In this document: positions 1-64,000 of the stretch, one piece after another | Position numbering within the stretch: the stretch's first letter is position 1 | How the letters are laid out: the number at the start of each line of letters is the position of its first letter | NCBI GenBank assembly: GCA_018436785.1 | Contig: JAHDKR010000007.1 | Coordinates: forward strand, 1-64,000 | Origin: Synergistaceae bacterium | Lineage (GTDB): Bacteria > Synergistota > Synergistia > Synergistales > Aminobacteriaceae | Reading direction: 5' to 3' | DNA: 64,000 nucleotides | Notes under the pieces: model-generated | What the model was told of the DNA's origin: nothing | What the model saw: the letters and a program-made list of their open reading frames with translations, nothing else | The model's database searches: none | Made by a program: the position numbers and the translations under genes

Positions 1-36
1 ATGGGCGGAATGGGCGGCATGGGCGATATGTACTAA
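1..36 (+). CDS. groL: Chaperonin GroEL, C-terminal end only (partial)
   Basis: The first 36 bases read MGGMGGMGDMY and then TAA. This is the Gly-Gly-Met repeat tail that ends most bacterial GroEL subunits, the flexible tail lying at the bottom of the folding chamber. Everything upstream lies outside the window. The call rests on the tail alone, but the GGM repeat is distinctive and a strong terminator follows at once, as expected at the end of a groES-groEL operon. Nothing here shows whether other copies exist. Confidence 0.8.
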   Translation: MGGMGGMGDMY

Positions 37-64
37 ATCCGGGCGTACACGGAACGCCTGTAAT

Positions 65-103
65 AAAACGCCCCGGGGCATATGCTCCGGGGCGTTTTTT
101 TGG
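65..103. terminator. Bidirectional intrinsic terminator between groL and lanM
   Basis: An inverted repeat AACGCCCCGGGG / CTCCGGGGCGTT with a 6-base loop is followed on the + strand by a run of seven T. On the minus strand the same stem is followed by TTTTATTA. It sits between two convergent genes, the groL end at 36 and the lanM stop at 122, so it can stop transcripts from both sides. Confidence 0.85.
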
Positions 104-121
104 AAGCCGAAAACGATCCGT

Positions 122-3100
122 TTACTGAAGCAGGCTGACGATCTCTTCCGGAGCGCAGCAGCGCAGAAAGGTATAGCCGATGCCCGCCGAACCGTGAAAA
201 AGAGCCGGATTAAACACAATGCCGCCTTCGCTGCCGGTGAAGCGGAAACGGCCTGTACGCTGTTTTTGCCGGAGAATACCGACTGCCCTGGTGCGAGCGT
301 GTTCTACAAGCTCGTTGCGGTCAAGGCTCCGTCCCGCCGTAAGTAAAAAATCGACCATCGCCGCATTACCGCAACAGAGAGTATCTCCCGGTGCGGATGT
401 GTGCGACAAAGTGAAATCAAGAGCCCTTTCGACATCCCGTTGGATCATGCCTTTCAGTTCTTCCGCCCAGGGGAGACAGGCAAGGCGGAGCAAACCTATC
501 CCCGGGGCCCCGCTGCACCATCCGCTCATGAAAGACGGCCGCCCGCCCTCATTTTCCGTGTTTTCCCGATAGCGAAGATCCGGCCAGTTACCGGCGGTGT
601 TGTCGAAAAGTTCGTTTTCGTAGGCAATGCCTTCTTTCGCCGCTTCCGTATAGACCGCGTCGCCCGTCAGACGGAAGAGGCGCAACAGTGCGTAGGCGAT
701 GCCCGCCGCACCGTGGGCCGCGCCGCTTAAAGGGGCGTAGCCGAGGCCGTTGTCCCAAGCGCGGTACCCCGACGGCGTCGGTACTCGCGCGGACAAGAGG
801 CGTCGTCCGCATTTGTCCGCCAAGACAATCATGCGCTCCGGGCGCCGGGACACGGGCACTTGCGCCAGGGCGAGGATCAACCCGGCGACTCCCCCGAAAA
901 CATCCAATTGACGGTCATCGTCGATCTGCTCGTCGTGAATACGGGAGCACAGCAGGTGGAGATCATCCCAAAGGCCCTCATCCTCCAAATACTGCGCCAT
1001 TACCGCAAGTCCGCGTACAAGACCGGCCACTCCGTTTCCCAGTCCGAGACTCAGACGGTGGACGGGAAAGGGAGTGCGGGCGTCCCGTAACGTTCGCCGC
1101 CATGATGCGACAACTTGCAGCGCGTGTTTTTTTATCTCTTCTCTCCGGGTAAGACGCGACAGCGCGGCGAAAAAGACCCCCAGGCCCAGGCTCCCGTCAT
1201 AAAAGGAGCAGTTGATCGGTCCAAGGAGAATTTTTCGGGAAGAGGGCTCCATTTGGAGGGTAATCCATGAATAATCCCCGGTATCGCCCTGAAGGCGCCA
1301 CTCCATAATAGAACGGTGAACGCTCTCCGCTTCCGAAAGGAGTTGAAGCGTCGCATTCTCTTCGACAGTCTGAGAATTGCAGGGGAAGAGGGCGACAGCG
1401 TTCTCTTCCGTCACGTCCAGCAAAGGCGCCGGATCGCTGTGCGCTGCCGGCGAGTGCCGCCGCATCGCCAAGGCCGTCTGAATGAAGCGTGTCTGCACTT
1501 GAAGATCCGCTTCGCTTAAACCGGAGATGATCCTTCGGCAGCGTTCCAGCGCGCTTTCTTGAAAAAAACAGGGATGAAGTACCCGCTCCGCATCCCGGAG
1601 GGCGCGGTCTTCGGCCTTGGCGAAAAAGATGGGGACGTCCCCCCGTCCCAGAGCATCGGCTTCGCTCGCGAAGCAGCTCCCAAGCGGGTGAAGCTGGTCT
1701 CCGGGTTCGTGGAGGAAATAGGCGGCCGCCATTCGTTCCAACTCCAGAGAATACCGTATCCCGCCGCGTAAAGAGCAGGGATGCCGCAGCCGCTCCGCGA
1801 GATCGCCGTACACTCGGGTAGGACGCAGCAACGGACGCAACACGAGTCCTTCGAAGAACGCAAGCGGAGATTCCGCTCCCAGTAATTCTTCCCGTCGCTG
1901 TAAAAAAAAGGCGTACGCCTGCGCAAATCCTCGACACAAGGAAGCCCGGTAATCGGCCGCTTCCAGAGAACGCCCTTCGAGGACGGGAAGATTTGTCCCC
2001 GTCGGAGCGAACCCCGTCAAACCGCTGATATCCTCCGCATTTCCGCGGCCGTCGGTAACCCAAACCGGCAGAAGACCGATATGAAGCACCGAGTCGACAA
2101 GCATACGTAGAGCCTCCCGGGCCGCGCCCGTCCCCTCGTCCTCCTGAACGAAAGGTTGAAAGCGGTGGACGAGGAGGGTTTCCAGATCCACCGGCACAGG
2201 GTACGAACCTTGGGCGATCATGTTCTCCATATGGAAGTCGTTGGCTCCCAATACGTAGAATATGCACAATAAAACTCCGGATCGATGATAAAAGAGTTCG
2301 GCGTCCTCCTTGTCCGACAGGGGGCGCGGAGTAAGATATTCGACCCAGCAGTAATCGCCTTTGTCCAGCGCCGCCGGAACCGGACAGCACGGTAACCCCG
2401 CCGACTCGACCCATGCGATCCAGCGACGCCAAGCCTGATCTATTCCTCCGCTTCGCGGTTTGTAGACCAGATGCTCTCCCGTCTTCCAGCGAAGAACTGC
2501 CACGGTCCGGCCTCCGTTGTGAGGGTCGGACGCATCCGTCTCTATCCCGCTCAGTGCGGCGATCGACGGGGAAATGCTGAAGACCTGCTCCAGCTCGTAG
2601 CAATCTTTTTTCAATCGATCCAGGAGTTCGACCGTATATGTCACCCAATCTCCCGTTGTCTCGGAAAGACGTCGGCCGAGCACCGGATAAGTCCGGAGCA
2701 GATCGAACCAGCCCCCCGTTCGCAGGTCGGCCGCCAGCCGCTTGGCTTCGGTTGTGGTAATCTCCTGCGCCGGCGGACGGCCGAGAATGATCTGCAACGG
2801 GTAGGCAACTGCAAGTCTGCGGTGGATTTCGGCGCGATAGGTTTTCTCGCCGATCCGCATCAATCGTTTCGCCAATCCGGCCAAGAGTTCGTCGTGCACG
2901 GAAGCGGGGAGACAGGTATCCTCCCTTTCTTTCCCGAGATGCTCCCGTAGGGCGCGCGCTGCAAACAGAAGAAAGGGCTTCAAGGCCGTGAAAAGAGGCT
3001 CGGAATCGGCAGGAATCGAAGCGCCCTCCTCTTCCGAAGACGACGGCTCGAGGATTTTCTGCAGCCGGACCGCCCATTCGGGGAGCGGTTCTTCGAATCC

Positions 3101-3415
3101 GGCGCCGTTCTCCGAAGAAAGAAGGCATTGAAGCGTTCGCTCTTCAATGCCTTCCGCCGCAAGACGAGTGAGAAAGGCGCTTTTGCCGCCGTTTCCTCCC
3201 GCATGCCGAATCCATCGTTCGAGCAGTTCACGGCGCTCGGGATTCCATGGCTCGGGCGTTGCGATTTCAGAGGCGACAGCGCTGCAATACGCCGATTTTT
3301 CGCGCAGGAAACACGCTCCCGCCGCTATCGTGCGGATCACATTTCCCGTTTCGTGTACGGTTGTCACTTGGTGAAGAAGCAGTAGCTGCCGCGGGTAAAA
3401 ATGCAGTACGGGCAC
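122..3415 (-). CDS. lanM: Class II lanthipeptide synthetase LanM (dehydratase + cyclase)
   Basis: About 1,080-1,097 residues, normal for LanM. LanM dehydrates Ser/Thr of a precursor peptide by phosphorylation and elimination, then adds Cys thiols to form lanthionine rings. The N-terminal half is a DUF4135 dehydratase: KTGEHLVYKPRS near residue 310, ANDFHMENMI near 390 and VDLETLL near 410. The C-terminal 400 residues are LanC-like: GWCSGAPGIG (Cys about 967), LCCGNAAM (Cys about 1014-1015) and LFHGSAGIGY near 1075. The tandem Cys makes it a CCG-type enzyme, like ProcM, rather than CHG-type. The listed start is GTG at 3415, inside the precursor gene. A GTG at 3367 overlaps the precursor's TGA stop (GTGA) and is an equally good start giving 1,081 residues. 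No transporter or protease gene adjoins. Confidence 0.93.
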   Translation of the reverse strand: MPVLHFYPRQLLLLHQVTTVHETGNVIRTIAAGACFLREKSAYCSAVASEIATPEPWNPERRELLERWIRHAGGNGGKSAFLTRLAAEGIEERTLQCLLSSENGAGFEEPLPEWAVRLQKILEPSSSEEEGASIPADSEPLFTALKPFLLFAARALREHLGKEREDTCLPASVHDELLAGLAKRLMRIGEKTYRAEIHRRLAVAYPLQIILGRPPAQEITTTEAKRLAADLRTGGWFDLLRTYPVLGRRLSETTGDWVTYTVELLDRLKKDCYELEQVFSISPSIAALSGIETDASDPHNGGRTVAVLRWKTGEHLVYKPRSGGIDQAWRRWIAWVESAGLPCCPVPAALDKGDYCWVEYLTPRPLSDKEDAELFYHRSGVLLCIFYVLGANDFHMENMIAQGSYPVPVDLETLLVHRFQPFVQEDEGTGAAREALRMLVDSVLHIGLLPVWVTDGRGNAEDISGLTGFAPTGTNLPVLEGRSLEAADYRASLCRGFAQAYAFFLQRREELLGAESPLAFFEGLVLRPLLRPTRVYGDLAERLRHPCSLRGGIRYSLELERMAAAYFLHEPGDQLHPLGSCFASEADALGRGDVPIFFAKAEDRALRDAERVLHPCFFQESALERCRRIISGLSEADLQVQTRFIQTALAMRRHSPAAHSDPAPLLDVTEENAVALFPCNSQTVEENATLQLLSEAESVHRSIMEWRLQGDTGDYSWITLQMEPSSRKILLGPINCSFYDGSLGLGVFFAALSRLTRREEIKKHALQVVASWRRTLRDARTPFPVHRLSLGLGNGVAGLVRGLAVMAQYLEDEGLWDDLHLLCSRIHDEQIDDDRQLDVFGGVAGLILALAQVPVSRRPERMIVLADKCGRRLLSARVPTPSGYRAWDNGLGYAPLSGAAHGAAGIAYALLRLFRLTGDAVYTEAAKEGIAYENELFDNTAGNWPDLRYRENTENEGGRPSFMSGWCSGAPGIGLLRLACLPWAEELKGMIQRDVERALDFTLSHTSAPGDTLCCGNAAMVDFLLTAGRSLDRNELVEHARTRAVGILRQKQRTGRFRFTGSEGGIVFNPALFHGSAGIGYTFLRCCAPEEIVSLLQ

Positions 3416-3666
3416 CCTGCCGCGGCAACGGACTCCATCTGTTCGTCGTCCAAGGGGCCTTCCGGGATCATCTCCCCCGCTTTTTCCTCCAAAGCCGCCT
3501 GGAGCTGCGTCTCGGAGAAATCATATCCTTTTTCCCCCGCAAGCGCGACGTACATCTTCAGCAGGTCATTGCCGCAACTCTCCTGCAGGGCTTCCAAGGA
3601 ATCCTGAAGGTCCGTGGAAGCGCGCACCTCTTCAAAAAAATCCTCGATATTCTTCTCGGCCATCAT
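3364..3666 (-). CDS. Nif11-type lanthipeptide precursor peptide
   Basis: A 100-residue peptide. Residues 1-84 form an acidic helical leader (IEDFFEEV, LLKMYVALAGEKGYDFSETQLQ, LDDEQMESVAAAG) of the Nif11 type, ending in a small-residue AAAG site like those cut by double-glycine proteases. The core is residues 85-100, CPYCIFTRGSYCFFTK, with three Cys (85, 88, 96) and three Ser/Thr (T91, S94, T99) able to form thioether rings. Start is ATG 3666 or 3663, with a GGGGG ribosome-binding site about 7 bases upstream. Its end overlaps the start of lanM, so the two are probably one transcript with coupled translation. The leader type and modifying enzyme match the prochlorosin arrangement. The final structure cannot be read from sequence. 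Confidence 0.88.
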   Translation of the reverse strand: MMAEKNIEDFFEEVRASTDLQDSLEALQESCGNDLLKMYVALAGEKGYDFSETQLQAALEEKAGEMIPEGPLDDEQMESVAAAGCPYCIFTRGSYCFFTK

Positions 3667-3704
3667 TGCGTACCCCCTTTTTTGTCGTGGAAAAACCCAA
3701 GAAG

Positions 3705-3710
3705 AGTATA
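3705..3710 (-). promoter_or_regulatory. Candidate -10 box of the lanthipeptide operon
   Basis: On the minus strand a perfect TATACT stands about 40 bases before the precursor start codon. The hexamer 17 bases further upstream (CATCCG) does not resemble a -35 box, so either the promoter is weak or it needs an activator. The call rests on the -10 match and position only. Confidence 0.4.
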
Positions 3711-3779
3711 GCGCACTATTCCGTGAACGGATGCTTCTTCGCGAACATATTTTCCCTCCATCGCAAGAGAGGATGCTCG

Positions 3780-3809
3780 TTGCTGGAAGGCTGTTCCGTG
3801 TGCTACACT
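3780..3809 (+). promoter_or_regulatory. Candidate promoter of the sugar-uptake operon
   Basis: TTGCTG (3780-3785) and TACACT (3804-3809) are separated by 18 bases, a reasonable sigma70-type pair. It lies about 155 bases before the ABC transporter ATPase gene, in the divergent intergenic region. No operator was recognised in the leader. Confidence 0.45.
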
Positions 3810-3965
3810 ATGAAGGATGAAAATTTAGGGAGATGTATTTGCTCTTTCGACAGCGGCAGTTCGTCAAATGGGATGAATACGCGTTTCTCTACACAACATC
3901 CGGTATAGGAAAAGAACGCCTGCGCCGATCATGAATGCATCTGCGAGGCGAGCGGAGGTGGCGGC

Positions 3966-5483
3966 GTGTCGGAATACATAGTCGAGCTTGAGGGCGTCGG
4001 CAAATCCTTCGCCGGAATCAGGGCGCTGGACGACGTTTCGTTGAACCTGAAGAGCGGGGAGGTGCTCGCGCTTCTGGGCGAGAACGGCGCCGGAAAGTCG
4101 ACGCTGATGAAGATCCTCGGCGGAATCTATACCCGCGACACCGGGATCATCCGGGTCTTCGGGGAGGAGATCGACGAGATGACGCCGAAGCGGGCGAAAG
4201 AGCTGGGCATCGCCGTCATCCATCAGGAGCTGAACATGTGCACCCACCTCACCGTCGCGGAGAACATCTTCCTCGGCAGAGAGCTGCTCCGTTCGGGAAT
4301 GCTCGACGACAGGGAGATGAACATCCGCGCCGCCGAGGTGCTCTCCCGGCTGAACATCGACATCGCTCCCGATACAGTGGTGGGAACCCTTCCCATCTCG
4401 AAGCAGCAGATGGTGGAGATCGCCAAGGCGCTCTCCACGAACGCGCGGATCCTCGTCATGGACGAGCCCACCTCCGCGCTCACTTCCAAGGAAATCAACG
4501 ATCTGTTCCATATCATCCGTTCGCTGCGCGACCAGGGGTGCGGCATCATCTATATCTCGCACCGGCTTGAAGAGCTGCAGCATATCGTGGACCGCGTGAC
4601 CATCCTCCGCGACGGCAAGTACATCGCGACGACCAGGTTCTGCGATACCACCATGGCGGAGATCATCTCGAACATGGTGGGACGCGAAATCAAAGAGAAG
4701 TTCCCGAGGGTGGAGACACCGCTCGGGCGGACGATACTCCGGGTGAAGGGGCTGAACGCGGGGCGTCAGGTGCGGAACGTGAGCTTCGAGCTGCGCGAAG
4801 GAGAGATCGTCGGCGTCGCCGGACTCATGGGCGCAGGCAGGACCGAGATGACCCGCGCGCTCTTCGGAGCGGATCCGAAGGACGGCGGGGAGATTTTGCT
4901 CGACGAACGGCCTCTGCGAATTGAAAAGCCGATGGACGCGATCGAGGCCGGTATCGTCCTCGTGCCGGAGGACAGAAAAAAGGACGGGCTCTGCACCAAG
5001 CTGAGCATCCGCGAGAATGTCGCCCTTCCGAACCTCGATATCCTCAAGGGAGCGTTGTCAACGGTGAACAGCAGAGGCGAGCGGGAGATGGTGGAGCGGA
5101 CGGTGAAGAACCTCTCGATCAGGCTCTCGAACGCGGAGCAGAACGCCGACAGCCTCTCCGGCGGCAACCAGCAGAAGCTGGTGGTCGGCAAGTGGCTCGC
5201 CCGCGAGTTCCGCGTGGTCCTCTTCGACGAGCCGACCAGGGGGATCGACGTGGCGGCGAAGGCGGAGATATACCATCTTATGAACGACTTGAAAACAAGA
5301 GGGCTCGGCGTGCTCTTCATCTCCTCGGAGATGCCGGAGATCCTCGGTATCGCGGACAGGATTATCGTAATGTGCGACGGCCGCGTGACGGGGGAGTTCC
5401 CCGCCGGGACTGCGACGCAGGAGAAGATCCTCGAATGCGCCACGCGCTTCGAGGACAAGCTCGGCCTTGCGGCCGGGGATTGA
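3966..5483 (+). CDS. Sugar ABC transporter ATP-binding protein (RbsA/MglA family)
   Basis: A 505-residue double ATPase, the usual size of the RbsA/MglA/XylG family that powers import of monosaccharides through a permease dimer in the inner membrane. The first cassette has Walker A GENGAGKST (residues 38-46), ISKQQ in place of the usual signature near 145, and Walker B ILVMDEPTSAL near 165. The second cassette has the family's degenerate Walker A GLMGAGRTE near 283, LSGGNQQK near 397 and VVLFDEPTRGID near 420. It starts at GTG 3966 behind GGAGG. It is the first gene of an operon with permease, binding protein, kinase and isomerases. The exact sugar cannot be read from this subunit. Confidence 0.93.
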   Translation: MSEYIVELEGVGKSFAGIRALDDVSLNLKSGEVLALLGENGAGKSTLMKILGGIYTRDTGIIRVFGEEIDEMTPKRAKELGIAVIHQELNMCTHLTVAENIFLGRELLRSGMLDDREMNIRAAEVLSRLNIDIAPDTVVGTLPISKQQMVEIAKALSTNARILVMDEPTSALTSKEINDLFHIIRSLRDQGCGIIYISHRLEELQHIVDRVTILRDGKYIATTRFCDTTMAEIISNMVGREIKEKFPRVETPLGRTILRVKGLNAGRQVRNVSFELREGEIVGVAGLMGAGRTEMTRALFGADPKDGGEILLDERPLRIEKPMDAIEAGIVLVPEDRKKDGLCTKLSIRENVALPNLDILKGALSTVNSRGEREMVERTVKNLSIRLSNAEQNADSLSGGNQQKLVVGKWLAREFRVVLFDEPTRGIDVAAKAEIYHLMNDLKTRGLGVLFISSEMPEILGIADRIIVMCDGRVTGEFPAGTATQEKILECATRFEDKLGLAAGD

Positions 5484-5502
5484 TTATTCTACACGGGGAG
5501 CG

Positions 5503-6537
5503 ATGACTGTGAGCATGGACGATTCGAAAAGCCCCTCCCGCCTCGGGCGTCTTTTCGCGGCGAGAGGCATGGGACAGGTTGTGACCGCCGCGTTCGGTCT
5601 GGTGATCCTCTGCGTGGTGTTCGGCATTCTGAACCCGATCTTTTTCTCCGGGCGCAACGTCGGGAATTTGCTGCGCCAGATAGCGCCGATTCTTTTGATC
5701 GGCATCGGCCAGTCCTATGTGCTCATCACCGGCAATATCGACCTCTCCATCGGTTCCGTGGTGGGGATGAGCTGCATGGTCTCGGCGACGCTGATGACGA
5801 TGGGGATGAATCCGTGGGTCGCCGTGGCCGTCACGCTTATCTGCTGCCTGATTGTGGGCGTCCTCAACGGATGCCTGGTGGCGAAGTTCAATCTCCCCCC
5901 CTTCATCGCGACGCTGGGGACGATGACCATTGCGCGCGGCATCGCGCAGATCGTGAACAACAACTACAACACCGACTCCATAGGGCCTGCCGCCGAGGGG
6001 TTCCGGAACTTCTTCTACTACGGCAGGCTGGGCGGCCTTTTCAACACCATCTGGATCTCGCTCGCGCTCTGGCTGGTCTTCAACTTCATCCTATCACGAA
6101 CACGGCTCGGGCGGCACATCTACGCCACCGGAAGCAACAAGGAGGCGGCGCGTCTCTCGGGCGTCGACGTCGTTGCGTCGACGACGGCCGCGTACATGGT
6201 CAGCGCCGTCTGTTCCTGCGTCGTCGGGCTGATCGTCTGCGCCACCAGCGGCATGGGGACGATGGACGCGGGCAATATGTACGAGCTGTACGCTGTGGCG
6301 GCCTCGGTCATCGGCGGCGTGAGCACGCTCGGAGGACAGGGGCTGCTGCTTGGAACGGTGATGGGCGCCTCGATCTGGGGCGTGCTGCAGAACGGGCTTC
6401 AGTTCGCAGGGGCTCCCGTGGCGATACGCAACATCGTCATCGGCGTGATCGTGGTCGTCTCGGTTCTTCTCGACGTCGTCGTCAGAAGCGAGAAGCGGCG
6501 CAGAAAAAGGGAACGGAAAGAAGAGGCGAAGGGCTGA
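5503..6537 (+). CDS. Sugar ABC transporter permease (RbsC family)
   Basis: About 344 residues with 8-10 hydrophobic segments and the BPD_transp_2 pattern of RbsC-type permeases (ILLIGIGQSYVLITGNIDLSIGSVVGM near residue 65, NNYNTDSIGPAAEGFRN in a periplasmic loop, AASVIGGVSTLGGQG near the C-terminus). It forms the membrane channel for the ATPase encoded just upstream. The reading frame is open from inside the ATPase gene. ATG 5503, 19 bases after the ATPase stop and behind GGGGAG, is the likely start; ATG 5515 is an alternative. The C-terminus is a basic cytoplasmic tail (KRRRKRERK). Confidence 0.92.
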   Translation: MTVSMDDSKSPSRLGRLFAARGMGQVVTAAFGLVILCVVFGILNPIFFSGRNVGNLLRQIAPILLIGIGQSYVLITGNIDLSIGSVVGMSCMVSATLMTMGMNPWVAVAVTLICCLIVGVLNGCLVAKFNLPPFIATLGTMTIARGIAQIVNNNYNTDSIGPAAEGFRNFFYYGRLGGLFNTIWISLALWLVFNFILSRTRLGRHIYATGSNKEAARLSGVDVVASTTAAYMVSAVCSCVVGLIVCATSGMGTMDAGNMYELYAVAASVIGGVSTLGGQGLLLGTVMGASIWGVLQNGLQFAGAPVAIRNIVIGVIVVVSVLLDVVVRSEKRRRKRERKEEAKG

Positions 6538-6650
6538 TGCTCTTCCCCGGAGCGAGGCCTGTTCGACGCAGCGCTTCCGGGGAGAGACGGAACTCTCCGC
6601 TTCTTTTGATACAACGGTTTCACATCATATCTTCAAGGGGGAACGGACGA

Positions 6651-7559
6651 ATGAAAAAAGCAGTAGCGGTGTTTCTGGGGTGCGTTTTGCTGGCCGGACT
6701 TTTTGTCGGCGGCGCGGCGGCGGCGGAGAAGCACAAGGTGTATCTCATCACCATGGACCAGATGGACCAGCACTGGGTGACGGTGAACGCCGGAGCTGAA
6801 AAAGCGGTGGCGGAGCTCGGCACTATCGATTACAAGTGGCTCGCTCCCGATGTGAAGGACGACGCCAAACAGATTGAAGCGGTCAACAACGCCGTTGCCG
6901 GCGGAGCCGAAGTGCTCCTCGTGGCGGCCAACGGACCGACGGCGATCAGCGCGGCGCTGAAAGAGGCTTCCGAGGCGGGCGTCAAGATCGTGTACGTCGA
7001 CTCTCCTGCGGACTTCCCCGCAATCCAGACGCTGGCGACGGACAACGAGGCCGCCGGAGTCACCGCGGGCAAGGAGATGCTGAAGGCGCTTGAAGCGGCC
7101 GGAGTTGCCGAGGGCAAGATCGGCATCGTCAACGTCAACGCGGCCACCGCGTCGACGGTCGCCCGCGAGAAGGGCTTCCGCGCGGCGTTCGAAGGGACGA
7201 AGTTCGAGCTGCTCGAGACGCAGTACTGCGACGGCGACGCCGCACGGGCGAAGGACATCGCCTCCAACTACATCACCCAGGGGTGCGTCGGCATCTTCGG
7301 AGCCAACGAGGGCTCGACCGTCGGAACAGGCAACGCCATTCAGGAGGCCGGCGGCAAAGTGGTCGGCGTGGGCTTCGACAAGTCGAACATGATCCTCAGC
7401 CTGATCAAGAACGGCTTCCTCGTCGCCACCATGGCGCAGAACCCCGACGTCATGGGGTACGAAGGCGTGAAGACCGCAGCCAAAGCTCTTGCAGGAGAGC
7501 CCACGGGAGCCGAGTATGTGGACACCGGCGTCTCCGTTCTGACGAAGAACGACCTGTAG
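6651..7559 (+). CDS. Periplasmic sugar-binding protein of the ABC importer
   Basis: 302 residues. MKKAVAVFLGCVLLAGLFVGGAAAAE is a signal peptide with a likely signal peptidase I site after AAA; there is no lipobox, so it should be soluble in the periplasm. The mature part is a type I periplasmic binding protein (Peripla_BP_4): HKVYLITMDQMDQHW, DNEAAGVTAGKEM and VGVGFDKSNMIL are typical of ribose/allose/xylose binders. A frame that stays open upstream into the permease gene gives a spurious longer reading. ATG 6651 behind GGGGGAA and the signal peptide fix the start. Placing the binding protein last, after ATPase and permease, differs from the rbs and mgl order. Substrate unknown. Confidence 0.93.
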   Translation: MKKAVAVFLGCVLLAGLFVGGAAAAEKHKVYLITMDQMDQHWVTVNAGAEKAVAELGTIDYKWLAPDVKDDAKQIEAVNNAVAGGAEVLLVAANGPTAISAALKEASEAGVKIVYVDSPADFPAIQTLATDNEAAGVTAGKEMLKALEAAGVAEGKIGIVNVNAATASTVAREKGFRAAFEGTKFELLETQYCDGDAARAKDIASNYITQGCVGIFGANEGSTVGTGNAIQEAGGKVVGVGFDKSNMILSLIKNGFLVATMAQNPDVMGYEGVKTAAKALAGEPTGAEYVDTGVSVLTKNDL

Positions 7560-7580
7560 AAGGAGCGTACCGGAGTATGA

Positions 7581-7614
7581 AGAAGGCCCCCGTCCCTCAG
7601 GGCGGGGGCCTTCT
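7581..7614 (+). terminator. Hairpin after the sugar-binding protein gene
   Basis: A perfect stem AGAAGGCCCCCG / CGGGGGCCTTCT encloses a smaller CCC-TCA-GGG hairpin. It is not followed by a T run (TGTAGTAG), so it may act as a 3' end stabiliser or partial terminator. Such a hairpin could raise the level of transporter mRNA over the enzyme genes that follow. Confidence 0.6.
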
Positions 7615-7663
7615 GTAGTAGGAGCGCCCTTGCGGGAGCACCCGTGAGCTCGGAGGGATGGGC

Positions 7664-8656
7664 ATGTACGCGATAGGCGTCGATATTGGAGGAACGAAGT
7701 GCGCCGTATGCCTCGGGAAGGCCAGAGGAGATACTTTGCGCGTCGTGCACAAGTGCGAGCTCAGGAAGACCGCGGAGTACCCGCCTGCGGAGATGCTCGA
7801 CGCACTGCTCGCTGACGTTCGGGAGTGCAGATCGAGGATTCCGGCGAGGGAAACGGTCATCGGCACAGGAATCAGCTGCGGCAATCCCCTCGACAGCCGG
7901 GCGGGGGTGATATTGTCCCCCCCGAACCTGCCCGGTTGGGACCGCATAGAAGTTGTCGACTGGTTCCGGAGCGGGACCGGGCTTCCGGCGTGGCTCTGCA
8001 ACGACGCCAACGCGGGTGCGCTGGCGGAGTGGCGGTACGGCGCCGGGAGGGGGTGCGAACACCTGATCTTCCTGACCTTCGGCACCGGGTTCGGCGCGGG
8101 GCTGATCCTCAACGGCCGCCTCTACGCCGGAGCGAGCGACGCCGCAGGGGAGACGGGACACGTCCGCGCTGCGGCGCACGGTCCCGTCGGGTACGGGAAA
8201 ATCGGGTCGTACGAGGCGTTCTGCAGCGGAGGCGGTATTGCCCAGATCGCCCGGACCTATGCCCTGCGCGATATCCAAAACGGGAAACCGTCCGCGTTGT
8301 GCCCGGATGTCGCCGGCCTGGAATTGTTAACCGCGGAGTCGACAGCCCGCGCCGCGCGCGAAGGAAACCCAACGGCGAAAGAGGTTTTCGAGCTCTCCGG
8401 GGCGGAGTTCGGACGCGCGCTCTCGATGCTCATCGACCTCTTCAATCCTCAGCGTATCGTCGTCGGAGGCATCTTTTCACGCTGCCGCGATCTCATCTGG
8501 CCCGCCGCCGAGCGCGTGATCGCGGAGGAGGCGCTTCCCGATTCCCGGAAAGCCTGCACGGTGCTTCCCTGCGAGCTGTCGGAATCCATCGGGGATATGG
8601 CGGCCCTGTCCGTCGCGGTGTATTATTGGGAACACGGAGGCGAGGGAAAACGATGA
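7664..8656 (+). CDS. ROK family sugar kinase (zinc-site cysteines absent)
   Basis: About 330 residues. The N-terminal phosphate loop is YAIGVDIGGTK (residues 2-12), followed by CNDANAGALAEW and FLTFGTGFGAGLILNG, then GETGHV. This is the ROK fold of glucokinase, mannokinase, allose kinase and related repressors. No DNA-binding domain precedes it, so it is a kinase rather than NagC-like. Where ROK proteins normally have CxCGxxGCxE, this one reads VGYGKIGSYE, so all three zinc cysteines are replaced. ATG 7664 is preferred because GGAGGG lies 7 bases before it; ATG 7658 directly abuts the ribosome-binding site. It overlaps the next gene by ATGA. The likely job is phosphorylating the imported sugar. 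Confidence 0.88.
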   Translation: MYAIGVDIGGTKCAVCLGKARGDTLRVVHKCELRKTAEYPPAEMLDALLADVRECRSRIPARETVIGTGISCGNPLDSRAGVILSPPNLPGWDRIEVVDWFRSGTGLPAWLCNDANAGALAEWRYGAGRGCEHLIFLTFGTGFGAGLILNGRLYAGASDAAGETGHVRAAAHGPVGYGKIGSYEAFCSGGGIAQIARTYALRDIQNGKPSALCPDVAGLELLTAESTARAAREGNPTAKEVFELSGAEFGRALSMLIDLFNPQRIVVGGIFSRCRDLIWPAAERVIAEEALPDSRKACTVLPCELSESIGDMAALSVAVYYWEHGGEGKR

Positions 8657-9300
8657 AAGAGCGTACATCGAAAATCGTCGCGGAGCTGTTCGCGCCGGGC
8701 GACGCGCTGGAAGGCATTCGCGAGAGCGCGCTGCAGGCGGGAGAGCTGCTGAGGGACTCTTTTGCCGGCAGGGGGAAGCTGCTGGTCTGCGGCAACGGCG
8801 GGAGCTGGGCGGACGGGGAGCACATCGTCGGCGAGCTGATGAAAGGATTCCTTCTGAAACGCCCCCTCCCGGACGATGCGAAGCGCATGTTAACTCTCCT
8901 TTGGGGAGACGAAGGGCGCGCGATCGGTGAGGCGCTGCAGGGAGCGCTTCCGGCGATATCTCTCGGGAGCCACGGAGCGCTGATGACCGCCTTCGCCAAC
9001 GACGCCGACGGACGGTTCGCCTTCGCGCAGCAGGCGATGGGGTACGCGCGCCCCGGAGATGTCGCGCTGGGTATCAGCACGTCGGGGAATGCGGAGAACG
9101 TTCGTTTCGCCCTGATGGCGGCGAAGAGCCGCGGCGCGTCGACCGTCGCGCTGACCGGTGCGGACGGGGGGCTGCTGGCGAAGTATGCGGACTGCTGCAT
9201 CCGCGTTCCCGACAGAAGGACGTTCCGCGTCCAGGAGCACCACTTGAGGATCTATCATTTCCTCTGTGCGTTCGTCGAGTCGGAGCTGTTCGATGAATAG
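8653..9300 (+). CDS. SIS-domain sugar-phosphate isomerase (GmhA-like)
   Basis: 215 residues with the SIS fold. LLVCGNGGSWADGEHIVGEL (residues 44-62) carries the His57/Glu61 pair typical of phosphoheptose isomerase, GISTSGNAENV (140-150) binds the phosphate, and FRVQEHHLRIYHFLC near the C-terminus matches the second catalytic His region. GmhA converts sedoheptulose 7-phosphate to D-glycero-D-manno-heptose 7-phosphate, but here the gene sits in a sugar-import operon (ATGA overlap with the ROK kinase) rather than with heptose genes. A ketose/aldose phosphate isomerase in catabolism is as likely. DiaA-like regulatory proteins share the fold but not this setting. Confidence 0.82.
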   Translation: MKERTSKIVAELFAPGDALEGIRESALQAGELLRDSFAGRGKLLVCGNGGSWADGEHIVGELMKGFLLKRPLPDDAKRMLTLLWGDEGRAIGEALQGALPAISLGSHGALMTAFANDADGRFAFAQQAMGYARPGDVALGISTSGNAENVRFALMAAKSRGASTVALTGADGGLLAKYADCCIRVPDRRTFRVQEHHLRIYHFLCAFVESELFDE

Positions 9301-9345
9301 CAACGCCGGGCGGCGTTCCTTCACAGGGGAAAGGGGGGAAGATGC

Positions 9346-10320
9346 ATGAAACCGTTTTCACTCGTACCCGTCTTCAAGGACTATCTCTGGGGCGGGACGA
9401 AACTCAAGACGCGGTTCAACAAGCAGACAGACATATCGCCTCTCGCCGAAAGTTGGGAGCTTGCCGCGCATCCGGACGGAGACTGCCGCATAGCGAACGG
9501 CTCCTTCGCCGGAACCCCGCTGTCGGAGTTTCTGCGGAAGTTCCCGGAATCCCTGGGAAGCGGCCGCGCCTCCGGAGGGGGGCTCCCCGTGCTGATCAAG
9601 CTGATCGACGCCCGGGAACCTCTTTCGGTACAGGTGCATCCGGACGATGTGTATGCGATGCGCACGGAGGGGGGCGCCGGGAAGACGGAGATGTGGTACG
9701 TACTCGACCGGGAACCCGGGGCGTTTCTCTACTGCGGCTTTGAACGGGATGTTTCCAGGGAGGAGCTGACGCGGCGGATAGCGGACGGCACGGTGACGGA
9801 GGTGCTGCACAAAGCGCCCGTGGAGCCGGGAGACGTGTTCTTCATGGAGGCCGGAACGGTCCACGCCATCGGCGCGGGGATAGTGATCGCGGAGATCCAG
9901 CAGAACTCGAACACGACGTACAGAGTGTTCGACTACGGCCGCCGCGGCCTGGATGGAAAAGAGCGGCCGCTGCATGTCGCGAAGGCGCTCGACGTCGCCC
10001 GCAGGGCTCCCGCATGCTCCGTTCCTCCCGGCGGCCGGCCTCCCGTCGTCCTGCCCGGAAGCACGCTCCGCCGCCTCGCGAGGTGCGCGTACTTCTCCGT
10101 GGAGCTTCTTGAGCTTTCGGAACACTGCGAGTACCGGACGGACGAAACATCCTTCCTCTCTCTCCTCTGTCTCGAAGGCTCGGCAAGGTTGGTCGAGGGG
10201 GAGTGGGGATTCGATATCGCGAAGGGAGACAGCGTCTTCGTCCCTGCGCGGAAAGGATCCGTCTTCCTTGAAGGACGCGGAACTTTTCTGCTGACGACTG
10301 TTCCGGACGGAGAGCTCTGA
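9346..10320 (+). CDS. manA: Mannose-6-phosphate isomerase, class I
   Basis: 324 residues. The type I PMI zinc ligands are visible: LSVQVHPDD (residues 94-101), GKTEMWYVL with Glu115, and EAGTVHAIG with His173; RVFDYGR closes the active site. The enzyme interconverts mannose 6-phosphate and fructose 6-phosphate in the cytoplasm, feeding glycolysis or making mannose precursors. It lies 45 bases behind the SIS isomerase and ends the operon. Its presence suggests that mannose, or a sugar reaching fructose 6-phosphate through it, is the operon's substrate; this is inference. A good Shine-Dalgarno (AAAGGGGGGA) precedes ATG 9346. Confidence 0.92.
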   Translation: MKPFSLVPVFKDYLWGGTKLKTRFNKQTDISPLAESWELAAHPDGDCRIANGSFAGTPLSEFLRKFPESLGSGRASGGGLPVLIKLIDAREPLSVQVHPDDVYAMRTEGGAGKTEMWYVLDREPGAFLYCGFERDVSREELTRRIADGTVTEVLHKAPVEPGDVFFMEAGTVHAIGAGIVIAEIQQNSNTTYRVFDYGRRGLDGKERPLHVAKALDVARRAPACSVPPGGRPPVVLPGSTLRRLARCAYFSVELLELSEHCEYRTDETSFLSLLCLEGSARLVEGEWGFDIAKGDSVFVPARKGSVFLEGRGTFLLTTVPDGEL

Positions 10321-10383
10321 GAGGGAACGGGGCGGTTTTCGCGGCGCTTTTCGTTTCCTCTTGTGGAACGGCGAGGGGCTTTC

Positions 10384-10392
10384 TGGTAAGAT
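10384..10392 (+). promoter_or_regulatory. Extended -10 promoter of guaA
   Basis: TGGTAAGAT is an extended -10 element about 65 bases before the guaA start. There is no convincing -35 at 16-18 bases; TTGTGG lies 20 bases upstream of the -10. The 137-base leader between manA and guaA shows no recognisable purine riboswitch. Confidence 0.45.
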
Positions 10393-10457
10393 ACAACGGG
10401 GTGTGAAAGCCGAACTTTCCGGCCCCGGTTTTTCTATATTTCAGGGGGAATGGACTT

Positions 10458-11987
<1,530 letters not shown>

Positions 11988-11996
11988 GCGACGGCG

Positions 11997-13109
11997 ATGG
12001 GAGGGAAGGGCGTTTCTTCCGGAGAAGGACAGAAGACGCAGATGTCGAGAGGGTGGTTCCTTCCTTTTCTCTTTATCTTCCTTGCGCTTGCGTACCTCTC
12101 CTTCACGGTCTCGCTTCCTCTGCTCAAGCCGCTGGCGTGGGCGGTGCTGCTTTCGTTCACCGTCTACCCCGTCTTCAAACGGATGCGGGACCGCTTCTTC
12201 CCGCGTAGTATAACGGGGAACTGGGCCGCTACGATTGCAACAGGGCTTATCGTCCTGCTGCTCGTGATTCCCTCTCTTTTTACAGGGTTCGTTGCGGCGC
12301 GGGAGGGCGTCCGATTCTACGAAACCGTCGCCGATGTGATCGCGGGGATGGAGTCGTCGGGCGAGAGCGCGCTGACCGCATTCCTGCCCGAGCAGATCGT
12401 CGAGAGAATGCACCCGTGGATGGAGCGGTATCCGCTGTTGCGCACCGGATTGCAGCAGGCGGCCGGATGGGCGGCGACAACCGCCGTCGCGGCATCGCGC
12501 GCGGTTTTAGGGAGTACCTTTACCTTTCTCTACTATCTCGCCGTGATCATCGTGGTGAGTTTCTTTCTCATCAGGGACGGCCACCTTATCATCGAGTACC
12601 TCAAGGACATCATGCCGCTTCCGGCGAAGGAAAGCGCCGCCTTCTTCGTCCGCGCGAAACAGGTGTTGCAAGCCGTGGTCTACGGCGTCATCGTCACCGC
12701 TCTGGCTCAAGGCTTGGCCGGAGCCGTCGGATGGCGGATCGTCGGTCTTCCGAGTCCGGTCTTCTTCGGGGCTCTGATGGCGCTCTTCGCGATGATTCCT
12801 TTTCTGGGGACCGCTCTCGTTTGGGTTCCGGGGGCGCTCTATCTCTTCTACATGTCGGAGACGACGCAGGCTCTCATATTGCTTGCATGGGGCGTGCTCG
12901 TGGTGAGTATGGTGGACAGCCTGCTCCGGCCGATTTTCATCTCCGGCGGCGGGAAGGTACACCTGCTCATCGTCTTCATCGGCGTCATCGGCGGCCTAGC
13001 CGCATGGGGGATTCTGGGGCTTTTTATGGGGCCGCTCGTGGTGACGCTGTTCGTCTTTCTGCTTGAGAGCTACCGGACGATGTGGAAAACTTTTTTCGTC
13101 TCCCGGTAA
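11997..13109 (+). CDS. AI-2E family transporter (PerM/YdiK-like)
   Basis: 370 residues with about eight hydrophobic segments and the AI-2E_transport family layout. An N-terminal helix pair (LFIFLALAYLSFTVSLPLLKPLAWAVLLSFTVYPVF) is followed by a soluble stretch, then the conserved FFLIRDG near residue 185, and GLPSPVFFGALMALFAMIPFLGTALVWVPGALYLF. Relatives export small molecules or act as Na+/H+ antiporters; substrate is seldom known. ATG 11997 is 9 bases after guaA; ATG 12042 is a possible alternative start. Co-transcription with guaA is likely from spacing, with no obvious functional link. Confidence 0.85.
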   Translation: MGGKGVSSGEGQKTQMSRGWFLPFLFIFLALAYLSFTVSLPLLKPLAWAVLLSFTVYPVFKRMRDRFFPRSITGNWAATIATGLIVLLLVIPSLFTGFVAAREGVRFYETVADVIAGMESSGESALTAFLPEQIVERMHPWMERYPLLRTGLQQAAGWAATTAVAASRAVLGSTFTFLYYLAVIIVVSFFLIRDGHLIIEYLKDIMPLPAKESAAFFVRAKQVLQAVVYGVIVTALAQGLAGAVGWRIVGLPSPVFFGALMALFAMIPFLGTALVWVPGALYLFYMSETTQALILLAWGVLVVSMVDSLLRPIFISGGGKVHLLIVFIGVIGGLAAWGILGLFMGPLVVTLFVFLLESYRTMWKTFFVSR

Positions 13110-13148
13110 CGCCGCCGGAACGTGCCCAATCATCAAGAAGGAGGAACG

Positions 13149-13817
13149 ATGAGTGAACGGACATATCGAAGGAGGCGGGCCATGCCTCTCCTGATCGCAG
13201 TCTCCGGTTTCAAGGATTCGGGGAAGACGTCGCTTGCGCGCGCGCTTCTCACGGAGCTTTCCGGACGGGGGCTCTCCCTCGCCTTCATGAAACATACGGA
13301 CAGGGACGTGCTCTCCCCGGCCGGCACGGATACCGGCGGAATCGAGTCTCAGGGGATACCGTGCGCCTACTGGGGGAACGACGGCCTCAGGATGGAACTG
13401 CCTGCAGCCGCTCCAAACAGTGATACGATCGCGGCGCTCTTTCCGGAGAAGGACATCGTCATCGTCGAGGGTGCGAAGAGCATTTCCATGCCGAGGATCT
13501 GGGTTGGTTCCGCGGAAAGCGCGCCCCCGGAAGTGAAGGGCGTTTTTGCGTGTTTCGACAGGGCGGCCGAAAAAGGGGACGGGCGTTTTCTCTATGTTCC
13601 GGGCGAGGAGAATGAACTGGCGGATCGAATTGCGGCGTTCCATGAGCGATTTGCGAACGTGCGGTGCGTCAGGGTCGCCGTTCGCGGGAAGCGGCTTCCG
13701 CTCAAACCCTTTGTTGCCGAGATGATCCGCGGAAGCATCGCGGGACTGCTTTTACCGTTGAAAGGGATAGATTCCCTGAAGGAAGGGGCTGATATTCATC
13801 TCGCACGTAGTGAATAA
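13149..13817 (+). CDS. mobB: MobB-like P-loop GTPase
   Basis: About 222 residues. GFKDSGKTSLARALL near residue 20 is the MobB Walker A, followed by FMKHTDRD and the expected DTGGIESQG and IVIVEGAKS segments. MobB assists insertion of the guanine dinucleotide into molybdenum cofactor, although related P-loop proteins occur alone. No mob or moa genes are in this window. ATG 13149 is chosen for its AAGGAGGAACG ribosome-binding site; ATG 13182, behind another GGAGG, would also work. The C-terminal 60 residues (MIRGSIAGLLLPLKGIDSL) extend past the usual MobB domain. Confidence 0.78.
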   Translation: MSERTYRRRRAMPLLIAVSGFKDSGKTSLARALLTELSGRGLSLAFMKHTDRDVLSPAGTDTGGIESQGIPCAYWGNDGLRMELPAAAPNSDTIAALFPEKDIVIVEGAKSISMPRIWVGSAESAPPEVKGVFACFDRAAEKGDGRFLYVPGEENELADRIAAFHERFANVRCVRVAVRGKRLPLKPFVAEMIRGSIAGLLLPLKGIDSLKEGADIHLARSE

Positions 13818-13839
13818 CGCTGTTTTTTAGAAATGAACC

Positions 13840-13868
13840 TTGTTTTTTACATTAAGGATTACTATAAT
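13840..13868 (+). promoter_or_regulatory. Strong sigma70-type promoter of hppA
   Basis: TTGTTT (13840-13845), a 17-base spacer and a perfect TATAAT (13863-13868) stand in a locally AT-rich stretch. The expected start near 13875 leaves a leader of about 95 bases before the hppA start codon. Confidence 0.8.
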
Positions 13869-13969
13869 GTCAGTTGTTGTATGCCGTCCCTAACTCGCCT
13901 CGCTGTTCGACGACCGGACGGAAAAAAGATGGTTTTTTCATATTTTTCCTATTGGGAGGAGTCTGTGAA

Positions 13970-15991
13970 ATGCTGCTTTTCTTGTTGACACTCATTGTTG
14001 CGGTCACGGGAGCTCTTGCGTTGCTCTACGCCTACCTGACGTACAGCCAGAAGGTATTGTTCGGATGCACCTGGTTCAAGGTGTCTGAGGCGCCCGAGGA
14101 AGCGCCCGAGGGAGAGATGATCGAGAAGACTGCGCGGGTTCATGAGCTCTCCGAGATCATCCACAAAGGCGCGATGGCCTTCTTGTACAGGGAGTATAAA
14201 TACCTTCTGCCGTTCCTTCTGGTGGTCGGCGTGCTCCTGATCTACTTCATCGGTTTCGCGGCGGGCTTCTCCTTCATCATCGGCGGTCTGTGCAGCGCGG
14301 CCGCAGGGTATGCCGGAATGATCGTGGCCACGAGGACCAACGGCAAGACGGCTCTTGCCGCGACGCGCGGGATGAACGAAGCCCTGCTCACCGCCTTCAG
14401 AGGCGGCAGCGTCATGGGAATGTCGGTCGTGGGCATCGGCGTCCTCGGTATCGTCTTCTGCTACGCGCTCTTCCGCGATCCTAACCTGATCACGGGATTC
14501 GGCATGGGCGCCAGTACGATCGCGCTCTTTGCGCGTGTAGGCGGCGGTATCTACACCAAGGCAGCGGACGTCGGCGCCGACCTCGTCGGCAAGGTCGAGG
14601 CGGGGATTCCCGAGGACGACCCCCGGAACCCGGCGGTCATCGCGGACAACGTCGGCGACAACGTCGGCGACATCGCGGGCATGGGCGCGGACCTCTTCGA
14701 GTCGTACGTGAACTCCATCATCGCGGCGATGGCGCTCGGACTCGCTCTCTTCGGCTGGAAAGGCGTCTCCTTCCCGATGGTCATGGCCGGCGTGGGCATT
14801 CTGGCCGCGATCGTCGGAACGCGTTTCGTCAAGGTGGAGGAGGGGGGCAACCCCGCCGTCGCGCTGCGTAAGGGGACCTTCGTCACGGGCGGCATTATGA
14901 TCGTCGGCGCGTTCATCTTCTCCTTCCTTATGTTCGGCGCTCTTTCGCTCTTCTGGTCGGTGCTCTCCGGAGTGGCGGTGGGCGTTCTCATCGGTTTCGT
15001 CACCGAGATCTACACGTCGGGAGACTACGCCTCCGTGAAGCACATAGCGCATGCGTCGAAGACCGGTCCCGCAACGGTGATTCTGGAAGGCGTGGCGGTC
15101 GGCATGAAGTCGACGGTCGTTCCCGTTATTCTGATATGCGCCGCGACGCTTGTCAGCTACTACTTTGCAGGCCTCTACGGCATTGCCTGCGCGGCTGTCG
15201 GTATGCTTTCGATTACAGGAATGGCCCTGAGTGTGGACGCCTACGGGCCTATAGCCGACAATGCGGGCGGCATCGCCGAGATGAGCCACCTCCCGCCGGA
15301 GGTCCGTAAGATCACCGACAAGCTCGACGCCATAGGCAACACGACTGCGGCGATGGGCAAAGGACTGGCGATCGGCTCCGCGGCGCTCACCGCGCTCGCA
15401 CTCTTCGCCGCGTACGCGCACTCAGTCAAGCTGACGGCCATCGACCTGAACGACCCGAAGGTCATGGTCGGTCTCTTCCTCGGCGGCATGCTTCCGTTCC
15501 TCTTCAGCGCGCTTTCGATCCAGGCGGTCGGCCGCGCCGCGGAAGCCATGATCGACGAGGTGCGGCGCCAGTTCCGCGAGATCCCCGGCATCATGGAGGG
15601 AACGGGACGGCCCGAATATGAGAAGTGTGTCGACATCTCCACCGCCGCCGCGCTGAAGGAAATGATCATCCCCGGCCTGCTCGCGGTCCTCTCCCCGCTG
15701 GCCGTCGGCTTCGGCCTCGGCGCCCAGGCGCTCGGCGGCCTGCTCGCCGGTTCCATCGTGACGGGTGTGATGCTCGCCATCTTCATGTCCAACGCGGGCG
15801 GCGCATGGGACAACGCGAAGAAGTATATCGAAGAGGGGAACTTCGGGGGCAAAGGGACGCCGGAGCACGCCGCCGCGGTCGTGGGCGACACGGTCGGCGA
15901 CCCGTTCAAGGACACCGCGGGCCCGAGCCTCAACATCCTCATCAAGCTGATGTCGGTCGTGGCGCTCGTGCTGGCGCCGCTCTTCATCTAA
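13970..15991 (+). CDS. hppA: Membrane-bound ion-pumping pyrophosphatase
   Basis: 673 residues, about 16 membrane helices. The pyrophosphate site is intact: [44 protein letters not shown] spans residues 190-235, with [14 protein letters not shown] and [14 protein letters not shown] near the end. The [10 protein letters not shown] motif has Ala where K+-independent enzymes carry Lys, so this is the K+-dependent class, which includes both H+ and Na+ pumps. Which ion is moved cannot be settled by eye. It conserves energy from PPi made in biosynthesis, useful to an anaerobe. ATG 13970 follows GGGAGGA; the frame stays open upstream but without a ribosome-binding site. It is flanked by its own promoter and terminator. 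Confidence 0.96.
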
Positions 15992-16019
15992 TCCGAAAAA
16001 GGGAGTACAATATCTGCGA

Positions 16020-16051
16020 GAGGGGGAGGGCGACCTCCCCCTTATTTTTTC
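16020..16051 (+). terminator. Intrinsic terminator after hppA
   Basis: AGGGGGAGG / CCTCCCCCT around a GCGA loop, followed by TATTTTTTC. It separates hppA from dnaG. A -10-like TACAAT at 16006-16011 stands just before the hairpin, but its -35 (TTCATC) is poor, so dnaG may depend on read-through or on an unseen promoter. Confidence 0.85.
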
Positions 16052-16067
16052 TTCGGAGGCGCCGCTC

Positions 16068-17813
16068 ATGAGATCAGACGATGTTCGCCGCGTGAAAGAC
16101 CGGCTCGATATAGTGGAGGTCATCGGCGATTACGTCCGTCTGAAGAAGGCGGGGAACAACTTTCTCGGCCTCTGCCCCTTCCACGACGAGAAGACGCCCT
16201 CGTTCAACGTCTCCCCGTCGCGCCAGACGTTCCACTGTTTCGGCTGCGGTCAGGGAGGGGACGTCTTCTCCTTCATCATGGAAAAAGAAAACCTCTCCTT
16301 TCGGGAGGCGCTCGAAACCCTCGCCGAAAGGGCCGGAGTGCAGCTCTCCTCCGAGGGCGCGCGTACGCTCAGGGAGCGCAGCCTCTTCGACATCACGGAG
16401 AGGGCCTGTTCCCACTTCCGCTCCTTGCTTGAAAAGCCCGAAGGGGAGCACGCCGCGGCGTACCTCGCCCGGCGAAATCTCCCACGCGAGGCGTGGCGGA
16501 ACTTCGAGCTCGGCTGGGCGTCCCCCTCCTGGGACGCTCTCTGGAAGGCGCTCGCCAACGAAGGCGTCTCCTTTCGCGAGGCTTTCGACGCGGGGCTCGT
16601 ACTGGAGGGGAAAAACGGGCCGTACGACCGCTTCCGCGGACGAATCATCTTCCCCGTCAGGGACATTTCCGGACGGCTCCTCGCTTTCGGAGGACGGCTG
16701 CTCGACGGCGAAGGGGCGAAGTACATCAACAGCCCCGAAGGGGTGCTCTACAGCAAGCGGCGTTCGCTCTACCTGCTCAACAGGGCGAAGGAGGCGGCGC
16801 GCTCGAAGGACAGGCTCATCCTCGTGGAGGGGTACATGGACGCCATACGCCTCCACCTGAACGGTTTCGAGGAGACTGCGGCCTCTCTGGGCACCTCCCT
16901 CACGGAGGAACAGGCGCTGCTGATCCGACGCCTCACCGACCGCTGCTTCATCTGCTACGACTCGGATATCGCGGGGCAGGAGGCGTCCATCCGCGGAATG
17001 TACGTGCTGCAGAAGGCGGGACTGGACGTCCGCGTCGTCGAAATTCCCGAGGGAAAGGATCCGGACGATCTGCTCTCGCTTCCGGATGGCAAGGCGCTCT
17101 TCTCCAAAGCTCTCGAAGACGCCCGTCCGCTGGTGCTCCACCACATCCACCTCCGGAGGGAGATGCTCCGTACTCCCGAGAAGCGCCGAAAAGCGTCGGA
17201 GGACATTATCTCCGGAATCGCGATGCTCTCCCCTGTGGACGCGTCGCCGTATCTTCCGGCTGTCGAAGCGGCGCTCGGCGTGCTGCATCATGAATTCATC
17301 CCGATGCTGGAGGAGCAGCGAAGGAAGCACTCTTCGCAGGCACGGGAGCCTGTCCGCGACGTCCCCCCGGACGAAGAGACCGGCGAAGAACAACAGCCTC
17401 CCGACCTTGTGGAGGCTGCGTTGTGCGCGCTCCTTTGGAGGGACTGCGACCTTCGCCGATCGGCCGACCCTGTGGAAATTGTGTCGATGCTCTCCGACGC
17501 GCGGCTGCAGACGCTTGCGTCCGCGCTGCTCTCGGCGTCTTCCGCTGAGGACATGGAGATCTATTGGCACGACATCGGCGATACGTTCCCGATGAAGGCG
17601 ATCGCCGCCGGAGGAGTCTACTGCGACGAACTTGAGCGGGCTCACGATCCCTACACGATTCTGGTGGACATTCTCTCCGTACGGAAACACAAACGGGAGT
17701 ACGATCTGCTCAAGACGAAGCTCTCCAGGGGAACAGCCGCAAACGATGAATTGATGCGCTTCCAGAAGCTGGCCATGATTTTAAAGAGCGGGAAAGGAAA
17801 AGGGACTTTGTGA
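16068..17813 (+). CDS. dnaG: DNA primase
   Basis: 581 residues. The CHC2 zinc finger is Cys36-His39-Cys57-Cys60 (CPFHDEKTPSF to HCFGCG). The catalytic core carries FRGRIIFPVRD and FGGRLLDGEGAKYINSPE. The TOPRIM metal site is LILVEGYMDAI near residue 250 and CYDSDIAGQEAS near 298. It primes Okazaki fragments at the replication fork. The C-terminal helicase-binding region is divergent, as usual. ATG 16068 follows GGAGGC. The classical partner rpoD does not follow; an S4-domain gene does. Confidence 0.97.
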   Translation: MRSDDVRRVKDRLDIVEVIGDYVRLKKAGNNFLGLCPFHDEKTPSFNVSPSRQTFHCFGCGQGGDVFSFIMEKENLSFREALETLAERAGVQLSSEGARTLRERSLFDITERACSHFRSLLEKPEGEHAAAYLARRNLPREAWRNFELGWASPSWDALWKALANEGVSFREAFDAGLVLEGKNGPYDRFRGRIIFPVRDISGRLLAFGGRLLDGEGAKYINSPEGVLYSKRRSLYLLNRAKEAARSKDRLILVEGYMDAIRLHLNGFEETAASLGTSLTEEQALLIRRLTDRCFICYDSDIAGQEASIRGMYVLQKAGLDVRVVEIPEGKDPDDLLSLPDGKALFSKALEDARPLVLHHIHLRREMLRTPEKRRKASEDIISGIAMLSPVDASPYLPAVEAALGVLHHEFIPMLEEQRRKHSSQAREPVRDVPPDEETGEEQQPPDLVEAALCALLWRDCDLRRSADPVEIVSMLSDARLQTLASALLSASSAEDMEIYWHDIGDTFPMKAIAAGGVYCDELERAHDPYTILVDILSVRKHKREYDLLKTKLSRGTAANDELMRFQKLAMILKSGKGKGTL

Positions 17814-17818
17814 AAGAA

Positions 17819-17848
17819 TTGAAATTCAGGGGGCTTTTTTGATATACT
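17819..17848 (+). promoter_or_regulatory. Candidate promoter of rqcP
   Basis: TTGAAA (17819-17824), an 18-base spacer and TATACT (17843-17848), immediately after the dnaG stop. It could drive rqcP and possibly eno. Confidence 0.55.
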
Positions 17849-17881
17849 TCCCTGTGGTCTTGTGTCTGGAGGAACGAAGCG

Positions 17882-18160
17882 ATGCGATTGGATAAATTTT
17901 TGAAGCTTGCAAGGCTCGTCAAACGGAGAACAGTCGCTCAGGAGATGATCGAAGTCGGGGCGGTTCGAATCAACGGAAGACAGTGCAAGCCTTCGGCGGA
18001 AGTCCGTGTGGGCGATTCCGTTGAGATAGCGTACCCCTCGCGTTTTCTCTCGCTGGAGGTCCTGTGCGCCGACGAGGCGGCGTTGAAGCGAATGCCGCCT
18101 GAAGAGGCATGGTCTCTGCGGGAGGAGCGGCGTGTGGATCCATCGGAAAGACCGTGGTGA
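17882..18160 (+). CDS. rqcP: S4-domain RNA-binding protein RqcP (YabO/Hsp15-like)
   Basis: 92 residues. MRLDKFLKLARLVKRRTVAQEMIEVGAVRINGRQCKPSAEVRVGDSVEI is a complete S4 domain. This is the family of B. subtilis RqcP and E. coli Hsp15, which bind stalled 50S subunits carrying peptidyl-tRNA and help ribosome-associated quality control together with RqcH. No rqcH gene is in the window. Start ATG 17882 has GGAGG 10 bases upstream. It has its own candidate promoter. Confidence 0.85.
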   Translation: MRLDKFLKLARLVKRRTVAQEMIEVGAVRINGRQCKPSAEVRVGDSVEIAYPSRFLSLEVLCADEAALKRMPPEEAWSLREERRVDPSERPW

Positions 18161-18180
18161 TACTGCGCCCGGCAAGCTGA

Positions 18181-19566
<1,386 letters not shown>

Positions 19567-19596
19567 GACACAAAAGACATTAAGGAGGCGTTCCTT

Positions 19597-19977
19597 TTGA
19601 AAGGTATTGTATCCACAACCAACGCGCCCGCAGCGGTCGGGCCGTACAGCCAGGCAGTCAAGGCGGGGCAGTTCCTCTTCTGCTCCGGGCAGATTCCCAT
19701 CGACCCGGCGACGGGGCAGTTCGTTCCGGGCGGCGTCGCTGAGCAGGCAAAACAGGTTCTGAACAACGTAAAAGCCGTTCTTGAAGCTGCCGGGTATTCC
19801 CTTGCCGATGTGATCAAGGCGACCGTCTTCGCGACCAGCATGAACGACTTTGCTGCGGTGAACGGCGTCTACGCGACATATTTCGAGAAAGAGCCCCCCG
19901 CTCGTTCCTTCGTCGAAGTGAGCGCGCTCCCAAAAGGAGCCCTTGTGGAAATCGAAGTCGTCGCCTGGAAGGAATGA
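19597..19977 (+). CDS. ridA: RidA family enamine/imine deaminase
   Basis: 126 residues of the YjgF/YER057c/UK114 family: NAPAAVGPYSQAVKAGQFLFCSGQIPIDPATG at the N-terminus, VKAVLEAAGYSLADVIKATVF in the middle, and PPARSFVEVSALPKGALVEIEVVA with the substrate-binding Arg. It removes reactive 2-aminoacrylate and similar imines formed by PLP enzymes. Translation starts at TTG 19597, 8 bases after AAGGAGG; no ATG in frame would keep the conserved N-terminus. It sits between eno and rex, 30 bases from eno. Confidence 0.94.
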   Translation: MKGIVSTTNAPAAVGPYSQAVKAGQFLFCSGQIPIDPATGQFVPGGVAEQAKQVLNNVKAVLEAAGYSLADVIKATVFATSMNDFAAVNGVYATYFEKEPPARSFVEVSALPKGALVEIEVVAWKE

Positions 19978-19984
19978 TTCCGGC

Positions 19985-20007
19985 GGCCGGAGGCGCCGCC
20001 TCCGGCC
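19985..20007 (+). terminator. Hairpin between ridA and rex
   Basis: A perfect 9-bp stem GGCCGGAGG / CCTCCGGCC with a 5-base loop lies 8 bases after the ridA stop. The T-poor tail (CTCTACTCTT) makes complete termination doubtful; partial termination or mRNA protection is likely. Confidence 0.5.
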
Positions 20008-20032
20008 CTCTACTCTTGAAGGATGTGCGCAC

Positions 20033-20668
20033 ATGAAGGATACGAAGATAGCGGAGCCCACAGTCGAGCGGCTTGTCCAGTATCACCGTCTTTTAGAGCA
20101 GCTCGCGGCCGAGGGGCAGAAAGTGGTCTCCTCCAGGGAGATGGGGGAGATGCTCTCGTTCAAGGCCAGCCAGGTGCGGAAGGACCTCTCGTACTTCGGC
20201 GAGATAGGCAAGCGGGGCGTGGGGTATCATGTTGATCGTTTATTCAAGCATATCGGCGGAATCCTTGCGTCCCCCAGGCTCTGGTCCATCGGTCTGGCCG
20301 GCGTAGGAAAACTCGGCGAGGCGCTTTTAGGGTATCAGGCGTTCCGGAACGAGAAGTTTCAGATTAAGGCCCTCTTCGACGTCGACCCTTCGAAAATCGG
20401 AACGCATATCCAGGGAACTCCCTGCTACTCCATAGAGGACGCTCCCCGCGTGCTGCGAGAGGAAGGTATCGATGTCGTCATCATCACCGTGCCGACGGGA
20501 GCGGCCCAGTCCGTTGCAGACAGGGTCGTTTCTGCAGGAACGGTGAAGGGGATACTCAACTTCTCCCCGGTCACGCTCTCCGTTCCGGACAGCGTGCTGC
20601 TCTACAGCGTGGATATTTCGATAGAACTGGAGAAACTTCTTTTTTACCTGAAGCATCGCGAACGTTAG
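20033..20668 (+). CDS. rex: Redox-sensing transcriptional repressor Rex
   Basis: 211 residues. The N-terminal winged helix (VERLVQYHRLLEQLAAEGQKVVSSREMGEMLSFKASQVRKDLSYFGEIGKRGVGY) is typical Rex. The Rossmann domain has GLAGVGKLGEALLGY and LFDVDPSKIG, and ends with the domain-swapped helix. Rex binds operators when NAD+ is high and releases on NADH, controlling fermentation and respiration genes. No clear TTGTGAA-TTCACAA operator was seen near it. ATG 20033 is chosen because it begins the conserved N-terminus; the frame is open further upstream. Confidence 0.95.
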   Translation: MKDTKIAEPTVERLVQYHRLLEQLAAEGQKVVSSREMGEMLSFKASQVRKDLSYFGEIGKRGVGYHVDRLFKHIGGILASPRLWSIGLAGVGKLGEALLGYQAFRNEKFQIKALFDVDPSKIGTHIQGTPCYSIEDAPRVLREEGIDVVIITVPTGAAQSVADRVVSAGTVKGILNFSPVTLSVPDSVLLYSVDISIELEKLLFYLKHRER

Positions 20669-20681
20669 CAGTTTTTTTTGA

Positions 20682-20687
20682 TAGAAT
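20682..20687 (+). promoter_or_regulatory. Weak candidate -10 box before yajC
   Basis: TAGAAT follows a T-tract after the rex stop. No matching -35 is found at 16-18 bases, so yajC may instead be read through from rex. Low support. Confidence 0.3.
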
Positions 20688-20759
20688 ATCGGGGTTGTTT
20701 TCCGTCTTGCCGGGCAGGGCGAGGCAACCTTGCACCCTAATATCAAGGAGGCGTTTTTT

Positions 20760-21119
20760 TTGGAACAGCAGTGTGGACAGGCGGCAGGCGGCGCAGGAGG
20801 ACAGGGAAGTCTCATGGGAATGCTCTTCCCTCTCGCGATATTCGTGGTCATTTTCTACTTCTTCATCATCCGTCCCCAGAAGAAGCGGCAGCGTGCCCAG
20901 GACGAACTTCTCTCATCGCTTTCGAGGGGGGACCAGGTGGTCACCATCGGCGGTTTCTTCGGAACCATCCGTGAAGTTCGCGACGACAGCCTTGTCGTCG
21001 AAATAGCCGACGGCGTGAAGGTCCGCCTTCTCAAGTCGGCGGTGGCTTCGAAGCGCGCTCCCGCCACCCAGGCTCCCAAGGAGGAGCCCGCACGCGAGAA
21101 GGAAGAGGAGAAGAACTGA
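20760..21119 (+). CDS. yajC: Sec translocon accessory protein YajC
   Basis: 119 residues with one N-terminal membrane helix (MGMLFPLAIFVVIFYFFIIRPQKKRQ, residues 20-45) and the YajC core LSRGDQVVTIGGFFGTIREV. YajC associates with SecDF and SecYEG. The TTG at 20760 is the likely start, 8 bases after AAGGAGG; a TTG at 20730 is open but lacks a ribosome-binding site. The C-terminal 25 residues are a charged tail (KEEPAREKEEEKN). secD and secF follow. Confidence 0.93.
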   Translation: MEQQCGQAAGGAGGQGSLMGMLFPLAIFVVIFYFFIIRPQKKRQRAQDELLSSLSRGDQVVTIGGFFGTIREVRDDSLVVEIADGVKVRLLKSAVASKRAPATQAPKEEPAREKEEEKN

Positions 21120-21190
21120 CCGTATCTGCCGGTTCGATGTGAAGTGCGCCCCGCCCCCTTCCGATGCAACCGCAGGTGCGGCGGGGAAAC

Positions 21191-21220
21191 GGGGGGAGGT
21201 CGCCGCGAGGCGATCCCCCC
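21191..21220 (+). other. Strong GC hairpin in the yajC-secD leader
   Basis: GGGGGGA and TCGCC pair with GGCGA and TCCCCCC around a GCGA tetraloop, with two bulged G. A second possible stem (CCCCGCC with GGCGGGG) lies just upstream. No T run follows, so it is not a typical terminator. The 190-base gap between yajC and secD is long for this compact operon and is structured; it may tune SecD expression. Confidence 0.5.
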
Positions 21221-21309
21221 GCTCGCGTCCCGTCGGCCATACTGTTGGCGGGAGTTTTTTCGCGGGGGAATGAACAACCAATTTTGCGAACACAACGGAG
21301 GGAATTCTT

Positions 21310-22704
21310 ATGTTGAGACGAGACCGCTGGCGGCTTGGAATAGTCGCCATCGTGGTGCTTGCGGCCCTGTTCTCGGTCTTTCCCATTCAGGGAAGGATCA
21401 ATCTGGGGCTAGATTTGAAGGGCGGCGCCCACATCGTTCTTCAGGCGAAGGACACCGCGGACAGCAAGGTGACGGAGGACAGCATCGAACGTCTTCTTGC
21501 TGTGCTTCGGAATCGCGTGGACCAGTACGGTGTGGCGGAACCCGTCATCCAGAGGGAGGGTACCGACAGGATCATCGTCGACCTCCCCGGTATCCAGGAT
21601 CCGGACGCGGCATTGGAGCTTATCGGCAAGACGGCGCTTCTTGAGTTCCGCCAGGTTGTGACGGCGACGTCGCCGGTTCCTCCCTCCGCAGAGCGGAAGA
21701 ACTACGACAGCGACGCCGAGTTCGAGCGGGCGCAGACGCGTTGGAACGAGGCTGTAGCGAAGATTGAGGCCCAAAAGGGAGAACTTGAACAGCAGGCCGC
21801 TTCTCTTGAGGGCGGCGTGGTAGCAAAAGCAGACGAGGGCAGGTTTTATCTTCTCGGGAAAGTTTTGGTAGGCGGAAAAGATCTCGTGGACGCCAGGACG
21901 CAGTACGACAACCTCGGACGCGCAGTCGTCGCCATATCGTTCAGCTCCGAAGGCGCGAAGCTCTTTGACGCTGCGACGGCCGAGAACATCGGACGGCAGA
22001 TCGCCATTGTCCTCGACGGCGTCGTCATCTCCGCTCCCGTAGTCCAGGAGCGCATCACCGGCGGCAACGCCCAGATCTCGGGCCGTTTCACCGCAGCCGA
22101 GGCCAGCCGCCTCTCCATCATGCTCCGCGCGGGTGCGCTTCCTGTAGCGGTTGACGTCATCGAAAACCGTTCCGTGGGACCGAGCCTCGGAGAGGACTCC
22201 ATCAACTCCGGTATTCGCGCCGGTCTTATTGGAGCGTCTCTTGTCTTTCTCTTCATGCTGCTGTACTACCGCCTTCTCGGGGTAGCCGCGGACGCGGCCC
22301 TTGCAGTGGCCATTCTCCTCGTCTTCGCGGGACTGATCTCGCTGAAGGCGACGCTGACCCTGCCCGGCATAGCGGGTATCGTGCTTACCATAGGCATGGC
22401 GGTGGACGGCAACGTGCTCATCTATGAACGCATGAAGGAGGAGCTGCGTGCCGGCAAGACGCCGCTCGCGGCCATCGACGCCGGATTCCAAAAGGCCCTC
22501 GTGACGATCTTCGACGCGAATATCACGACGCTCATCGCGGCGGCGGTCCTCTTCTACTTCGGCAGCGGCCCTGTCAGGGGTTTTGCGGTAACGCTCAGCA
22601 TCGGTATTGTGTCGAGCGTCTTCTGCAACGTCCTCGTCACGCGCTCTCTCCTCCAGTACTTTATGGGCGGACGGGCGACGAGCTCCCTGGCGCACCGTTC
22701 CTAA
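21310..22704 (+). CDS. secD: Protein translocase subunit SecD
   Basis: 464 residues. An N-terminal helix (WRLGIVAIVVLAALFSVFPI) leads into GRINLGLDLKGGAHIVLQ, the diagnostic SecD motif, then the P1 periplasmic domain and five C-terminal helices with GPSLGEDSINSGIRAGLIGASLVFLFMLLYYR and MAVDGNVLIYERMKEELRAGK. With SecF it uses the ion gradient to pull exported proteins into the periplasm. The P1 region contains a charged coiled stretch (EFERAQTRWNEAVAKIEAQKGELEQQ, residues 138-163). ATG 21310 follows GGAGGG. It is 19 bases from secF. Confidence 0.96.
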   Translation: MLRRDRWRLGIVAIVVLAALFSVFPIQGRINLGLDLKGGAHIVLQAKDTADSKVTEDSIERLLAVLRNRVDQYGVAEPVIQREGTDRIIVDLPGIQDPDAALELIGKTALLEFRQVVTATSPVPPSAERKNYDSDAEFERAQTRWNEAVAKIEAQKGELEQQAASLEGGVVAKADEGRFYLLGKVLVGGKDLVDARTQYDNLGRAVVAISFSSEGAKLFDAATAENIGRQIAIVLDGVVISAPVVQERITGGNAQISGRFTAAEASRLSIMLRAGALPVAVDVIENRSVGPSLGEDSINSGIRAGLIGASLVFLFMLLYYRLLGVAADAALAVAILLVFAGLISLKATLTLPGIAGIVLTIGMAVDGNVLIYERMKEELRAGKTPLAAIDAGFQKALVTIFDANITTLIAAAVLFYFGSGPVRGFAVTLSIGIVSSVFCNVLVTRSLLQYFMGGRATSSLAHRS

Positions 22705-22723
22705 GAGAGGTGGAGAAAAGACT

Positions 22724-23593
22724 ATGAAAATCATGTTCATTGACTTTATGAAACATCGCAGGGCTGCGCTCCTGGTCAGCCTTGTCTGCGTCGTCGTCAG
22801 CATCGGTCTGGTCTTCACGAAGGGACTGAACCTGGGAATCGATTTCACGGGAGGCAACGTGGTGCAGGTCGAGTTCGCGCAGGGCGTCTCCGTGGGCGAT
22901 GTCCGCGACGTCCTGGCTTCGGTGGGCCAGGGGAACGCCGTTATCCAGTCCTACAGCGATATCGGCTTCATCATCCGGATCAGCGCCAACGAGGACGAAG
23001 CCAGAAAAATGGTTGTCGACGCCCTTCGGGCAAAGTATCCCGATATGAAAACCGTCCGGCTTGAAAAGGTCGGACCCGTGGTCGGCGCCGAGCTGCGGAA
23101 AGAGGCCTTCGTGGCGCTCTTCATCGCGCTTGCCGGTATCCTTGCGTATATCACGGTTCGCTTCCAGTTCCGTTTTGCCGTGGTAAGCGTCCTCGCGCTG
23201 ATGCACGACGCGATCATCACGCTTGGCGTCTTCAGTCTTACCGGCATGGAGATCTCCTCGTCGTTTATCGCGGCGATCCTCACGATCGTCGGCTACTCCC
23301 TGAACGATACGATCGTCGTCCTCGACAGAGTCCGCGAGAACTGGAAAACGCTGCGCGGAAACGGGATGCTCGCCCTGCTGAACAATTCGATCAATGAAAC
23401 GATCTCCAGAACGATCAACACGTCCATGACGACCCTGCTGCCTGTTATCGCGCTCTTCCTCTGGGGAGGCCCTGTGCTGCGCAGCTTCTCGTTCGCTCTG
23501 CTCATCGGCTTAACGGTCGGCACGTACAGCTCCATTTACATCGCCTCCGGCGTGCTCGCCGAATGGTGGATAAAGGCGCCTCAGAAGGCGTAG
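22724..23593 (+). CDS. secF: Protein translocase subunit SecF
   Basis: 289 residues, six membrane helices. MFIDFMKHRRAALLVSLVCVVVSIGLVFTKGLNLGIDFTGGNVVQVEF contains the SecF signature GIDFTGG; the C-terminal half has SFIAAILTIVGYSLNDTIVVLDRVREN and NETISRTINTSMTTLLPVIALFLWGGP. It forms the SecDF complex with the upstream gene. ATG 22724 follows GAGAGGTGGAG. A strong terminator ends the operon. Confidence 0.96.
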   Translation: MKIMFIDFMKHRRAALLVSLVCVVVSIGLVFTKGLNLGIDFTGGNVVQVEFAQGVSVGDVRDVLASVGQGNAVIQSYSDIGFIIRISANEDEARKMVVDALRAKYPDMKTVRLEKVGPVVGAELRKEAFVALFIALAGILAYITVRFQFRFAVVSVLALMHDAIITLGVFSLTGMEISSSFIAAILTIVGYSLNDTIVVLDRVRENWKTLRGNGMLALLNNSINETISRTINTSMTTLLPVIALFLWGGPVLRSFSFALLIGLTVGTYSSIYIASGVLAEWWIKAPQKA

Positions 23594-23627
23594 CCGCTGT
23601 CCTGCTTTTTGGAGTATTGTCATTCCG

Positions 23628-23661
23628 AAGCGCTCGCCAGAACAGTGGCGAGCGCTTTTTT
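23628..23661 (+). terminator. Intrinsic terminator after secF
   Basis: A perfect 12-bp stem AAGCGCTCGCCA / TGGCGAGCGCTT with a 6-base loop runs into TTTTT. It clearly ends the yajC-secDF unit. Confidence 0.92.
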
Positions 23662-23673
23662 GGGCATGAGAAT

Positions 23674-23703
23674 TTGTAGAACAAGGCGTTTATGTGTTAT
23701 ACT
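23674..23703 (+). promoter_or_regulatory. Promoter of the trehalose-related operon
   Basis: TTGTAG (23674-23679), an 18-base spacer and TATACT (23698-23703) follow directly on the secF terminator. About 65 bases remain to the first start codon. Confidence 0.65.
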
Positions 23704-23770
23704 CTTACAATAATGTCATGGCCACAACATAAAAGGAGATGAGATCGGCCGGGAAAAGGAGGAAACAGAA

Positions 23771-24445
23771 ATGAAAGAACACGGAACAACACTTCCGTTC
23801 AGATTCATGGAATGCGCTCTGCTCACGCTGAGTACCGGAGTGCGCGCGCAATCCATACGAGAGCTTCGAACCGCGCTTCCGCAAACGCCGCTCAGTTCCA
23901 TCTACTACCACTTCTGGGGGAGGATGCTGCGCCCCCATATCGCCGAATCCGAGTTCAACAACGACTTCGCCTCGTGGGCCGACAGCGGCCTTGGAGATAT
24001 AGAGCTCGCCGAGGCGCTCAGCGCGATCAACCCCGTAGCGTGCGCCGATCTTGGCGAGATACGCTCGATCCTTGAGGACATTCTGGACGCGCGTCTTGAG
24101 AACGGCGATTTTATGAGCTGGAAGAAGAGCGACAGGGAATTCTACTTTATCGCCTGCACCAAGATGATGTTCGACACGGGGCGCGAGGTCTCCTCGCTGA
24201 AGGACTTCCCGCTTGCGGTGAAGACGGCGAGCCGTCAGAGCTTCTTTCATCACTTCATCGACGGCAGGAGACGCTCCCCCGAGGGGAAGGACGACTTTTC
24301 TCTCTGGCTCGAGCAGTTCGGCGAAGAGACGGAGCCGCTTCGGAAGTCGCTCAGGGCGATCGATTCGTATCTCTTCTCACTCGGTGAGTTGAAGGGGCAG
24401 GTTGTTTCCCTTCTTGAAAAGAATCTGCACAGGAGGGGGAAATAA
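23771..24445 (+). CDS. DUF5752 family protein
   Basis: 224 residues, soluble, no known catalytic motif. LPFRFMECALLTLSTGVRAQSIRELRTALPQTPLSSIYYHFWGRMLRP and the following FNNDFASWADSGLGDIELAEALSAINP match the DUF5752 family as I know it. Members are often found next to trehalose or glycosyltransferase genes, but the role is unknown. Here it leads an operon with treT (2-base gap) and a GT20 enzyme, so a link to control or assembly of disaccharide synthesis is a fair inference. ATG 23771 has AAAAGGAGG upstream at 9 bases. Confidence 0.75.
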   Translation: MKEHGTTLPFRFMECALLTLSTGVRAQSIRELRTALPQTPLSSIYYHFWGRMLRPHIAESEFNNDFASWADSGLGDIELAEALSAINPVACADLGEIRSILEDILDARLENGDFMSWKKSDREFYFIACTKMMFDTGREVSSLKDFPLAVKTASRQSFFHHFIDGRRRSPEGKDDFSLWLEQFGEETEPLRKSLRAIDSYLFSLGELKGQVVSLLEKNLHRRGK

Positions 24446-24447
24446 CG

Positions 24448-25686
24448 ATGTCCGAGATGCTGAAAAAATACGGCGAGGTTGTCGGCTTCCATGCGATGGA
24501 CAGCCTGATGGTCATCGCGGATATGCTGCGGGGGAAGAAAATCGTCCACGTGAACTCGACGAAAGAGGGGGGAGGCGTGGCGGAGATTCTCTCCTCGATG
24601 GTCCCGCTCTCGAAGGAGCTCGGACTCGACGTCTCCTGGGAGGTCATCGAAGGGAATCCCGACTTTTTCGCCTGTACAAAAACCCTTCATAACTCTTTGC
24701 AGGGGATGCCGGGGGGACTGCCGGAACAGCAGATCGAAGCGTACGTCGAGACAAACCGTACAAACGCGGAGAAGCTGCGGGGCGTGGTTGAGGATGCAGA
24801 TTATGTCTTTATCCACGATCCGCAGCCCGCGCCGCTGCTCGGGTATTTTCCGAAGAGAAAGGGAAAGTGGATTTGGCGCTGCCATATCGACGTCAGCTCG
24901 CCGAACCGCTCGGTCTGGCGGTTTGTCAAGAAGCACGTGGAGGGGTACGACGCGTCGATCTTCTCGCTTCCCGATTTCGCCCAGACGCTCCCGCACCCCC
25001 AGTTTCTGATCACGCCGAGCATCGACCCCCTGAGCGAAAAGAATATCGCGCTGCCGAAAAGCGAGGTTGCGAAGACCTACGAGGAACTCGGTATCCCTAT
25101 GGATAAACCGGTCATCCTTCAGGTCTCGCGGTTCGACCGCTTCAAGGACCCCCTCGGGGTTATTGAAAGCTTCAGAATTGCCCGCGAACACGTGGATATT
25201 CGCCTTGTGCTCGCCGGGGGCGGGGCGACCGACGACCCCGAATCGGGCGAGGTGCTCGCCAGGGTTCAGGAGGCGGCGGCGGGCGACCCGGACATTCACG
25301 TCTTGCTTCTTCCAGCCGATGCGCACAGGACGATCAACGCCCTGCAGTCCGGCGCCGACGTAGTGATGCAGAAATCGACCAAGGAGGGCTTCGGCCTTAC
25401 AGTGACCGAAGGCTTGTGGAAGAAAAAGCCGGTTATCGGAGGGGACGTCGGCGGAATACGCCTGCAGATCATCAACCGTTTCAACGGGTTCCGCGTGCGC
25501 TCCCCCGAAGGCGCGGCCATTCGTATCCGGTATCTTCTCACACACAAGTGGAAGCGGGAGCGCATGGGAGTGAACGCACGGCAGTACGTCCTCGAGAACT
25601 TCCTCATTACCGGGCAGTTGCGGCGCTACCTGTCGCTCCTCGTCTCCCTGAATTCGCCGGATGGCGAGTGGGAGCGATGGATCTGA
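24448..25686 (+). CDS. treT: Trehalose glycosyltransferring synthase (TreT), GT4
   Basis: 412 residues, GT-B fold, glycosyltransferase family 4. It has the TreT-type N-terminus (GKKIVHVNSTKEGGGVAEILSSMVPL), FIHDPQPAPLLGYFP, WRCHIDVSSPN, and the C-terminal nucleotide-sugar site QVSRFDRFKDPLGVIE plus the EX7E motif in STKEGFGLTVTEGLWKKKPVIG. TreT joins a nucleotide-activated glucose and free glucose to trehalose in a single reversible step. It could also consume trehalose. ATG 24448 follows GGAGGGGG. GT4 relatives with other acceptors cannot be excluded, but similarity runs along the full length. Confidence 0.85.
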   Translation: MSEMLKKYGEVVGFHAMDSLMVIADMLRGKKIVHVNSTKEGGGVAEILSSMVPLSKELGLDVSWEVIEGNPDFFACTKTLHNSLQGMPGGLPEQQIEAYVETNRTNAEKLRGVVEDADYVFIHDPQPAPLLGYFPKRKGKWIWRCHIDVSSPNRSVWRFVKKHVEGYDASIFSLPDFAQTLPHPQFLITPSIDPLSEKNIALPKSEVAKTYEELGIPMDKPVILQVSRFDRFKDPLGVIESFRIAREHVDIRLVLAGGGATDDPESGEVLARVQEAAAGDPDIHVLLLPADAHRTINALQSGADVVMQKSTKEGFGLTVTEGLWKKKPVIGGDVGGIRLQIINRFNGFRVRSPEGAAIRIRYLLTHKWKRERMGVNARQYVLENFLITGQLRRYLSLLVSLNSPDGEWERWI

Positions 25687-25788
25687 CCGGCAGGGACGAG
25701 TGAACGAAAGGACGGCGGCGTGCGCTTCACGTAGCGCTCTGGAGGGACGCGCTCATGAAGATACAAAGGGAAGAAGGGAAATAAAACG

Positions 25789-27285
25789 ATGAAAAAGAAA
25801 GAACGTCTGCTGGTGGTTTCAAACCGCCTTCCCGTCGCTCTCTCGACGAAGGACGGACAACTGACCGGGCGTCCGGCTTCGGGCGGACTCGTCAACGCGC
25901 TGAGCCCTGTGCTGAAGAACAAGGGGGGGTTTTGGATCGGGTGGGCAGGAACGCACGAGAATGTTTCTCTTTCAACGCTCCGCGACATTCTCGGCCCCGT
26001 TTCCGAGACAAGCGGTTATCGCCTTCTTCCGGTGATGCTGACCAAGGAGGACGTGGATTCCTTCTATTCCGGATTCTCGAATTCCGTGCTCTGGCCGCTC
26101 TTTCACGACCTTCAGAGCAGGTGCGACTTCAATCCCTCCTACTGGGACGGATACCTCGCAGCGAACCGAAAATTCGCGAAGGTGCTGATGAAACATACCG
26201 AGGAACATGATTTCATCTGGGTCAACGACTACCACCTGATCCCGCTCGGAAAGCTGCTGCGCGAGAAGAAACCCTCGCTCAAGGCTTCATTCTTTTTACA
26301 CATCCCGTTCCCCAGCGTGGACATCTTCATGAAGATGCCGCAGAGAAAAGAGATTCTATCGCAGCTGATTCACTACGCATTCGTCGGATTCCAGACGATG
26401 CGGGACAGGAGGAACTTCCTTGACTGCCTGAAGGTCTTCTTCCCGGAGATGCAGGTTTCCGGAAGGGGAAACGTGGTGCGCGTCCGCATCGGAGAATCCA
26501 ATTTCCTGGTAGGCGCCCTGCCGATCAGCATCGATTACCGGTCGTTCGCCTCCCTTGCCTCCTCGAAAGATGTGATCTCCCGCTCGAAGGACATCCAGCG
26601 GGAGATGTTCGCCCAAAAATACATTCTTGGCGTCGACCGTCTTGACTACTCGAAGGGAATTCCCGAACGGCTGCGCGGTTTTCAGCGCTGTCTGGAGCGT
26701 TATCCCGAGCTTCGTGAAAAACTCAGCCTGATGCAGGTCGTCGTCCCGAGCAGGGAGTCAGTGGGTGAGTATCTTGACCTGAAGCAGGAGATCGAGCTGC
26801 TCATCAGCAGGATCAACGGAGAGTATTCAACGATGCGGTGGGTTCCGGTGCATTGGCGCTACGGCTCCGTTCCGCGTTCGGAACTTGCCGCGCTCTATCG
26901 CGGCGCGGAGATGGCCCTTGTAACCTCTCTGAAAGACGGGATGAATCTCGTGTGCAAGGAGTATTGCGCCTGCAAGGGAGACGGAAGCGGCGTCCTCGTA
27001 CTGAGCGAGTTCGCCGGCGCGGCAATCCAGCTTTCCAAGGGGGCCCTGCTTGTGAATCCGTATGATGTCGACGCCGTCGCGGCGGCGATCGCCGAAGGAT
27101 TTGCGATGGATGCACATGAAAAGAAGCGGCGGATGCGCCTTCTCCGGAAATCGATTGCACGGCACGACGTCTTTCGCTGGGTGGACGATTTTCTGCGCGC
27201 ATCGGTGGGCAAAAAGCTTGCCGAGTTCCCGGAGGAGGAGATACCTCCGCTCTGGCCCGGGCTCGAGTCCGATGGTGAGAAGTAG
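25789..27285 (+). CDS. otsA: GT20 trehalose-6-phosphate synthase-like glycosyltransferase
   Basis: 498 residues. RLLVVSNRLPVALS opens the family; SFYSGFSNSVLWPLFHD, FIWVNDYHLIPLGKLLREKKP, GVDRLDYSKGIPERLRGF (the UDP-glucose/phosphate Arg and Lys) and SLKDGMNLVCKEYCACK are all present. OtsA makes trehalose 6-phosphate from UDP-glucose and glucose 6-phosphate. No otsB phosphatase domain or gene is present here, so the product may be dephosphorylated by a distant enzyme. Glucosylglycerol-phosphate synthase is the main alternative within GT20, less likely because the tyrosine/tryptophan pair of OtsA is kept. It follows treT by 102 bases. Confidence 0.85.
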   Translation: MKKKERLLVVSNRLPVALSTKDGQLTGRPASGGLVNALSPVLKNKGGFWIGWAGTHENVSLSTLRDILGPVSETSGYRLLPVMLTKEDVDSFYSGFSNSVLWPLFHDLQSRCDFNPSYWDGYLAANRKFAKVLMKHTEEHDFIWVNDYHLIPLGKLLREKKPSLKASFFLHIPFPSVDIFMKMPQRKEILSQLIHYAFVGFQTMRDRRNFLDCLKVFFPEMQVSGRGNVVRVRIGESNFLVGALPISIDYRSFASLASSKDVISRSKDIQREMFAQKYILGVDRLDYSKGIPERLRGFQRCLERYPELREKLSLMQVVVPSRESVGEYLDLKQEIELLISRINGEYSTMRWVPVHWRYGSVPRSELAALYRGAEMALVTSLKDGMNLVCKEYCACKGDGSGVLVLSEFAGAAIQLSKGALLVNPYDVDAVAAAIAEGFAMDAHEKKRRMRLLRKSIARHDVFRWVDDFLRASVGKKLAEFPEEEIPPLWPGLESDGEK

Positions 27286-27614
27286 ATTCTTTCGGGAGTT
27301 TACTTCTCCATCCTCACCGACTACAATAAACAAAAGGATAGAAATGAAGCGGAGCTGCACGGTTCATCGTGAGCAGGCTCCGCAGTTTTCTGCGGAGCGC
27401 CGCTGAGAGCTCCGCCCGGAATACACGCACGGAAAACAGACGGCCGGCCGGAAGATGGAGTAATGCACGTCTTCCGTTACGATATATGGTGAAATGAGGA
27501 TGTATTTATGGTGTATTTTCAGACAGCAGAAAGATGTGCGAATGACATCCGGGCCCGGAACGGCGTACGGTGCGTCCAAAAAAACAGTGCGGAACGGAAA
27601 GGGAACGGAGTCCT
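27286..27614 (+). other. 329-base gene-free stretch between the GT20 gene and recJ
   Basis: No supported gene. Short open frames start here but lack ribosome-binding sites and family resemblance. The notable content is a run of alternative hairpins (27349-27415, listed separately). Downstream of it the sequence is AT-richer (GATATATGG, 27481-27488), and a promoter for recJ may lie there, although no convincing -35/-10 pair was found. Confidence 0.6.
27349..27415 (+). promoter_or_regulatory. Mutually exclusive hairpins (possible attenuator or 3' end)
   Basis: Four segments share a GCGGAGC/GCTCCGC core: A (27349-27358, GCGGAGCTGC), B (27373-27385, GCAGGCTCCGCAG), C (27390-27398, CTGCGGAGC) and D (27409-27415, GCTCCGC). 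A can pair with B, B with C (8 perfect bp around TTTT) and C with D. This resembles attenuator logic, but no terminator T run follows. It may be a simple 3' hairpin of the GT20 mRNA with fortuitous repeats. Confidence 0.4.
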
Positions 27615-29333
27615 GTGACGGCGCTCTGTCGTTCCGCTTCGCTTCGCCTCTTTCAGCCCGACTCCTCGACCGTGGAGCTTGCGGACAGAATCGGCTGTTC
27701 GTTGCTTACAGCGGCTGTCCTTGAGAGCCGCAACCTGGCCGCTGCCGATGAGCGGGCCCCATCTCTTCCGGACGCTTCCGGAGTGGAGAGTGCCCGTGAG
27801 AGTCTGTTTCTCGATGCAAAGATACCGTTCGAAGACCTCATGGAGGAGCTGTCTCTTGGGGAGAACGCCGCCGAAGCGGCAGATCGCTGGCGGAGCCTCA
27901 AAACGCTCGGCAGGGTGCTTGTGTACGGAGATTACGACGCGGACGGGGTGTCGTCGGCTGCGCTTGCCTTGGAGCTTTGCCGTGGGAAGGCCGAGCGCGC
28001 CCGTTTTTTTATTCCTCATCGCCATGAGCAGGGGTACGGACTTCACGAATCGGTGCTCGATCAGCTCCTCGATATCGGCTGGGATACGCTCGTCGTGGTG
28101 GACTGCGGCACGAAGGACGGGGAGATCCTGGAGAAGGTCGCGCGTTCGGGCGTCAATGTTTTCGTCTTCGACCACCACCTTCCCCAAGAGGGGGCGCCGC
28201 TTCACAGCGCGGTGGTGAATCCGCATACGTGCGCGCCCCGGTCGGCGCCGGGGGAGAACGAGGCCGGCAGAGCGCTGTGCGCTACCGGAGTGCTCTGGGC
28301 ATGGGCATGGAAGCACTCGCTCCTTCCCCGAAAACGTCTCGCGGCGATGACGGATCTCGTCGCGCTCGCCACGATAGCGGACTGCATGCCGTTGACGCCG
28401 CTCAACAGGGCGCTTGTCCGGCAGGGTATGGATATTCTCTCGACAACCCCCCGCAAGGGGCTCGCACGGCTTTTTTCGAGACTCGGGATCGCCCGCCCCG
28501 GAAGCGCGCTGACGGAGGAAACCCTCTCGATGAAGGTGATCCCCTGCATCAACGCCGCCGGGAGGATGGATTTCGCCGATACTGCGGTGAACGTGCTCCT
28601 CGGTTCTCCGAACGTGGATGAATCCGTGGAGATGCTGATTTCGCTGAATCGGAAGCGCCAGTCGCTTTCGTTGAAGATATCGAAAGAGGCGGAGCTGGTG
28701 CTCTCCGGAGGCGTGAACGTCATACTCGGGGAGTCCTGGCCGGTCGGGGTGCTCAGCGGCGTCGCCAGCAGGATTTGCGGCGCCACGGGAGCTCCGGTGG
28801 CGCTTGCGGCCCCTGTGAACGGCGGCATACGAGGAACGCTCCGCGTTCCTGAAGGCGCCGATGCCGTCGGCGTGCTCTCCGCCCTCTCTTCAAAATTGGA
28901 GGCGTGGGGAGGGCACAAGTACGCCGCCGGTTTTTCCGTCTCCAGGGAAAACTGGGATTTTGTCCGGCGCGATCTCCAGCAGGCGCTTTCCTCGATGAAG
29001 GTCGAGGAGACGTCTGTGACGGCGATTGCGATGGCGCCGGAGGAGATATCCATAGAGTCCTGGAAGGAAGCGTGCACGCTCGGTCCATTCGGCAACGGCA
29101 ACCCGCCTCCAATGTTTTTTCTCGCCCGCAAGGGAAGGGAGCGAATGCTCCCGCTCGGCAAGGACGGCAAACATATCCAGATTGACGCGGGCGGGATTCG
29201 CCTTCTCGCTTTTCACGGGGAGAACGAGCGGGAGGCGCTCGCAGGAGCGGACGGATGGGTGTACCGCCCCCGGATCGATTGCTGGCGAGGCGAAGAGCGT
29301 CTGCAGTACGTTGTCGACTACGCCGTTGTTTAG
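27615..29333 (+). CDS. recJ: Single-stranded-DNA exonuclease RecJ
   Basis: About 572 residues, the usual RecJ length. DHH-family motifs are complete: VYGDYDADGVSSAALAL near residue 95, VVDCGTKDGE near 162, FDHHLPQEGAPLH near 180, and the DHHA1 part with GGHKYAAGFSV near 430. It degrades single strands 5' to 3' in recombination and mismatch repair. GTG 27615 is chosen for GGAG at 5 bases and the fit of the N-terminus; the frame is open to 27570. It starts the run recJ-relA-dtd-MBL-radC. Confidence 0.92.
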   Translation: MTALCRSASLRLFQPDSSTVELADRIGCSLLTAAVLESRNLAAADERAPSLPDASGVESARESLFLDAKIPFEDLMEELSLGENAAEAADRWRSLKTLGRVLVYGDYDADGVSSAALALELCRGKAERARFFIPHRHEQGYGLHESVLDQLLDIGWDTLVVVDCGTKDGEILEKVARSGVNVFVFDHHLPQEGAPLHSAVVNPHTCAPRSAPGENEAGRALCATGVLWAWAWKHSLLPRKRLAAMTDLVALATIADCMPLTPLNRALVRQGMDILSTTPRKGLARLFSRLGIARPGSALTEETLSMKVIPCINAAGRMDFADTAVNVLLGSPNVDESVEMLISLNRKRQSLSLKISKEAELVLSGGVNVILGESWPVGVLSGVASRICGATGAPVALAAPVNGGIRGTLRVPEGADAVGVLSALSSKLEAWGGHKYAAGFSVSRENWDFVRRDLQQALSSMKVEETSVTAIAMAPEEISIESWKEACTLGPFGNGNPPPMFFLARKGRERMLPLGKDGKHIQIDAGGIRLLAFHGENEREALAGADGWVYRPRIDCWRGEERLQYVVDYAVV

Positions 29334-29392
29334 CAAGGCGCACCCCGGAGTTCTTTGGAAGCGATCGGTTCCAGATGTGAGCGGAGGGAAAA

Positions 29393-31762
29393 ATGGACCC
29401 CAGTAAACTGACCGAGAGTATTCTGGAAAGCCGGACGCATCCCGTTCGTACGGGAGCGTTGCCGGACCAGGACCCCGCAGCGGAGAGCGGCGAGGTTTCT
29501 TCGTTGCGCTCCGGGGGAACGGCGGATCTTGACAGGAAGAGCTCGGGAAAGCTCCGCGACAGCTATATCGGCCGTATTCCGGAGGAAGAGAGGGCAATAT
29601 CGGTCAAGTTCGCATGGCACGAGCTCTGGTCGAAGGTGATCGTCTATCTCTCCAGGGAAGAGCTGATGCAGCTCGGCGAGGCGCTCGTAATGGCGGGCGC
29701 CGCCCACAAAGAGCAGCGCCGCTCGACCGGCGATCCGTACATTGTCCACACGATCAACGTCGCTTCCATTCTTGCGGATATGCAGCTCGACAACGTCACG
29801 CTGATGGCCGCCCTGCTTCACGACGTTCTGGAGGATACCGACATCACCATGGAGAAACTGACCGGCGCTTTCGGCGCTCCTGTGGCGATGCTGGTCGACG
29901 GGGTGACAAAGCTCGGCAAGCTCCCCTTCAAGTCGTTCGAGGATTACCAGGCGGAAAACCTGCGGAAGATGTTTGTCGTGATGGCCAAGGATATCCGCGT
30001 GGTGCTCATCAAGCTCGCGGATCGTCTCCACAACATGCGCACTCTGGGAGCCCTCAGGAAGGACAAGCAGCAGCGCATCGCGCGCGAGACGCTCGAAATC
30101 TATGCGCCGCTTGCGCACCGCCTCGGTATTTATCAGGTGAAACGCGGACTTGAGGATCTCGCATTCAAGTACGCCGATCCCGAGATGTACTACGAAATCA
30201 GACGCCGCGTCCGGAAAAAACTCCCCGAACGGGAGACCGTGGTCAAGAAGGCGCTCGAAGTGTTGACCGCCCGGCTTGAAGAGGAAGGGATCCGCTGCAA
30301 GGTAAAGGGGCGCGCGAAGCACTTTTACAGTATCTACGAAAAGATGAACAGGAAGAAGCTCCCCGTGGAGCAGCTCTACGACCTGCTTGCGCTCCGGGTG
30401 ATGGTGGACGATATCGCCGCATGCTATACGGTGCTCGGCATCGTCCACACGATATGGAAGCCGATTCCGGGGCAGTTCGACGACTATATCGCCAATCCGA
30501 AGTCGAACATGTACCAGTCGCTCCACACCACCGTGGTGGGACCGACGGGAGAACCCCTTGAAGTGCAGATCCGCACCTGGGATATGAACTCCCTGGCCGA
30601 GTACGGAATAGCAGCGCACTGGCGATACAAAGAGGGAGGCGCCTCCCTCGACGATCTCGACGCGAAGCTGACCTGGATCCGTCAGGCGATCGAGGCGGAT
30701 CATGACGGCTCGGAACCGTCCGAATTCCTGGAGCGCCTGAAGGAGGACGTGCTTTCTTCGGATGTCTTCGTCTTCACGCCTCAGGGTGAGGTCGTTTCGC
30801 TTCCGAAGGGGTCGACGCCGCTCGACTTCGCCTTTGCCATCCATACCCAGGTGGGGACGCGATGCGTCGGCGCGATGGTGAACAACCGTATCGTCGCCAT
30901 GGGGTACGAGCTGCAGAACGGCGATATCGTCAAGATCATCACGTCGCCGCAGGGAGCCCCTTCGAGAGACTGGCTCAAGATCGCCCGCAGCAGCAAGGCC
31001 AGGAGCAAGATACGCGCCTACTTCCGCGCCCTTGAAAAGACCGAGCGCCTGGAGAAGATGCAGCGCGGCCGGGATCTGCTCGAACGCGAAGTCAAGAGGA
31101 GAGGGACTCCCGAGTTCGAAGAGTTCGACGAACTGCTCCCGCTGCTCAACAAGATTGCCCGCGACACGGCCTATTCAAACGGGGAAGAGCTGCTCTCCGC
31201 AATAGGCGGCGGCCATCAAAGCGTCTCGCTGGTGGCGCAGCGCCTCGCCGGAAAGCCGCAGCCTGCTCCGGTGCAATCCCTTCCCCCCGAACCGGAGAAG
31301 CATACCTCGTTTTCCGGGAAGAAGGGGGATTCCGATATCGTGGTTGAGGGGGCGGACGGGGTCCAGGTCGTCCTTTCCAACTGCTGCGAGCCGGTTCCCG
31401 GAGACCCGATCATCGGCTTTTCCACGCGAACCAGGGGGATCACCGTGCACAGGGCCGACTGTGAAAACGTCAGGAACTCCCGCGAAGAACGCCGCGTCAG
31501 CGTGTCGTGGGGAATGACGGGTACCCGGAGGTTCTCCGCGCGCCTGAAAATAGAAGCTGTGGACAGGGCCGGGCTCTTCGGCGACGTCGCCCAGGCAATT
31601 ACCGCGGGGGACGGCAGTATGACGGGCATCAAGGCGGGAGTCGTAGGAGGAAATCAGGCGCGAATGAAGCTTGAAGTTCGTGTCCGCGACCTTGAACACT
31701 TATATCTTATAGTTGCCAGGCTCAATGCCGTAAAGGGCATGATCCAGGTATCGCGGGGGTGA
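29393..31762 (+). CDS. relA: Bifunctional (p)ppGpp synthetase/hydrolase (RelA/SpoT)
   Basis: 789 residues in the long RSH layout. The HD hydrolase is intact ([33 protein letters not shown]). The synthetase has [30 protein letters not shown] and [29 protein letters not shown] ([31 protein letters not shown]), the zinc-finger/helical region ([28 protein letters not shown]) and a C-terminal ACT domain follow. It makes and removes the stringent alarmone on ribosome or nutrient signals. The first 60 residues are an extra low-complexity leader. ATG 29393 follows GGAGGG. Confidence 0.96.
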
Positions 31763-31769
31763 CGCTGTC

Positions 31770-32207
31770 GTGAGGGCTGTGGTGCAAAGAGTCTCCTCCG
31801 CACGGGTTTCCGTGGACGGAGAGACAAAAGGAGCCATCGGGAAGGGAGTGTGCGTCCTGCTCGGCGTTTCCGACGCCGACGGCGAACAGGAGGCGGACTG
31901 GATGGCCGAGAAGATTGTCAATCTCCGTATCTTCGAGGATGACGAGGGGAAGATGAACAGGTCGCTGCTTGAAGTCGGCGGCAGCATGCTTGCGGTCTCG
32001 CAGTTCACGCTCTACGGAGACTGCCGGAAGGGAAGACGGCCTTCGTTTGTCGATGCGGGCGAGCCCGGTCACGCGAATCGAATGTACGAATCGTTCAAGA
32101 GCGCGGCGGCCGGGAGGGGCGTTGAGGTGGAGAGCGGCGTTTTCCAGGCGCACATGCTCGTAGAGATTGCGAACGACGGTCCGGTGACGCTTATCATCGA
32201 CCGCTGA
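31770..32207 (+). CDS. dtd: D-aminoacyl-tRNA deacylase
   Basis: 145 residues, full length. [18 protein letters not shown] at the N-terminus, the catalytic [17 protein letters not shown] in the middle and [10 protein letters not shown] at the end are the three Dtd signatures. It frees D-amino acids, and mischarged glycine, from tRNA. GTG 31770 lies 7 bases after the relA stop, a pairing common in bacteria. Confidence 0.97.
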
Positions 32208-32312
32208 GTCATGTGCGGAGGGCGAAGGCGCGCAGTGCGCCCCCCTTCGCGAAAAGAACCTGCGGCCGCATAGCGCGGCGCCGGGAAGTATGCGTACAAA
32301 AGGAAGGGATTT

Positions 32313-32966
32313 ATGATGAAGTACACACGATTTCCCCTGGGGCCTCTCTGGACGAACTCGTATCTCGTATGGGACGCTTCGGGAGACGGCTTTCTGGTTG
32401 ATCCGGCCGGCGATGCGGCGGAAATCCTCTCGTTTGCACGGGAGAACAACATCGTCGTCCGCGCGGTTCTCCTCACCCACGGACATCTTGACCACGTCGG
32501 CGGGCTGCCCGAACTCCTTGAGAAAATTGCTTCCCCGGTGTACATCGGAGAGGGGGACGCGGAGATGCTTCGCTCACCCGATCAGAACGCGGCGGAATGG
32601 ATGGGGTATGATTTCAAGGGGATCAGGAACTTTTTTACGCTGAGGGACGGTGAACAGCTTCCCGTCGGCGCCATGTCGGTCTCCGTGCTGGAGACCCCGG
32701 GGCATACGCCCGGATGCGTCTGCTATCATGTATCGGAGTCCTCGGATACGGGAGAGGAGACCCTCCTCCTCTCCGGAGACACGCTCTTCGCCCGCAGCGT
32801 CGGGCGTACGGACCTTCCCGGAGGAAACGGGGAAAGACTGCATGAATCGCTGATTCGCCTGGCCGCGCTTCCGGATACACTCCGGGTGCTGCCCGGCCAC
32901 GGTCCCGAAACCACTATCGGAGCGGAACGCATCCACAACCCGTTCTGGCCGGAGGACAAGGCGTGA
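32313..32966 (+). CDS. Metallo-beta-lactamase-fold hydrolase (glyoxalase II-like)
   Basis: 217 residues. The zinc motif THGHLDHVGG is near residue 55, with TPGHTPGCVCYH, SGDTLFARSVGRTDLPGG and PGHGPETTIGAERIHNPF completing the glyoxalase II/YcbL arrangement. Such proteins hydrolyse thioesters or related substrates in the cytoplasm; the true substrate of the YcbL type is unsettled. ATG 32313 or 32316 can start it. Its stop overlaps the radC start (GTGA). About 105 bases separate it from dtd, with no clear signal in between. Confidence 0.9.
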   Translation: MMKYTRFPLGPLWTNSYLVWDASGDGFLVDPAGDAAEILSFARENNIVVRAVLLTHGHLDHVGGLPELLEKIASPVYIGEGDAEMLRSPDQNAAEWMGYDFKGIRNFFTLRDGEQLPVGAMSVSVLETPGHTPGCVCYHVSESSDTGEETLLLSGDTLFARSVGRTDLPGGNGERLHESLIRLAALPDTLRVLPGHGPETTIGAERIHNPFWPEDKA

Positions 32967-33634
32967 AACTGGCCTCGCTGCCCCGCGAGGAGATGCCGCG
33001 GGAGCGGCTTCGACTTCGCGGCGCCTCGTCGCTCTCGCTTCCGGAGCTGCTTGCGATTCTGCTCAGAACCGGGAGCAGGGGGAAGGATGTCCTCGAACTC
33101 GCTGCGGATGTGCTCAACGAGTTTGGAGGCGCAAAAGGAATGGCGCGGGCTACGGAGGAAGAGATGCTCGGTTTTCCCGGACTCGGCGACGCGAAGGCCT
33201 GCGTTCTCCTTGCCGCCCTGGAGCTTGGAAAGCGCCTCGAAGCGGCGAGGAGAGAGCTTCAGGAGGGAAAGGACTGGCGTCGGAGCGTCGACGAGATAGC
33301 CGGAGAGCTGGCTTTCGAGGAGCGGGAATATATCTTTGCCATTCACGTCCGGAGCAACGGATCCGTGATTCATGTGGACAGAATTTCCTTCGGAGGCGCC
33401 GAGGGCGCCTATCTTGATGTAAAATATCTGTTACGAAGAGCTGTCCGGATGGATTCGTACGGCCTGGTGCTGGTGCACAACCATCCCGACGGGTCGCTGC
33501 AGCCGAGCCGCGAGGATCGTCTGCTGACTGATTTTGTATCGAGGAGGACAAAGATCCTGGATATACACCTTTTAGGACATTTTGTCGTGGCCAACGGTGA
33601 GAGCCATGGTATCGCTCTCCCCGGAGAGCCCTAG
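32963..33634 (+). CDS. radC: RadC family JAB-domain protein
   Basis: 223 residues. A helix-hairpin-helix-like start (RLRLRGASSLSLPELLAILLRTGSRGKDVLELA) is followed by the MPN/JAB metal site LVLVHNHPDGSLQPSREDRLLTDFV. Despite the name its role in repair is not established. GTG 32963 overlaps the upstream stop. The 3' end overlaps the start of mreB by about 29 bases, the classical radC-mreB order. Confidence 0.95.
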   Translation: MKLASLPREEMPRERLRLRGASSLSLPELLAILLRTGSRGKDVLELAADVLNEFGGAKGMARATEEEMLGFPGLGDAKACVLLAALELGKRLEAARRELQEGKDWRRSVDEIAGELAFEEREYIFAIHVRSNGSVIHVDRISFGGAEGAYLDVKYLLRRAVRMDSYGLVLVHNHPDGSLQPSREDRLLTDFVSRRTKILDIHLLGHFVVANGESHGIALPGEP

Positions 33635-34709
33635 AAAGCGGGGACTGAAGCAGGTGTTCAAATTTCTTACGGGAGTGTTCGGCGGCGACGTCGGTATCGA
33701 CCTCGGGACTGCCAACATAGTTGTGTACGTCAAGGGGCGGGGAATCGTCATCAGCGAGCCGTCCGCCGTTGCTATTCGGAAGCGCCCCAGAGGAGGGGCG
33801 ACGGAAGTGATCGCCGTCGGACGCGAGGCCAAGGCGATGGCTGGAAAAACGCCCGGAGGCGTCTTCACTATCTGGCCGCTGCAGGACGGCGTCATCGCGA
33901 ACTTCGAAATGACTGAAGAACTGATCCGTCACTGTCTCAGGAGGGCCAACGGGGGGAAACCCTTCGTCTCTCATCCGCGGGTCGTGATCTCAGTGCCCGC
34001 GGAGGTTACCGAAGTCGAGCGGAAGGCCGTTATCGACGCAACGCTCGGGGCCGGCGCCAAGGAGGCGTACGTCATCGAGGAGCCTGTTGCGGCGGCGCTC
34101 GGCGTGGGACTGCCGATCCAGGAACCGCGAGGGAGCATGATCCTCGACATCGGCGGGGGGACGAGCGAAGTCGGCGTTCTCTCTCTCGGCGGCATCGTCG
34201 TGACCAACTCGCTCCGCGCCGCCGGGAAGGAGATGGACAACGCCATTGTCGCCATGCTCCGCCAGCGATATGCGCTGCTCATAGGGGATACGACGGCGGA
34301 GGAGGTCAAGATTGCCATCGGATCCGCGCTTCCCCTCGACAAGGAGCTTGAGATGGCCGTCAAGGGGCGCGACCTCGCAGATGGGCTTCCGAAGGCCGAC
34401 GTCGTGACCTCGGTGGAGGTGCGCGAGGCGCTGGAGCCGATTCTGCTGCGCATAGAGGACATGGTGAAGGTGGCGCTCGAACAGACGCCTCCCGAACTGG
34501 CCAAGGACATCGTCGACCAGGGGATCTTTCTGTCCGGCGGCGTCTCGCTGCTGCGAGGTCTGGCCGAACGCCTGTCCAAGGCGATGAATACCCCTGTGGT
34601 GGTGGCGGAGGATCCTCTCTTCGCGGTAGCCCGCGGCGTGGGGAAGATTCTGGAGAATCTCGGCGACATGAAGAAGGTGCTCCTCTCCGTGGAGAAGGGG
34701 TCCAAGTAA
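33606..34709 (+). CDS. mreB: Rod shape-determining actin MreB
   Basis: About 367 residues. DVGIDLGTANIVVYVKGRGIVISEPSAVAI, VISVPAEVTEVERKAVIDA, EEPVAAALGVGLPI, ILDIGGGTSEVGVLSLGG and FLSGGVSLLRGLAERL cover the actin-fold nucleotide site. It forms membrane filaments steering lateral wall synthesis. ATG 33606 (GGTGAGAG upstream) lies inside radC; GTG 33654 would give a more typical 351-residue protein and cannot be excluded. mreC, mreD and mrdA follow. Confidence 0.96.
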   Translation: MVSLSPESPRKRGLKQVFKFLTGVFGGDVGIDLGTANIVVYVKGRGIVISEPSAVAIRKRPRGGATEVIAVGREAKAMAGKTPGGVFTIWPLQDGVIANFEMTEELIRHCLRRANGGKPFVSHPRVVISVPAEVTEVERKAVIDATLGAGAKEAYVIEEPVAAALGVGLPIQEPRGSMILDIGGGTSEVGVLSLGGIVVTNSLRAAGKEMDNAIVAMLRQRYALLIGDTTAEEVKIAIGSALPLDKELEMAVKGRDLADGLPKADVVTSVEVREALEPILLRIEDMVKVALEQTPPELAKDIVDQGIFLSGGVSLLRGLAERLSKAMNTPVVVAEDPLFAVARGVGKILENLGDMKKVLLSVEKGSK

Positions 34710-34736
34710 TCTGCGCATCCGGCGGAGAGCCTGCTC

Positions 34737-35555
34737 ATGACGGAAAAATACAGCGAAAGAGAATGGATTCACGGCCTTTTGGCACTTGCCGCCAGTCTTC
34801 TGCTCCTTGCGGCGGCTCCCCGAAGAGAGTTTTTCCGGGGGGCTGTTGATTTCGTCGGAGAGGTTCTGCGCTACCCCGAGTATCCCGCCGTCTTCATCGA
34901 GAGAACGACGAGGGAGTTCTCCGTCTGGTTTGCCGACCGTTACGTTTTACAGGAGCGCCTCAATACCCTGAAAGAGGAGAACGAGCGCCTGAATCTCGTC
35001 TGGTCGATGGAGAATGCGCGCAATCTCCGGAGAGAGCTTGACGGCTTCGTCCGCTACGCCCGCATAACGCTGCGGGAACCCCTCTCATGGTGGGCCGAGG
35101 TGCGGATCAACAAGGGGGTGCACGACGGCGTCGTTGTCGGGGCCCCCGCTCTGCAAAGCGGATTTCTCGCCGGAAGAGTCAGCGGTGCGGAGGATGATTT
35201 TGCGTGGGTCGAGCTGCTCTCGTCATCATCCCTGATGATTCCTGTGGTTATCGAGGAGACACGGGATCTCGGCGTCGTGGCGGGAGACGGCGAAGGGGGA
35301 GTCTGGCTGTTGTACGTGCCGGAGAACCGGATGCTCAAAAGCGGGATGCGCGTGAGCACCGCCATGGTCAGCGAGGCGTTGCCTCCCGGGATTCCATTGG
35401 GCAGCCTCGGCGAAGAGCGCCGCGAAACGAGCGGCGGATATACCGAGTGGCGGATTCTTCCGGGCGCGTCTCTCTCGCAGCTCTATGCGCTCGAAGTTCT
35501 TGGCCTGCGCACTCCATCGCAGGAGAAACCGGCCGGGGGGAGGTCCGGTTTATGA
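34737..35555 (+). CDS. mreC: Rod shape-determining protein MreC
   Basis: 272 residues: one N-terminal membrane helix (LLALAASLLLLAA, residues 13-25), a periplasmic coiled coil (QERLNTLKEENERLNLVWSM, near 77-96), then the beta-rich MreC core (INKGVHDGVVVGAPALQSGFLAGRV, VPENRMLKSGMRVSTA). It links MreB filaments to the wall enzymes in the periplasm. It ends with an ATGA overlap with the mreD-like gene. Confidence 0.93.
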   Translation: MTEKYSEREWIHGLLALAASLLLLAAAPRREFFRGAVDFVGEVLRYPEYPAVFIERTTREFSVWFADRYVLQERLNTLKEENERLNLVWSMENARNLRRELDGFVRYARITLREPLSWWAEVRINKGVHDGVVVGAPALQSGFLAGRVSGAEDDFAWVELLSSSSLMIPVVIEETRDLGVVAGDGEGGVWLLYVPENRMLKSGMRVSTAMVSEALPPGIPLGSLGEERRETSGGYTEWRILPGASLSQLYALEVLGLRTPSQEKPAGGRSGL

Positions 35556-36010
35556 TCTATCTGCTCGCGTGGTATGCTCAGGATTTTTTGTGGGTTCTCG
35601 GCGCCGGGAAGGTCCTCGTCCCGGAGATTTTTTTGCTCACCCTCGTCTTTCTTTCGCTCTTTCGTTCCGAGGACGGAGTTCGGGTGGTTTGGGCCGCTTT
35701 CCTCGGAGGCGTCCTCTGGGATTTACGATGGACCGGATTTCCGGGTATCAGCTCCTTGATTTACGTTCTGTCATTGATGTCCGTCCGGTGGATTTGGCAT
35801 TCCATCCCGGCCTCGGGAAGGACGATCACGCTCTTCGGTTTCCTCCTCTGGTCCGCGAACATGCCTATCGCGCTCGGAAGAATTTTCCTGTGGGGAGCGC
35901 GGGGAATAGAAGTGTGGCGGGCGTACCTGCTTCAGCAGAGTCACATTGTGCCGTTGGTGCTCCTTGCCTGCGCCGCCTATGCGTGGAGGTTGAAAAACCA
36001 GGATGTCTGA
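35552..36010 (+). CDS. mreD: MreD-like rod shape-determining membrane protein
   Basis: 152 residues, four to five hydrophobic helices (VLVPEIFLLTLVFLSLF, VVWAAFLGGVLWDLRWTGFPGISSLIYVLSLMSVRWIWH). Sequence similarity in MreD is always weak; the size, topology, GGVLWDL motif and position between mreC and mrdA make the call. ATG 35552 overlaps mreC's stop and is preceded by GGGGGGAGG. The open frame extends upstream to 35204 inside mreC, which is not coding. The 3' end overlaps mrdA by 8 bases. Confidence 0.85.
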   Translation: MIYLLAWYAQDFLWVLGAGKVLVPEIFLLTLVFLSLFRSEDGVRVVWAAFLGGVLWDLRWTGFPGISSLIYVLSLMSVRWIWHSIPASGRTITLFGFLLWSANMPIALGRIFLWGARGIEVWRAYLLQQSHIVPLVLLACAAYAWRLKNQDV

Positions 36011-37748
36011 CCATCGTCCGGAGATGAATCTTCGCCTTCTTTTGTGGAAGCTGTTTCTTATGTTTTCGCTCCTTCTGCTCGCGGGAGGGCTTTACTTTTT
36101 TCAAATCGTCAACGCCGACGCGTACGTTCGCCTCGCGGCGAACAACCGCCTCCGGTTCATCCGGTTCGCCCCCATACGGGGAGAGATTTTCGACAGGAAC
36201 GGAGTCCCGCTGGCGGCGAACGTGACTACATTCGATATAATGGGGTACCCGCTTGATATCGAAAAGAACAACATGGTGGAGGATCTTGCGCTTTTGCTCT
36301 CCCGCCACGGTATTCCGGTATCGGCGGAGGACCTTCGCCGGGATGTCAAGCGGCAGTTCTGGGCGCCCTACAGGGTGGTGCGCGTGGTCTCCAACATAAC
36401 CCTCGCGCAGATGGCCGACCTGGTGGCCGATCCCGAGTTCCCGCGGCAGCTCTTTCCGATCCCCGTTCTGCGAAGGACCTATCCGGCGGGAAGTATCGCG
36501 TCGAACGTCACAGGATTTGTCGGCGAGATCAACGAGAACGAGCTGCGTCAGATGGAGGGGAAGAGCTACGTCGGGGGAGACCAGATCGGGAAGACCGGTA
36601 TTGAGAGGCAATACGAGGAGATCCTTCGCGGGGAGCCCGGAGGAGAATCCGTCGAGGTGGACGCCAGGGGGCGCAGGGTCCGGCAGATAGATACCTATCC
36701 GGCAGGGCGCGGCGAGGACCTTCACCTGACGCTCGATCTCGGGGCGCAGCGCCTGGCGGCCGATCTTCTCCAAGGATACCGCGGAGCGCTGATCGTGATG
36801 GACGTGCACGACGGGGACGTCCTTGTACTGGCCTCTTCCCCGTCGTACGACAACAACCCCCTCTCGTGGGGCGTTTCGGCGAAGGAGTGGAATGCGCTCC
36901 TCTCCGACCCGCAGAAGCCGATGCTCGACAGGAGTATCGCCGGGCTTTACCCGCCGGCGTCGACCTTCAAGATACTCGTCGGGCTTGCCGCTCTTGTAGA
37001 GAAGGAGGTCACTCCGTCGACGACCTTCCACTGCGGGGGCGCTTTCACCCTGGGAAACCGTACGTTCCGCTGCTGGAGACGTTCGGGACACGGGACGGTG
37101 AACCTGACGGGGGCGCTTCAGAATTCCTGCGACGTCTATTTTTACCAGGTTGGACTGAAGCTCGGGATTACCCGCCTTTTGAAGTGGGTTGAGCTTTTCG
37201 GATTGGGGAGGCCCACAGGAATCGATCTTCCCGGAGAGGCCGGTGGCGTCGTGGCCGGCCCCGACTGGAAGAAGGCCCGTTTCAAGGAGGGCTGGTACAG
37301 AGGCGATACCGTCAATTACTCCATTGGGCAGGGGTTTTTGCTGACGACGCCGCTCCAGCTCGCCACAATGTACGCTGTGATCGCCAACGGAGGCAAGCTT
37401 GTCCGGCCGCGGCTCGCGAACAGTTTGCCGGTGCAGGCGGCTGAACTGAACCTTTCACCGAGCCATATGAACGTCATACGCAAGGGGCTGGACTATGTCG
37501 TCCGGAGAGGGACGGCCCGGAGGGCGGGAGGATTCGGCATTACGGTCGCGGGAAAGACCGGAACCGCTCAGAACGCGCACGGGGATGATCACGCGCTCTT
37601 CGTAGGGTACGCGCCGATGGATAACCCGAAATATGTCGCGGTGGCCATGCTGGAGGCCGGGCTCCACGGAGGTTCCGTGGCCTCGCCCATGGTGGGGGAG
37701 ATGCTCTCGTATCTCCTCGTTCCCGAATCCAGGATGAAAACTCCGTAA
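36003..37748 (+). CDS. mrdA: Penicillin-binding protein 2 (peptidoglycan transpeptidase)
   Basis: 581 residues. One N-terminal membrane helix (LFLMFSLLLLAGGLYFFQIV), the PBP dimerisation domain with RFAPIRGEIFDRNGVPLAANV, and the transpeptidase with active serine in PPASTFK near residue 322, the SxN-type NSCDVYFYQVG near 375 and AGKTGTAQ near 518. It crosslinks lateral wall glycan with RodA, encoded 2 kb downstream in the same cluster. The GLYPPAS sequence is typical of PBP2 rather than PBP3. Confidence 0.95.
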   Translation: MSDHRPEMNLRLLLWKLFLMFSLLLLAGGLYFFQIVNADAYVRLAANNRLRFIRFAPIRGEIFDRNGVPLAANVTTFDIMGYPLDIEKNNMVEDLALLLSRHGIPVSAEDLRRDVKRQFWAPYRVVRVVSNITLAQMADLVADPEFPRQLFPIPVLRRTYPAGSIASNVTGFVGEINENELRQMEGKSYVGGDQIGKTGIERQYEEILRGEPGGESVEVDARGRRVRQIDTYPAGRGEDLHLTLDLGAQRLAADLLQGYRGALIVMDVHDGDVLVLASSPSYDNNPLSWGVSAKEWNALLSDPQKPMLDRSIAGLYPPASTFKILVGLAALVEKEVTPSTTFHCGGAFTLGNRTFRCWRRSGHGTVNLTGALQNSCDVYFYQVGLKLGITRLLKWVELFGLGRPTGIDLPGEAGGVVAGPDWKKARFKEGWYRGDTVNYSIGQGFLLTTPLQLATMYAVIANGGKLVRPRLANSLPVQAAELNLSPSHMNVIRKGLDYVVRRGTARRAGGFGITVAGKTGTAQNAHGDDHALFVGYAPMDNPKYVAVAMLEAGLHGGSVASPMVGEMLSYLLVPESRMKTP

Positions 37749-37850
37749 AGGAGATGATGGAAGCCGCCCGGGGAGTTCGGTATTTCCCGCCGAACATACC
37801 TCAGAGGTGGAAAATGGAGAAGCGAGCTTTTTACCGAAGGAGGGGGTACT

Positions 37851-38564
37851 GTGGCTGGAACAGTGGAATCTCTTGAAAATCCGAAGGATACTGCCGAACA
37901 CCGCGGGACGTCCGAGATTCTCCTGAAAGGAACGGGGTACGGAGTCCGAATGATACTCCCGGAGACGAAGACGGACGAAGATCTTCTGCAAGAGGCGCTT
38001 GCCTTCTCGGGAGAGGCTGCCCGTCTGACCCGCGGCATCGGCGTTGTTCTCGACTTTCAGGGGAGAACGATCTCCCGGGCTTTCCTGCTCCGTTTCCTTT
38101 CGGAATTTGTCTGGACGGGGGCTTTCCGCGTTCTTTCGTGGATGTCCTACAATGCGGATACGCTTGAACTCTTTCGCGCATCCGGTTTTTCCACCGGCGA
38201 ACCGACTGCCGCGAGGAGTGAAAAAAAGGAGAGCGGAGGCGCCACGCTTCTCCTCATACAGTCTTTGCGTTCCGGACAGAGAGTGGAGCACGAAGGAGAC
38301 GTGGTGCTCCTCGGACATATGAACGAAGGGGCGGAGATATGCGCCTCGGGAAACGTCTTTGTCAGGGGCAGGCTCAAGGGCGTCGTCCACGCCGGGATGA
38401 ACGGCGGCGAGTACAGTATTTCGGCGGGCCAGTTCGAAGCCAGGCAGCTGCGCCTCGGAGGGAAGCTCTGCTCCTCCCTCGGCACGGAAATGGAATGGTG
38501 GGGAAAGGCCGTCGTGATCAGTCTGGAAAACGATTCTCTCGTCGTGAGGGAACTGAAGTTATAA
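37851..38564 (+). CDS. minC: Septum site-determining protein MinC
   Basis: 237 residues. The N-terminal domain (EILLKGTGYGVRMILPE) is divergent as usual. The C-terminal beta-helix has the MinC signature SGQRVEHEGDVVLLGHMNEGAEICASGNVFVRGRLKGVVHAGMNG. It blocks FtsZ rings near the poles together with MinD. GTG 37851 follows GGAGGGGG. The gap after mrdA holds a small GTTCGG/CCGAAC stem of uncertain meaning. Confidence 0.93.
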   Translation: MAGTVESLENPKDTAEHRGTSEILLKGTGYGVRMILPETKTDEDLLQEALAFSGEAARLTRGIGVVLDFQGRTISRAFLLRFLSEFVWTGAFRVLSWMSYNADTLELFRASGFSTGEPTAARSEKKESGGATLLLIQSLRSGQRVEHEGDVVLLGHMNEGAEICASGNVFVRGRLKGVVHAGMNGGEYSISAGQFEARQLRLGGKLCSSLGTEMEWWGKAVVISLENDSLVVRELKL

Positions 38565-38617
38565 GCCCCCGAATATCGCTCTGAAAGGGCGATCGGGAGG
38601 GAAGGAGAGATCTTGCT

Positions 38618-39424
38618 GTGGATTCTCGTGTTATCGTGATTACCTCCGGAAAGGGAGGGGTGGGAAAGACAACCACTACATCGAATCTTTCGGTGGCGCT
38701 CGCGCGCGGCGGTCACCGCGTCGTAGCGGTCGACGCCGATATCGGGCTCAGGAACCTCGACGTGGTGATGGGGCTCGAGAACAGGGTGGTCTACAACTTC
38801 ATCGACGTTCTCGAGGGGAACTGCAGGTTGAACCAGGCGCTCGTCAGAGACAAGCGCGTGGACAACCTTTTTCTGCTCCCCGCCGCGCAGACCCGGACAA
38901 AAGACGCCGTCTCCTCCGAACAGATGGAGGAGCTGTGCAACCTTCTCCGGCAGGAGTTCGAGTATATCTTGATCGACAGTCCGGCGGGGATCGAGAGCGG
39001 TTTCCGGAACGCTGCCGTGGGCGCGGACGAGGCGCTTGTTATCGCCACGCCGGAGGTGCCGGCTGTGCGTGACGCCGACAGGATCATCGGCCTTCTTGAA
39101 TCGATGGGAAAAGCGCCGATCCGTCTGATCGTCAACCGCCTCCGCGCGCAGATGGTCCGCGACGGCGAGATGCTCGACGTTTCCGACGTACTCGACATAC
39201 TCGCGATCGAGCTTATCGGTGTTGTTCCCGAGGACGACAGCGTCGTGAAGTCGGCCAACCGCGGCGAGCCTCTTACCTTCTCCGACGTCTCTCCGGCCGC
39301 CCTCGCATTTCAGAGGATCGCCATGCGTCTGACGGGGAAAGAGGTCCCTTTTCCGAAACTCGACGAGGAAAACGGCAGGGGACTTTTCGCCGGTATCCGC
39401 AAGCTCTTCGGGATGAAGAACTGA
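38618..39424 (+). CDS. minD: Septum site-determining ATPase MinD
   Basis: 268 residues. The deviant Walker A is ITSGKGGVGKTTTTSNL at residues 6-22, then VVAVDADIGLRNLDVVMGLENRVVYN, ILIDSPAGIESGFRNA and the C-terminal amphipathic membrane helix (GLFAGIRKLFGMK). MinD recruits MinC to the membrane and is displaced by MinE. GTG 38618 is preceded by GAAGGAGA. Confidence 0.97.
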   Translation: MDSRVIVITSGKGGVGKTTTTSNLSVALARGGHRVVAVDADIGLRNLDVVMGLENRVVYNFIDVLEGNCRLNQALVRDKRVDNLFLLPAAQTRTKDAVSSEQMEELCNLLRQEFEYILIDSPAGIESGFRNAAVGADEALVIATPEVPAVRDADRIIGLLESMGKAPIRLIVNRLRAQMVRDGEMLDVSDVLDILAIELIGVVPEDDSVVKSANRGEPLTFSDVSPAALAFQRIAMRLTGKEVPFPKLDEENGRGLFAGIRKLFGMKN

Positions 39425-39443
39425 GAGGAGAGGAGGGGTGGCG

Positions 39444-39728
39444 ATGGATTTTCTCAAGAAATTTTTCAGCTCTTCCGGGTCGAAATCAAGGGCAAAAGAG
39501 CGTCTCCAGATCGTGCTTATTCACGACCGGGCGGATATCTCTCCCGAGATGCTCGATAATCTCCGGCAGGATATGATTGCCGTGATCACGAGGTATATGG
39601 ACATCGATACATCGAAGATAGAGATGGACTTCGACCGTGCGGACAGATCCGTGGCGTTCGTGGCGAACATCCCTGTGATCCGCATCAAACGAGGGGTTGC
39701 GGCGGCGAGAGAGGGAGAACGGGGCTAG
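39444..39728 (+). CDS. minE: Cell division topological specificity factor MinE
   Basis: 94 residues. The N-terminal membrane-binding helix is MDFLKKFFSSSGSKSRAKERLQIVLIHDRADISPEMLDNLRQDMIAVI, with the anti-MinCD segment inside; the C-terminal half is the dimerisation domain. It drives MinCD off the membrane and so places the division site at mid-cell. ATG 39444 has AGGAGG at 7 bases; GTG 39438 lies too close to that site. Confidence 0.95.
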   Translation: MDFLKKFFSSSGSKSRAKERLQIVLIHDRADISPEMLDNLRQDMIAVITRYMDIDTSKIEMDFDRADRSVAFVANIPVIRIKRGVAAAREGERG

Positions 39729-39791
39729 CGTGTCCCCGCGGAGGAGAACGCCGTCGGAAGCGGAGACGCCGCGTACGAGGGAGAACTTGTA

Positions 39792-40898
39792 ATGGAAGAA
39801 AAAAAACTTTCTCTTGGCGAGAGTGTCGCAGGCCTGGACAAGGCGCAGCTTTTTTCCGTAGGCGCGCTCTTTCTGCTCGGGGTGCTCTCCATATTCAGCG
39901 CCGGCGCCGGTTTTGAGGGGCGGGGAGCGGGGTTTGCGACTCGCCAGCTCCTCTGGGGCGCAGTGTCGATTGCGGCTTTTTTGCTCACTCTCAAGATAGG
40001 GTACGAAAAATTTCTGCGGGAGGCGTATCTCCTGTACGGCCTTTCGCTGGTGCTCTTGTTGAGCGTGATGGCGCTGGGGCTCACCGTGAAGGGGTCGCAG
40101 CGGTGGATTGACCTGGGTTTCTTCAGGTTGCAACCGACGGAGTTCGTCAAGATAACGCTGGTTCTGGTGCTTGCCAAACATCTGTGCAGGTACCCCCCGT
40201 TGAACTTTCTCTCTTTTCTGGGGGGGCTCGCCGTGCCCGCGCTTTCGGGGATCCTGGTGCTGATTCAACCGGATGCCGGAAGCGCGATCGTCTACGGCGT
40301 GATCTCCTTTGTTGCGATTGTCGTCGCCGGAGCCCCATGGAGGTATCCGGCGGGGCTGTTGGCCATCTTCACGTCGCTTCTTCCGTTCGCATGGCGTTTT
40401 TTGCGGGAGTATCAGAAAATGCGGATACGCGTCTTTCTTGATCCGTGGATCGACCCGCTCGGCGCCGGGTACAACGTCATCCAGTCCCGGATAGCCGTCG
40501 GCTCGGGGGGGTTGTTCGGCGCCGGCTATATGGAGGGGCTGCAAAGCAAACTCAAGTTTTTGCCCGAGCCGCACACCGACTTCATCTTCGGCGTCTTCTC
40601 GGAGGAGTTCGGCTTTATCGGCGCTCTGGGAATGCTCGCCCTCTTCGGCCTTCTGTTCTGGCGGCTCCTGGACGCCGGATTGCGCACCAAGGATGGGAGG
40701 GCCAAGGTCCTTATCGCCGGGATTTCAACCTGGTTCTGGTTTCAGATGCTGCAAAGCATCGGCATGAGCATGGGGCTCCTGCCCATAACGGGGCTGCCCC
40801 TTCCGCTCGTCAGTTACGGGGGCAGTTCGCTGCTCTCGTTTTCCGTTGCGCTCGGACTTGCTCAGAGCGTGTACGTTTCGACGCTGAAAAGATACTGA
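39792..40898 (+). CDS. rodA: Rod shape peptidoglycan polymerase RodA (SEDS family)
   Basis: 368 residues, ten membrane helices. GSQRWIDLGFFRLQPTEFVKITLVLVLAKHL, LIQPDAGSAIVYGVI, AGYNVIQSRIAVGSGGLFGAGYMEG and PEPHTDFIFGVFSEEFGFIGALG are the SEDS motifs; GLPLPLVSYGGSSLLS ends the protein. RodA polymerises lipid II and partners PBP2 (mrdA) of the same cluster. ATG 39792 has only a weak Shine-Dalgarno (GGGAGA). Confidence 0.96.
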   Translation: MEEKKLSLGESVAGLDKAQLFSVGALFLLGVLSIFSAGAGFEGRGAGFATRQLLWGAVSIAAFLLTLKIGYEKFLREAYLLYGLSLVLLLSVMALGLTVKGSQRWIDLGFFRLQPTEFVKITLVLVLAKHLCRYPPLNFLSFLGGLAVPALSGILVLIQPDAGSAIVYGVISFVAIVVAGAPWRYPAGLLAIFTSLLPFAWRFLREYQKMRIRVFLDPWIDPLGAGYNVIQSRIAVGSGGLFGAGYMEGLQSKLKFLPEPHTDFIFGVFSEEFGFIGALGMLALFGLLFWRLLDAGLRTKDGRAKVLIAGISTWFWFQMLQSIGMSMGLLPITGLPLPLVSYGGSSLLSFSVALGLAQSVYVSTLKRY

Positions 40899-40987
40899 GC
40901 ATCGATTCCGAGCCGGGAACAATCGGGGCGGAACCGTGAAGAATCCTGCTGTCGGCAGGTGTGAAATCGAGGGAGGAATTGCAATCT

Positions 40988-42928
40988 ATGAAGTGCAGAA
41001 ACGAATCCGCGGCGCCGGAGCAGCGTGCCGTCCCGCGCGAAGAAGCCGTTCAGCCGGCTCTCTTCGAGTACGGCGACGGGATGTGGCCGCTCCTCTCCAA
41101 TGTGAAGCGCTCCTCCCGGTACGCGGGGTGCGAGTACGGCGTCATACCTCCCAAGGACGGGAATTCCATTGTGCGTTTCTGCCTCGCTTTCCCCGATGTG
41201 TACGAGATAGGAATGAGCTATCTCGGATTCCAGATCCTCTACTTCCTCCTGAAGAATCTCCCGTGCGGCGACGCGGACCGGGTCTACTGCCCGTGGACCG
41301 ACCTCGAGGAGCAGATGCGGGCGCGGGAGACACCGCTGACCTCCCTTGAAAGCGGCCGTCCCCTCCGCGAGTTCGACGTGGTCGGTTTCACCTTGCAGTA
41401 TGAACTGAGCTACACCAACATCCTCACCATGCTCGACCTTGGGCGTATCCCGCTGCTTTCGGCCGACAGGGGCGAGAATGACCCCCTCGTCGCGGCGGGA
41501 GGCGTCGGCGCGCTCTCCCCGGAACCGCTCGCTCCGTTTATCGACTTCTTCTGCGTCGGCGACGGAGAGGATCTGCTTCCGGAGGTGATCACGCTTCTTT
41601 CCGGCGCCAAGGGGCTCTCCCGGAGAGAAAAACTTGAGTTGCTCTCCGGGATAGAAGGGGTGTACGTTCCCTCTCTTGTCGAATGCGACGTCGGCGAGGG
41701 AGGCGTCAGTTTCCGTTCTGCGGCGGAGAAGCGCGTCGCGCTCCCCGTTCGGCGGCGCATCGTCGAATCGCTGGACGACGCCTTTTTCCCGGAGATGCTC
41801 CTCGTGCCGTCAGGAGGAATTGTCCACGACCGTGTTGCCGTGGAACTCTTCCGCGGCTGTACCAGGGGCTGCCGTTTCTGCCAGGCGGGCATGGTGACCC
41901 GTCCCGTCAGGGAGCGCTCCGTCCGTCCCCTCGCGGAGCGAATCGTTTCGCTGGTCGAGAAGACGGGGTGGGAGGAGGTTGGTCTCCTTTCCCTCGCATC
42001 CTGCGACTACTCCGGCATCGGCGAACTCGTCAGGGAGCTCTCGCCGATGCTGGCGGAAAAGAACGTCAAACTGAGCCTGCCGAGCCTCCGGATGGACGCA
42101 TTCTCGGTGAATCTTGCCGCGGAGATGGAGTCGATGCGGCGCGGAGGTATCACCTTCGCTCCGGAAGCAGGTACGCAGCGTCTTCGCGACGTCATCAACA
42201 AGGGAGTGAGCGAAGAGGATTTCGAGAACTCTCTCCGTACCGCGTTCACGAAAGGGTGGGACAGGGTGAAGCTCTACTTCATGATGGGGCTGCCCACGGA
42301 GACGGACGAGGATCTCGACGGTATCGTACGCCTGACCGAACGCGCGTACTCCATAGGTAAGGGAATAAAGAAGAGAGTAGAGGTCGCCGTCTCGGTGGCC
42401 GGGTTCGTCCCGAAACCGCACACTCCGTTCCAGTGGGAGGCGCAGCTTTCCGTGGACGAGCTGCGGCGGAGGGGGCGGTACGTCAAGAACCGGCTCAACG
42501 AAGTCGGCCGGGGAAAGATTTCCCTGAAGTACCACGAACCCGAGCAGTCCTTCATGGAGGGGGTCTTCGCCCGCGGCGACAGACGGCTGGCGCCTGTGCT
42601 CCTTGCCGCATGGAGGAAGGGCGCGCGCTTCGACGGATGGACCGAGACGTTTTCTTTTTCCCGGTGGATGGAGGCCTTCGAAGAGTGCGGTGTGGATCCG
42701 CACGGGTACGTCTCCAGGGAGCGCTCGCCGGACGAGGGGCTTCCCTGGGATCACATCTCCGCCGGCGTTACGAAGGAGTTCCTCTGGAGGGAGCGTCTGC
42801 GCTCCCGCGAAGAGAAACTCTCTCCGGACTGCCGCGAGGACGGAAAGTGCGCCGCGTGCGGCGCCGCCTGCCTCGCTTGCGGGGCATGTTTTCCTCCCTC
42901 TCAGGAAGGGGGCGCGCCCCGTGCTTAG
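40988..42928 (+). CDS. B12-binding-type radical SAM protein (TIGR03960 family)
   Basis: About 646 residues. The N-terminal region has the B12-binding-like fold (FPDVYEIGMSYLGFQILYFLL to GEDLLPEVITLLSG). The radical SAM cluster site is FRGCTRGCRFCQAG near residue 300 (Cx3Cx2C), followed by LASCDYSGIGEL and FAPEAGTQRLRDVINKG. The C-terminus has another six cysteines (CREDGKCAACGAACLACGACF), probably a second metal centre. Function of the family is unknown. It overlaps a DUF2344 gene and lies before RNase E/G, an order recurring in many bacteria, so an RNA-related role is suspected. ATG 40988 (GGGAGGA upstream) is preferred over 40961. Confidence 0.88.
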   Translation: MKCRNESAAPEQRAVPREEAVQPALFEYGDGMWPLLSNVKRSSRYAGCEYGVIPPKDGNSIVRFCLAFPDVYEIGMSYLGFQILYFLLKNLPCGDADRVYCPWTDLEEQMRARETPLTSLESGRPLREFDVVGFTLQYELSYTNILTMLDLGRIPLLSADRGENDPLVAAGGVGALSPEPLAPFIDFFCVGDGEDLLPEVITLLSGAKGLSRREKLELLSGIEGVYVPSLVECDVGEGGVSFRSAAEKRVALPVRRRIVESLDDAFFPEMLLVPSGGIVHDRVAVELFRGCTRGCRFCQAGMVTRPVRERSVRPLAERIVSLVEKTGWEEVGLLSLASCDYSGIGELVRELSPMLAEKNVKLSLPSLRMDAFSVNLAAEMESMRRGGITFAPEAGTQRLRDVINKGVSEEDFENSLRTAFTKGWDRVKLYFMMGLPTETDEDLDGIVRLTERAYSIGKGIKKRVEVAVSVAGFVPKPHTPFQWEAQLSVDELRRRGRYVKNRLNEVGRGKISLKYHEPEQSFMEGVFARGDRRLAPVLLAAWRKGARFDGWTETFSFSRWMEAFEECGVDPHGYVSRERSPDEGLPWDHISAGVTKEFLWRERLRSREEKLSPDCREDGKCAACGAACLACGACFPPSQEGGAPRA

Positions 42929-43628
42929 AGTTCGCCTGACCTACGCGAAGCGGGGAAGAGCGTGCTTCATTCCGCATATCGCCATACCTTCGGTCTTCTC
43001 CAGAAGCGGATACCGCGCTGGAATCTCCTTCCAGCTTTCGGAGGGGTTTTCCCCGCGGCCGCGCATCAGCCTCGGCCCGGAGCTCCCTGTGGGTGTTCCC
43101 GCGCTGAGCGAGCCGCTGGAAGTCCGTCTGCTCTCCTTTTCGGCGGACGAACTTATCAGGTGGGACAGAGCGCTTCCCCCTGGTTTTTTCTTCACAGGGG
43201 CGTGCGTTGTGACCGGAGACCCCGGGTCTGCGGAGGCGAAGTCGCTGAACAAGTGGTGCGAGGCTTCCTCGTGCATCCTCGCTCTCCGGGAGGAGCCTGC
43301 CGGCGCATCGCCGCTGGAATCCTTCCTGCAGGAGATGAAGGACCTGGGGGACGTGCTTGCTTTCGAGCGGGCGGAGCCCTTGGGCTTCAGGTGCGTTCTG
43401 GAGAACCCCGCGCAAAGGAGTCCCGGCTTCCTGGTGAAGGCGCTCCAAAAAAGAGGTATCATAGAGGGGTGGCCCGATATCTTCATCCTGAGGGAAGCGG
43501 TGGGGCGGCTTGACATGGCGGAAGAGAGCGGAACGGCGCGCGTGCTTCCGCTGACGCATCCTCTCTCCGAGGAGTTCGAGCAGGCGCTTGAAAAGGTTGC
43601 AACCGGGGAATCTGCATTTTCAGAGTGA
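42921..43628 (+). CDS. DUF2344 (TIGR03936) family protein
   Basis: 235 residues. VRLTYAKRGRACFIPHIAIPSVFSRSGYRAGISFQLSEGFSPRPRISLGPELPVGVPALSEPLEVRL is the recognisable DUF2344 N-terminus. Members are nearly always the gene after, or fused to, a TIGR03960 radical SAM protein and probably work with it, but no reaction is known. GTG 42921 overlaps the upstream stop by 8 bases. The C-terminal 30 residues are not conserved-looking. Confidence 0.87.
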   Translation: MLRVRLTYAKRGRACFIPHIAIPSVFSRSGYRAGISFQLSEGFSPRPRISLGPELPVGVPALSEPLEVRLLSFSADELIRWDRALPPGFFFTGACVVTGDPGSAEAKSLNKWCEASSCILALREEPAGASPLESFLQEMKDLGDVLAFERAEPLGFRCVLENPAQRSPGFLVKALQKRGIIEGWPDIFILREAVGRLDMAEESGTARVLPLTHPLSEEFEQALEKVATGESAFSE

Positions 43629-43667
43629 GGTTCCCCGGAGTATAGATAAAGAAAGCGGCGGGAATTT

Positions 43668-43695
43668 TCTCCTTCTCATGAAAAAGAGAAGGAGA
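43668..43695 (+). promoter_or_regulatory. Perfect 10-bp hairpin in the RNase E/G leader
   Basis: TCTCCTTCTC and GAGAAGGAGA flank an 8-base loop, 47 bases before the rng start. No T run follows, so termination is unlikely. Because RNase E genes are often autoregulated through their 5' leaders, this could be a cleavage or control element; that is inference. Confidence 0.4.
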
Positions 43696-43741
43696 TTCGT
43701 CCTGTTGTACATGTTTGTCCGAAAAGAGGAGGGAGTTGCGT

Positions 43742-45364
43742 TTGTCAGAGAATGCGGAGGCCAGAAGCGAACGCGCGGAATCGCGCGACGCTGTGATACC
43801 CCGTACCGAAGCGAGGGAGGACGTCGATCCGCAGGAGGGAAGGCTCGGTTTGCGGGGAGGGTCCGTCGCCGGCAACGCCGACAGGAAGATTATCGCGAAC
43901 TGCATCGACCCCGAGGAAACGCGGGTAGCCATCATCGAGGACGGCCGTTTAGCCGACCTGTTCGTCGAGCGCATGTGGGAGCGTCAGAAGGCGGGAGAGA
44001 TCTACAAGGCCAGGGTTGAGAGCGTGCTCCCCGGCATCCACGCTTCCTTCGTCAACCTTGGCGACGGGAGAAACGCCTTCCTCTACCTCAACGACGCCAG
44101 AGGGCTTGATCTCCAACCGAACAAGGAACTTCTCGTCCAGGTGACCAAAACCGCGAGGAAGAACAAGGGGGCGAGGGTGACCTCCAGAATCTCCCTCCCC
44201 GGTCGCTACGTCGTGCTCGTTCCCGGCGGTCAGGAGTCCGGAGTCTCCAAGCGGATCGTCGATGAGAACGAGCGAAAACGCCTGAAGGCCATCGCACGCG
44301 AGCTTCGCGGCGACTACGGTATTATCGTCCGGACAGCTGCGGAAGGTGTGGACGACGAATCGCTCGCCCACGATGTGGAGACGCTGCTCGCTCTGTGGCG
44401 CGAGATAGAGCATACGGGGCGGACCCAGAGCGCCCCCTGCCTTCTGTACAGAGATCTCGGCCTGCTGGGGAGAGTCCTGCGGGACGAGCTCACCGAACAG
44501 GTTTCAGAGATCATTGTGGACGGCCCCGAAGAGTTCGAGAACGTCGGCAGTCACCTTTCGAGCCTGTGCGGGGGCGAACCCCCGGAGCTTTCGCTGTACA
44601 AGGGAACAATCCCGCTCTTCGAGCACTACGGAGTGGAGAAGGAGATCGACGCCGCCCTCGAACGCAAGGTGTGGCTCAAATCGGGCGCTTACCTGATCAT
44701 CGACCACACAGAGGCGCTGACCGTTATCGACGTCAACACCGGTAAGTATATCGGCAAGACGGATCTTCGTCATACCGTCCTGGAGACGAATCTTGAAGCC
44801 GCGTCGGAAATTGCGCGTCAGCTCAGGCTCCGGGCCATCGGCGGCATCGTCGTCATCGACTTCATCGACATGGACTTTGAAGAGGACCGTTCCCGTCTGC
44901 TCAGGAGGCTGGAGGAGGTCTTCCAGCCCGACAGATACCGCGCGCGCGTTTTTGGCGTCTCGCAGCTCGGACTTGTAGAGATCACGCGCAAACGAGCTCG
45001 CCCCGACATCCGCTCGATGCTCACCCGGAGCTGCCCCGCGTGCGGCGGAGGCGGATGGGTCTTCCGCGAGGATACCATCGCGATGGCTATTAAGCGGTTC
45101 CTCAGGAAGGTCTCCTTCGCCAACAGGGCGGAGGCGCTGCTTCTTGAAGCCAACGCCGCGGTTGCCCAGTATATCTTCGAGACCTACCTCATGCTCTGGG
45201 AGGCGGAACTCGGACGGAAGATCTTCATCGCCGCCGCCCCGGACTTCGCGTGGAGCAAATTCCGCCTTGAGGCGCAAGGGGGCGTCGACCAGGTGGAGCG
45301 TCGTATAGAACAGATGGAGAAGCGGGAGGCACGAATCATTGTATATCGAACGTCTTCATCTTAA
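43742..45364 (+). CDS. rng: Ribonuclease E/G family endoribonuclease
   Basis: About 540 residues. After a charged 45-residue leader comes the S1-like domain (IYKARVESVLPGIHASFVNLGDGRNAFLYL). The RNase E/G catalytic part has LTVIDVNTGKYIG and VVIDFIDMDFEEDR with the two metal-binding Asp, then the zinc-link RSCPACGGGG. It cuts AU-rich single-stranded RNA in rRNA and tRNA maturation and mRNA decay. TTG 43742 behind GAGGAGGGAG is the likely start; TTG 43715 is open too. It overlaps smc by 26 bases. Length suits RNase G or short RNase E without a degradosome scaffold. Confidence 0.94.
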   Translation: MSENAEARSERAESRDAVIPRTEAREDVDPQEGRLGLRGGSVAGNADRKIIANCIDPEETRVAIIEDGRLADLFVERMWERQKAGEIYKARVESVLPGIHASFVNLGDGRNAFLYLNDARGLDLQPNKELLVQVTKTARKNKGARVTSRISLPGRYVVLVPGGQESGVSKRIVDENERKRLKAIARELRGDYGIIVRTAAEGVDDESLAHDVETLLALWREIEHTGRTQSAPCLLYRDLGLLGRVLRDELTEQVSEIIVDGPEEFENVGSHLSSLCGGEPPELSLYKGTIPLFEHYGVEKEIDAALERKVWLKSGAYLIIDHTEALTVIDVNTGKYIGKTDLRHTVLETNLEAASEIARQLRLRAIGGIVVIDFIDMDFEEDRSRLLRRLEEVFQPDRYRARVFGVSQLGLVEITRKRARPDIRSMLTRSCPACGGGGWVFREDTIAMAIKRFLRKVSFANRAEALLLEANAAVAQYIFETYLMLWEAELGRKIFIAAAPDFAWSKFRLEAQGGVDQVERRIEQMEKREARIIVYRTSSS

Positions 45365-48300
45365 AGGCTTCAAGAGCTTCGGAGCCTCTCTGGATCTCCT
45401 CCTCTCACCAGGATTCACGGCAATCGTCGGTCCCAACGGAAGCGGCAAGAGCAACCTGCTCGACGCGCTCCGGTGGGTGCTGGGCGAAGCCGGTTCCCAG
45501 CGCCTCCGCATCGTCAAGCAGGGGGATCTTCTCTTCTCCGGAAGCGTGTCGCTGCCTCCGGCTTCCCGCGCCGAGGTCTCTCTTCTGTTGCGCTCGACGC
45601 CGTACTCGGGCCGGGAGAGTGCGCACTCTCCGGAGGCCGGTCAGTGCGTGCTGCGACGGAGCTATTCTTCCGAAACAGGGACGGTGCTCACCGTCGACGG
45701 AACGCGCGTCCGGCTTTCGGATCTCGACGAGGTGAAGCGTCTCTGGCATCTCGAAGGAGATCAGTTTGCCTTCATCGGGCAGGGAGAGGTCGCCGAGGCG
45801 ATCCATCAACGCCCCGCGCAGCGCCGCGCGCACCTTGAGGTGCTCTTCGGCATCGACCAGTACCGGAAAAAGAGAAACGAAACGTCGCAGAAGCTCGTCG
45901 CCGCATCCGAGGAGGTTCTGCGTCTCGGCGCGCTCGCCGCGGAGTTGACGCACCGCAGGGAGGAGATTGCTCCGGCCGTAGAAATCGCGTGCGCCGCGAA
46001 GAAGATCACCGACGAACTGGAAGAAAAGAGGCGGGGGTACTACTTCTTCAGACGCCGCCTTCTCGAGGAGAAGTCTGCGGCCTTGGGAGAAGATCTGCGC
46101 ACGCTCAGGGAGGAGGAAGCCCTCCGGCTTCGCTGGAAAGAGCTGTGGGAGGCGATGTACACACGGTCGATCCAACAGTGCGGGGAGCAGGAAGAACGGG
46201 TGAAGCGGCTCCTCGGCGACCGCGACGAACTCGTTGCGCGACGCGAAGGACTCAGGAGGAGCTGCTTTGCAGGGGCGGCCTCCATACGGGAAATCCTGTC
46301 GCGGCGGCGCGCCCTCGCCGAGGAACAGAAAGAGACTGCGGCGCGCCTTGCATCGTTGACGAAAGAGAGCGAGGAGCTGAAGAGCAAAGAGGCTTCTCTG
46401 CACGTCGAGCACGGATCGCGTGCTTCGGAGCGCGAACTGCTCCGAAAGAAGGTGCGCGAGCTGCACGAAGCGATCGACGCGGAGCGCAGGCGAAAGGACG
46501 AGACCACGAACACACTCGCCTCCCTCTCCGGCGAGCTGGAGACGCTCCGTTCACGCCTTCGCTCGCGGCATTCTTTCCTGGAGACGTGCGGCGCTGACCT
46601 TGCCGCCTCCGAAGAGGCCCTGCGGACTCTGGAGGAGTCGCATGCCGCAGCCTCCCGGAATCTCGAACAGCTTGAGGAGAGAGAACCGGAGCTCGTAGAA
46701 GCCCACAGCGAGATTTTTGCCCGCTGCCGGACGACCGGAGGAACGCTTCAGTCCGCCCGCAAGGAGGCCTCTGCGCTCGAAGCGGCGCTCGAAGACCTGC
46801 GGAGCGCCGAGGACTCCATGTACCCGGAGCCCGTCCGCTTCCTCACCGCGGCCTCAAGGCTCGGGAAGCTCTCCGTCCCGGTGAAGGTGGCCGCGGATGC
46901 GTTCACCTGTCCGCAGCGCGTGACATCCGGTCTGGAAGCGTACCTTGGCGGCCGCCAGTACTGGGTGCTCGTCAAAACCCTCGCGGAAGCCGGTCAGTGC
47001 ATCGAAATGCTCAAGGAGCGGCGCGCCGGACGAGCGACGTTCCTCCCGCTCGAACGAAGCCGCCCGCGCTTTCCGCAGAGCAGGTTTTCCCTGCCGAAGA
47101 GCGGCGTTGTCGGCTGGGCTATGGATCTTGTCACGGTAGACCGGGAGTGGGAGTCCGCCGTGATGCACCTTCTCGGCGATCTCCTGGTGGTCGAGCGCTA
47201 CGAGGACGGCTCCGCTCTCGTGAACAAGGGGGCGTCCTTCCCGATAGTCTCGCTCGACGGCGAGGTGTTCGCCCCGTCGGGAACCGTCAGCGGCGGACGC
47301 GCTCGTTCATCTGCGGGCGCGATCGAACGCAGAAGCCGTATTCTTGAGTCGGAGGAGAAGCTGAAGAGCCTGAAGCGGCGGATTTCCGACCTGACGAAGG
47401 CGCTTGCCGAAGAGGAGGCGCTCGAACGTACCCGCGCCGCGGAGAAGGATGAATGGGTTCTCGGTGTGCGGGAGGCGAAGAAAGAGGTCGAGGAGAAGCG
47501 TAGGGAGCTGGAACTGGAGCGGGCGCGGCGGGACCGCCTCGCGAGCGAACATGCGGCGGGGCTGACGGAAGCGTCCGGCTGGGAACGCCGCGCCGGGGAG
47601 ATCGACGCCGAGATGAAAGCGCTCATGGCCTCGGCCGCTCCCTCCATGGATCGCGGCGATCTCTCCGCCCTTCCGGCGAAACTCTCCGAGGTGGAAGGGA
47701 TTTGCGCGCTCCTCGAAGAACGACTGTCGAGCGTCCGCGCCCTGCGGGAGCGGGCCGACGAGGAGCTCGCCCGGGCCTCCGAGCGAGGACGAGCGCTCCT
47801 GGAGGACGAGAGCGGCGCTTCCCGCCGCGAGCAGGAGGAGCGGGAACGTCTCTCGTTGTGGGGGAAAGAGCAGTATCGTATCTTCCTCGATCTTCGGGAG
47901 ATCCTTGGGGAGCTCGATAACCTTCACGGGCAGGAACGGGCGCTCGTCGCCCGCTCCGCGAAGATCTCCTCGCGCAGCAGAGCGGCCGTCGAGAGGGCGG
48001 GAGCGCTGCGTGCGAAAGCCGACGAGCTCCTCAGGCAGATCGGAACCGTCTCTGAGGAGCGGCAGCGCCTGATCGAGACGTGGGAGGAGGAGTATCCGTA
48101 CGACGCGGCCTCCGCGCCCGGACCCGGCGAAGGCGAGGCGATCGCCTCCGCCGTCCGCAGGCTCGAACGCGATCTCCGCGCGCTCGGTCCCGTCGACTGG
48201 GGAGCGCTCTCGGAAGACACGTCGCTTGCGTCGCGCGTCGCGTACCTGGGAGAACAGCTCGCCGACGTCCGGGCGGCGATGGACGAACTGCGCGCCATCA

Positions 48301-48971
48301 TCGCCGAGACGGACCGGCATGTCGGCGTCGTGTTCACGGGCGCCCTCGACAACATCAACGTTCGTTTCGACGCGCTCTTCCGCAGGCTCTTCGGAGGAGG
48401 AGAGGCGCGCTTGCAGCTCCTTTCTCCGCCGCAAGCCGGACAGCCCGATGCGAACGGGGAGGATGAAGCGCAGCCCGAGCAGGGAGAAAGCGCCGCGGCA
48501 TGGGACAGAGGCGTCGAGATCGTCGCACGCCCTCCCGGAAAGCATCTGCAGAATCTTGCCCAGCTCTCCGGGGGCGAACAGACGCTGACCGCAATCGCCT
48601 ACCTCTTCGCCTCCATGGAGGTCGCGGGGGTTCCTCTTGCCGTTCTTGACGAAGTGGACGCGGCGCTCGACGAGTCCAACCTGCTGCGCTTCGGCGAGCT
48701 GGCCCGGGAGTACGCCTGTCCTTCGGAGGAGGCGTCGAACGCCGACGGGGAGGACGCCGGCCGTGCGGCCTCATCCTCCGCGATTCAGCTCATCGTGATG
48801 ACGCACCGGAGGGCGACCATGGAGCGGGCCGACATTCTCTACGGCGTGACGCTCGCGGAGCCGGGACTCTCGAAAGTGGTCGGCATACGCGTCGAGGACT
48901 GGGTGGAGCCGGGGACGGATCCTCGCGGACGCCGCGCGCCTACGGCTGTTTCCCTCCGGGGGCGGCCGTGA
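45339..48971 (+). CDS. smc: Chromosome partition protein SMC
   Basis: 1,210 residues. The N-terminal ATPase half (MYIERLHLKGFKSFG, Walker A VGPNGSGKSN at 31-40) is followed by coiled coil, hinge (about 485-640: FLTAASRLGKLSVPVKVAADAFTCPQRV), coiled coil, and the C-terminal half with LSGGEQTLTAIAYLFA, Walker B PLAVLDEVDAALDESN and the H-motif VMTHRR. It organises and segregates the chromosome with ScpAB. Two acidic low-complexity inserts lie in the C-terminal head, near 1030-1060 and 1130-1145. TTG 45339 (GGGAGG upstream) is the start and overlaps rng. ScpA and ScpB are not in the window. Confidence 0.96.
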   Translation: MYIERLHLKGFKSFGASLDLLLSPGFTAIVGPNGSGKSNLLDALRWVLGEAGSQRLRIVKQGDLLFSGSVSLPPASRAEVSLLLRSTPYSGRESAHSPEAGQCVLRRSYSSETGTVLTVDGTRVRLSDLDEVKRLWHLEGDQFAFIGQGEVAEAIHQRPAQRRAHLEVLFGIDQYRKKRNETSQKLVAASEEVLRLGALAAELTHRREEIAPAVEIACAAKKITDELEEKRRGYYFFRRRLLEEKSAALGEDLRTLREEEALRLRWKELWEAMYTRSIQQCGEQEERVKRLLGDRDELVARREGLRRSCFAGAASIREILSRRRALAEEQKETAARLASLTKESEELKSKEASLHVEHGSRASERELLRKKVRELHEAIDAERRRKDETTNTLASLSGELETLRSRLRSRHSFLETCGADLAASEEALRTLEESHAAASRNLEQLEEREPELVEAHSEIFARCRTTGGTLQSARKEASALEAALEDLRSAEDSMYPEPVRFLTAASRLGKLSVPVKVAADAFTCPQRVTSGLEAYLGGRQYWVLVKTLAEAGQCIEMLKERRAGRATFLPLERSRPRFPQSRFSLPKSGVVGWAMDLVTVDREWESAVMHLLGDLLVVERYEDGSALVNKGASFPIVSLDGEVFAPSGTVSGGRARSSAGAIERRSRILESEEKLKSLKRRISDLTKALAEEEALERTRAAEKDEWVLGVREAKKEVEEKRRELELERARRDRLASEHAAGLTEASGWERRAGEIDAEMKALMASAAPSMDRGDLSALPAKLSEVEGICALLEERLSSVRALRERADEELARASERGRALLEDESGASRREQEERERLSLWGKEQYRIFLDLREILGELDNLHGQERALVARSAKISSRSRAAVERAGALRAKADELLRQIGTVSEERQRLIETWEEEYPYDAASAPGPGEGEAIASAVRRLERDLRALGPVDWGALSEDTSLASRVAYLGEQLADVRAAMDELRAIIAETDRHVGVVFTGALDNINVRFDALFRRLFGGGEARLQLLSPPQAGQPDANGEDEAQPEQGESAAAWDRGVEIVARPPGKHLQNLAQLSGGEQTLTAIAYLFASMEVAGVPLAVLDEVDAALDESNLLRFGELAREYACPSEEASNADGEDAGRAASSSAIQLIVMTHRRATMERADILYGVTLAEPGLSKVVGIRVEDWVEPGTDPRGRRAPTAVSLRGRP

Positions 48972-49750
48972 GCGCTCCTGAAAACGCAGCCCATCCGGTT
49001 TCGCGGGATGAGCTCCTGATGGGCTCGCTCTCGCTGGACCAGCCGGAGAAGGGGCCGAGAGTCAATGCAGACACCATTCTCCTCGCATCCTACGTGCGCA
49101 ATACGTTCTCAGGGGCGCGCGGAGGAAGCGACGTCCTTGAAATCGGCTGCGCCACGGGGGCCGTCTCTCTCATTCTTGCGTACCGCTTCCCGGAAATTCC
49201 CCGGATCGTCGGGGTGGACATCCAGGGGAGACTCGTCCAACTTGCCGCAGCAAACGCGGTCAGAAACGGCTTCGCGGACAGAGTTTCCTTCATCGAGGCA
49301 GACGTCCGGGCCGCCCGCTCGTCCTTCCCCGCGCAGTCGTTCGACGTCGTGGCGGCGAACCCGCCGTACAAGAGCCCCGGGAGAGGGCGCCTCTCCGCGA
49401 CGCACTCCGAACGGCTTGCGAGGCAGGAGGTCTCGTGTACGCTTGAGGAGATCGCCGCGGCCTGCCGTTACCTTCTCAGGAACCGGGGGAGGCTCTACCT
49501 CGTCTTCAAGGCGGAGCGTGTCTGTGAACTTTTTGTCCGTCTCTCCGAACAGGGGATCGAGCCGAAACGCGTGCGCTGGGTCCATCCACTCCCCGGAAGA
49601 AAAGCCTCCGTGGTGCTCGTCGAAGGGCTCCGGGGCGGGCGTCCGGGCATGATCGTCGAACCGCCGCTCTTTATTCACGACGCCACGGGCGGATATACGG
49701 AGGAGTTTCTGAGCGCCTACACGAAGGAGGGATTGCCGTGCTGTGTATAG
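48968..49750 (+). CDS. SAM-dependent methyltransferase, TrmN6-like
   Basis: 260 residues. DELLMGSLSLDQPEKGPRVNADTILLASYV, the SAM loop VLEIGCATGAVSLILAYRF and the adenine N6-methyltransferase motif VAANPPYKSPG match the TrmN6/YfiC family that methylates A37 of tRNA-Val in E. coli. Specificity in this organism is not proven. GTG 48968 overlaps the smc stop (GTGA); its end overlaps rsmI by 13 bases. Confidence 0.88.
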   Translation: MSAPENAAHPVSRDELLMGSLSLDQPEKGPRVNADTILLASYVRNTFSGARGGSDVLEIGCATGAVSLILAYRFPEIPRIVGVDIQGRLVQLAAANAVRNGFADRVSFIEADVRAARSSFPAQSFDVVAANPPYKSPGRGRLSATHSERLARQEVSCTLEEIAAACRYLLRNRGRLYLVFKAERVCELFVRLSEQGIEPKRVRWVHPLPGRKASVVLVEGLRGGRPGMIVEPPLFIHDATGGYTEEFLSAYTKEGLPCCV

Positions 49751-50568
49751 TCCCCACCCCGGTGGGAAACCTTGAGGACATGACGCCGAGGGGCGTTCGT
49801 ATGCTCGCCGAGGCGGACTTCATCGCCTGCGAGGATACGCGAACCTCGATGCCGCTGCTGCGCCGCTACGGCATCTCGAAGCCCCTCATCGCGTACCATG
49901 CCTTCAACGAGAAGGGGAAGACGGAGGCGCTCGTCGAACGCCTCCTCCGCGGAGAGAAGGGGGCTCTTATCTCCGACGCGGGGACGCCCGGGATCTCCGA
50001 CCCCGGGTACGAACTCATCCGCAGGTGCATCGATGAAGGCGTCGAGATGACGGCGCTCCCCGGTCCGACTGCCTTCGTCCCCGCGCTCATCCTCTCGGGG
50101 CTTCCGCCGTACCCCTTTCTCTTCTACGGTTTTCTTCCGGACAAACAGGGGGAACGCGAGCGGGCGATCCTCTCCGTGGCCTCCGTACCGTGGACGCTCC
50201 TTTTTTACGTCTCGCCGCACAAGGCGGAGAAACACCTTCTGCACCTCTGCGCACTTCTGGGAGACCGCAGGGCGGCGCTTGTCCGCGAGATCAGCAAGAT
50301 CTACGAGGAGGCGCGCCGCGGCGTTCTTTCGGCGCTTGCGGAGTCGGTGCGCGGCGGCGTGAAGGGAGAGCTCGTCCTCGTTGTCGAGGGATCGTCCGGG
50401 GAGCGCGGGCCTTCAGCGGAACTGCCGGAGTGGAGAGAGCGCGCCGCAGCGCTTGCGTCGGAGGGAGTCTCCTCTAAAGAGGTTGTCAAAATTGTCTCGG
50501 AGGAGTATTCTGTACCGAAAAACGAAGTCAAATCGTTCCTTTTCCAGGAGTCCGGCGGAAATCAATAA
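49738..50568 (+). CDS. rsmI: 16S rRNA 2'-O-ribose C1402 methyltransferase RsmI
   Basis: 276 residues of the tetrapyrrole-methylase fold. LCIVPTPVGNLEDMTPRGVRMLAEADFIACEDTRTS is the RsmI N-terminus; ALISDAGTPGISDPGYELI and ALPGPTAFVPALILSGLP follow. It methylates the ribose of C1402 in the decoding centre together with RsmH. GTG 49738 lies inside the preceding methyltransferase gene. Confidence 0.96.
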   Translation: MLCIVPTPVGNLEDMTPRGVRMLAEADFIACEDTRTSMPLLRRYGISKPLIAYHAFNEKGKTEALVERLLRGEKGALISDAGTPGISDPGYELIRRCIDEGVEMTALPGPTAFVPALILSGLPPYPFLFYGFLPDKQGERERAILSVASVPWTLLFYVSPHKAEKHLLHLCALLGDRRAALVREISKIYEEARRGVLSALAESVRGGVKGELVLVVEGSSGERGPSAELPEWRERAAALASEGVSSKEVVKIVSEEYSVPKNEVKSFLFQESGGNQ

Positions 50569-50669
50569 CGTACCGCATCGCGGGCGGCGATTCAGCCGGA
50601 CGGCGTGAACCGTTCCGCGCTCAGTCCGTTCTCGTGAAGGAGCAGAAATTTGCAGGAGGTATCGCAAAC

Positions 50670-52613
50670 ATGAACGAAAAGAAGAGCTTCTACCTCACCA
50701 CCCCGATCTACTACGTCAACGACATCCCGCACATCGGGCATGCCTACACGACCATCGCCGCCGACGCGATGTGCAGGTACAAGCGGATGAAGGGGTTCGA
50801 CGTTTTCTTCCTCACCGGGACCGACGAGCACGGACAGAAGATTCAGCAGAGCGCCGCAGCCAAGGGGCTCACGCCGCGCGAACTTGCCGACAGGACGGTG
50901 CGCAACTTCCAGGATCTCTGGAAGGCGCTCAACATCTCCAACGACGACTTCATCCGCACCACCGAGGAGCGGCACTACAAGACGGTGCAGTCCATCTTCA
51001 AGAAGCTCCTCGATCAGGGCGACATCTATAAAGGGAAGTACGAGGGGTGGTACTGCGTCCCCTGCGAGACGTACGTTCCCGAGAGCAGCATGGGCGAGGA
51101 CAAAACCTGTCCCGACTGCAAACGCCCTCTCCAGATGATGGAGGAGGAGAGCTACTTCTTCCGCGCGTCGAAGTACGTCGGCCAGCTCCTGGCCTATTAC
51201 GAAAAGAATTTGAAGGGCGTTATGCCGCGCAGCCGCTACAACGAGATCATCAGCTTCCTCAAGGGGGGCGTGCGCGACCAGTCCATCTCCAGAACCACCC
51301 TGAAGTGGGGGATCCCGGTGCCCGGCGACGACGCGCACGTGGTGTACGTCTGGTTCGACGCGCTGATCAACTACGTGACGGCCTGCGGCTACCTCGACGA
51401 CCGGAAGAAGTTCGACACCTTCTGGCCGGAAGTGCGCCATCTCGTCGGCAAGGACATCATCCGCTTCCACTGCGTGATCTGGCCCATTATGCTCCTCGCG
51501 CTCGGCGTCAACCCTCCCGTTTCCGTGTTCGCCCACGGCTGGTGGACCGTCGAGGGGGAGAAGATGTCGAAATCGAAGGGGAACGTCGTGGATCCCTTCG
51601 AGATGGTGGAGCGCTACGGCGCGGATCCCTTCCGCTACTTCCTGCTCCGCGAGGTCCCGTTCGGCCTCGACGGCGACTTCTCCGAGAGCGCGGTAGTGGG
51701 GCGGATCAACTCCGATCTTGCGAACGACCTGGGGAATCTGCTCAACAGAACTCTCCAGATGATCGACAACTTCTTCCAGGGATCGCTTCCCGCATCAGGC
51801 AGGAGGGGGGAGCGCGAGGAGGAGATCGTACAGCGGGCCGCCGCCGTCCTCGCCGAGGTCGACGAAAAAATCGAGGACTTCGCCTTCGACGACGCGCTGA
51901 AGAGCATCTGGAGCTTCATCTCGCGCGGGAACAAGTATATCGACGAGACCATGCCGTGGAAGCTCGCCAAGGAGGGGAAGACCGAAGAGCTCTCCTCCGT
52001 GCTCAACACACTCTACGACATCCTTCGTCTGAGCGCCATGCTCGTGGCCCCCTTCATCCCGGAAACTGCGGCGCGGATATGGGAGCAGCTCGGACTTGAC
52101 GGCGAACCGGTGAACATGCGCTTCGACGGATTCTCGTGGGGCGACCGGGCGCCCGGCCACACGGTGAAGAAGGGAAAGGTCCTCTTCCCGCGCATCGACC
52201 TTGAAGAATGGAAGAAGGCGCGGGAGGCGAAAGCGCCGGCCCCCGCGCAGCCTGCTTCGGAGGAGCCCGCGATCGTCCACGAGGAGCTGGTTGGGATCGA
52301 CAGCTTCAAGGCCGTCGAGCTGCGCGTGGCGCAGATTCTGAACGTGGAGGAGATACCGAAGTCGAAGAAGCTCTACAAGCTGACCGTCGACCTCGGATAT
52401 GAGAAGCGGACCATCGTCTCCGGCATCAAGGAGTTCTTCACGCCGGACGAGCTGCTGCACAAGAAAATCGTTGTGGTGGTGAATCTCCAGCCCGCGAAGC
52501 TCTGCGGCGTGGAGAGCAACGGCATGCTGCTCGCCGCCGGGGACGGAAAGAAAACCACGCTCGCGCTGCTTACCCCCGACAAGGATATCCCTCTCGGCAG
52601 CCGCGTGAGCTAA
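50670..52613 (+). CDS. metG: Methionyl-tRNA synthetase
   Basis: 647 residues. PIYYVNDIPHIGHAYT holds the HIGH motif, KMSKSKGNVVDP is KMSKS, and the connective domain has one four-Cys zinc knuckle (CVPCETYVPESSMGEDKTCPDC). The C-terminus (from about residue 545: IDSFKAVELRVAQILNVEEIPKSKKLYKLTVDLG to LCGVESNGMLLAA) is the fused tRNA-binding Trbp111-like domain. ATG 50670 follows GCAGGAGG. The 101 bases before it show no T-box or SAM riboswitch. Confidence 0.97.
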   Translation: MNEKKSFYLTTPIYYVNDIPHIGHAYTTIAADAMCRYKRMKGFDVFFLTGTDEHGQKIQQSAAAKGLTPRELADRTVRNFQDLWKALNISNDDFIRTTEERHYKTVQSIFKKLLDQGDIYKGKYEGWYCVPCETYVPESSMGEDKTCPDCKRPLQMMEEESYFFRASKYVGQLLAYYEKNLKGVMPRSRYNEIISFLKGGVRDQSISRTTLKWGIPVPGDDAHVVYVWFDALINYVTACGYLDDRKKFDTFWPEVRHLVGKDIIRFHCVIWPIMLLALGVNPPVSVFAHGWWTVEGEKMSKSKGNVVDPFEMVERYGADPFRYFLLREVPFGLDGDFSESAVVGRINSDLANDLGNLLNRTLQMIDNFFQGSLPASGRRGEREEEIVQRAAAVLAEVDEKIEDFAFDDALKSIWSFISRGNKYIDETMPWKLAKEGKTEELSSVLNTLYDILRLSAMLVAPFIPETAARIWEQLGLDGEPVNMRFDGFSWGDRAPGHTVKKGKVLFPRIDLEEWKKAREAKAPAPAQPASEEPAIVHEELVGIDSFKAVELRVAQILNVEEIPKSKKLYKLTVDLGYEKRTIVSGIKEFFTPDELLHKKIVVVVNLQPAKLCGVESNGMLLAAGDGKKTTLALLTPDKDIPLGSRVS

Positions 52614-52621
52614 GAGAACGC

Positions 52622-52703
52622 ATCCGGGACGCCGCTCCCGCAGCGGGGAGTCCCGGCAGGTATCAGTGACGGGGAGCCTCTCCGGAAATCCGGGGAGGCT
52701 CCC
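52622..52703 (+). terminator. Two hairpins after metG
   Basis: A first inverted repeat (CCGGGAC near 52623 with GTCCCGG near 52650) is followed by a strong 14-bp stem GGGAGCCTCTCCGG / CCGGGGAGGCTCCC (52672-52703, one G-T pair) with an AAAT loop. Only TGATTCCTGT follows, so this may be a poor intrinsic terminator, or stop transcription with help. Confidence 0.55.
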
Positions 52704-52754
52704 TGATTCCTGTATCCGCCGAACACTGCGGAACAGCGTGATAACGAACAGAAA

Positions 52755-54801
<2,047 letters not shown>

Positions 54802-54802
<1 letters not shown>

Positions 54803-55809
54803 TGCCGCCGCGCATCCTCCCTGTCGACCCCTGGAATCCCGAACCCGGACCGATAGCGGAAGCCGCGGAGATACTCCTCTCAGGGGGGCTTGTCGCCTTT
54901 CCGACGGAGACCGTCTACGGACTCGGGGCAAATGGGCTGGACCCCTGCGCCGCGGCGAAGATTTTTGCCGCGAAGGGACGACCTGCGGATAACCCGCTCA
55001 TCCTTCACTTCGCCGCGCCTGATGCGGTAGACGAAGTCGCGTTGGTTCCATCGAAAGCCAGACGCCTGATGGAGCTCTTTTGGCCCGGGCCGCTGACGCT
55101 TGTGCTTCCGTCGAAGGGTACTGTGCCTCCCGAGGTGACCGCGGGGCTCGACAGCGTCGCCGTCCGGATGCCGTCGCACCCGGCGGCCCTTGCGCTCCTT
55201 GCGCGGGCGAAAATACCCGTTGCGGCGCCGAGCGCGAACTCGAGCGGCAGGCCGAGCCCGACGGACGCCGCCGCCGTGGCGTCGGACCTCGGGGATGGAG
55301 TCGATCTCATCCTCGACGGCGGGGAGACGTCGGTAGGCGTCGAATCCACCGTCCTCGACGCCACCGGCGAGCAGCTCGTTCTCCTTCGTCCCGGAGGGTG
55401 CGCGGTCGAGGAGATAGAAGCCCGCTCCGGCATGAAGGTGCTCCTCTCCGGCGGCGCGGCGCACAGGTCGCCGGGAACGAGGTATCGTCACTACGCCCCC
55501 CGCGTGCCGCTACTGCTGGATACGAACGCGGACGGAATCGCTCGCGCCGCGGCGGAAACGGACGGAACGCTGCGCATCGCGTGGATCGGCATGCATGCAC
55601 CGGAGATCAGTCTGGGTGAGGGTGTTGCGCACCCCGGGCTGCGTATCCTCTTCGACTCCCCGGAGAACTACGCGCGCGGCCTTTTCCATGCGCTCAGGGT
55701 CTTTGAGGAGAGGGGAGCCGGTCTTATCGCGGCGCAGTGGCCTCCCTCGGAAGAAGGGATAGGACGCGCGCTGAGGGACAGATTGATGCGGGCTTCAATG
55801 AAAGAGTGA
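54802..55809 (+). CDS. Threonylcarbamoyl-AMP synthase, Sua5 type
   Basis: 335 residues. The YrdC/TsaC domain is recognised by ILLSGGLVAFPTETVYGLGANGL, IFAAKGRPADNPLI, FWPGPLTLVL, VAVRMPSHP and APSANSSGRPSPT. The extra C-terminal Sua5 domain begins around residue 220 after GTRYRHYAPRVPLLL, the linker that closes the active site. It makes threonylcarbamoyl-AMP for the t6A37 modification of ANN-decoding tRNAs. ATG 54802 shares its A with the tgt stop (TGATG). The tsaB, tsaD and tsaE partners are elsewhere. Confidence 0.94.
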
Positions 55810-55837
55810 TTTTTTCCGAGGAATTCTTTTTTCGCTC

Positions 55838-55866
55838 TTGCAAAAGCCTTCTTCCCTTGCTACAAT
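55838..55866 (+). promoter_or_regulatory. Promoter of tRNA-Leu
   Basis: TTGCAA (55838-55843), exactly 17 bases, then TACAAT (55861-55866), 20 bases before the tRNA. Close to consensus and well placed. Confidence 0.8.
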
Positions 55867-55886
55867 TACCCGCGTGGTTTTGAAAG

Positions 55887-55974
55887 GCCGGGGTGGCGGA
55901 ATTGGTAGACGCGCTAGATTCAGGTTCTAGTAGGCATAACGCCTGTCGGGGTTCGAGTCCCCGCTTCGGCACCA
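55887..55974 (+). tRNA. tRNA-Leu (anticodon CAG)
   Basis: An 88-base gene including encoded CCA. The acceptor stem GCCGGGG pairs with CTTCGGC; the D arm contains GGTAGAC; the anticodon stem CTAGA/TCTAG encloses the loop TTCAGGT, so the anticodon is CAG, reading CUG. A long variable arm (AGGCATAACGCCT) marks class II tRNA; the T arm is CGGGGTTCGAGTCCCCG. It has its own promoter and terminator. Confidence 0.97.
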
Positions 55975-56002
55975 TCGAAAATTTGAGGGCAACCTTTTTT
56001 CG

Positions 56003-56041
56003 AAGGTCGTACTATGTCTGTTGACATAGTACGACCTTTTT
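56003..56041 (+). terminator. Intrinsic terminator after tRNA-Leu
   Basis: A perfect 16-bp stem AAGGTCGTACTATGTC / GACATAGTACGACCTT with a TGTT loop, followed by TTT. It ends the tRNA transcript. Confidence 0.92.
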
Positions 56042-56049
56042 GTTATCTT
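56021..56049 (+). promoter_or_regulatory. rpoB promoter overlapping the tRNA terminator
   Basis: A consensus TTGACA (56021-56026) lies in the loop and 3' arm of the terminator stem, with a 17-base spacer and TATCTT (56044-56049). The start would fall near 56056, about 50 bases before the rpoB ATG. Confidence 0.65.
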
Positions 56050-56104
56050 AACTCTTTGTCAGCACCATTTTCCCCATTTTTATTTCAGGGAGGTCAAAAG
56101 GTTC

Positions 56105-59100
56105 ATGGCCGAATTTGTCCCCGTCAGCAGCAAGCGCCAGAGGTTGACCTTTGGACGTGCCCGGGATTTAGTTGAAATCCCCGACATGATCGAAGTGCAG
56201 CGTGATTCCTACAACTGGTTTTATCAGGAGAGCAGGGAAGCGGACATGCGGACCCGGCAGGGATTGCAGGAGCTGCTGCAGGAAGTTTTTCCAATAGAAA
56301 GCTATGACGGCTCGTTTGCCCTCGAGTTCGTCCGCTACATACTCGACGATCCTTCTACGGAGGAGGAGGAGGCTCGTCAGCGGGATCTGACGTGGTCCCG
56401 TCCCGTCCGTGCGACAATCCGGCTTGTGAACCGGAAAACCAGAGAGCTCAAGGAAGAGGAGATCTTTCTCGGCGACTTTCCTATCATGACGGGGAGAGGT
56501 ACGTTCGTCATCAACGGGACGGAGCGTGTCGTCGTGAACCAGCTTGCGCGTTCTGCAGGAATTTACTTCACGAAGGACGAGATGATTCCGGGGCAGGAGG
56601 CGTACTCCGCCAAAATCATCCCCGAACGGGGAGCCTGGCTTGAGTTCGCGCTCTCCCACGGCGAACCCATCACCGTGAACATCGACAACCGGAAGAAGAT
56701 TCCGGCGACGCTGCTGTTGAAGATATTCGGCGTCGGCTCGAACGAGGGCGTGCTCGAACTCTTCAACGCGCGCACCGTGGAAAAGGACGTCTCGGAAGAC
56801 GACGTCAGAGGGCTGCTTTCCGCCGAATCCGTGCTCGATCCGGACGGCGGCGTGATCCTCCCGAGGAACCGCCTGATCACGAAAGATCATCTCGAAGCGC
56901 TCTGGGACATGGGGAGGACGAAGGTCCGCGTCTGGGACGCCGACCCCGCCCTCGCGCTCACGCTGGAGCGGGACAACGCTGCCAACGCCGACGACGCGAT
57001 GGTGGAACTCTTCAGGAAGCTGCGCCCGAACGAGCCCGCACGAATAGAGAACGCACGGGAGTACGTCCATACGCTCTTCTTCGATCCGAGGCGTTATAAC
57101 CTGGGCCGCGTGGGGCGCTATAAAATGAACCGGAGTCTCGGCATCGCGATTTCCGAGGAGATCCGCCTGCTCCAGCTCGAAGACCTGGCGAAGATCGTCA
57201 CAGGTCTCCTGACACTGAAGGAACCGGAGAAGATCGGCGACGACATCGACCATCTCGGCAACCGGCGCGTCCGCTCCGTCGGCGAACTGCTCGCCAACCA
57301 GATACGCATCGGCCTGCTGCGCATGGAGCGCATCGCCAAGGAGCGCATGACGACGATTCCCGACCTCGGCGCGGCCATGGCGCGCGATCTGATCAACGTG
57401 CGCCCCATAGCCGCCAGCCTGCGCGAGTTTTTCGGTTCGGGGCAGCTTTCGCAGTTCATGGACCAGACGAACCCGCTCGCGGAAGTGACGCACCGCCGCC
57501 GCCTCTCCGCGCTCGGACCGGGAGGGCTCTCCCGCGAACGCGCCGGATTCGAAGCGCGCGACGTGCACTATACGCACTACGGCAGGGTCTGCCCGATAGA
57601 AACGCCCGAAGGCCCGAATATCGGTCTTGTGACCTCGTTGGCGACGTATGCCCGCCTGAATGAATACGGCTTTCTCATCACGCCTCGCCGGAAGGTTTTG
57701 AACGGCCGCGTCACGGGGGAGATTGTTTTCCTTTCCGCCGATGAAGAGGACGGCGTCTACGTCGGCATGGCGAACACTCCCGTCGACGACGAGGGGGTTA
57801 TCACGACCGCCGAGTGTTTCACGCGATACCAGGGAAACATCGTCACGGTTCCTCGCGAAGAGGTGAGCTACCTCGACGTGTCGCCGAAGCAGATCGTTTC
57901 GTCCTCTACGGCGCTCATCCCTTTCCTTGAGCACGACGACGCGAACCGCGCCCTGATGGGCTCGAACATGCAGCGTCAGGCGGTGCCGCTTATCGCGCCG
58001 CAGGCGCCTGTGGTCGGCACGGGGATGGAGCACCGCATCGCCAAGGATTCGGGCTCGTGCGTCGTTGCCCGCAAGAACGGAGAGGTCGAGTACGTCGATT
58101 CCACCCGCATTGAGATACGAAGCGGGGTGGAAACAATCGTCTACCCGATGATCAAGTTCCGCCGTTCAAACCAGGGAACGATCATTCACCAAAAACCTCT
58201 CGTCCGGAAGGGCGATTCCGTCTCCGCAGGGGAGATCATCGCGGACGGCCAGGCCGTCGAAGGCGGCGAACTCGCGCTTGGACGGAACGTTCTGGTGGCC
58301 TTCATGGCCTGGGAGGGGTATAACTTCGAGGACGCTATCCTGTTGAGCGAGCGTCTTGTTAAAGAGGACTTCTACTCCTCGATTCACATCGAGGAGTACG
58401 AGATAGAGGCCAGGGACACGAAACTCGGTCCCGAGGAGATTACCCGCGACATCCCGAACGTCGGCGAGGACGTGCTGAAGAACCTCGACGACGAGGGGAT
58501 CGTCCGCGTCGGCGCGGAAGTGAACGCCGGAGACATCCTCGTCGGCAAGGTCACCCCCAAGGGGGAGTCGGACCAGACGCCCGAGGAGAAGCTCCTTCGC
58601 GCAATCTTCGGCGAGAAGGCGCGCGAGGTGCGCGACACTTCGCTGAAAGTGCCTCACGGCGCGCGCGGCAAGGTGGTCGCGGTAAAACAGATGACACGCG
58701 CGGACAGTCCGGACGCGCTGAGCCCCGGAGTGAACATGGTCGTGAAGATCTATGTCGCGCAGCTTCGCAAGATCACCGTCGGCGACAAGATGGCGGGCCG
58801 GCACGGAAACAAGGGCGTCGTCTCCCGCATCCTTCCCGTGGAGGATATGCCCTACCTGCCGGACGGCACGCCGGTGGACGTGGTGCTGAATCCGCTGGGC
58901 GTCCCCAGCCGCATGAACCTCGGTCAGGTGCTCGAAACAATTATGGGCTTCGTCGCAATGCAGAACGGCTGGAATGTCGCCACCCCGGTCTTCGAGGGCG
59001 CGAACGAGCAGGAGATTTTCGACCTGCTGAACGACGTTGCGAAGGAAAAGTATCCCGAGCTCACGAGCGACGGCATGATCACGCTCTACGACGGCCGCAC

Positions 59101-59721
59101 CGGCGACCCTGTGGAAAAGAAGGTCACCGTCGGCTGCATGTACATGCTGAAACTGATACACCTTGTCGACGACAAGATTCACGCGCGCTCGATCGGTCCG
59201 TACAGCCTCATCACCCAGCAGCCTCTCGGGGGCAAGGCGCAGTTCGGCGGCCAAAGATTCGGAGAGATGGAAGTCTGGGCGCTTGAAGGGTACGGCGCGG
59301 CGAATATCCTCCAGGAGATGCTCACCGTCAAGTCGGACGATATCAGGGGGCGTCTCAAGACCTACGAACGCATCGTCAAGGGACAGAACCTGACAAAACC
59401 GGGAGTTCCCGAGAGTTTCAGAGTGCTTGTGAAGGAACTGCAGGGGCTGGGGCTCGACGTCGAGGTGAAGTACAGCGACGGCGTTATCGGAGAGCTTGTG
59501 ATGGATGAGGATGAAGACGACGTCGTCGGATCCCGCCGTGCGCCGAGAGAGCGCAGCATCCTCCAGGAGGAGCCGGAGGCCGAGGTCGAGAAGGAAGTCG
59601 TGGAGAAGGAGAAATTCTTCGAAGACGAGGATGAAGTCGGGGGGATTGTTCCCGAAGAAATGCTGTTCGGAGGGGCGCTTCCCGAAGGAATGTCCATCGA
59701 AGAAGAAGGGGATGACAACTG

Positions 59722-59722
<1 letters not shown>
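56105..59722 (+). CDS. rpoB: DNA-directed RNA polymerase beta subunit
   Basis: 1,205 residues. The rifampicin region reads [34 protein letters not shown] with the wild-type Asp, His and Ser. The catalytic segments are [20 protein letters not shown] and [43 protein letters not shown] is near the end. After the conserved C-terminus (about residue 1135) an acidic tail of about 70 residues follows ([22 protein letters not shown]), unusual in length. ATG 56105 has AGGGAGG at 9 bases. The upstream neighbour is a tRNA, not rplL. rpoC overlaps by one base. Confidence 0.98.

Positions 59723-64000
<4,278 letters not shown>

Follow-up and report, generated by a model that had tools for sequence, protein, structure and literature searches.

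A three-cysteine LanM and its Nif11-leader precursor in a Synergistaceae genome: a probable one-substrate lanthipeptide pair

The CCG motif in the cyclase domain of class II lanthipeptide synthetases (LanMs) is often taken as a sign of promiscuity (PMC10027976, PMC10783134). Does a LanM of this kind, encoded beside one Nif11-leader precursor in a Synergistaceae genome, serve many substrates or only one? The stretch of DNA analysed here (64,000 nucleotides, hereafter the window) holds at 122-3666, on the minus strand, a two-gene class II lanthipeptide unit (lanA-lanM), the features of which are collected in Table 1. The best reading of the pair is that of a three-Cys LanM, a Nif11 leader and one substrate, and we consider it probable that the two genes form a cassette dedicated to this substrate, with export of the product in trans.

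Table 1. The lanAM unit and its surroundings, in window coordinates.
Feature	Position	Strand	Evidence
lanM, class II lanthipeptide synthetase; probable start GTG at 3367, giving 1081 aa	122..3367	-	TIGR03897, PF13575, PF05147, predicted fold
lanA, Nif11-leader precursor, 100 aa	3364..3666	-	PF07862 above cut-off; TIGR03798 below cut-off
Predicted core CPYCIFTRGSYCFFTK, 3 Cys, 2 Thr, 1 Ser	3367..3414	-	translation; identical in congener G041
C998 and C999 codons (LCCG motif), two of three presumed zinc ligands	371..376	-	sequence; aligned with CHG of other LanMs
C951 codon (GWCSGAPG motif), third presumed zinc ligand	515..517	-	invariant column, alignment A2, 18 sequences
GTGA overlap of lanM start and lanA stop	3364..3367	-	sequence; common to G041
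Terminator-like element in the groEL-lanM interval: inverted repeat, then a T-run	68..101	.	sequence
groEL 3' end at contig edge, left neighbour	1..36	+	MGGMGGMGDMY* reading; same place in G041, G038, G039, G040
ABC transporter ATPase, two ATPase domains, right neighbour, outside the lan unit	3966..5483	+	PF00005, two stretches

As listed, the lanM open reading frame covers 122-3415 (minus strand, 1097 aa). Judging from the sequence, however, translation probably begins at the GTG that overlaps the lanA stop codon (TGA, 3366-3364), in which case the 16 initial residues of the longer frame fall within lanA; the same overlap is found in the congener G041. A terminator scan placed a site at 81-68 (minus strand), but the window contains four terminator-like sites in total against 6.1 in shuffled sequences, so that the scan lends no statistical support to the terminator between groEL and lanM, and promoter-like sites were not above the shuffles either (0 versus 1.1). 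By our own reading the ABC transporter ATPase on the right is of the sugar type, and no exporter, protease or immunity gene was recognised by eye beside the pair in the list of open reading frames of the window. The sole Rfam match at gathering scores is a tRNA at 55887.

The assignment of LanM to class II rests on its score against TIGR03897 (lanti_2_LanM; 692.1 bits, cut-off 304), on its domain matches (PF13575, 305.5 bits; PF05147, 165.8 bits) and on the union of a DUF4135 dehydratase and a LanC-like domain within one protein. The predicted model (mean pLDDT 83.6) matches the folds of LicM2, to which the top Z of 38.1 belongs, and of CylM. The dehydratase columns D281, H283, K303, D377, H379, N382, D394 and R511 are invariant among 18 LanMs; a primer table gives CylM D252, H254, D347, H349, N352, D364 and R506 as mutated residues, the correspondence of the two numberings being our own matching. 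In the cyclase domain, the motif LCCGNAAM pointed out in the earlier note is indeed present and its LCCG aligns with the CHG of ordinary LanMs, while GWCSGAPG lies N-terminal to it; GWC and CCG occur both here and in the LanM of G041. With Cys in place of the CHG His and the first Cys ligand present, the enzyme belongs to the three-Cys group, and C951, C998 and C999 are presumed from the sequence to be its candidate zinc cysteines. The alignment with other LanMs that had been proposed as a check revealed no third ligand other than Cys, the C951 column being without exception among the 18 sequences.

A Nif11-type leader had also been proposed for LanA, and PF07862 bears this out (30.0 bits, gathering 23.8), though TIGR03798 gives 29.0 bits, under its cut-off of 32.3; the leader ends in AAAG and not in GG. 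The core is laid out as C-P-YCIFTR-GS-YCFFTK, with the internal repeat YC[IF]FT[RK]. When the core residues were shuffled 100000 times, an equally good repeat turned up 106 times, the repeat length having been picked post hoc. We propose that the Nif11 leader brings LanA to LanM, that the N-terminal domain of the enzyme dehydrates Ser and Thr of the core, and that its C-terminal LanC-type domain joins Cys thiols to the dehydrated residues by means of a zinc held by C951, C998 and C999. Removal of the leader and export in trans would fall to an NHLM system (TIGR03794, TIGR03796, TIGR03797), reportedly described by Haft and colleagues in 2010. In this genome the system lies on contig C19, unlinked to lanAM, where all three models score above cut-off, and its C39-peptidase transporter accounts for the only C39 peptidase match of the genome; it is the presumed exporter.

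Two like four-residue methyllanthionine rings, C4-T7 and C12-T15, each with Cys N-terminal to Thr, are the most likely outcome of such a cyclization, and a C1-S10 lanthionine may possibly be added. One alternative bears on the ring pattern and leaves everything else in the explanation as it is: bridging would proceed in the ordinary direction only, C12 pairing with T7 or S10, with C1 and C4 left as free thiols or oxidised to a disulfide. Such rings are usual for most class II LanMs, as stated in PMC13060382, but C1 and C4 lie before every Ser and Thr of the core, the repeat twice sets Cys three residues ahead of Thr, and the three-Cys NpuM of the same paper forms rings with Cys N-terminal, which together make ordinary bridging rather unlikely.

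The place of the enzyme among its relatives was sought in cyclase-domain trees built with the motif columns left out. Before the alignment of 99 rows, L040, L041, L042 and L043 (duplicates of the same contigs) as well as L045 and L046 were set aside; the first tree comprised 68 rows, CHG rows having been thinned from 49 to 22 and four rows with CRG, FNG or no readable motif omitted, and the second 57 rows, after removal of 11 long or outlying ones (2 CCG, 9 CHG). A 42-row branch of the larger tree (95/84) gathers 34 of the 36 CCG rows, none of the 22 CHG rows and 8 of the 10 remaining ones, and in the smaller tree a single branch (100/97) separates all 13 CHG rows, with CSG and GNG, from all 34 CCG rows. 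The earlier note had named a place outside the CCG enzymes as a result that would speak against it; in both trees the window LanM falls among them, in a subclade of anaerobes with a Dethiobacter sequence as its nearest neighbour. It does not share a subclade with ProcM, the two occupying separate starred subclades in both trees, and membership in ProcM's subclade of picocyanobacterial ProcM-like enzymes was rejected on the 57-row tree (AU p 0.00258, for a group picked after the 68-row tree had been viewed). In the 68-row tree the ProcM-like rows split off first within the CCG branch, as sister group to its 35 remaining rows; in the 57-row tree they stand, together with Halorussus, next to the CHG rows (93/84, unstarred). 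Two long-branch CCG rows, Halorussus L090 and Marivita L110, lie outside the CCG branch of the 68-row tree; L110 was removed for the 57-row tree, in which L090 is outside the CHG branch.

Could the LanM nevertheless be a truly promiscuous, ProcM-like synthetase, which also modifies unlinked Nif11 precursors, at least a Cys-rich one on contig C19? We regard this as distinctly unlikely, although CCG has been called a mark of highly promiscuous LanMs (PMC10027976) and further candidate substrates do exist. A TIGR03798 search gave seven Nif11 precursors on other contigs, which with LanA makes eight, and precursors lie on C19, C34 and C36; the notion of LanA as the sole Nif11 peptide of the genome was therefore rejected, and the "single" core of the earlier note holds for the locus and not for the genome. 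Precursors may be missing from this draft assembly (82.6% complete, 228 contigs), and since the LanA of G041 scores just 21.6 bits against TIGR03798 (cut-off 32.3), a divergent precursor could escape such a search. Six of the eight precursors are without Cys in the core, which argues against a broad enzyme. The second Cys-core precursor (C19:9402-9815), whose core holds five Cys and four Ser/Thr, has the NHLM exporter and a radical SAM enzyme as neighbours, a set that recurs in G041 and likewise speaks against its modification by LanM. A query with LanA found no further match better than E 0.13 in the same draft, leaving one LanA-like precursor besides the Cys-core one on C19. One dedicated substrate, as the earlier note had it, is probable for this LanM, with the C19 precursor and the draft state of the genome as caveats.

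Comparison with the prochlorosins of Prochlorococcus MIT9313 sharpens this picture. We take the LanM L223 of genome G464 to be ProcM; ProcM/ProcA resemble the window pair in the CCG motif and the Nif11 leaders, but 29 of 31 precursors examined there (31 places used among the matches listed, of 38 tallied) have Cys cores, mutually dissimilar, behind alike leaders. The 28 ProcA-type leaders, open reading frames found by regular expression in seven of eight G464 stretches, have a median identity of 80% and a minimum of 48% over their final 75 residues, whereas the identity between the LanA leader and six others encoded in its genome is 28-36%, the seventh being truncated at a contig end and left out. 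The draft genome accordingly does not show the prochlorosin pattern, in which numerous substrates combine similar leaders with diverse Cys cores, and in G041 only 2 of 11 precursors (ten TIGR03798 matches plus LanA, via PF07862) are of the Cys-core kind. Other CCG/CCA Synergistaceae offer promiscuity more room: with Cys-core precursors numbering 3 of 3 in G096, 6 of 6 in G081 and 7 of 8 in G043, the single-substrate trait is not general and these relatives may be multi-substrate. For the window pair we prefer a LanM that would serve LanA alone. The earlier note's "promiscuous-type" label, drawn from CCG, finds no support in the enzyme's position apart from ProcM's subclade (AU p 0.0026), nor in the one substrate of NpuM (PMC13060382) and the reported behaviour of MalM, a cyanobacterial ProcM homologue (Microcystis aeruginosa) reported to leave ProcM's precursors unmodified (PMC12328550); promiscuity is not readable from CCG alone.

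Comparison of the window pair with that of G041, a MAG carrying 8% contamination, shows 11 changed residues out of 84 in the leader and 135 out of 1080 in LanM, with dN/dS of 0.23 and 0.30, respectively, between the two species. The 16 core codons show one synonymous change; the identity of the core is weakened as a proof of selection, as by our arithmetic 16 residues would stay unchanged by chance about 1 time in 9 at the leader's rate. Three of the genus's five genomes (G038, G039, G040) gave neither lanA nor lanM at the groEL/ABC site, and there the ABC ATPase directly follows groEL. A decaying or inactive cassette with an unexported product, which these vacant sites, the want of an exporter recognised by eye beside the pair and a LanM without zinc cysteines in the relative G064 might suggest, is highly improbable in view of the dN/dS values, the unchanged core, the open reading frames with intact catalytic columns and the C39 exporter available in trans. 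On the preferred reading of a dedicated pair, a wider account may tentatively be sketched, which we hold possible but would not call probable: a lineage of anaerobes apart from ProcM, carrying at one site a lanAM cassette that comes and goes, would make one fixed peptide with two like, reversed CxFT methyllanthionine rings, borrow an unlinked NHLM exporter and use three-Cys chemistry for ring direction and not for substrate diversity.

The combination of a three-Cys LanM, a Nif11 leader and one substrate has already been published, as the report on NpuM/NpuA and the nostolysamides of Nostoc punctiforme makes clear (PMC13060382, 2026), and the claim to a "useful second example" lapses with it. 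Three of the four NpuM rings have Cys N-terminal to the acceptor, the direction proposed here for the window core; the Nostoc system differs in its cyanobacterial host, its own PCAT (NpuT) and acyltransferase (NpuN), and its four rings on a longer core, the window system, from Synergistaceae, consisting of lanA and lanM alone. Our literature search met no report of such an enzyme from Synergistota, and the pair adds this phylum to the carriers of three-Cys LanMs. Small, expressible, with one core and far from cyanobacteria, it lends itself to testing whether substrate range, or only ring direction, depends on three-Cys zinc sites. Among 16 genomes with CCG or CCA LanMs, a PF07862 match (E 0.001 or better) was present in 8 and absent from 8, which weakens a general CCG-Nif11 link; at two of the latter loci, L092 and L111, inspection by eye does reveal Nif11-like precursors, and the model thus overlooks some. 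Several CCG LanMs adjoin Nif11-like precursors in a by-eye scan of plus-strand open reading frames with Cys, at most 2.5 kb from the LanMs of 15 loci. The nearest relative found outside the genus, the CCG LanM of a Dethiobacter alkaliphilus MAG (L077, 37% identity), likewise has an adjacent Nif11 precursor (TIGR03798, 47.7 bits), but this lies downstream of lanM, its core is dissimilar and longer, and a second Cys-core Nif11 precursor is present elsewhere in that genome.

We rate the LanM and LanA of the window as a further member of a kind already published, in which a LanM with three zinc Cys serves a single substrate bearing a Nif11 leader. The earlier note had called them a useful second example; the accessible part of PMC13060382 already describes the three features together in NpuM/NpuA of Nostoc punctiforme, and what stands is the further member. 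LanM scores 692.1 bits against the TIGR03897 profile (cut-off 304) and carries both Pfam domains (PF13575, PF05147). In its AlphaFold2 model (18-sequence alignment, mean pLDDT 83.6) the solved whole-length matches are LicM2 (Z 38.1, rmsd 7.8 over 880 aligned residues) and CylM (Z 31.2, rmsd 10.6 over 862), and the LanC part additionally resembles cyclases of classes I, III and IV as well as LanC-like proteins; because the full-length rmsd is large, the whole-length matches do not speak to the mutual placement of the domains. The reading of LCCG in place of CHG, with three candidate zinc Cys, agrees with alignment to ordinary LanMs, in which GWCSGAPG and LCCG lie opposite WCHG and CHG and thus put three Cys of LanM, as putative ligands, at zinc-ligand positions.

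Phylogeny of the LanC domain, named as a check in the earlier note, was built with both motif stretches removed and places LanM with the CCG enzymes in both trees. In the 68-row tree, a 42-row branch (95/84) holds 34 of the 36 CCG rows and 8 of the 10 whose motif is neither CCG nor CHG; none of the 22 with CHG falls in it, and both CCG rows that it misses sit on long branches. In the 57-row tree, one branch (100/97) separates the 13 CHG rows still included, plus CSG and GNG, from every one of the 34 CCG rows that are left. LanM belongs to a starred subclade in both (14 rows, 99/99; 13 rows, 100/99), which contains CCG and CCA rows only, for the most part from anaerobes, and LanM groups with a Dethiobacter MAG sequence (98/86; 95/83). 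The AU test rejects a tree in which LanM and the seven picocyanobacterial ProcM-like rows, named as a group after the first tree was seen, were forced together (p 0.0026); the two trees place the ProcM-like rows differently with respect to CHG. Cyanobacterial LanMs in the CCG branch of the 68-row tree (L173, L180, L181, L182, L186, L187) have CWG, DCG or CGG for CCG, some additionally without the first Cys. The CCG LanM of the archaeon Halorussus (L090, 6461-9622) is on a long branch and unsure in place; a PF07862 search of that genome gave no Nif11 match, and PMC10027976, in the part accessible, reports single CCG LanMs in Halorussus. At L044 (8815-14119, genome G064) two LanM-like proteins stand in tandem, the aligned one having lost the zinc Cys motifs and the other showing no CC motif; they are perhaps dehydratase-only enzymes.

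The Nif11 leader of LanA is upheld by PF07862 (30.0 bits, cut-off 23.8), TIGR03798 scoring it at 29.0, under its cut-off of 32.3. The core, CPYCIFTRGSYCFFTK, holds an internal repeat, YCIFTR/YCFFTK; shuffling the core residues 100000 times gave one as good in 106 cases, the length of six having been picked after the repeat was seen. Every Ser/Thr comes after C1 and C4, so any ring using either would have Cys N-terminal to its partner, as is reported for the ProcM clade and 3 of 4 NpuM rings (PMC13060382, accessible part); the ring pattern of the product is a prediction.

That LanM serves one dedicated substrate, as the earlier note had proposed, is favoured, not proven, by core counts, leader divergence, a search with LanA and core conservation. 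The draft genome (3.33 Mb, 228 contigs, 82.6% complete) encodes eight Nif11 precursors (TIGR03798), of which two have Cys cores: LanA and, weighing against a single core, C19:9402-9815 on another contig, which adjoins a radical SAM enzyme (PF04055, 74.6 bits), more Nif11 precursors and an NHLM export set. In the congener G041, 2 of 11 have Cys cores, and its contig C20 carries, side by side, homologues of the exporter genes, the radical SAM gene and the gene for the Cys-rich precursor. The positive control, taken as Prochlorococcus MIT9313, has Cys cores in 29 of the 31 precursors examined (38 matches tallied). Counts in other Synergistaceae with CCG or CCA LanMs (G096, 3/3; G081, 6/6; G043, 7/8) speak against few Cys-core precursors as a general rule; the Dethiobacter genome has 2/2. 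The LanA leader is 28-36% identical to six further Nif11 leaders encoded in the same genome, against a median of 80% (minimum 48%) over the last 75 residues of 28 ProcA-type leaders, and a genome search with LanA returned itself plus three matches, none better than E 0.13. Between the window's species and that of G041 the core shows no residue change and one synonymous codon (not significant alone, at 16 codons), the leader 11 of 84 residues changed (dN/dS 0.23) and LanM 135 of 1080 (dN/dS 0.30).

Features at the lanM end of the window
Feature	Position	Strand	Remark
groEL, last codons	base 1 falls within them		left neighbour
lanM	122-3367 from GTG (ORF to 3415)	-	start overlaps precursor stop as GTGA
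lanA	3364-3666	-	precedes lanM
ABC transporter ATPase, apparently sugar-type	3966-5483	+	after lanA

The same gene order is found in G041 (99% complete, 8% contamination), whose LanM is 87% identical. In the congeners G038, G039 and G040 (L253, L254, L255) the first gene recognised beyond groEL is the ABC gene, and the stretches examined showed neither lanA nor lanM. Against G038, bases 1-112 match at 77%, 3780-3828 weakly (E 0.05, 74% over 50 bases) and 3953-3981 exactly; by these matches, the extra stretch of the window is barely more than lanA, lanM and their upstream region. G+C is 59% in lanM and 56% in lanA, against 62% in the remainder of the window.

The contig C19 cluster (L011, 2441-11884) comprises the NHLM set (ABC1 with C39 peptidase, ABC2, HlyD; TIGR03796 994.8 bits, TIGR03797 801.0 and TIGR03794 314.1, all over cut-off) together with the radical SAM enzyme and several precursors of the Nif11 type, of which one is Cys-rich in its core. 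Its transporter holds the one C39 peptidase match of the genome and is the obvious candidate that may cleave the LanA product and export it in trans.

In its accessible part, PMC10027976 describes CCG LanMs as promiscuous and links Nif11 leaders to CCG; MalM is reported to be unable to modify the precursors of ProcM (PMC12328550, accessible part). PF07862 has a match in 8 of 16 genomes with CCG/CCA LanMs and none in the other 8. Among the papers listed by the literature searches, no report of such a three-Cys LanM in Synergistota was found, and the row for Synergistetes (three genomes) in the RiPP table of PMC4289311 appears empty in the text accessible. By eye, Nif11-like precursors near several CCG/CCA LanMs number from one (L079, L091, L095, L111) to five (L092); the five, which stand in tandem ahead of the CCG LanM of an Oscillospiraceae MAG (197-2133) and differ in their cores, may be a small set of the prochlorosin kind from outside the cyanobacteria. 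In goat and reindeer Synergistota MAGs (L042, 6634-8067; L091, 4025-4400), a CCA-type LanM is followed by a radical SAM-like ORF adjoining a multi-Cys precursor, the ORF of L091 having a CxxxCxxC-like stretch as read by eye.

Follow-up and report, generated by a model that had tools for sequence, protein, structure and literature searches.

A putative two-gene class II lanthipeptide locus with a Nif11-type precursor in a Synergistaceae bacterium

The window analysed here, the whole of a 64,000-nucleotide stretch of DNA from a Synergistaceae bacterium, carries near its start a synthetase gene of the lanthipeptide type (lanM) that is overlapped at its start by a small open reading frame (lanA). 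This arrangement raises the question of whether the two genes encode a precursor peptide and the enzyme that matures it and, if so, what the product may look like. The reading favoured here, at a probability of about 0.8, is that of a two-gene class II lanthipeptide locus in which LanM would act on the adjacent LanA. The features on which the argument draws are given below, where the sister species, the nearest relative of the host, is Synergistaceae bacterium LM3-B13.2.

1..36, forward strand: 3' end of groEL, convergent, at which the contig begins; matches the ...GGMGDMY* end of the sister species and congeners
68..81, reverse strand: terminator-like hairpin after lanM and before the convergent groEL end (hairpin scan; kept in the sister species)
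122..3367, reverse strand: lanM, class II lanthipeptide synthetase, 1081 aa from GTG 3367 (TIGR03897, DUF4135, LANC_like; residue alignment)
3364..3367, reverse strand: GTGA, 4-nt overlap of the lanA stop and lanM start (sequence; kept in the sister species)
3364..3666, reverse strand: lanA, Nif11-type lanthipeptide precursor, 100 aa (open reading frame, PF07862 and TIGR03798 matches, sister copy 89% identical)
3367..3417, reverse strand: predicted core GCPYCIFTRGSYCFFTK, 17 aa (100% amino acid identity in the sister species, with one synonymous change; internal repeat)
3418..3666, reverse strand: predicted leader, residues 1-83, ending LDDEQMESVAAA (TIGR03798 register; AlphaFold2; dN/dS 0.23)
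3673..3677, reverse strand: lanA ribosome-binding site, GGGGG, which is GGAGG in the sister species (sequence and sister alignment)
3705..3710, reverse strand: possible lanA -10 element TATACT, kept in the sister species, without a recognisable -35 (alignment)
3966..5483, forward strand: sugar ABC transporter ATPase (mglA/rbsA-like), divergent flank; 96-97% aa identity in genomes G002 and G004

The original prediction placed an open reading frame at 3364-3666, and the same coordinates were recovered here, on the minus strand and with a product of 100 amino acids, starting with ATG and preceded at 6 nt by a purine-rich ribosome-binding site. The Nif11-type precursor proposed there is borne out by PF07862 (30.0 bits against a gathering score of 23.8, E 6e-7), while the suggested search against Nif11 models fell short for the RiPP-leader model TIGR03798 (29.0 bits, under its cut-off of 32.3, E 1e-6). 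As the Pfam match exceeds the gathering score and the gene is conserved in the sister species (dN 0.05, dS 0.25, dN/dS 0.21), lanA is a real gene and a chance reading frame is excluded. Its leader is acidic, as had been described, with 21 D/E against 5 K/R, and an AlphaFold2 model of modest confidence (mean pLDDT 68) gives it helices at residues 7-16, 18-31, 35-46, 52-65 and 74-83, the core being poorly defined. Upstream of lanA a promoter scan gave no full sigma-70 match and there was no Rfam match to an RNA element. A phage or plasmid origin of the gene was also considered and rejected, with no precursor relative among viral contigs and only a chance match in the plasmid search.

The adjoining LanM was likewise predicted correctly, since the full-length protein scores 692 bits against TIGR03897 (cut-off 304), with a DUF4135 dehydratase domain (305 bits) and a LANC_like domain (166 bits), and its relatives include the solved LicM2 and CylM. 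Catalytic residues were checked in an alignment with 14 LanM or LanM-like proteins from other Synergistota, cyanobacteria, Priestia, Streptomyces and Halobiforma. The dehydratase retains the ATP-binding Lys, the catalytic HxxN loop, the DLE acidic metal site and the R/T elimination residues, and in the cyclase WCSG and LCCGN make up a three-Cys CCG zinc site in place of CHG. By these residues the enzyme is assigned to the three-Cys CCG (ProcM-like) type, the group of the substrate-tolerant ProcM and SyncM (PMC10027976, PMC10783134). A longer lanM reading from GTG 3415, which would overlap the core codons, is possible, but this start is not needed, as GTG 3367 is conserved and lies in the GTGA overlap. 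Compared with the sister species, lanM shows a dN/dS of 0.31 and a dS of 0.22, against a dN/dS of 0.07-0.09 for the neighbouring transporter genes.

The GTGA overlap likely couples the translation of lanA and lanM. In three congeners (G004, G001 and G003; loci L081, L082 and L083) groEL is directly followed by the ATPase gene, which in G004 is 97% identical to that of the window, without lanA-lanM, which makes the pair a discrete cassette that a genome either has or lacks; the sugar ABC ATPase gene is not part of the lanthipeptide pathway. A dedicated LanT (C39-ABC) gene alongside is usual, if not universal, in class II lanthipeptide clusters. In the sister species, where both flanks are present, the two genes have no neighbour of the transporter, protease, immunity or regulator kind. 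A lanT gene past the contig end was ruled out, given that groEL follows lanM in the sister species and that the window opens with 36 bases of the groEL end. Within the window's own genome, which is 83% complete, the only C39 peptidase found is on another contig (C19) and none occurs at lanA-lanM. At third codon positions lanA has a GC content of 0.73 and lanM one of 0.64, compared with 0.85-0.86 for two further genes in the window, which suggests that the pair was acquired. The dS of lanM is no larger than that of its neighbours (0.29-0.30), and lanM was therefore present before the window species and its sister split.

A Synergistota host, suspected in the original prediction, is confirmed by the closest LanM relative in the species-level genome collection, which at 87% amino acid identity over the whole protein is that of LM3-B13.2 (JAHDKT010000037.1), a MAG that shares its genus with the window's genome (G002). 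Both lanA and lanM are kept there at the same place, with identities of 100% for the core, 87% for the leader and 87% for LanM. The expectation that a lanthipeptide would be unusual in this phylum holds as to rarity but not as to uniqueness: LanM occurs over the cut-off in 6 of 188 Synergistota species and with any match in 8, and is thus rare, not unique. In the LanM tree the window protein groups with that of G031, at a support of only 88/91 and with long branches and few outgroups. Elsewhere in the Synergistaceae, in G031, G042 and G106, the lanM genes also adjoin GG-leader, Cys-containing precursors; two Pfam-confirmed Nif11 precursors lie near LanM in G031, and in G042 and G106 GG-leader precursors with Cys cores and weak Nif11 matches stand directly before it. 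These loci share with the window a leader-type precursor adjoining a three-Cys LanM, and differ in their GG leaders, in having Cys C-terminal to Ser/Thr and, for G042 and G106, in an extra radical SAM/SPASM gene.

Some further arrangements were seen. In two species of another genus a GG-leader Cys precursor, a LanM whose zinc site reads CCA and a radical SAM/SPASM gene stand in a row (L055, 5638-10092; L057, 978-4400), and may give a hybrid lanthipeptide/radical SAM product. Locus L056 (5819-11138) encodes two tandem LanM-like proteins without the cyclase zinc ligands, and a radical SAM gene lies close to them (3971-4930). An unlinked Nif11-like precursor with the core GCSYSYISASTSYCENPFTDWSW (L058, 3916-4260) occurs in G106, whose LanM is encoded elsewhere, and is possibly a substrate of that LanM in trans.

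The pairing of LanA and LanM as precursor and enzyme, which we regard as highly probable from the sequences, is supported by a Nif11 leader over the Pfam gathering score and a LanM over its cut-off with catalytic and zinc residues kept. It is further supported by the four-base overlap, by purifying selection on lanA, lanM and the leader, by the presence or absence of the cassette as a unit, and by the like pairs at other Synergistaceae LanM loci and on a Nostoc plasmid. Counting against the favoured reading are the TIGR03798 score under the curated cut-off, the missing double Gly, the lack of accessory genes beside the pair in the sister species and the Cys order of the core.

Where the leader ends is indicated by its register on TIGR03798. 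The cleavage motif of Nif11 leaders at the end of family similarity is 'usually Gly-Gly' (PMC2887384). Residue 82 of LanA aligns with profile position 67 of 68 and the GG of GG-leader relatives falls on positions 67-68, so that A82-A83, invariant in the sister species, would occupy the double-Gly positions and the core would start at G84. This start (17 aa) is probably to be preferred over C85 (16 aa); of the 16-residue core originally proposed, the three Cys and three Ser/Thr stand, whereas the start and length probably do not. The C39 recognition pattern has Leu at positions -12 and -7 and Val at -4 (PMC6363468); LDDEQMESVAAA fits it in the same register, with Leu at -12, Met at -7 and Val at -4, and both AA and AG are absent from the cleavage sites GG, GA and GS given in that study. 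Within the core, YCIFTR and YCFFTK form an internal repeat with a spacing of eight residues, which was noticed after the fact and is matched by 27 of 20,000 shuffles. The ring-forming residues run C-C-T-S-C-T, with two of the three Cys preceding every Ser/Thr and just one having a Ser/Thr N-terminal to it, whereas the LanM-adjacent Synergistota precursors found here all have the usual order, with Cys C-terminal to Ser/Thr. The core and the last 16 residues of the leader end are invariant between the two species; for its length the identity of the core is not exceptional, 7% of equally long stretches of lanM being as conserved.

From these elements a pathway can be proposed. The Nif11-type leader would be bound by the adjacent LanM, which would phosphorylate the core Ser/Thr, eliminate the phosphate and close thioether rings with the core Cys; such dehydration and cyclisation of the core is very likely. 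As the core repeats YC(I/F)FT(R/K), with Cys before Thr, two short methyllanthionine rings alike in kind may form. In the 17-aa numbering these would be C5-T8 and C13-T16, the Cys preceding the dehydrated Thr in both, while C2 and S11 would either stay unbridged or make up a third ring. This is the simplest and likeliest ring pattern, and it is put forward tentatively, with the odds somewhat against it. The ProcM-like SyncM closes rings in this reversed, Cys-before-Ser direction (PMC9872173). With no protease encoded alongside, leader removal and export would depend on a protease encoded at another place in the genome, be it the C39-peptidase ABC exporter of contig C19, acting in trans at the atypical Ala-Ala site, or another protease. 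The most specific version, in which a single-substrate CCG LanM installs two tandem identical reversed C-x-F-T methyllanthionine rings and a protease other than the known C39 exporters frees the peptide at a site without double Gly, is doubtful. With its cationic, aromatic core the product would most likely be a secreted bacteriocin-like or signalling peptide, as a default reading.

A single CCG LanM could instead modify many scattered Nif11 peptides in trans, as in the prochlorosin system, with LanA as one of them. The genome does encode eight Nif11 matches on four contigs and only one LanM (the 99% complete sister has 12 Nif11 matches), and the CCG motif is associated with substrate-tolerant LanMs (PMC10027976). 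The remaining Nif11 cores read in both genomes are, however, mostly hydrophobic and Cys-free behind regular GG sites, a double Gly in which the LanA leader does not end, and the sole other Cys-containing Nif11 precursor of each genome adjoins a radical SAM/SPASM gene and an NHLM exporter. Nor is the lanA core hypervariable, being identical between the species. As nearly all other cores are without Cys, one enzyme with one substrate is the most likely arrangement on these sequences, and a prochlorosin-like set is improbable. Near a contig end lie two more Nif11 precursors (L015, 590-898 and 2430-2708), both with a GG leader and a hydrophobic core free of Cys. On contig C19 (L016, 1-11884) an NHLM exporter of HlyD, C39-ABC and second ABC proteins (TIGR03794, TIGR03796 and TIGR03797) is encoded together with a radical SAM/SPASM protein and Nif11 precursors, one of which (9402-9815, minus strand) has a Cys-rich, Gly-rich core and lies between the radical SAM/SPASM gene and the exporter. 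This region, kept in the sister species (L060), looks like a radical-SAM-modified RiPP cluster.

The absence of a LanT alongside and the AA in place of GG in both species could also mark a locus in decay, once a lanthipeptide cluster but now deprived of its exporter and double-Gly site, whose peptide is no longer matured. The higher dN/dS of lanM than of the neighbouring transporter genes would fit with this, as would the acquired DNA suggested by a third-position GC of 0.64 against 0.85. Yet both genes are intact in two species with all catalytic residues kept, their dN/dS is well below 1, and the core and adjoining leader end have not changed, which makes decay very unlikely. The least probable alternative is a class II locus whose product is something other than a (methyl)lanthionine peptide, for example one that is dehydrated only or disulphide-bridged. 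Such a product is brought to mind by the Cys lying mostly N-terminal to Ser/Thr, against the common ring direction, but the cyclase retains its three-Cys site and reversed rings are known to be made by ProcM-like enzymes (PMC9872173).

The favoured two-gene lanthipeptide locus joins a set of Nif11-leader precursors beside LanM already known from cyanobacteria and others (PMC2887384, PMC7268733). With the prochlorosins and synechococsins (ProcA/ProcM, SyncA/SyncM) it shares a Nif11-type leader, a class II LanM with the CCG three-Cys zinc motif, short cores that include Cys N-terminal to Ser, and precursor and exporter genes that can lie apart. In those systems each LanM serves tens of hypervariable substrates and the leaders end in GG, whereas here there is one linked Cys-containing substrate, with a core invariant in two species, AA for GG and a Synergistota host. 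On plasmid pNsp_b of Nostoc sp. ATCC 53789 a Nif11 precursor also stands directly before a CCG LanM (WP_114084673.1, WP_114084672.1), and the LanMs of Nostoc Nif11-LanM clusters are ~30% identical to that of the window, but the plasmid cluster has its own C39-ABC transporter and HlyD, a GG leader and an unrelated core. The lah cluster of Lachnospiraceae C6A11 (LahA1-9, LahT) likewise has Nif11 leaders in a lanthipeptide operon (PMC6363468), and differs in its nine precursors with double-Gly leaders and its dedicated LahT, neither of which is present at lanA-lanM. What is new relative to known Nif11-LanM pairs is the host phylum, the two-gene form without exporter, the Ala-Ala leader end and the Cys-first repeated core.

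In the literature searched, the coverage of which is incomplete, no described Synergistota lanthipeptide was found. The locus would extend class II lanthipeptides to the Synergistota; three Synergistetes genomes included in an earlier survey of anaerobes had yielded no RiPP cluster (PMC4289311). Its absent double Gly raises the question of how the leader comes off, and its duplicated C-x-F-T motif offers a clean test of ring direction. As a small CCG LanM with one apparent substrate, the enzyme is relevant to the question of whether substrate tolerance is linked to the three-Cys zinc site.
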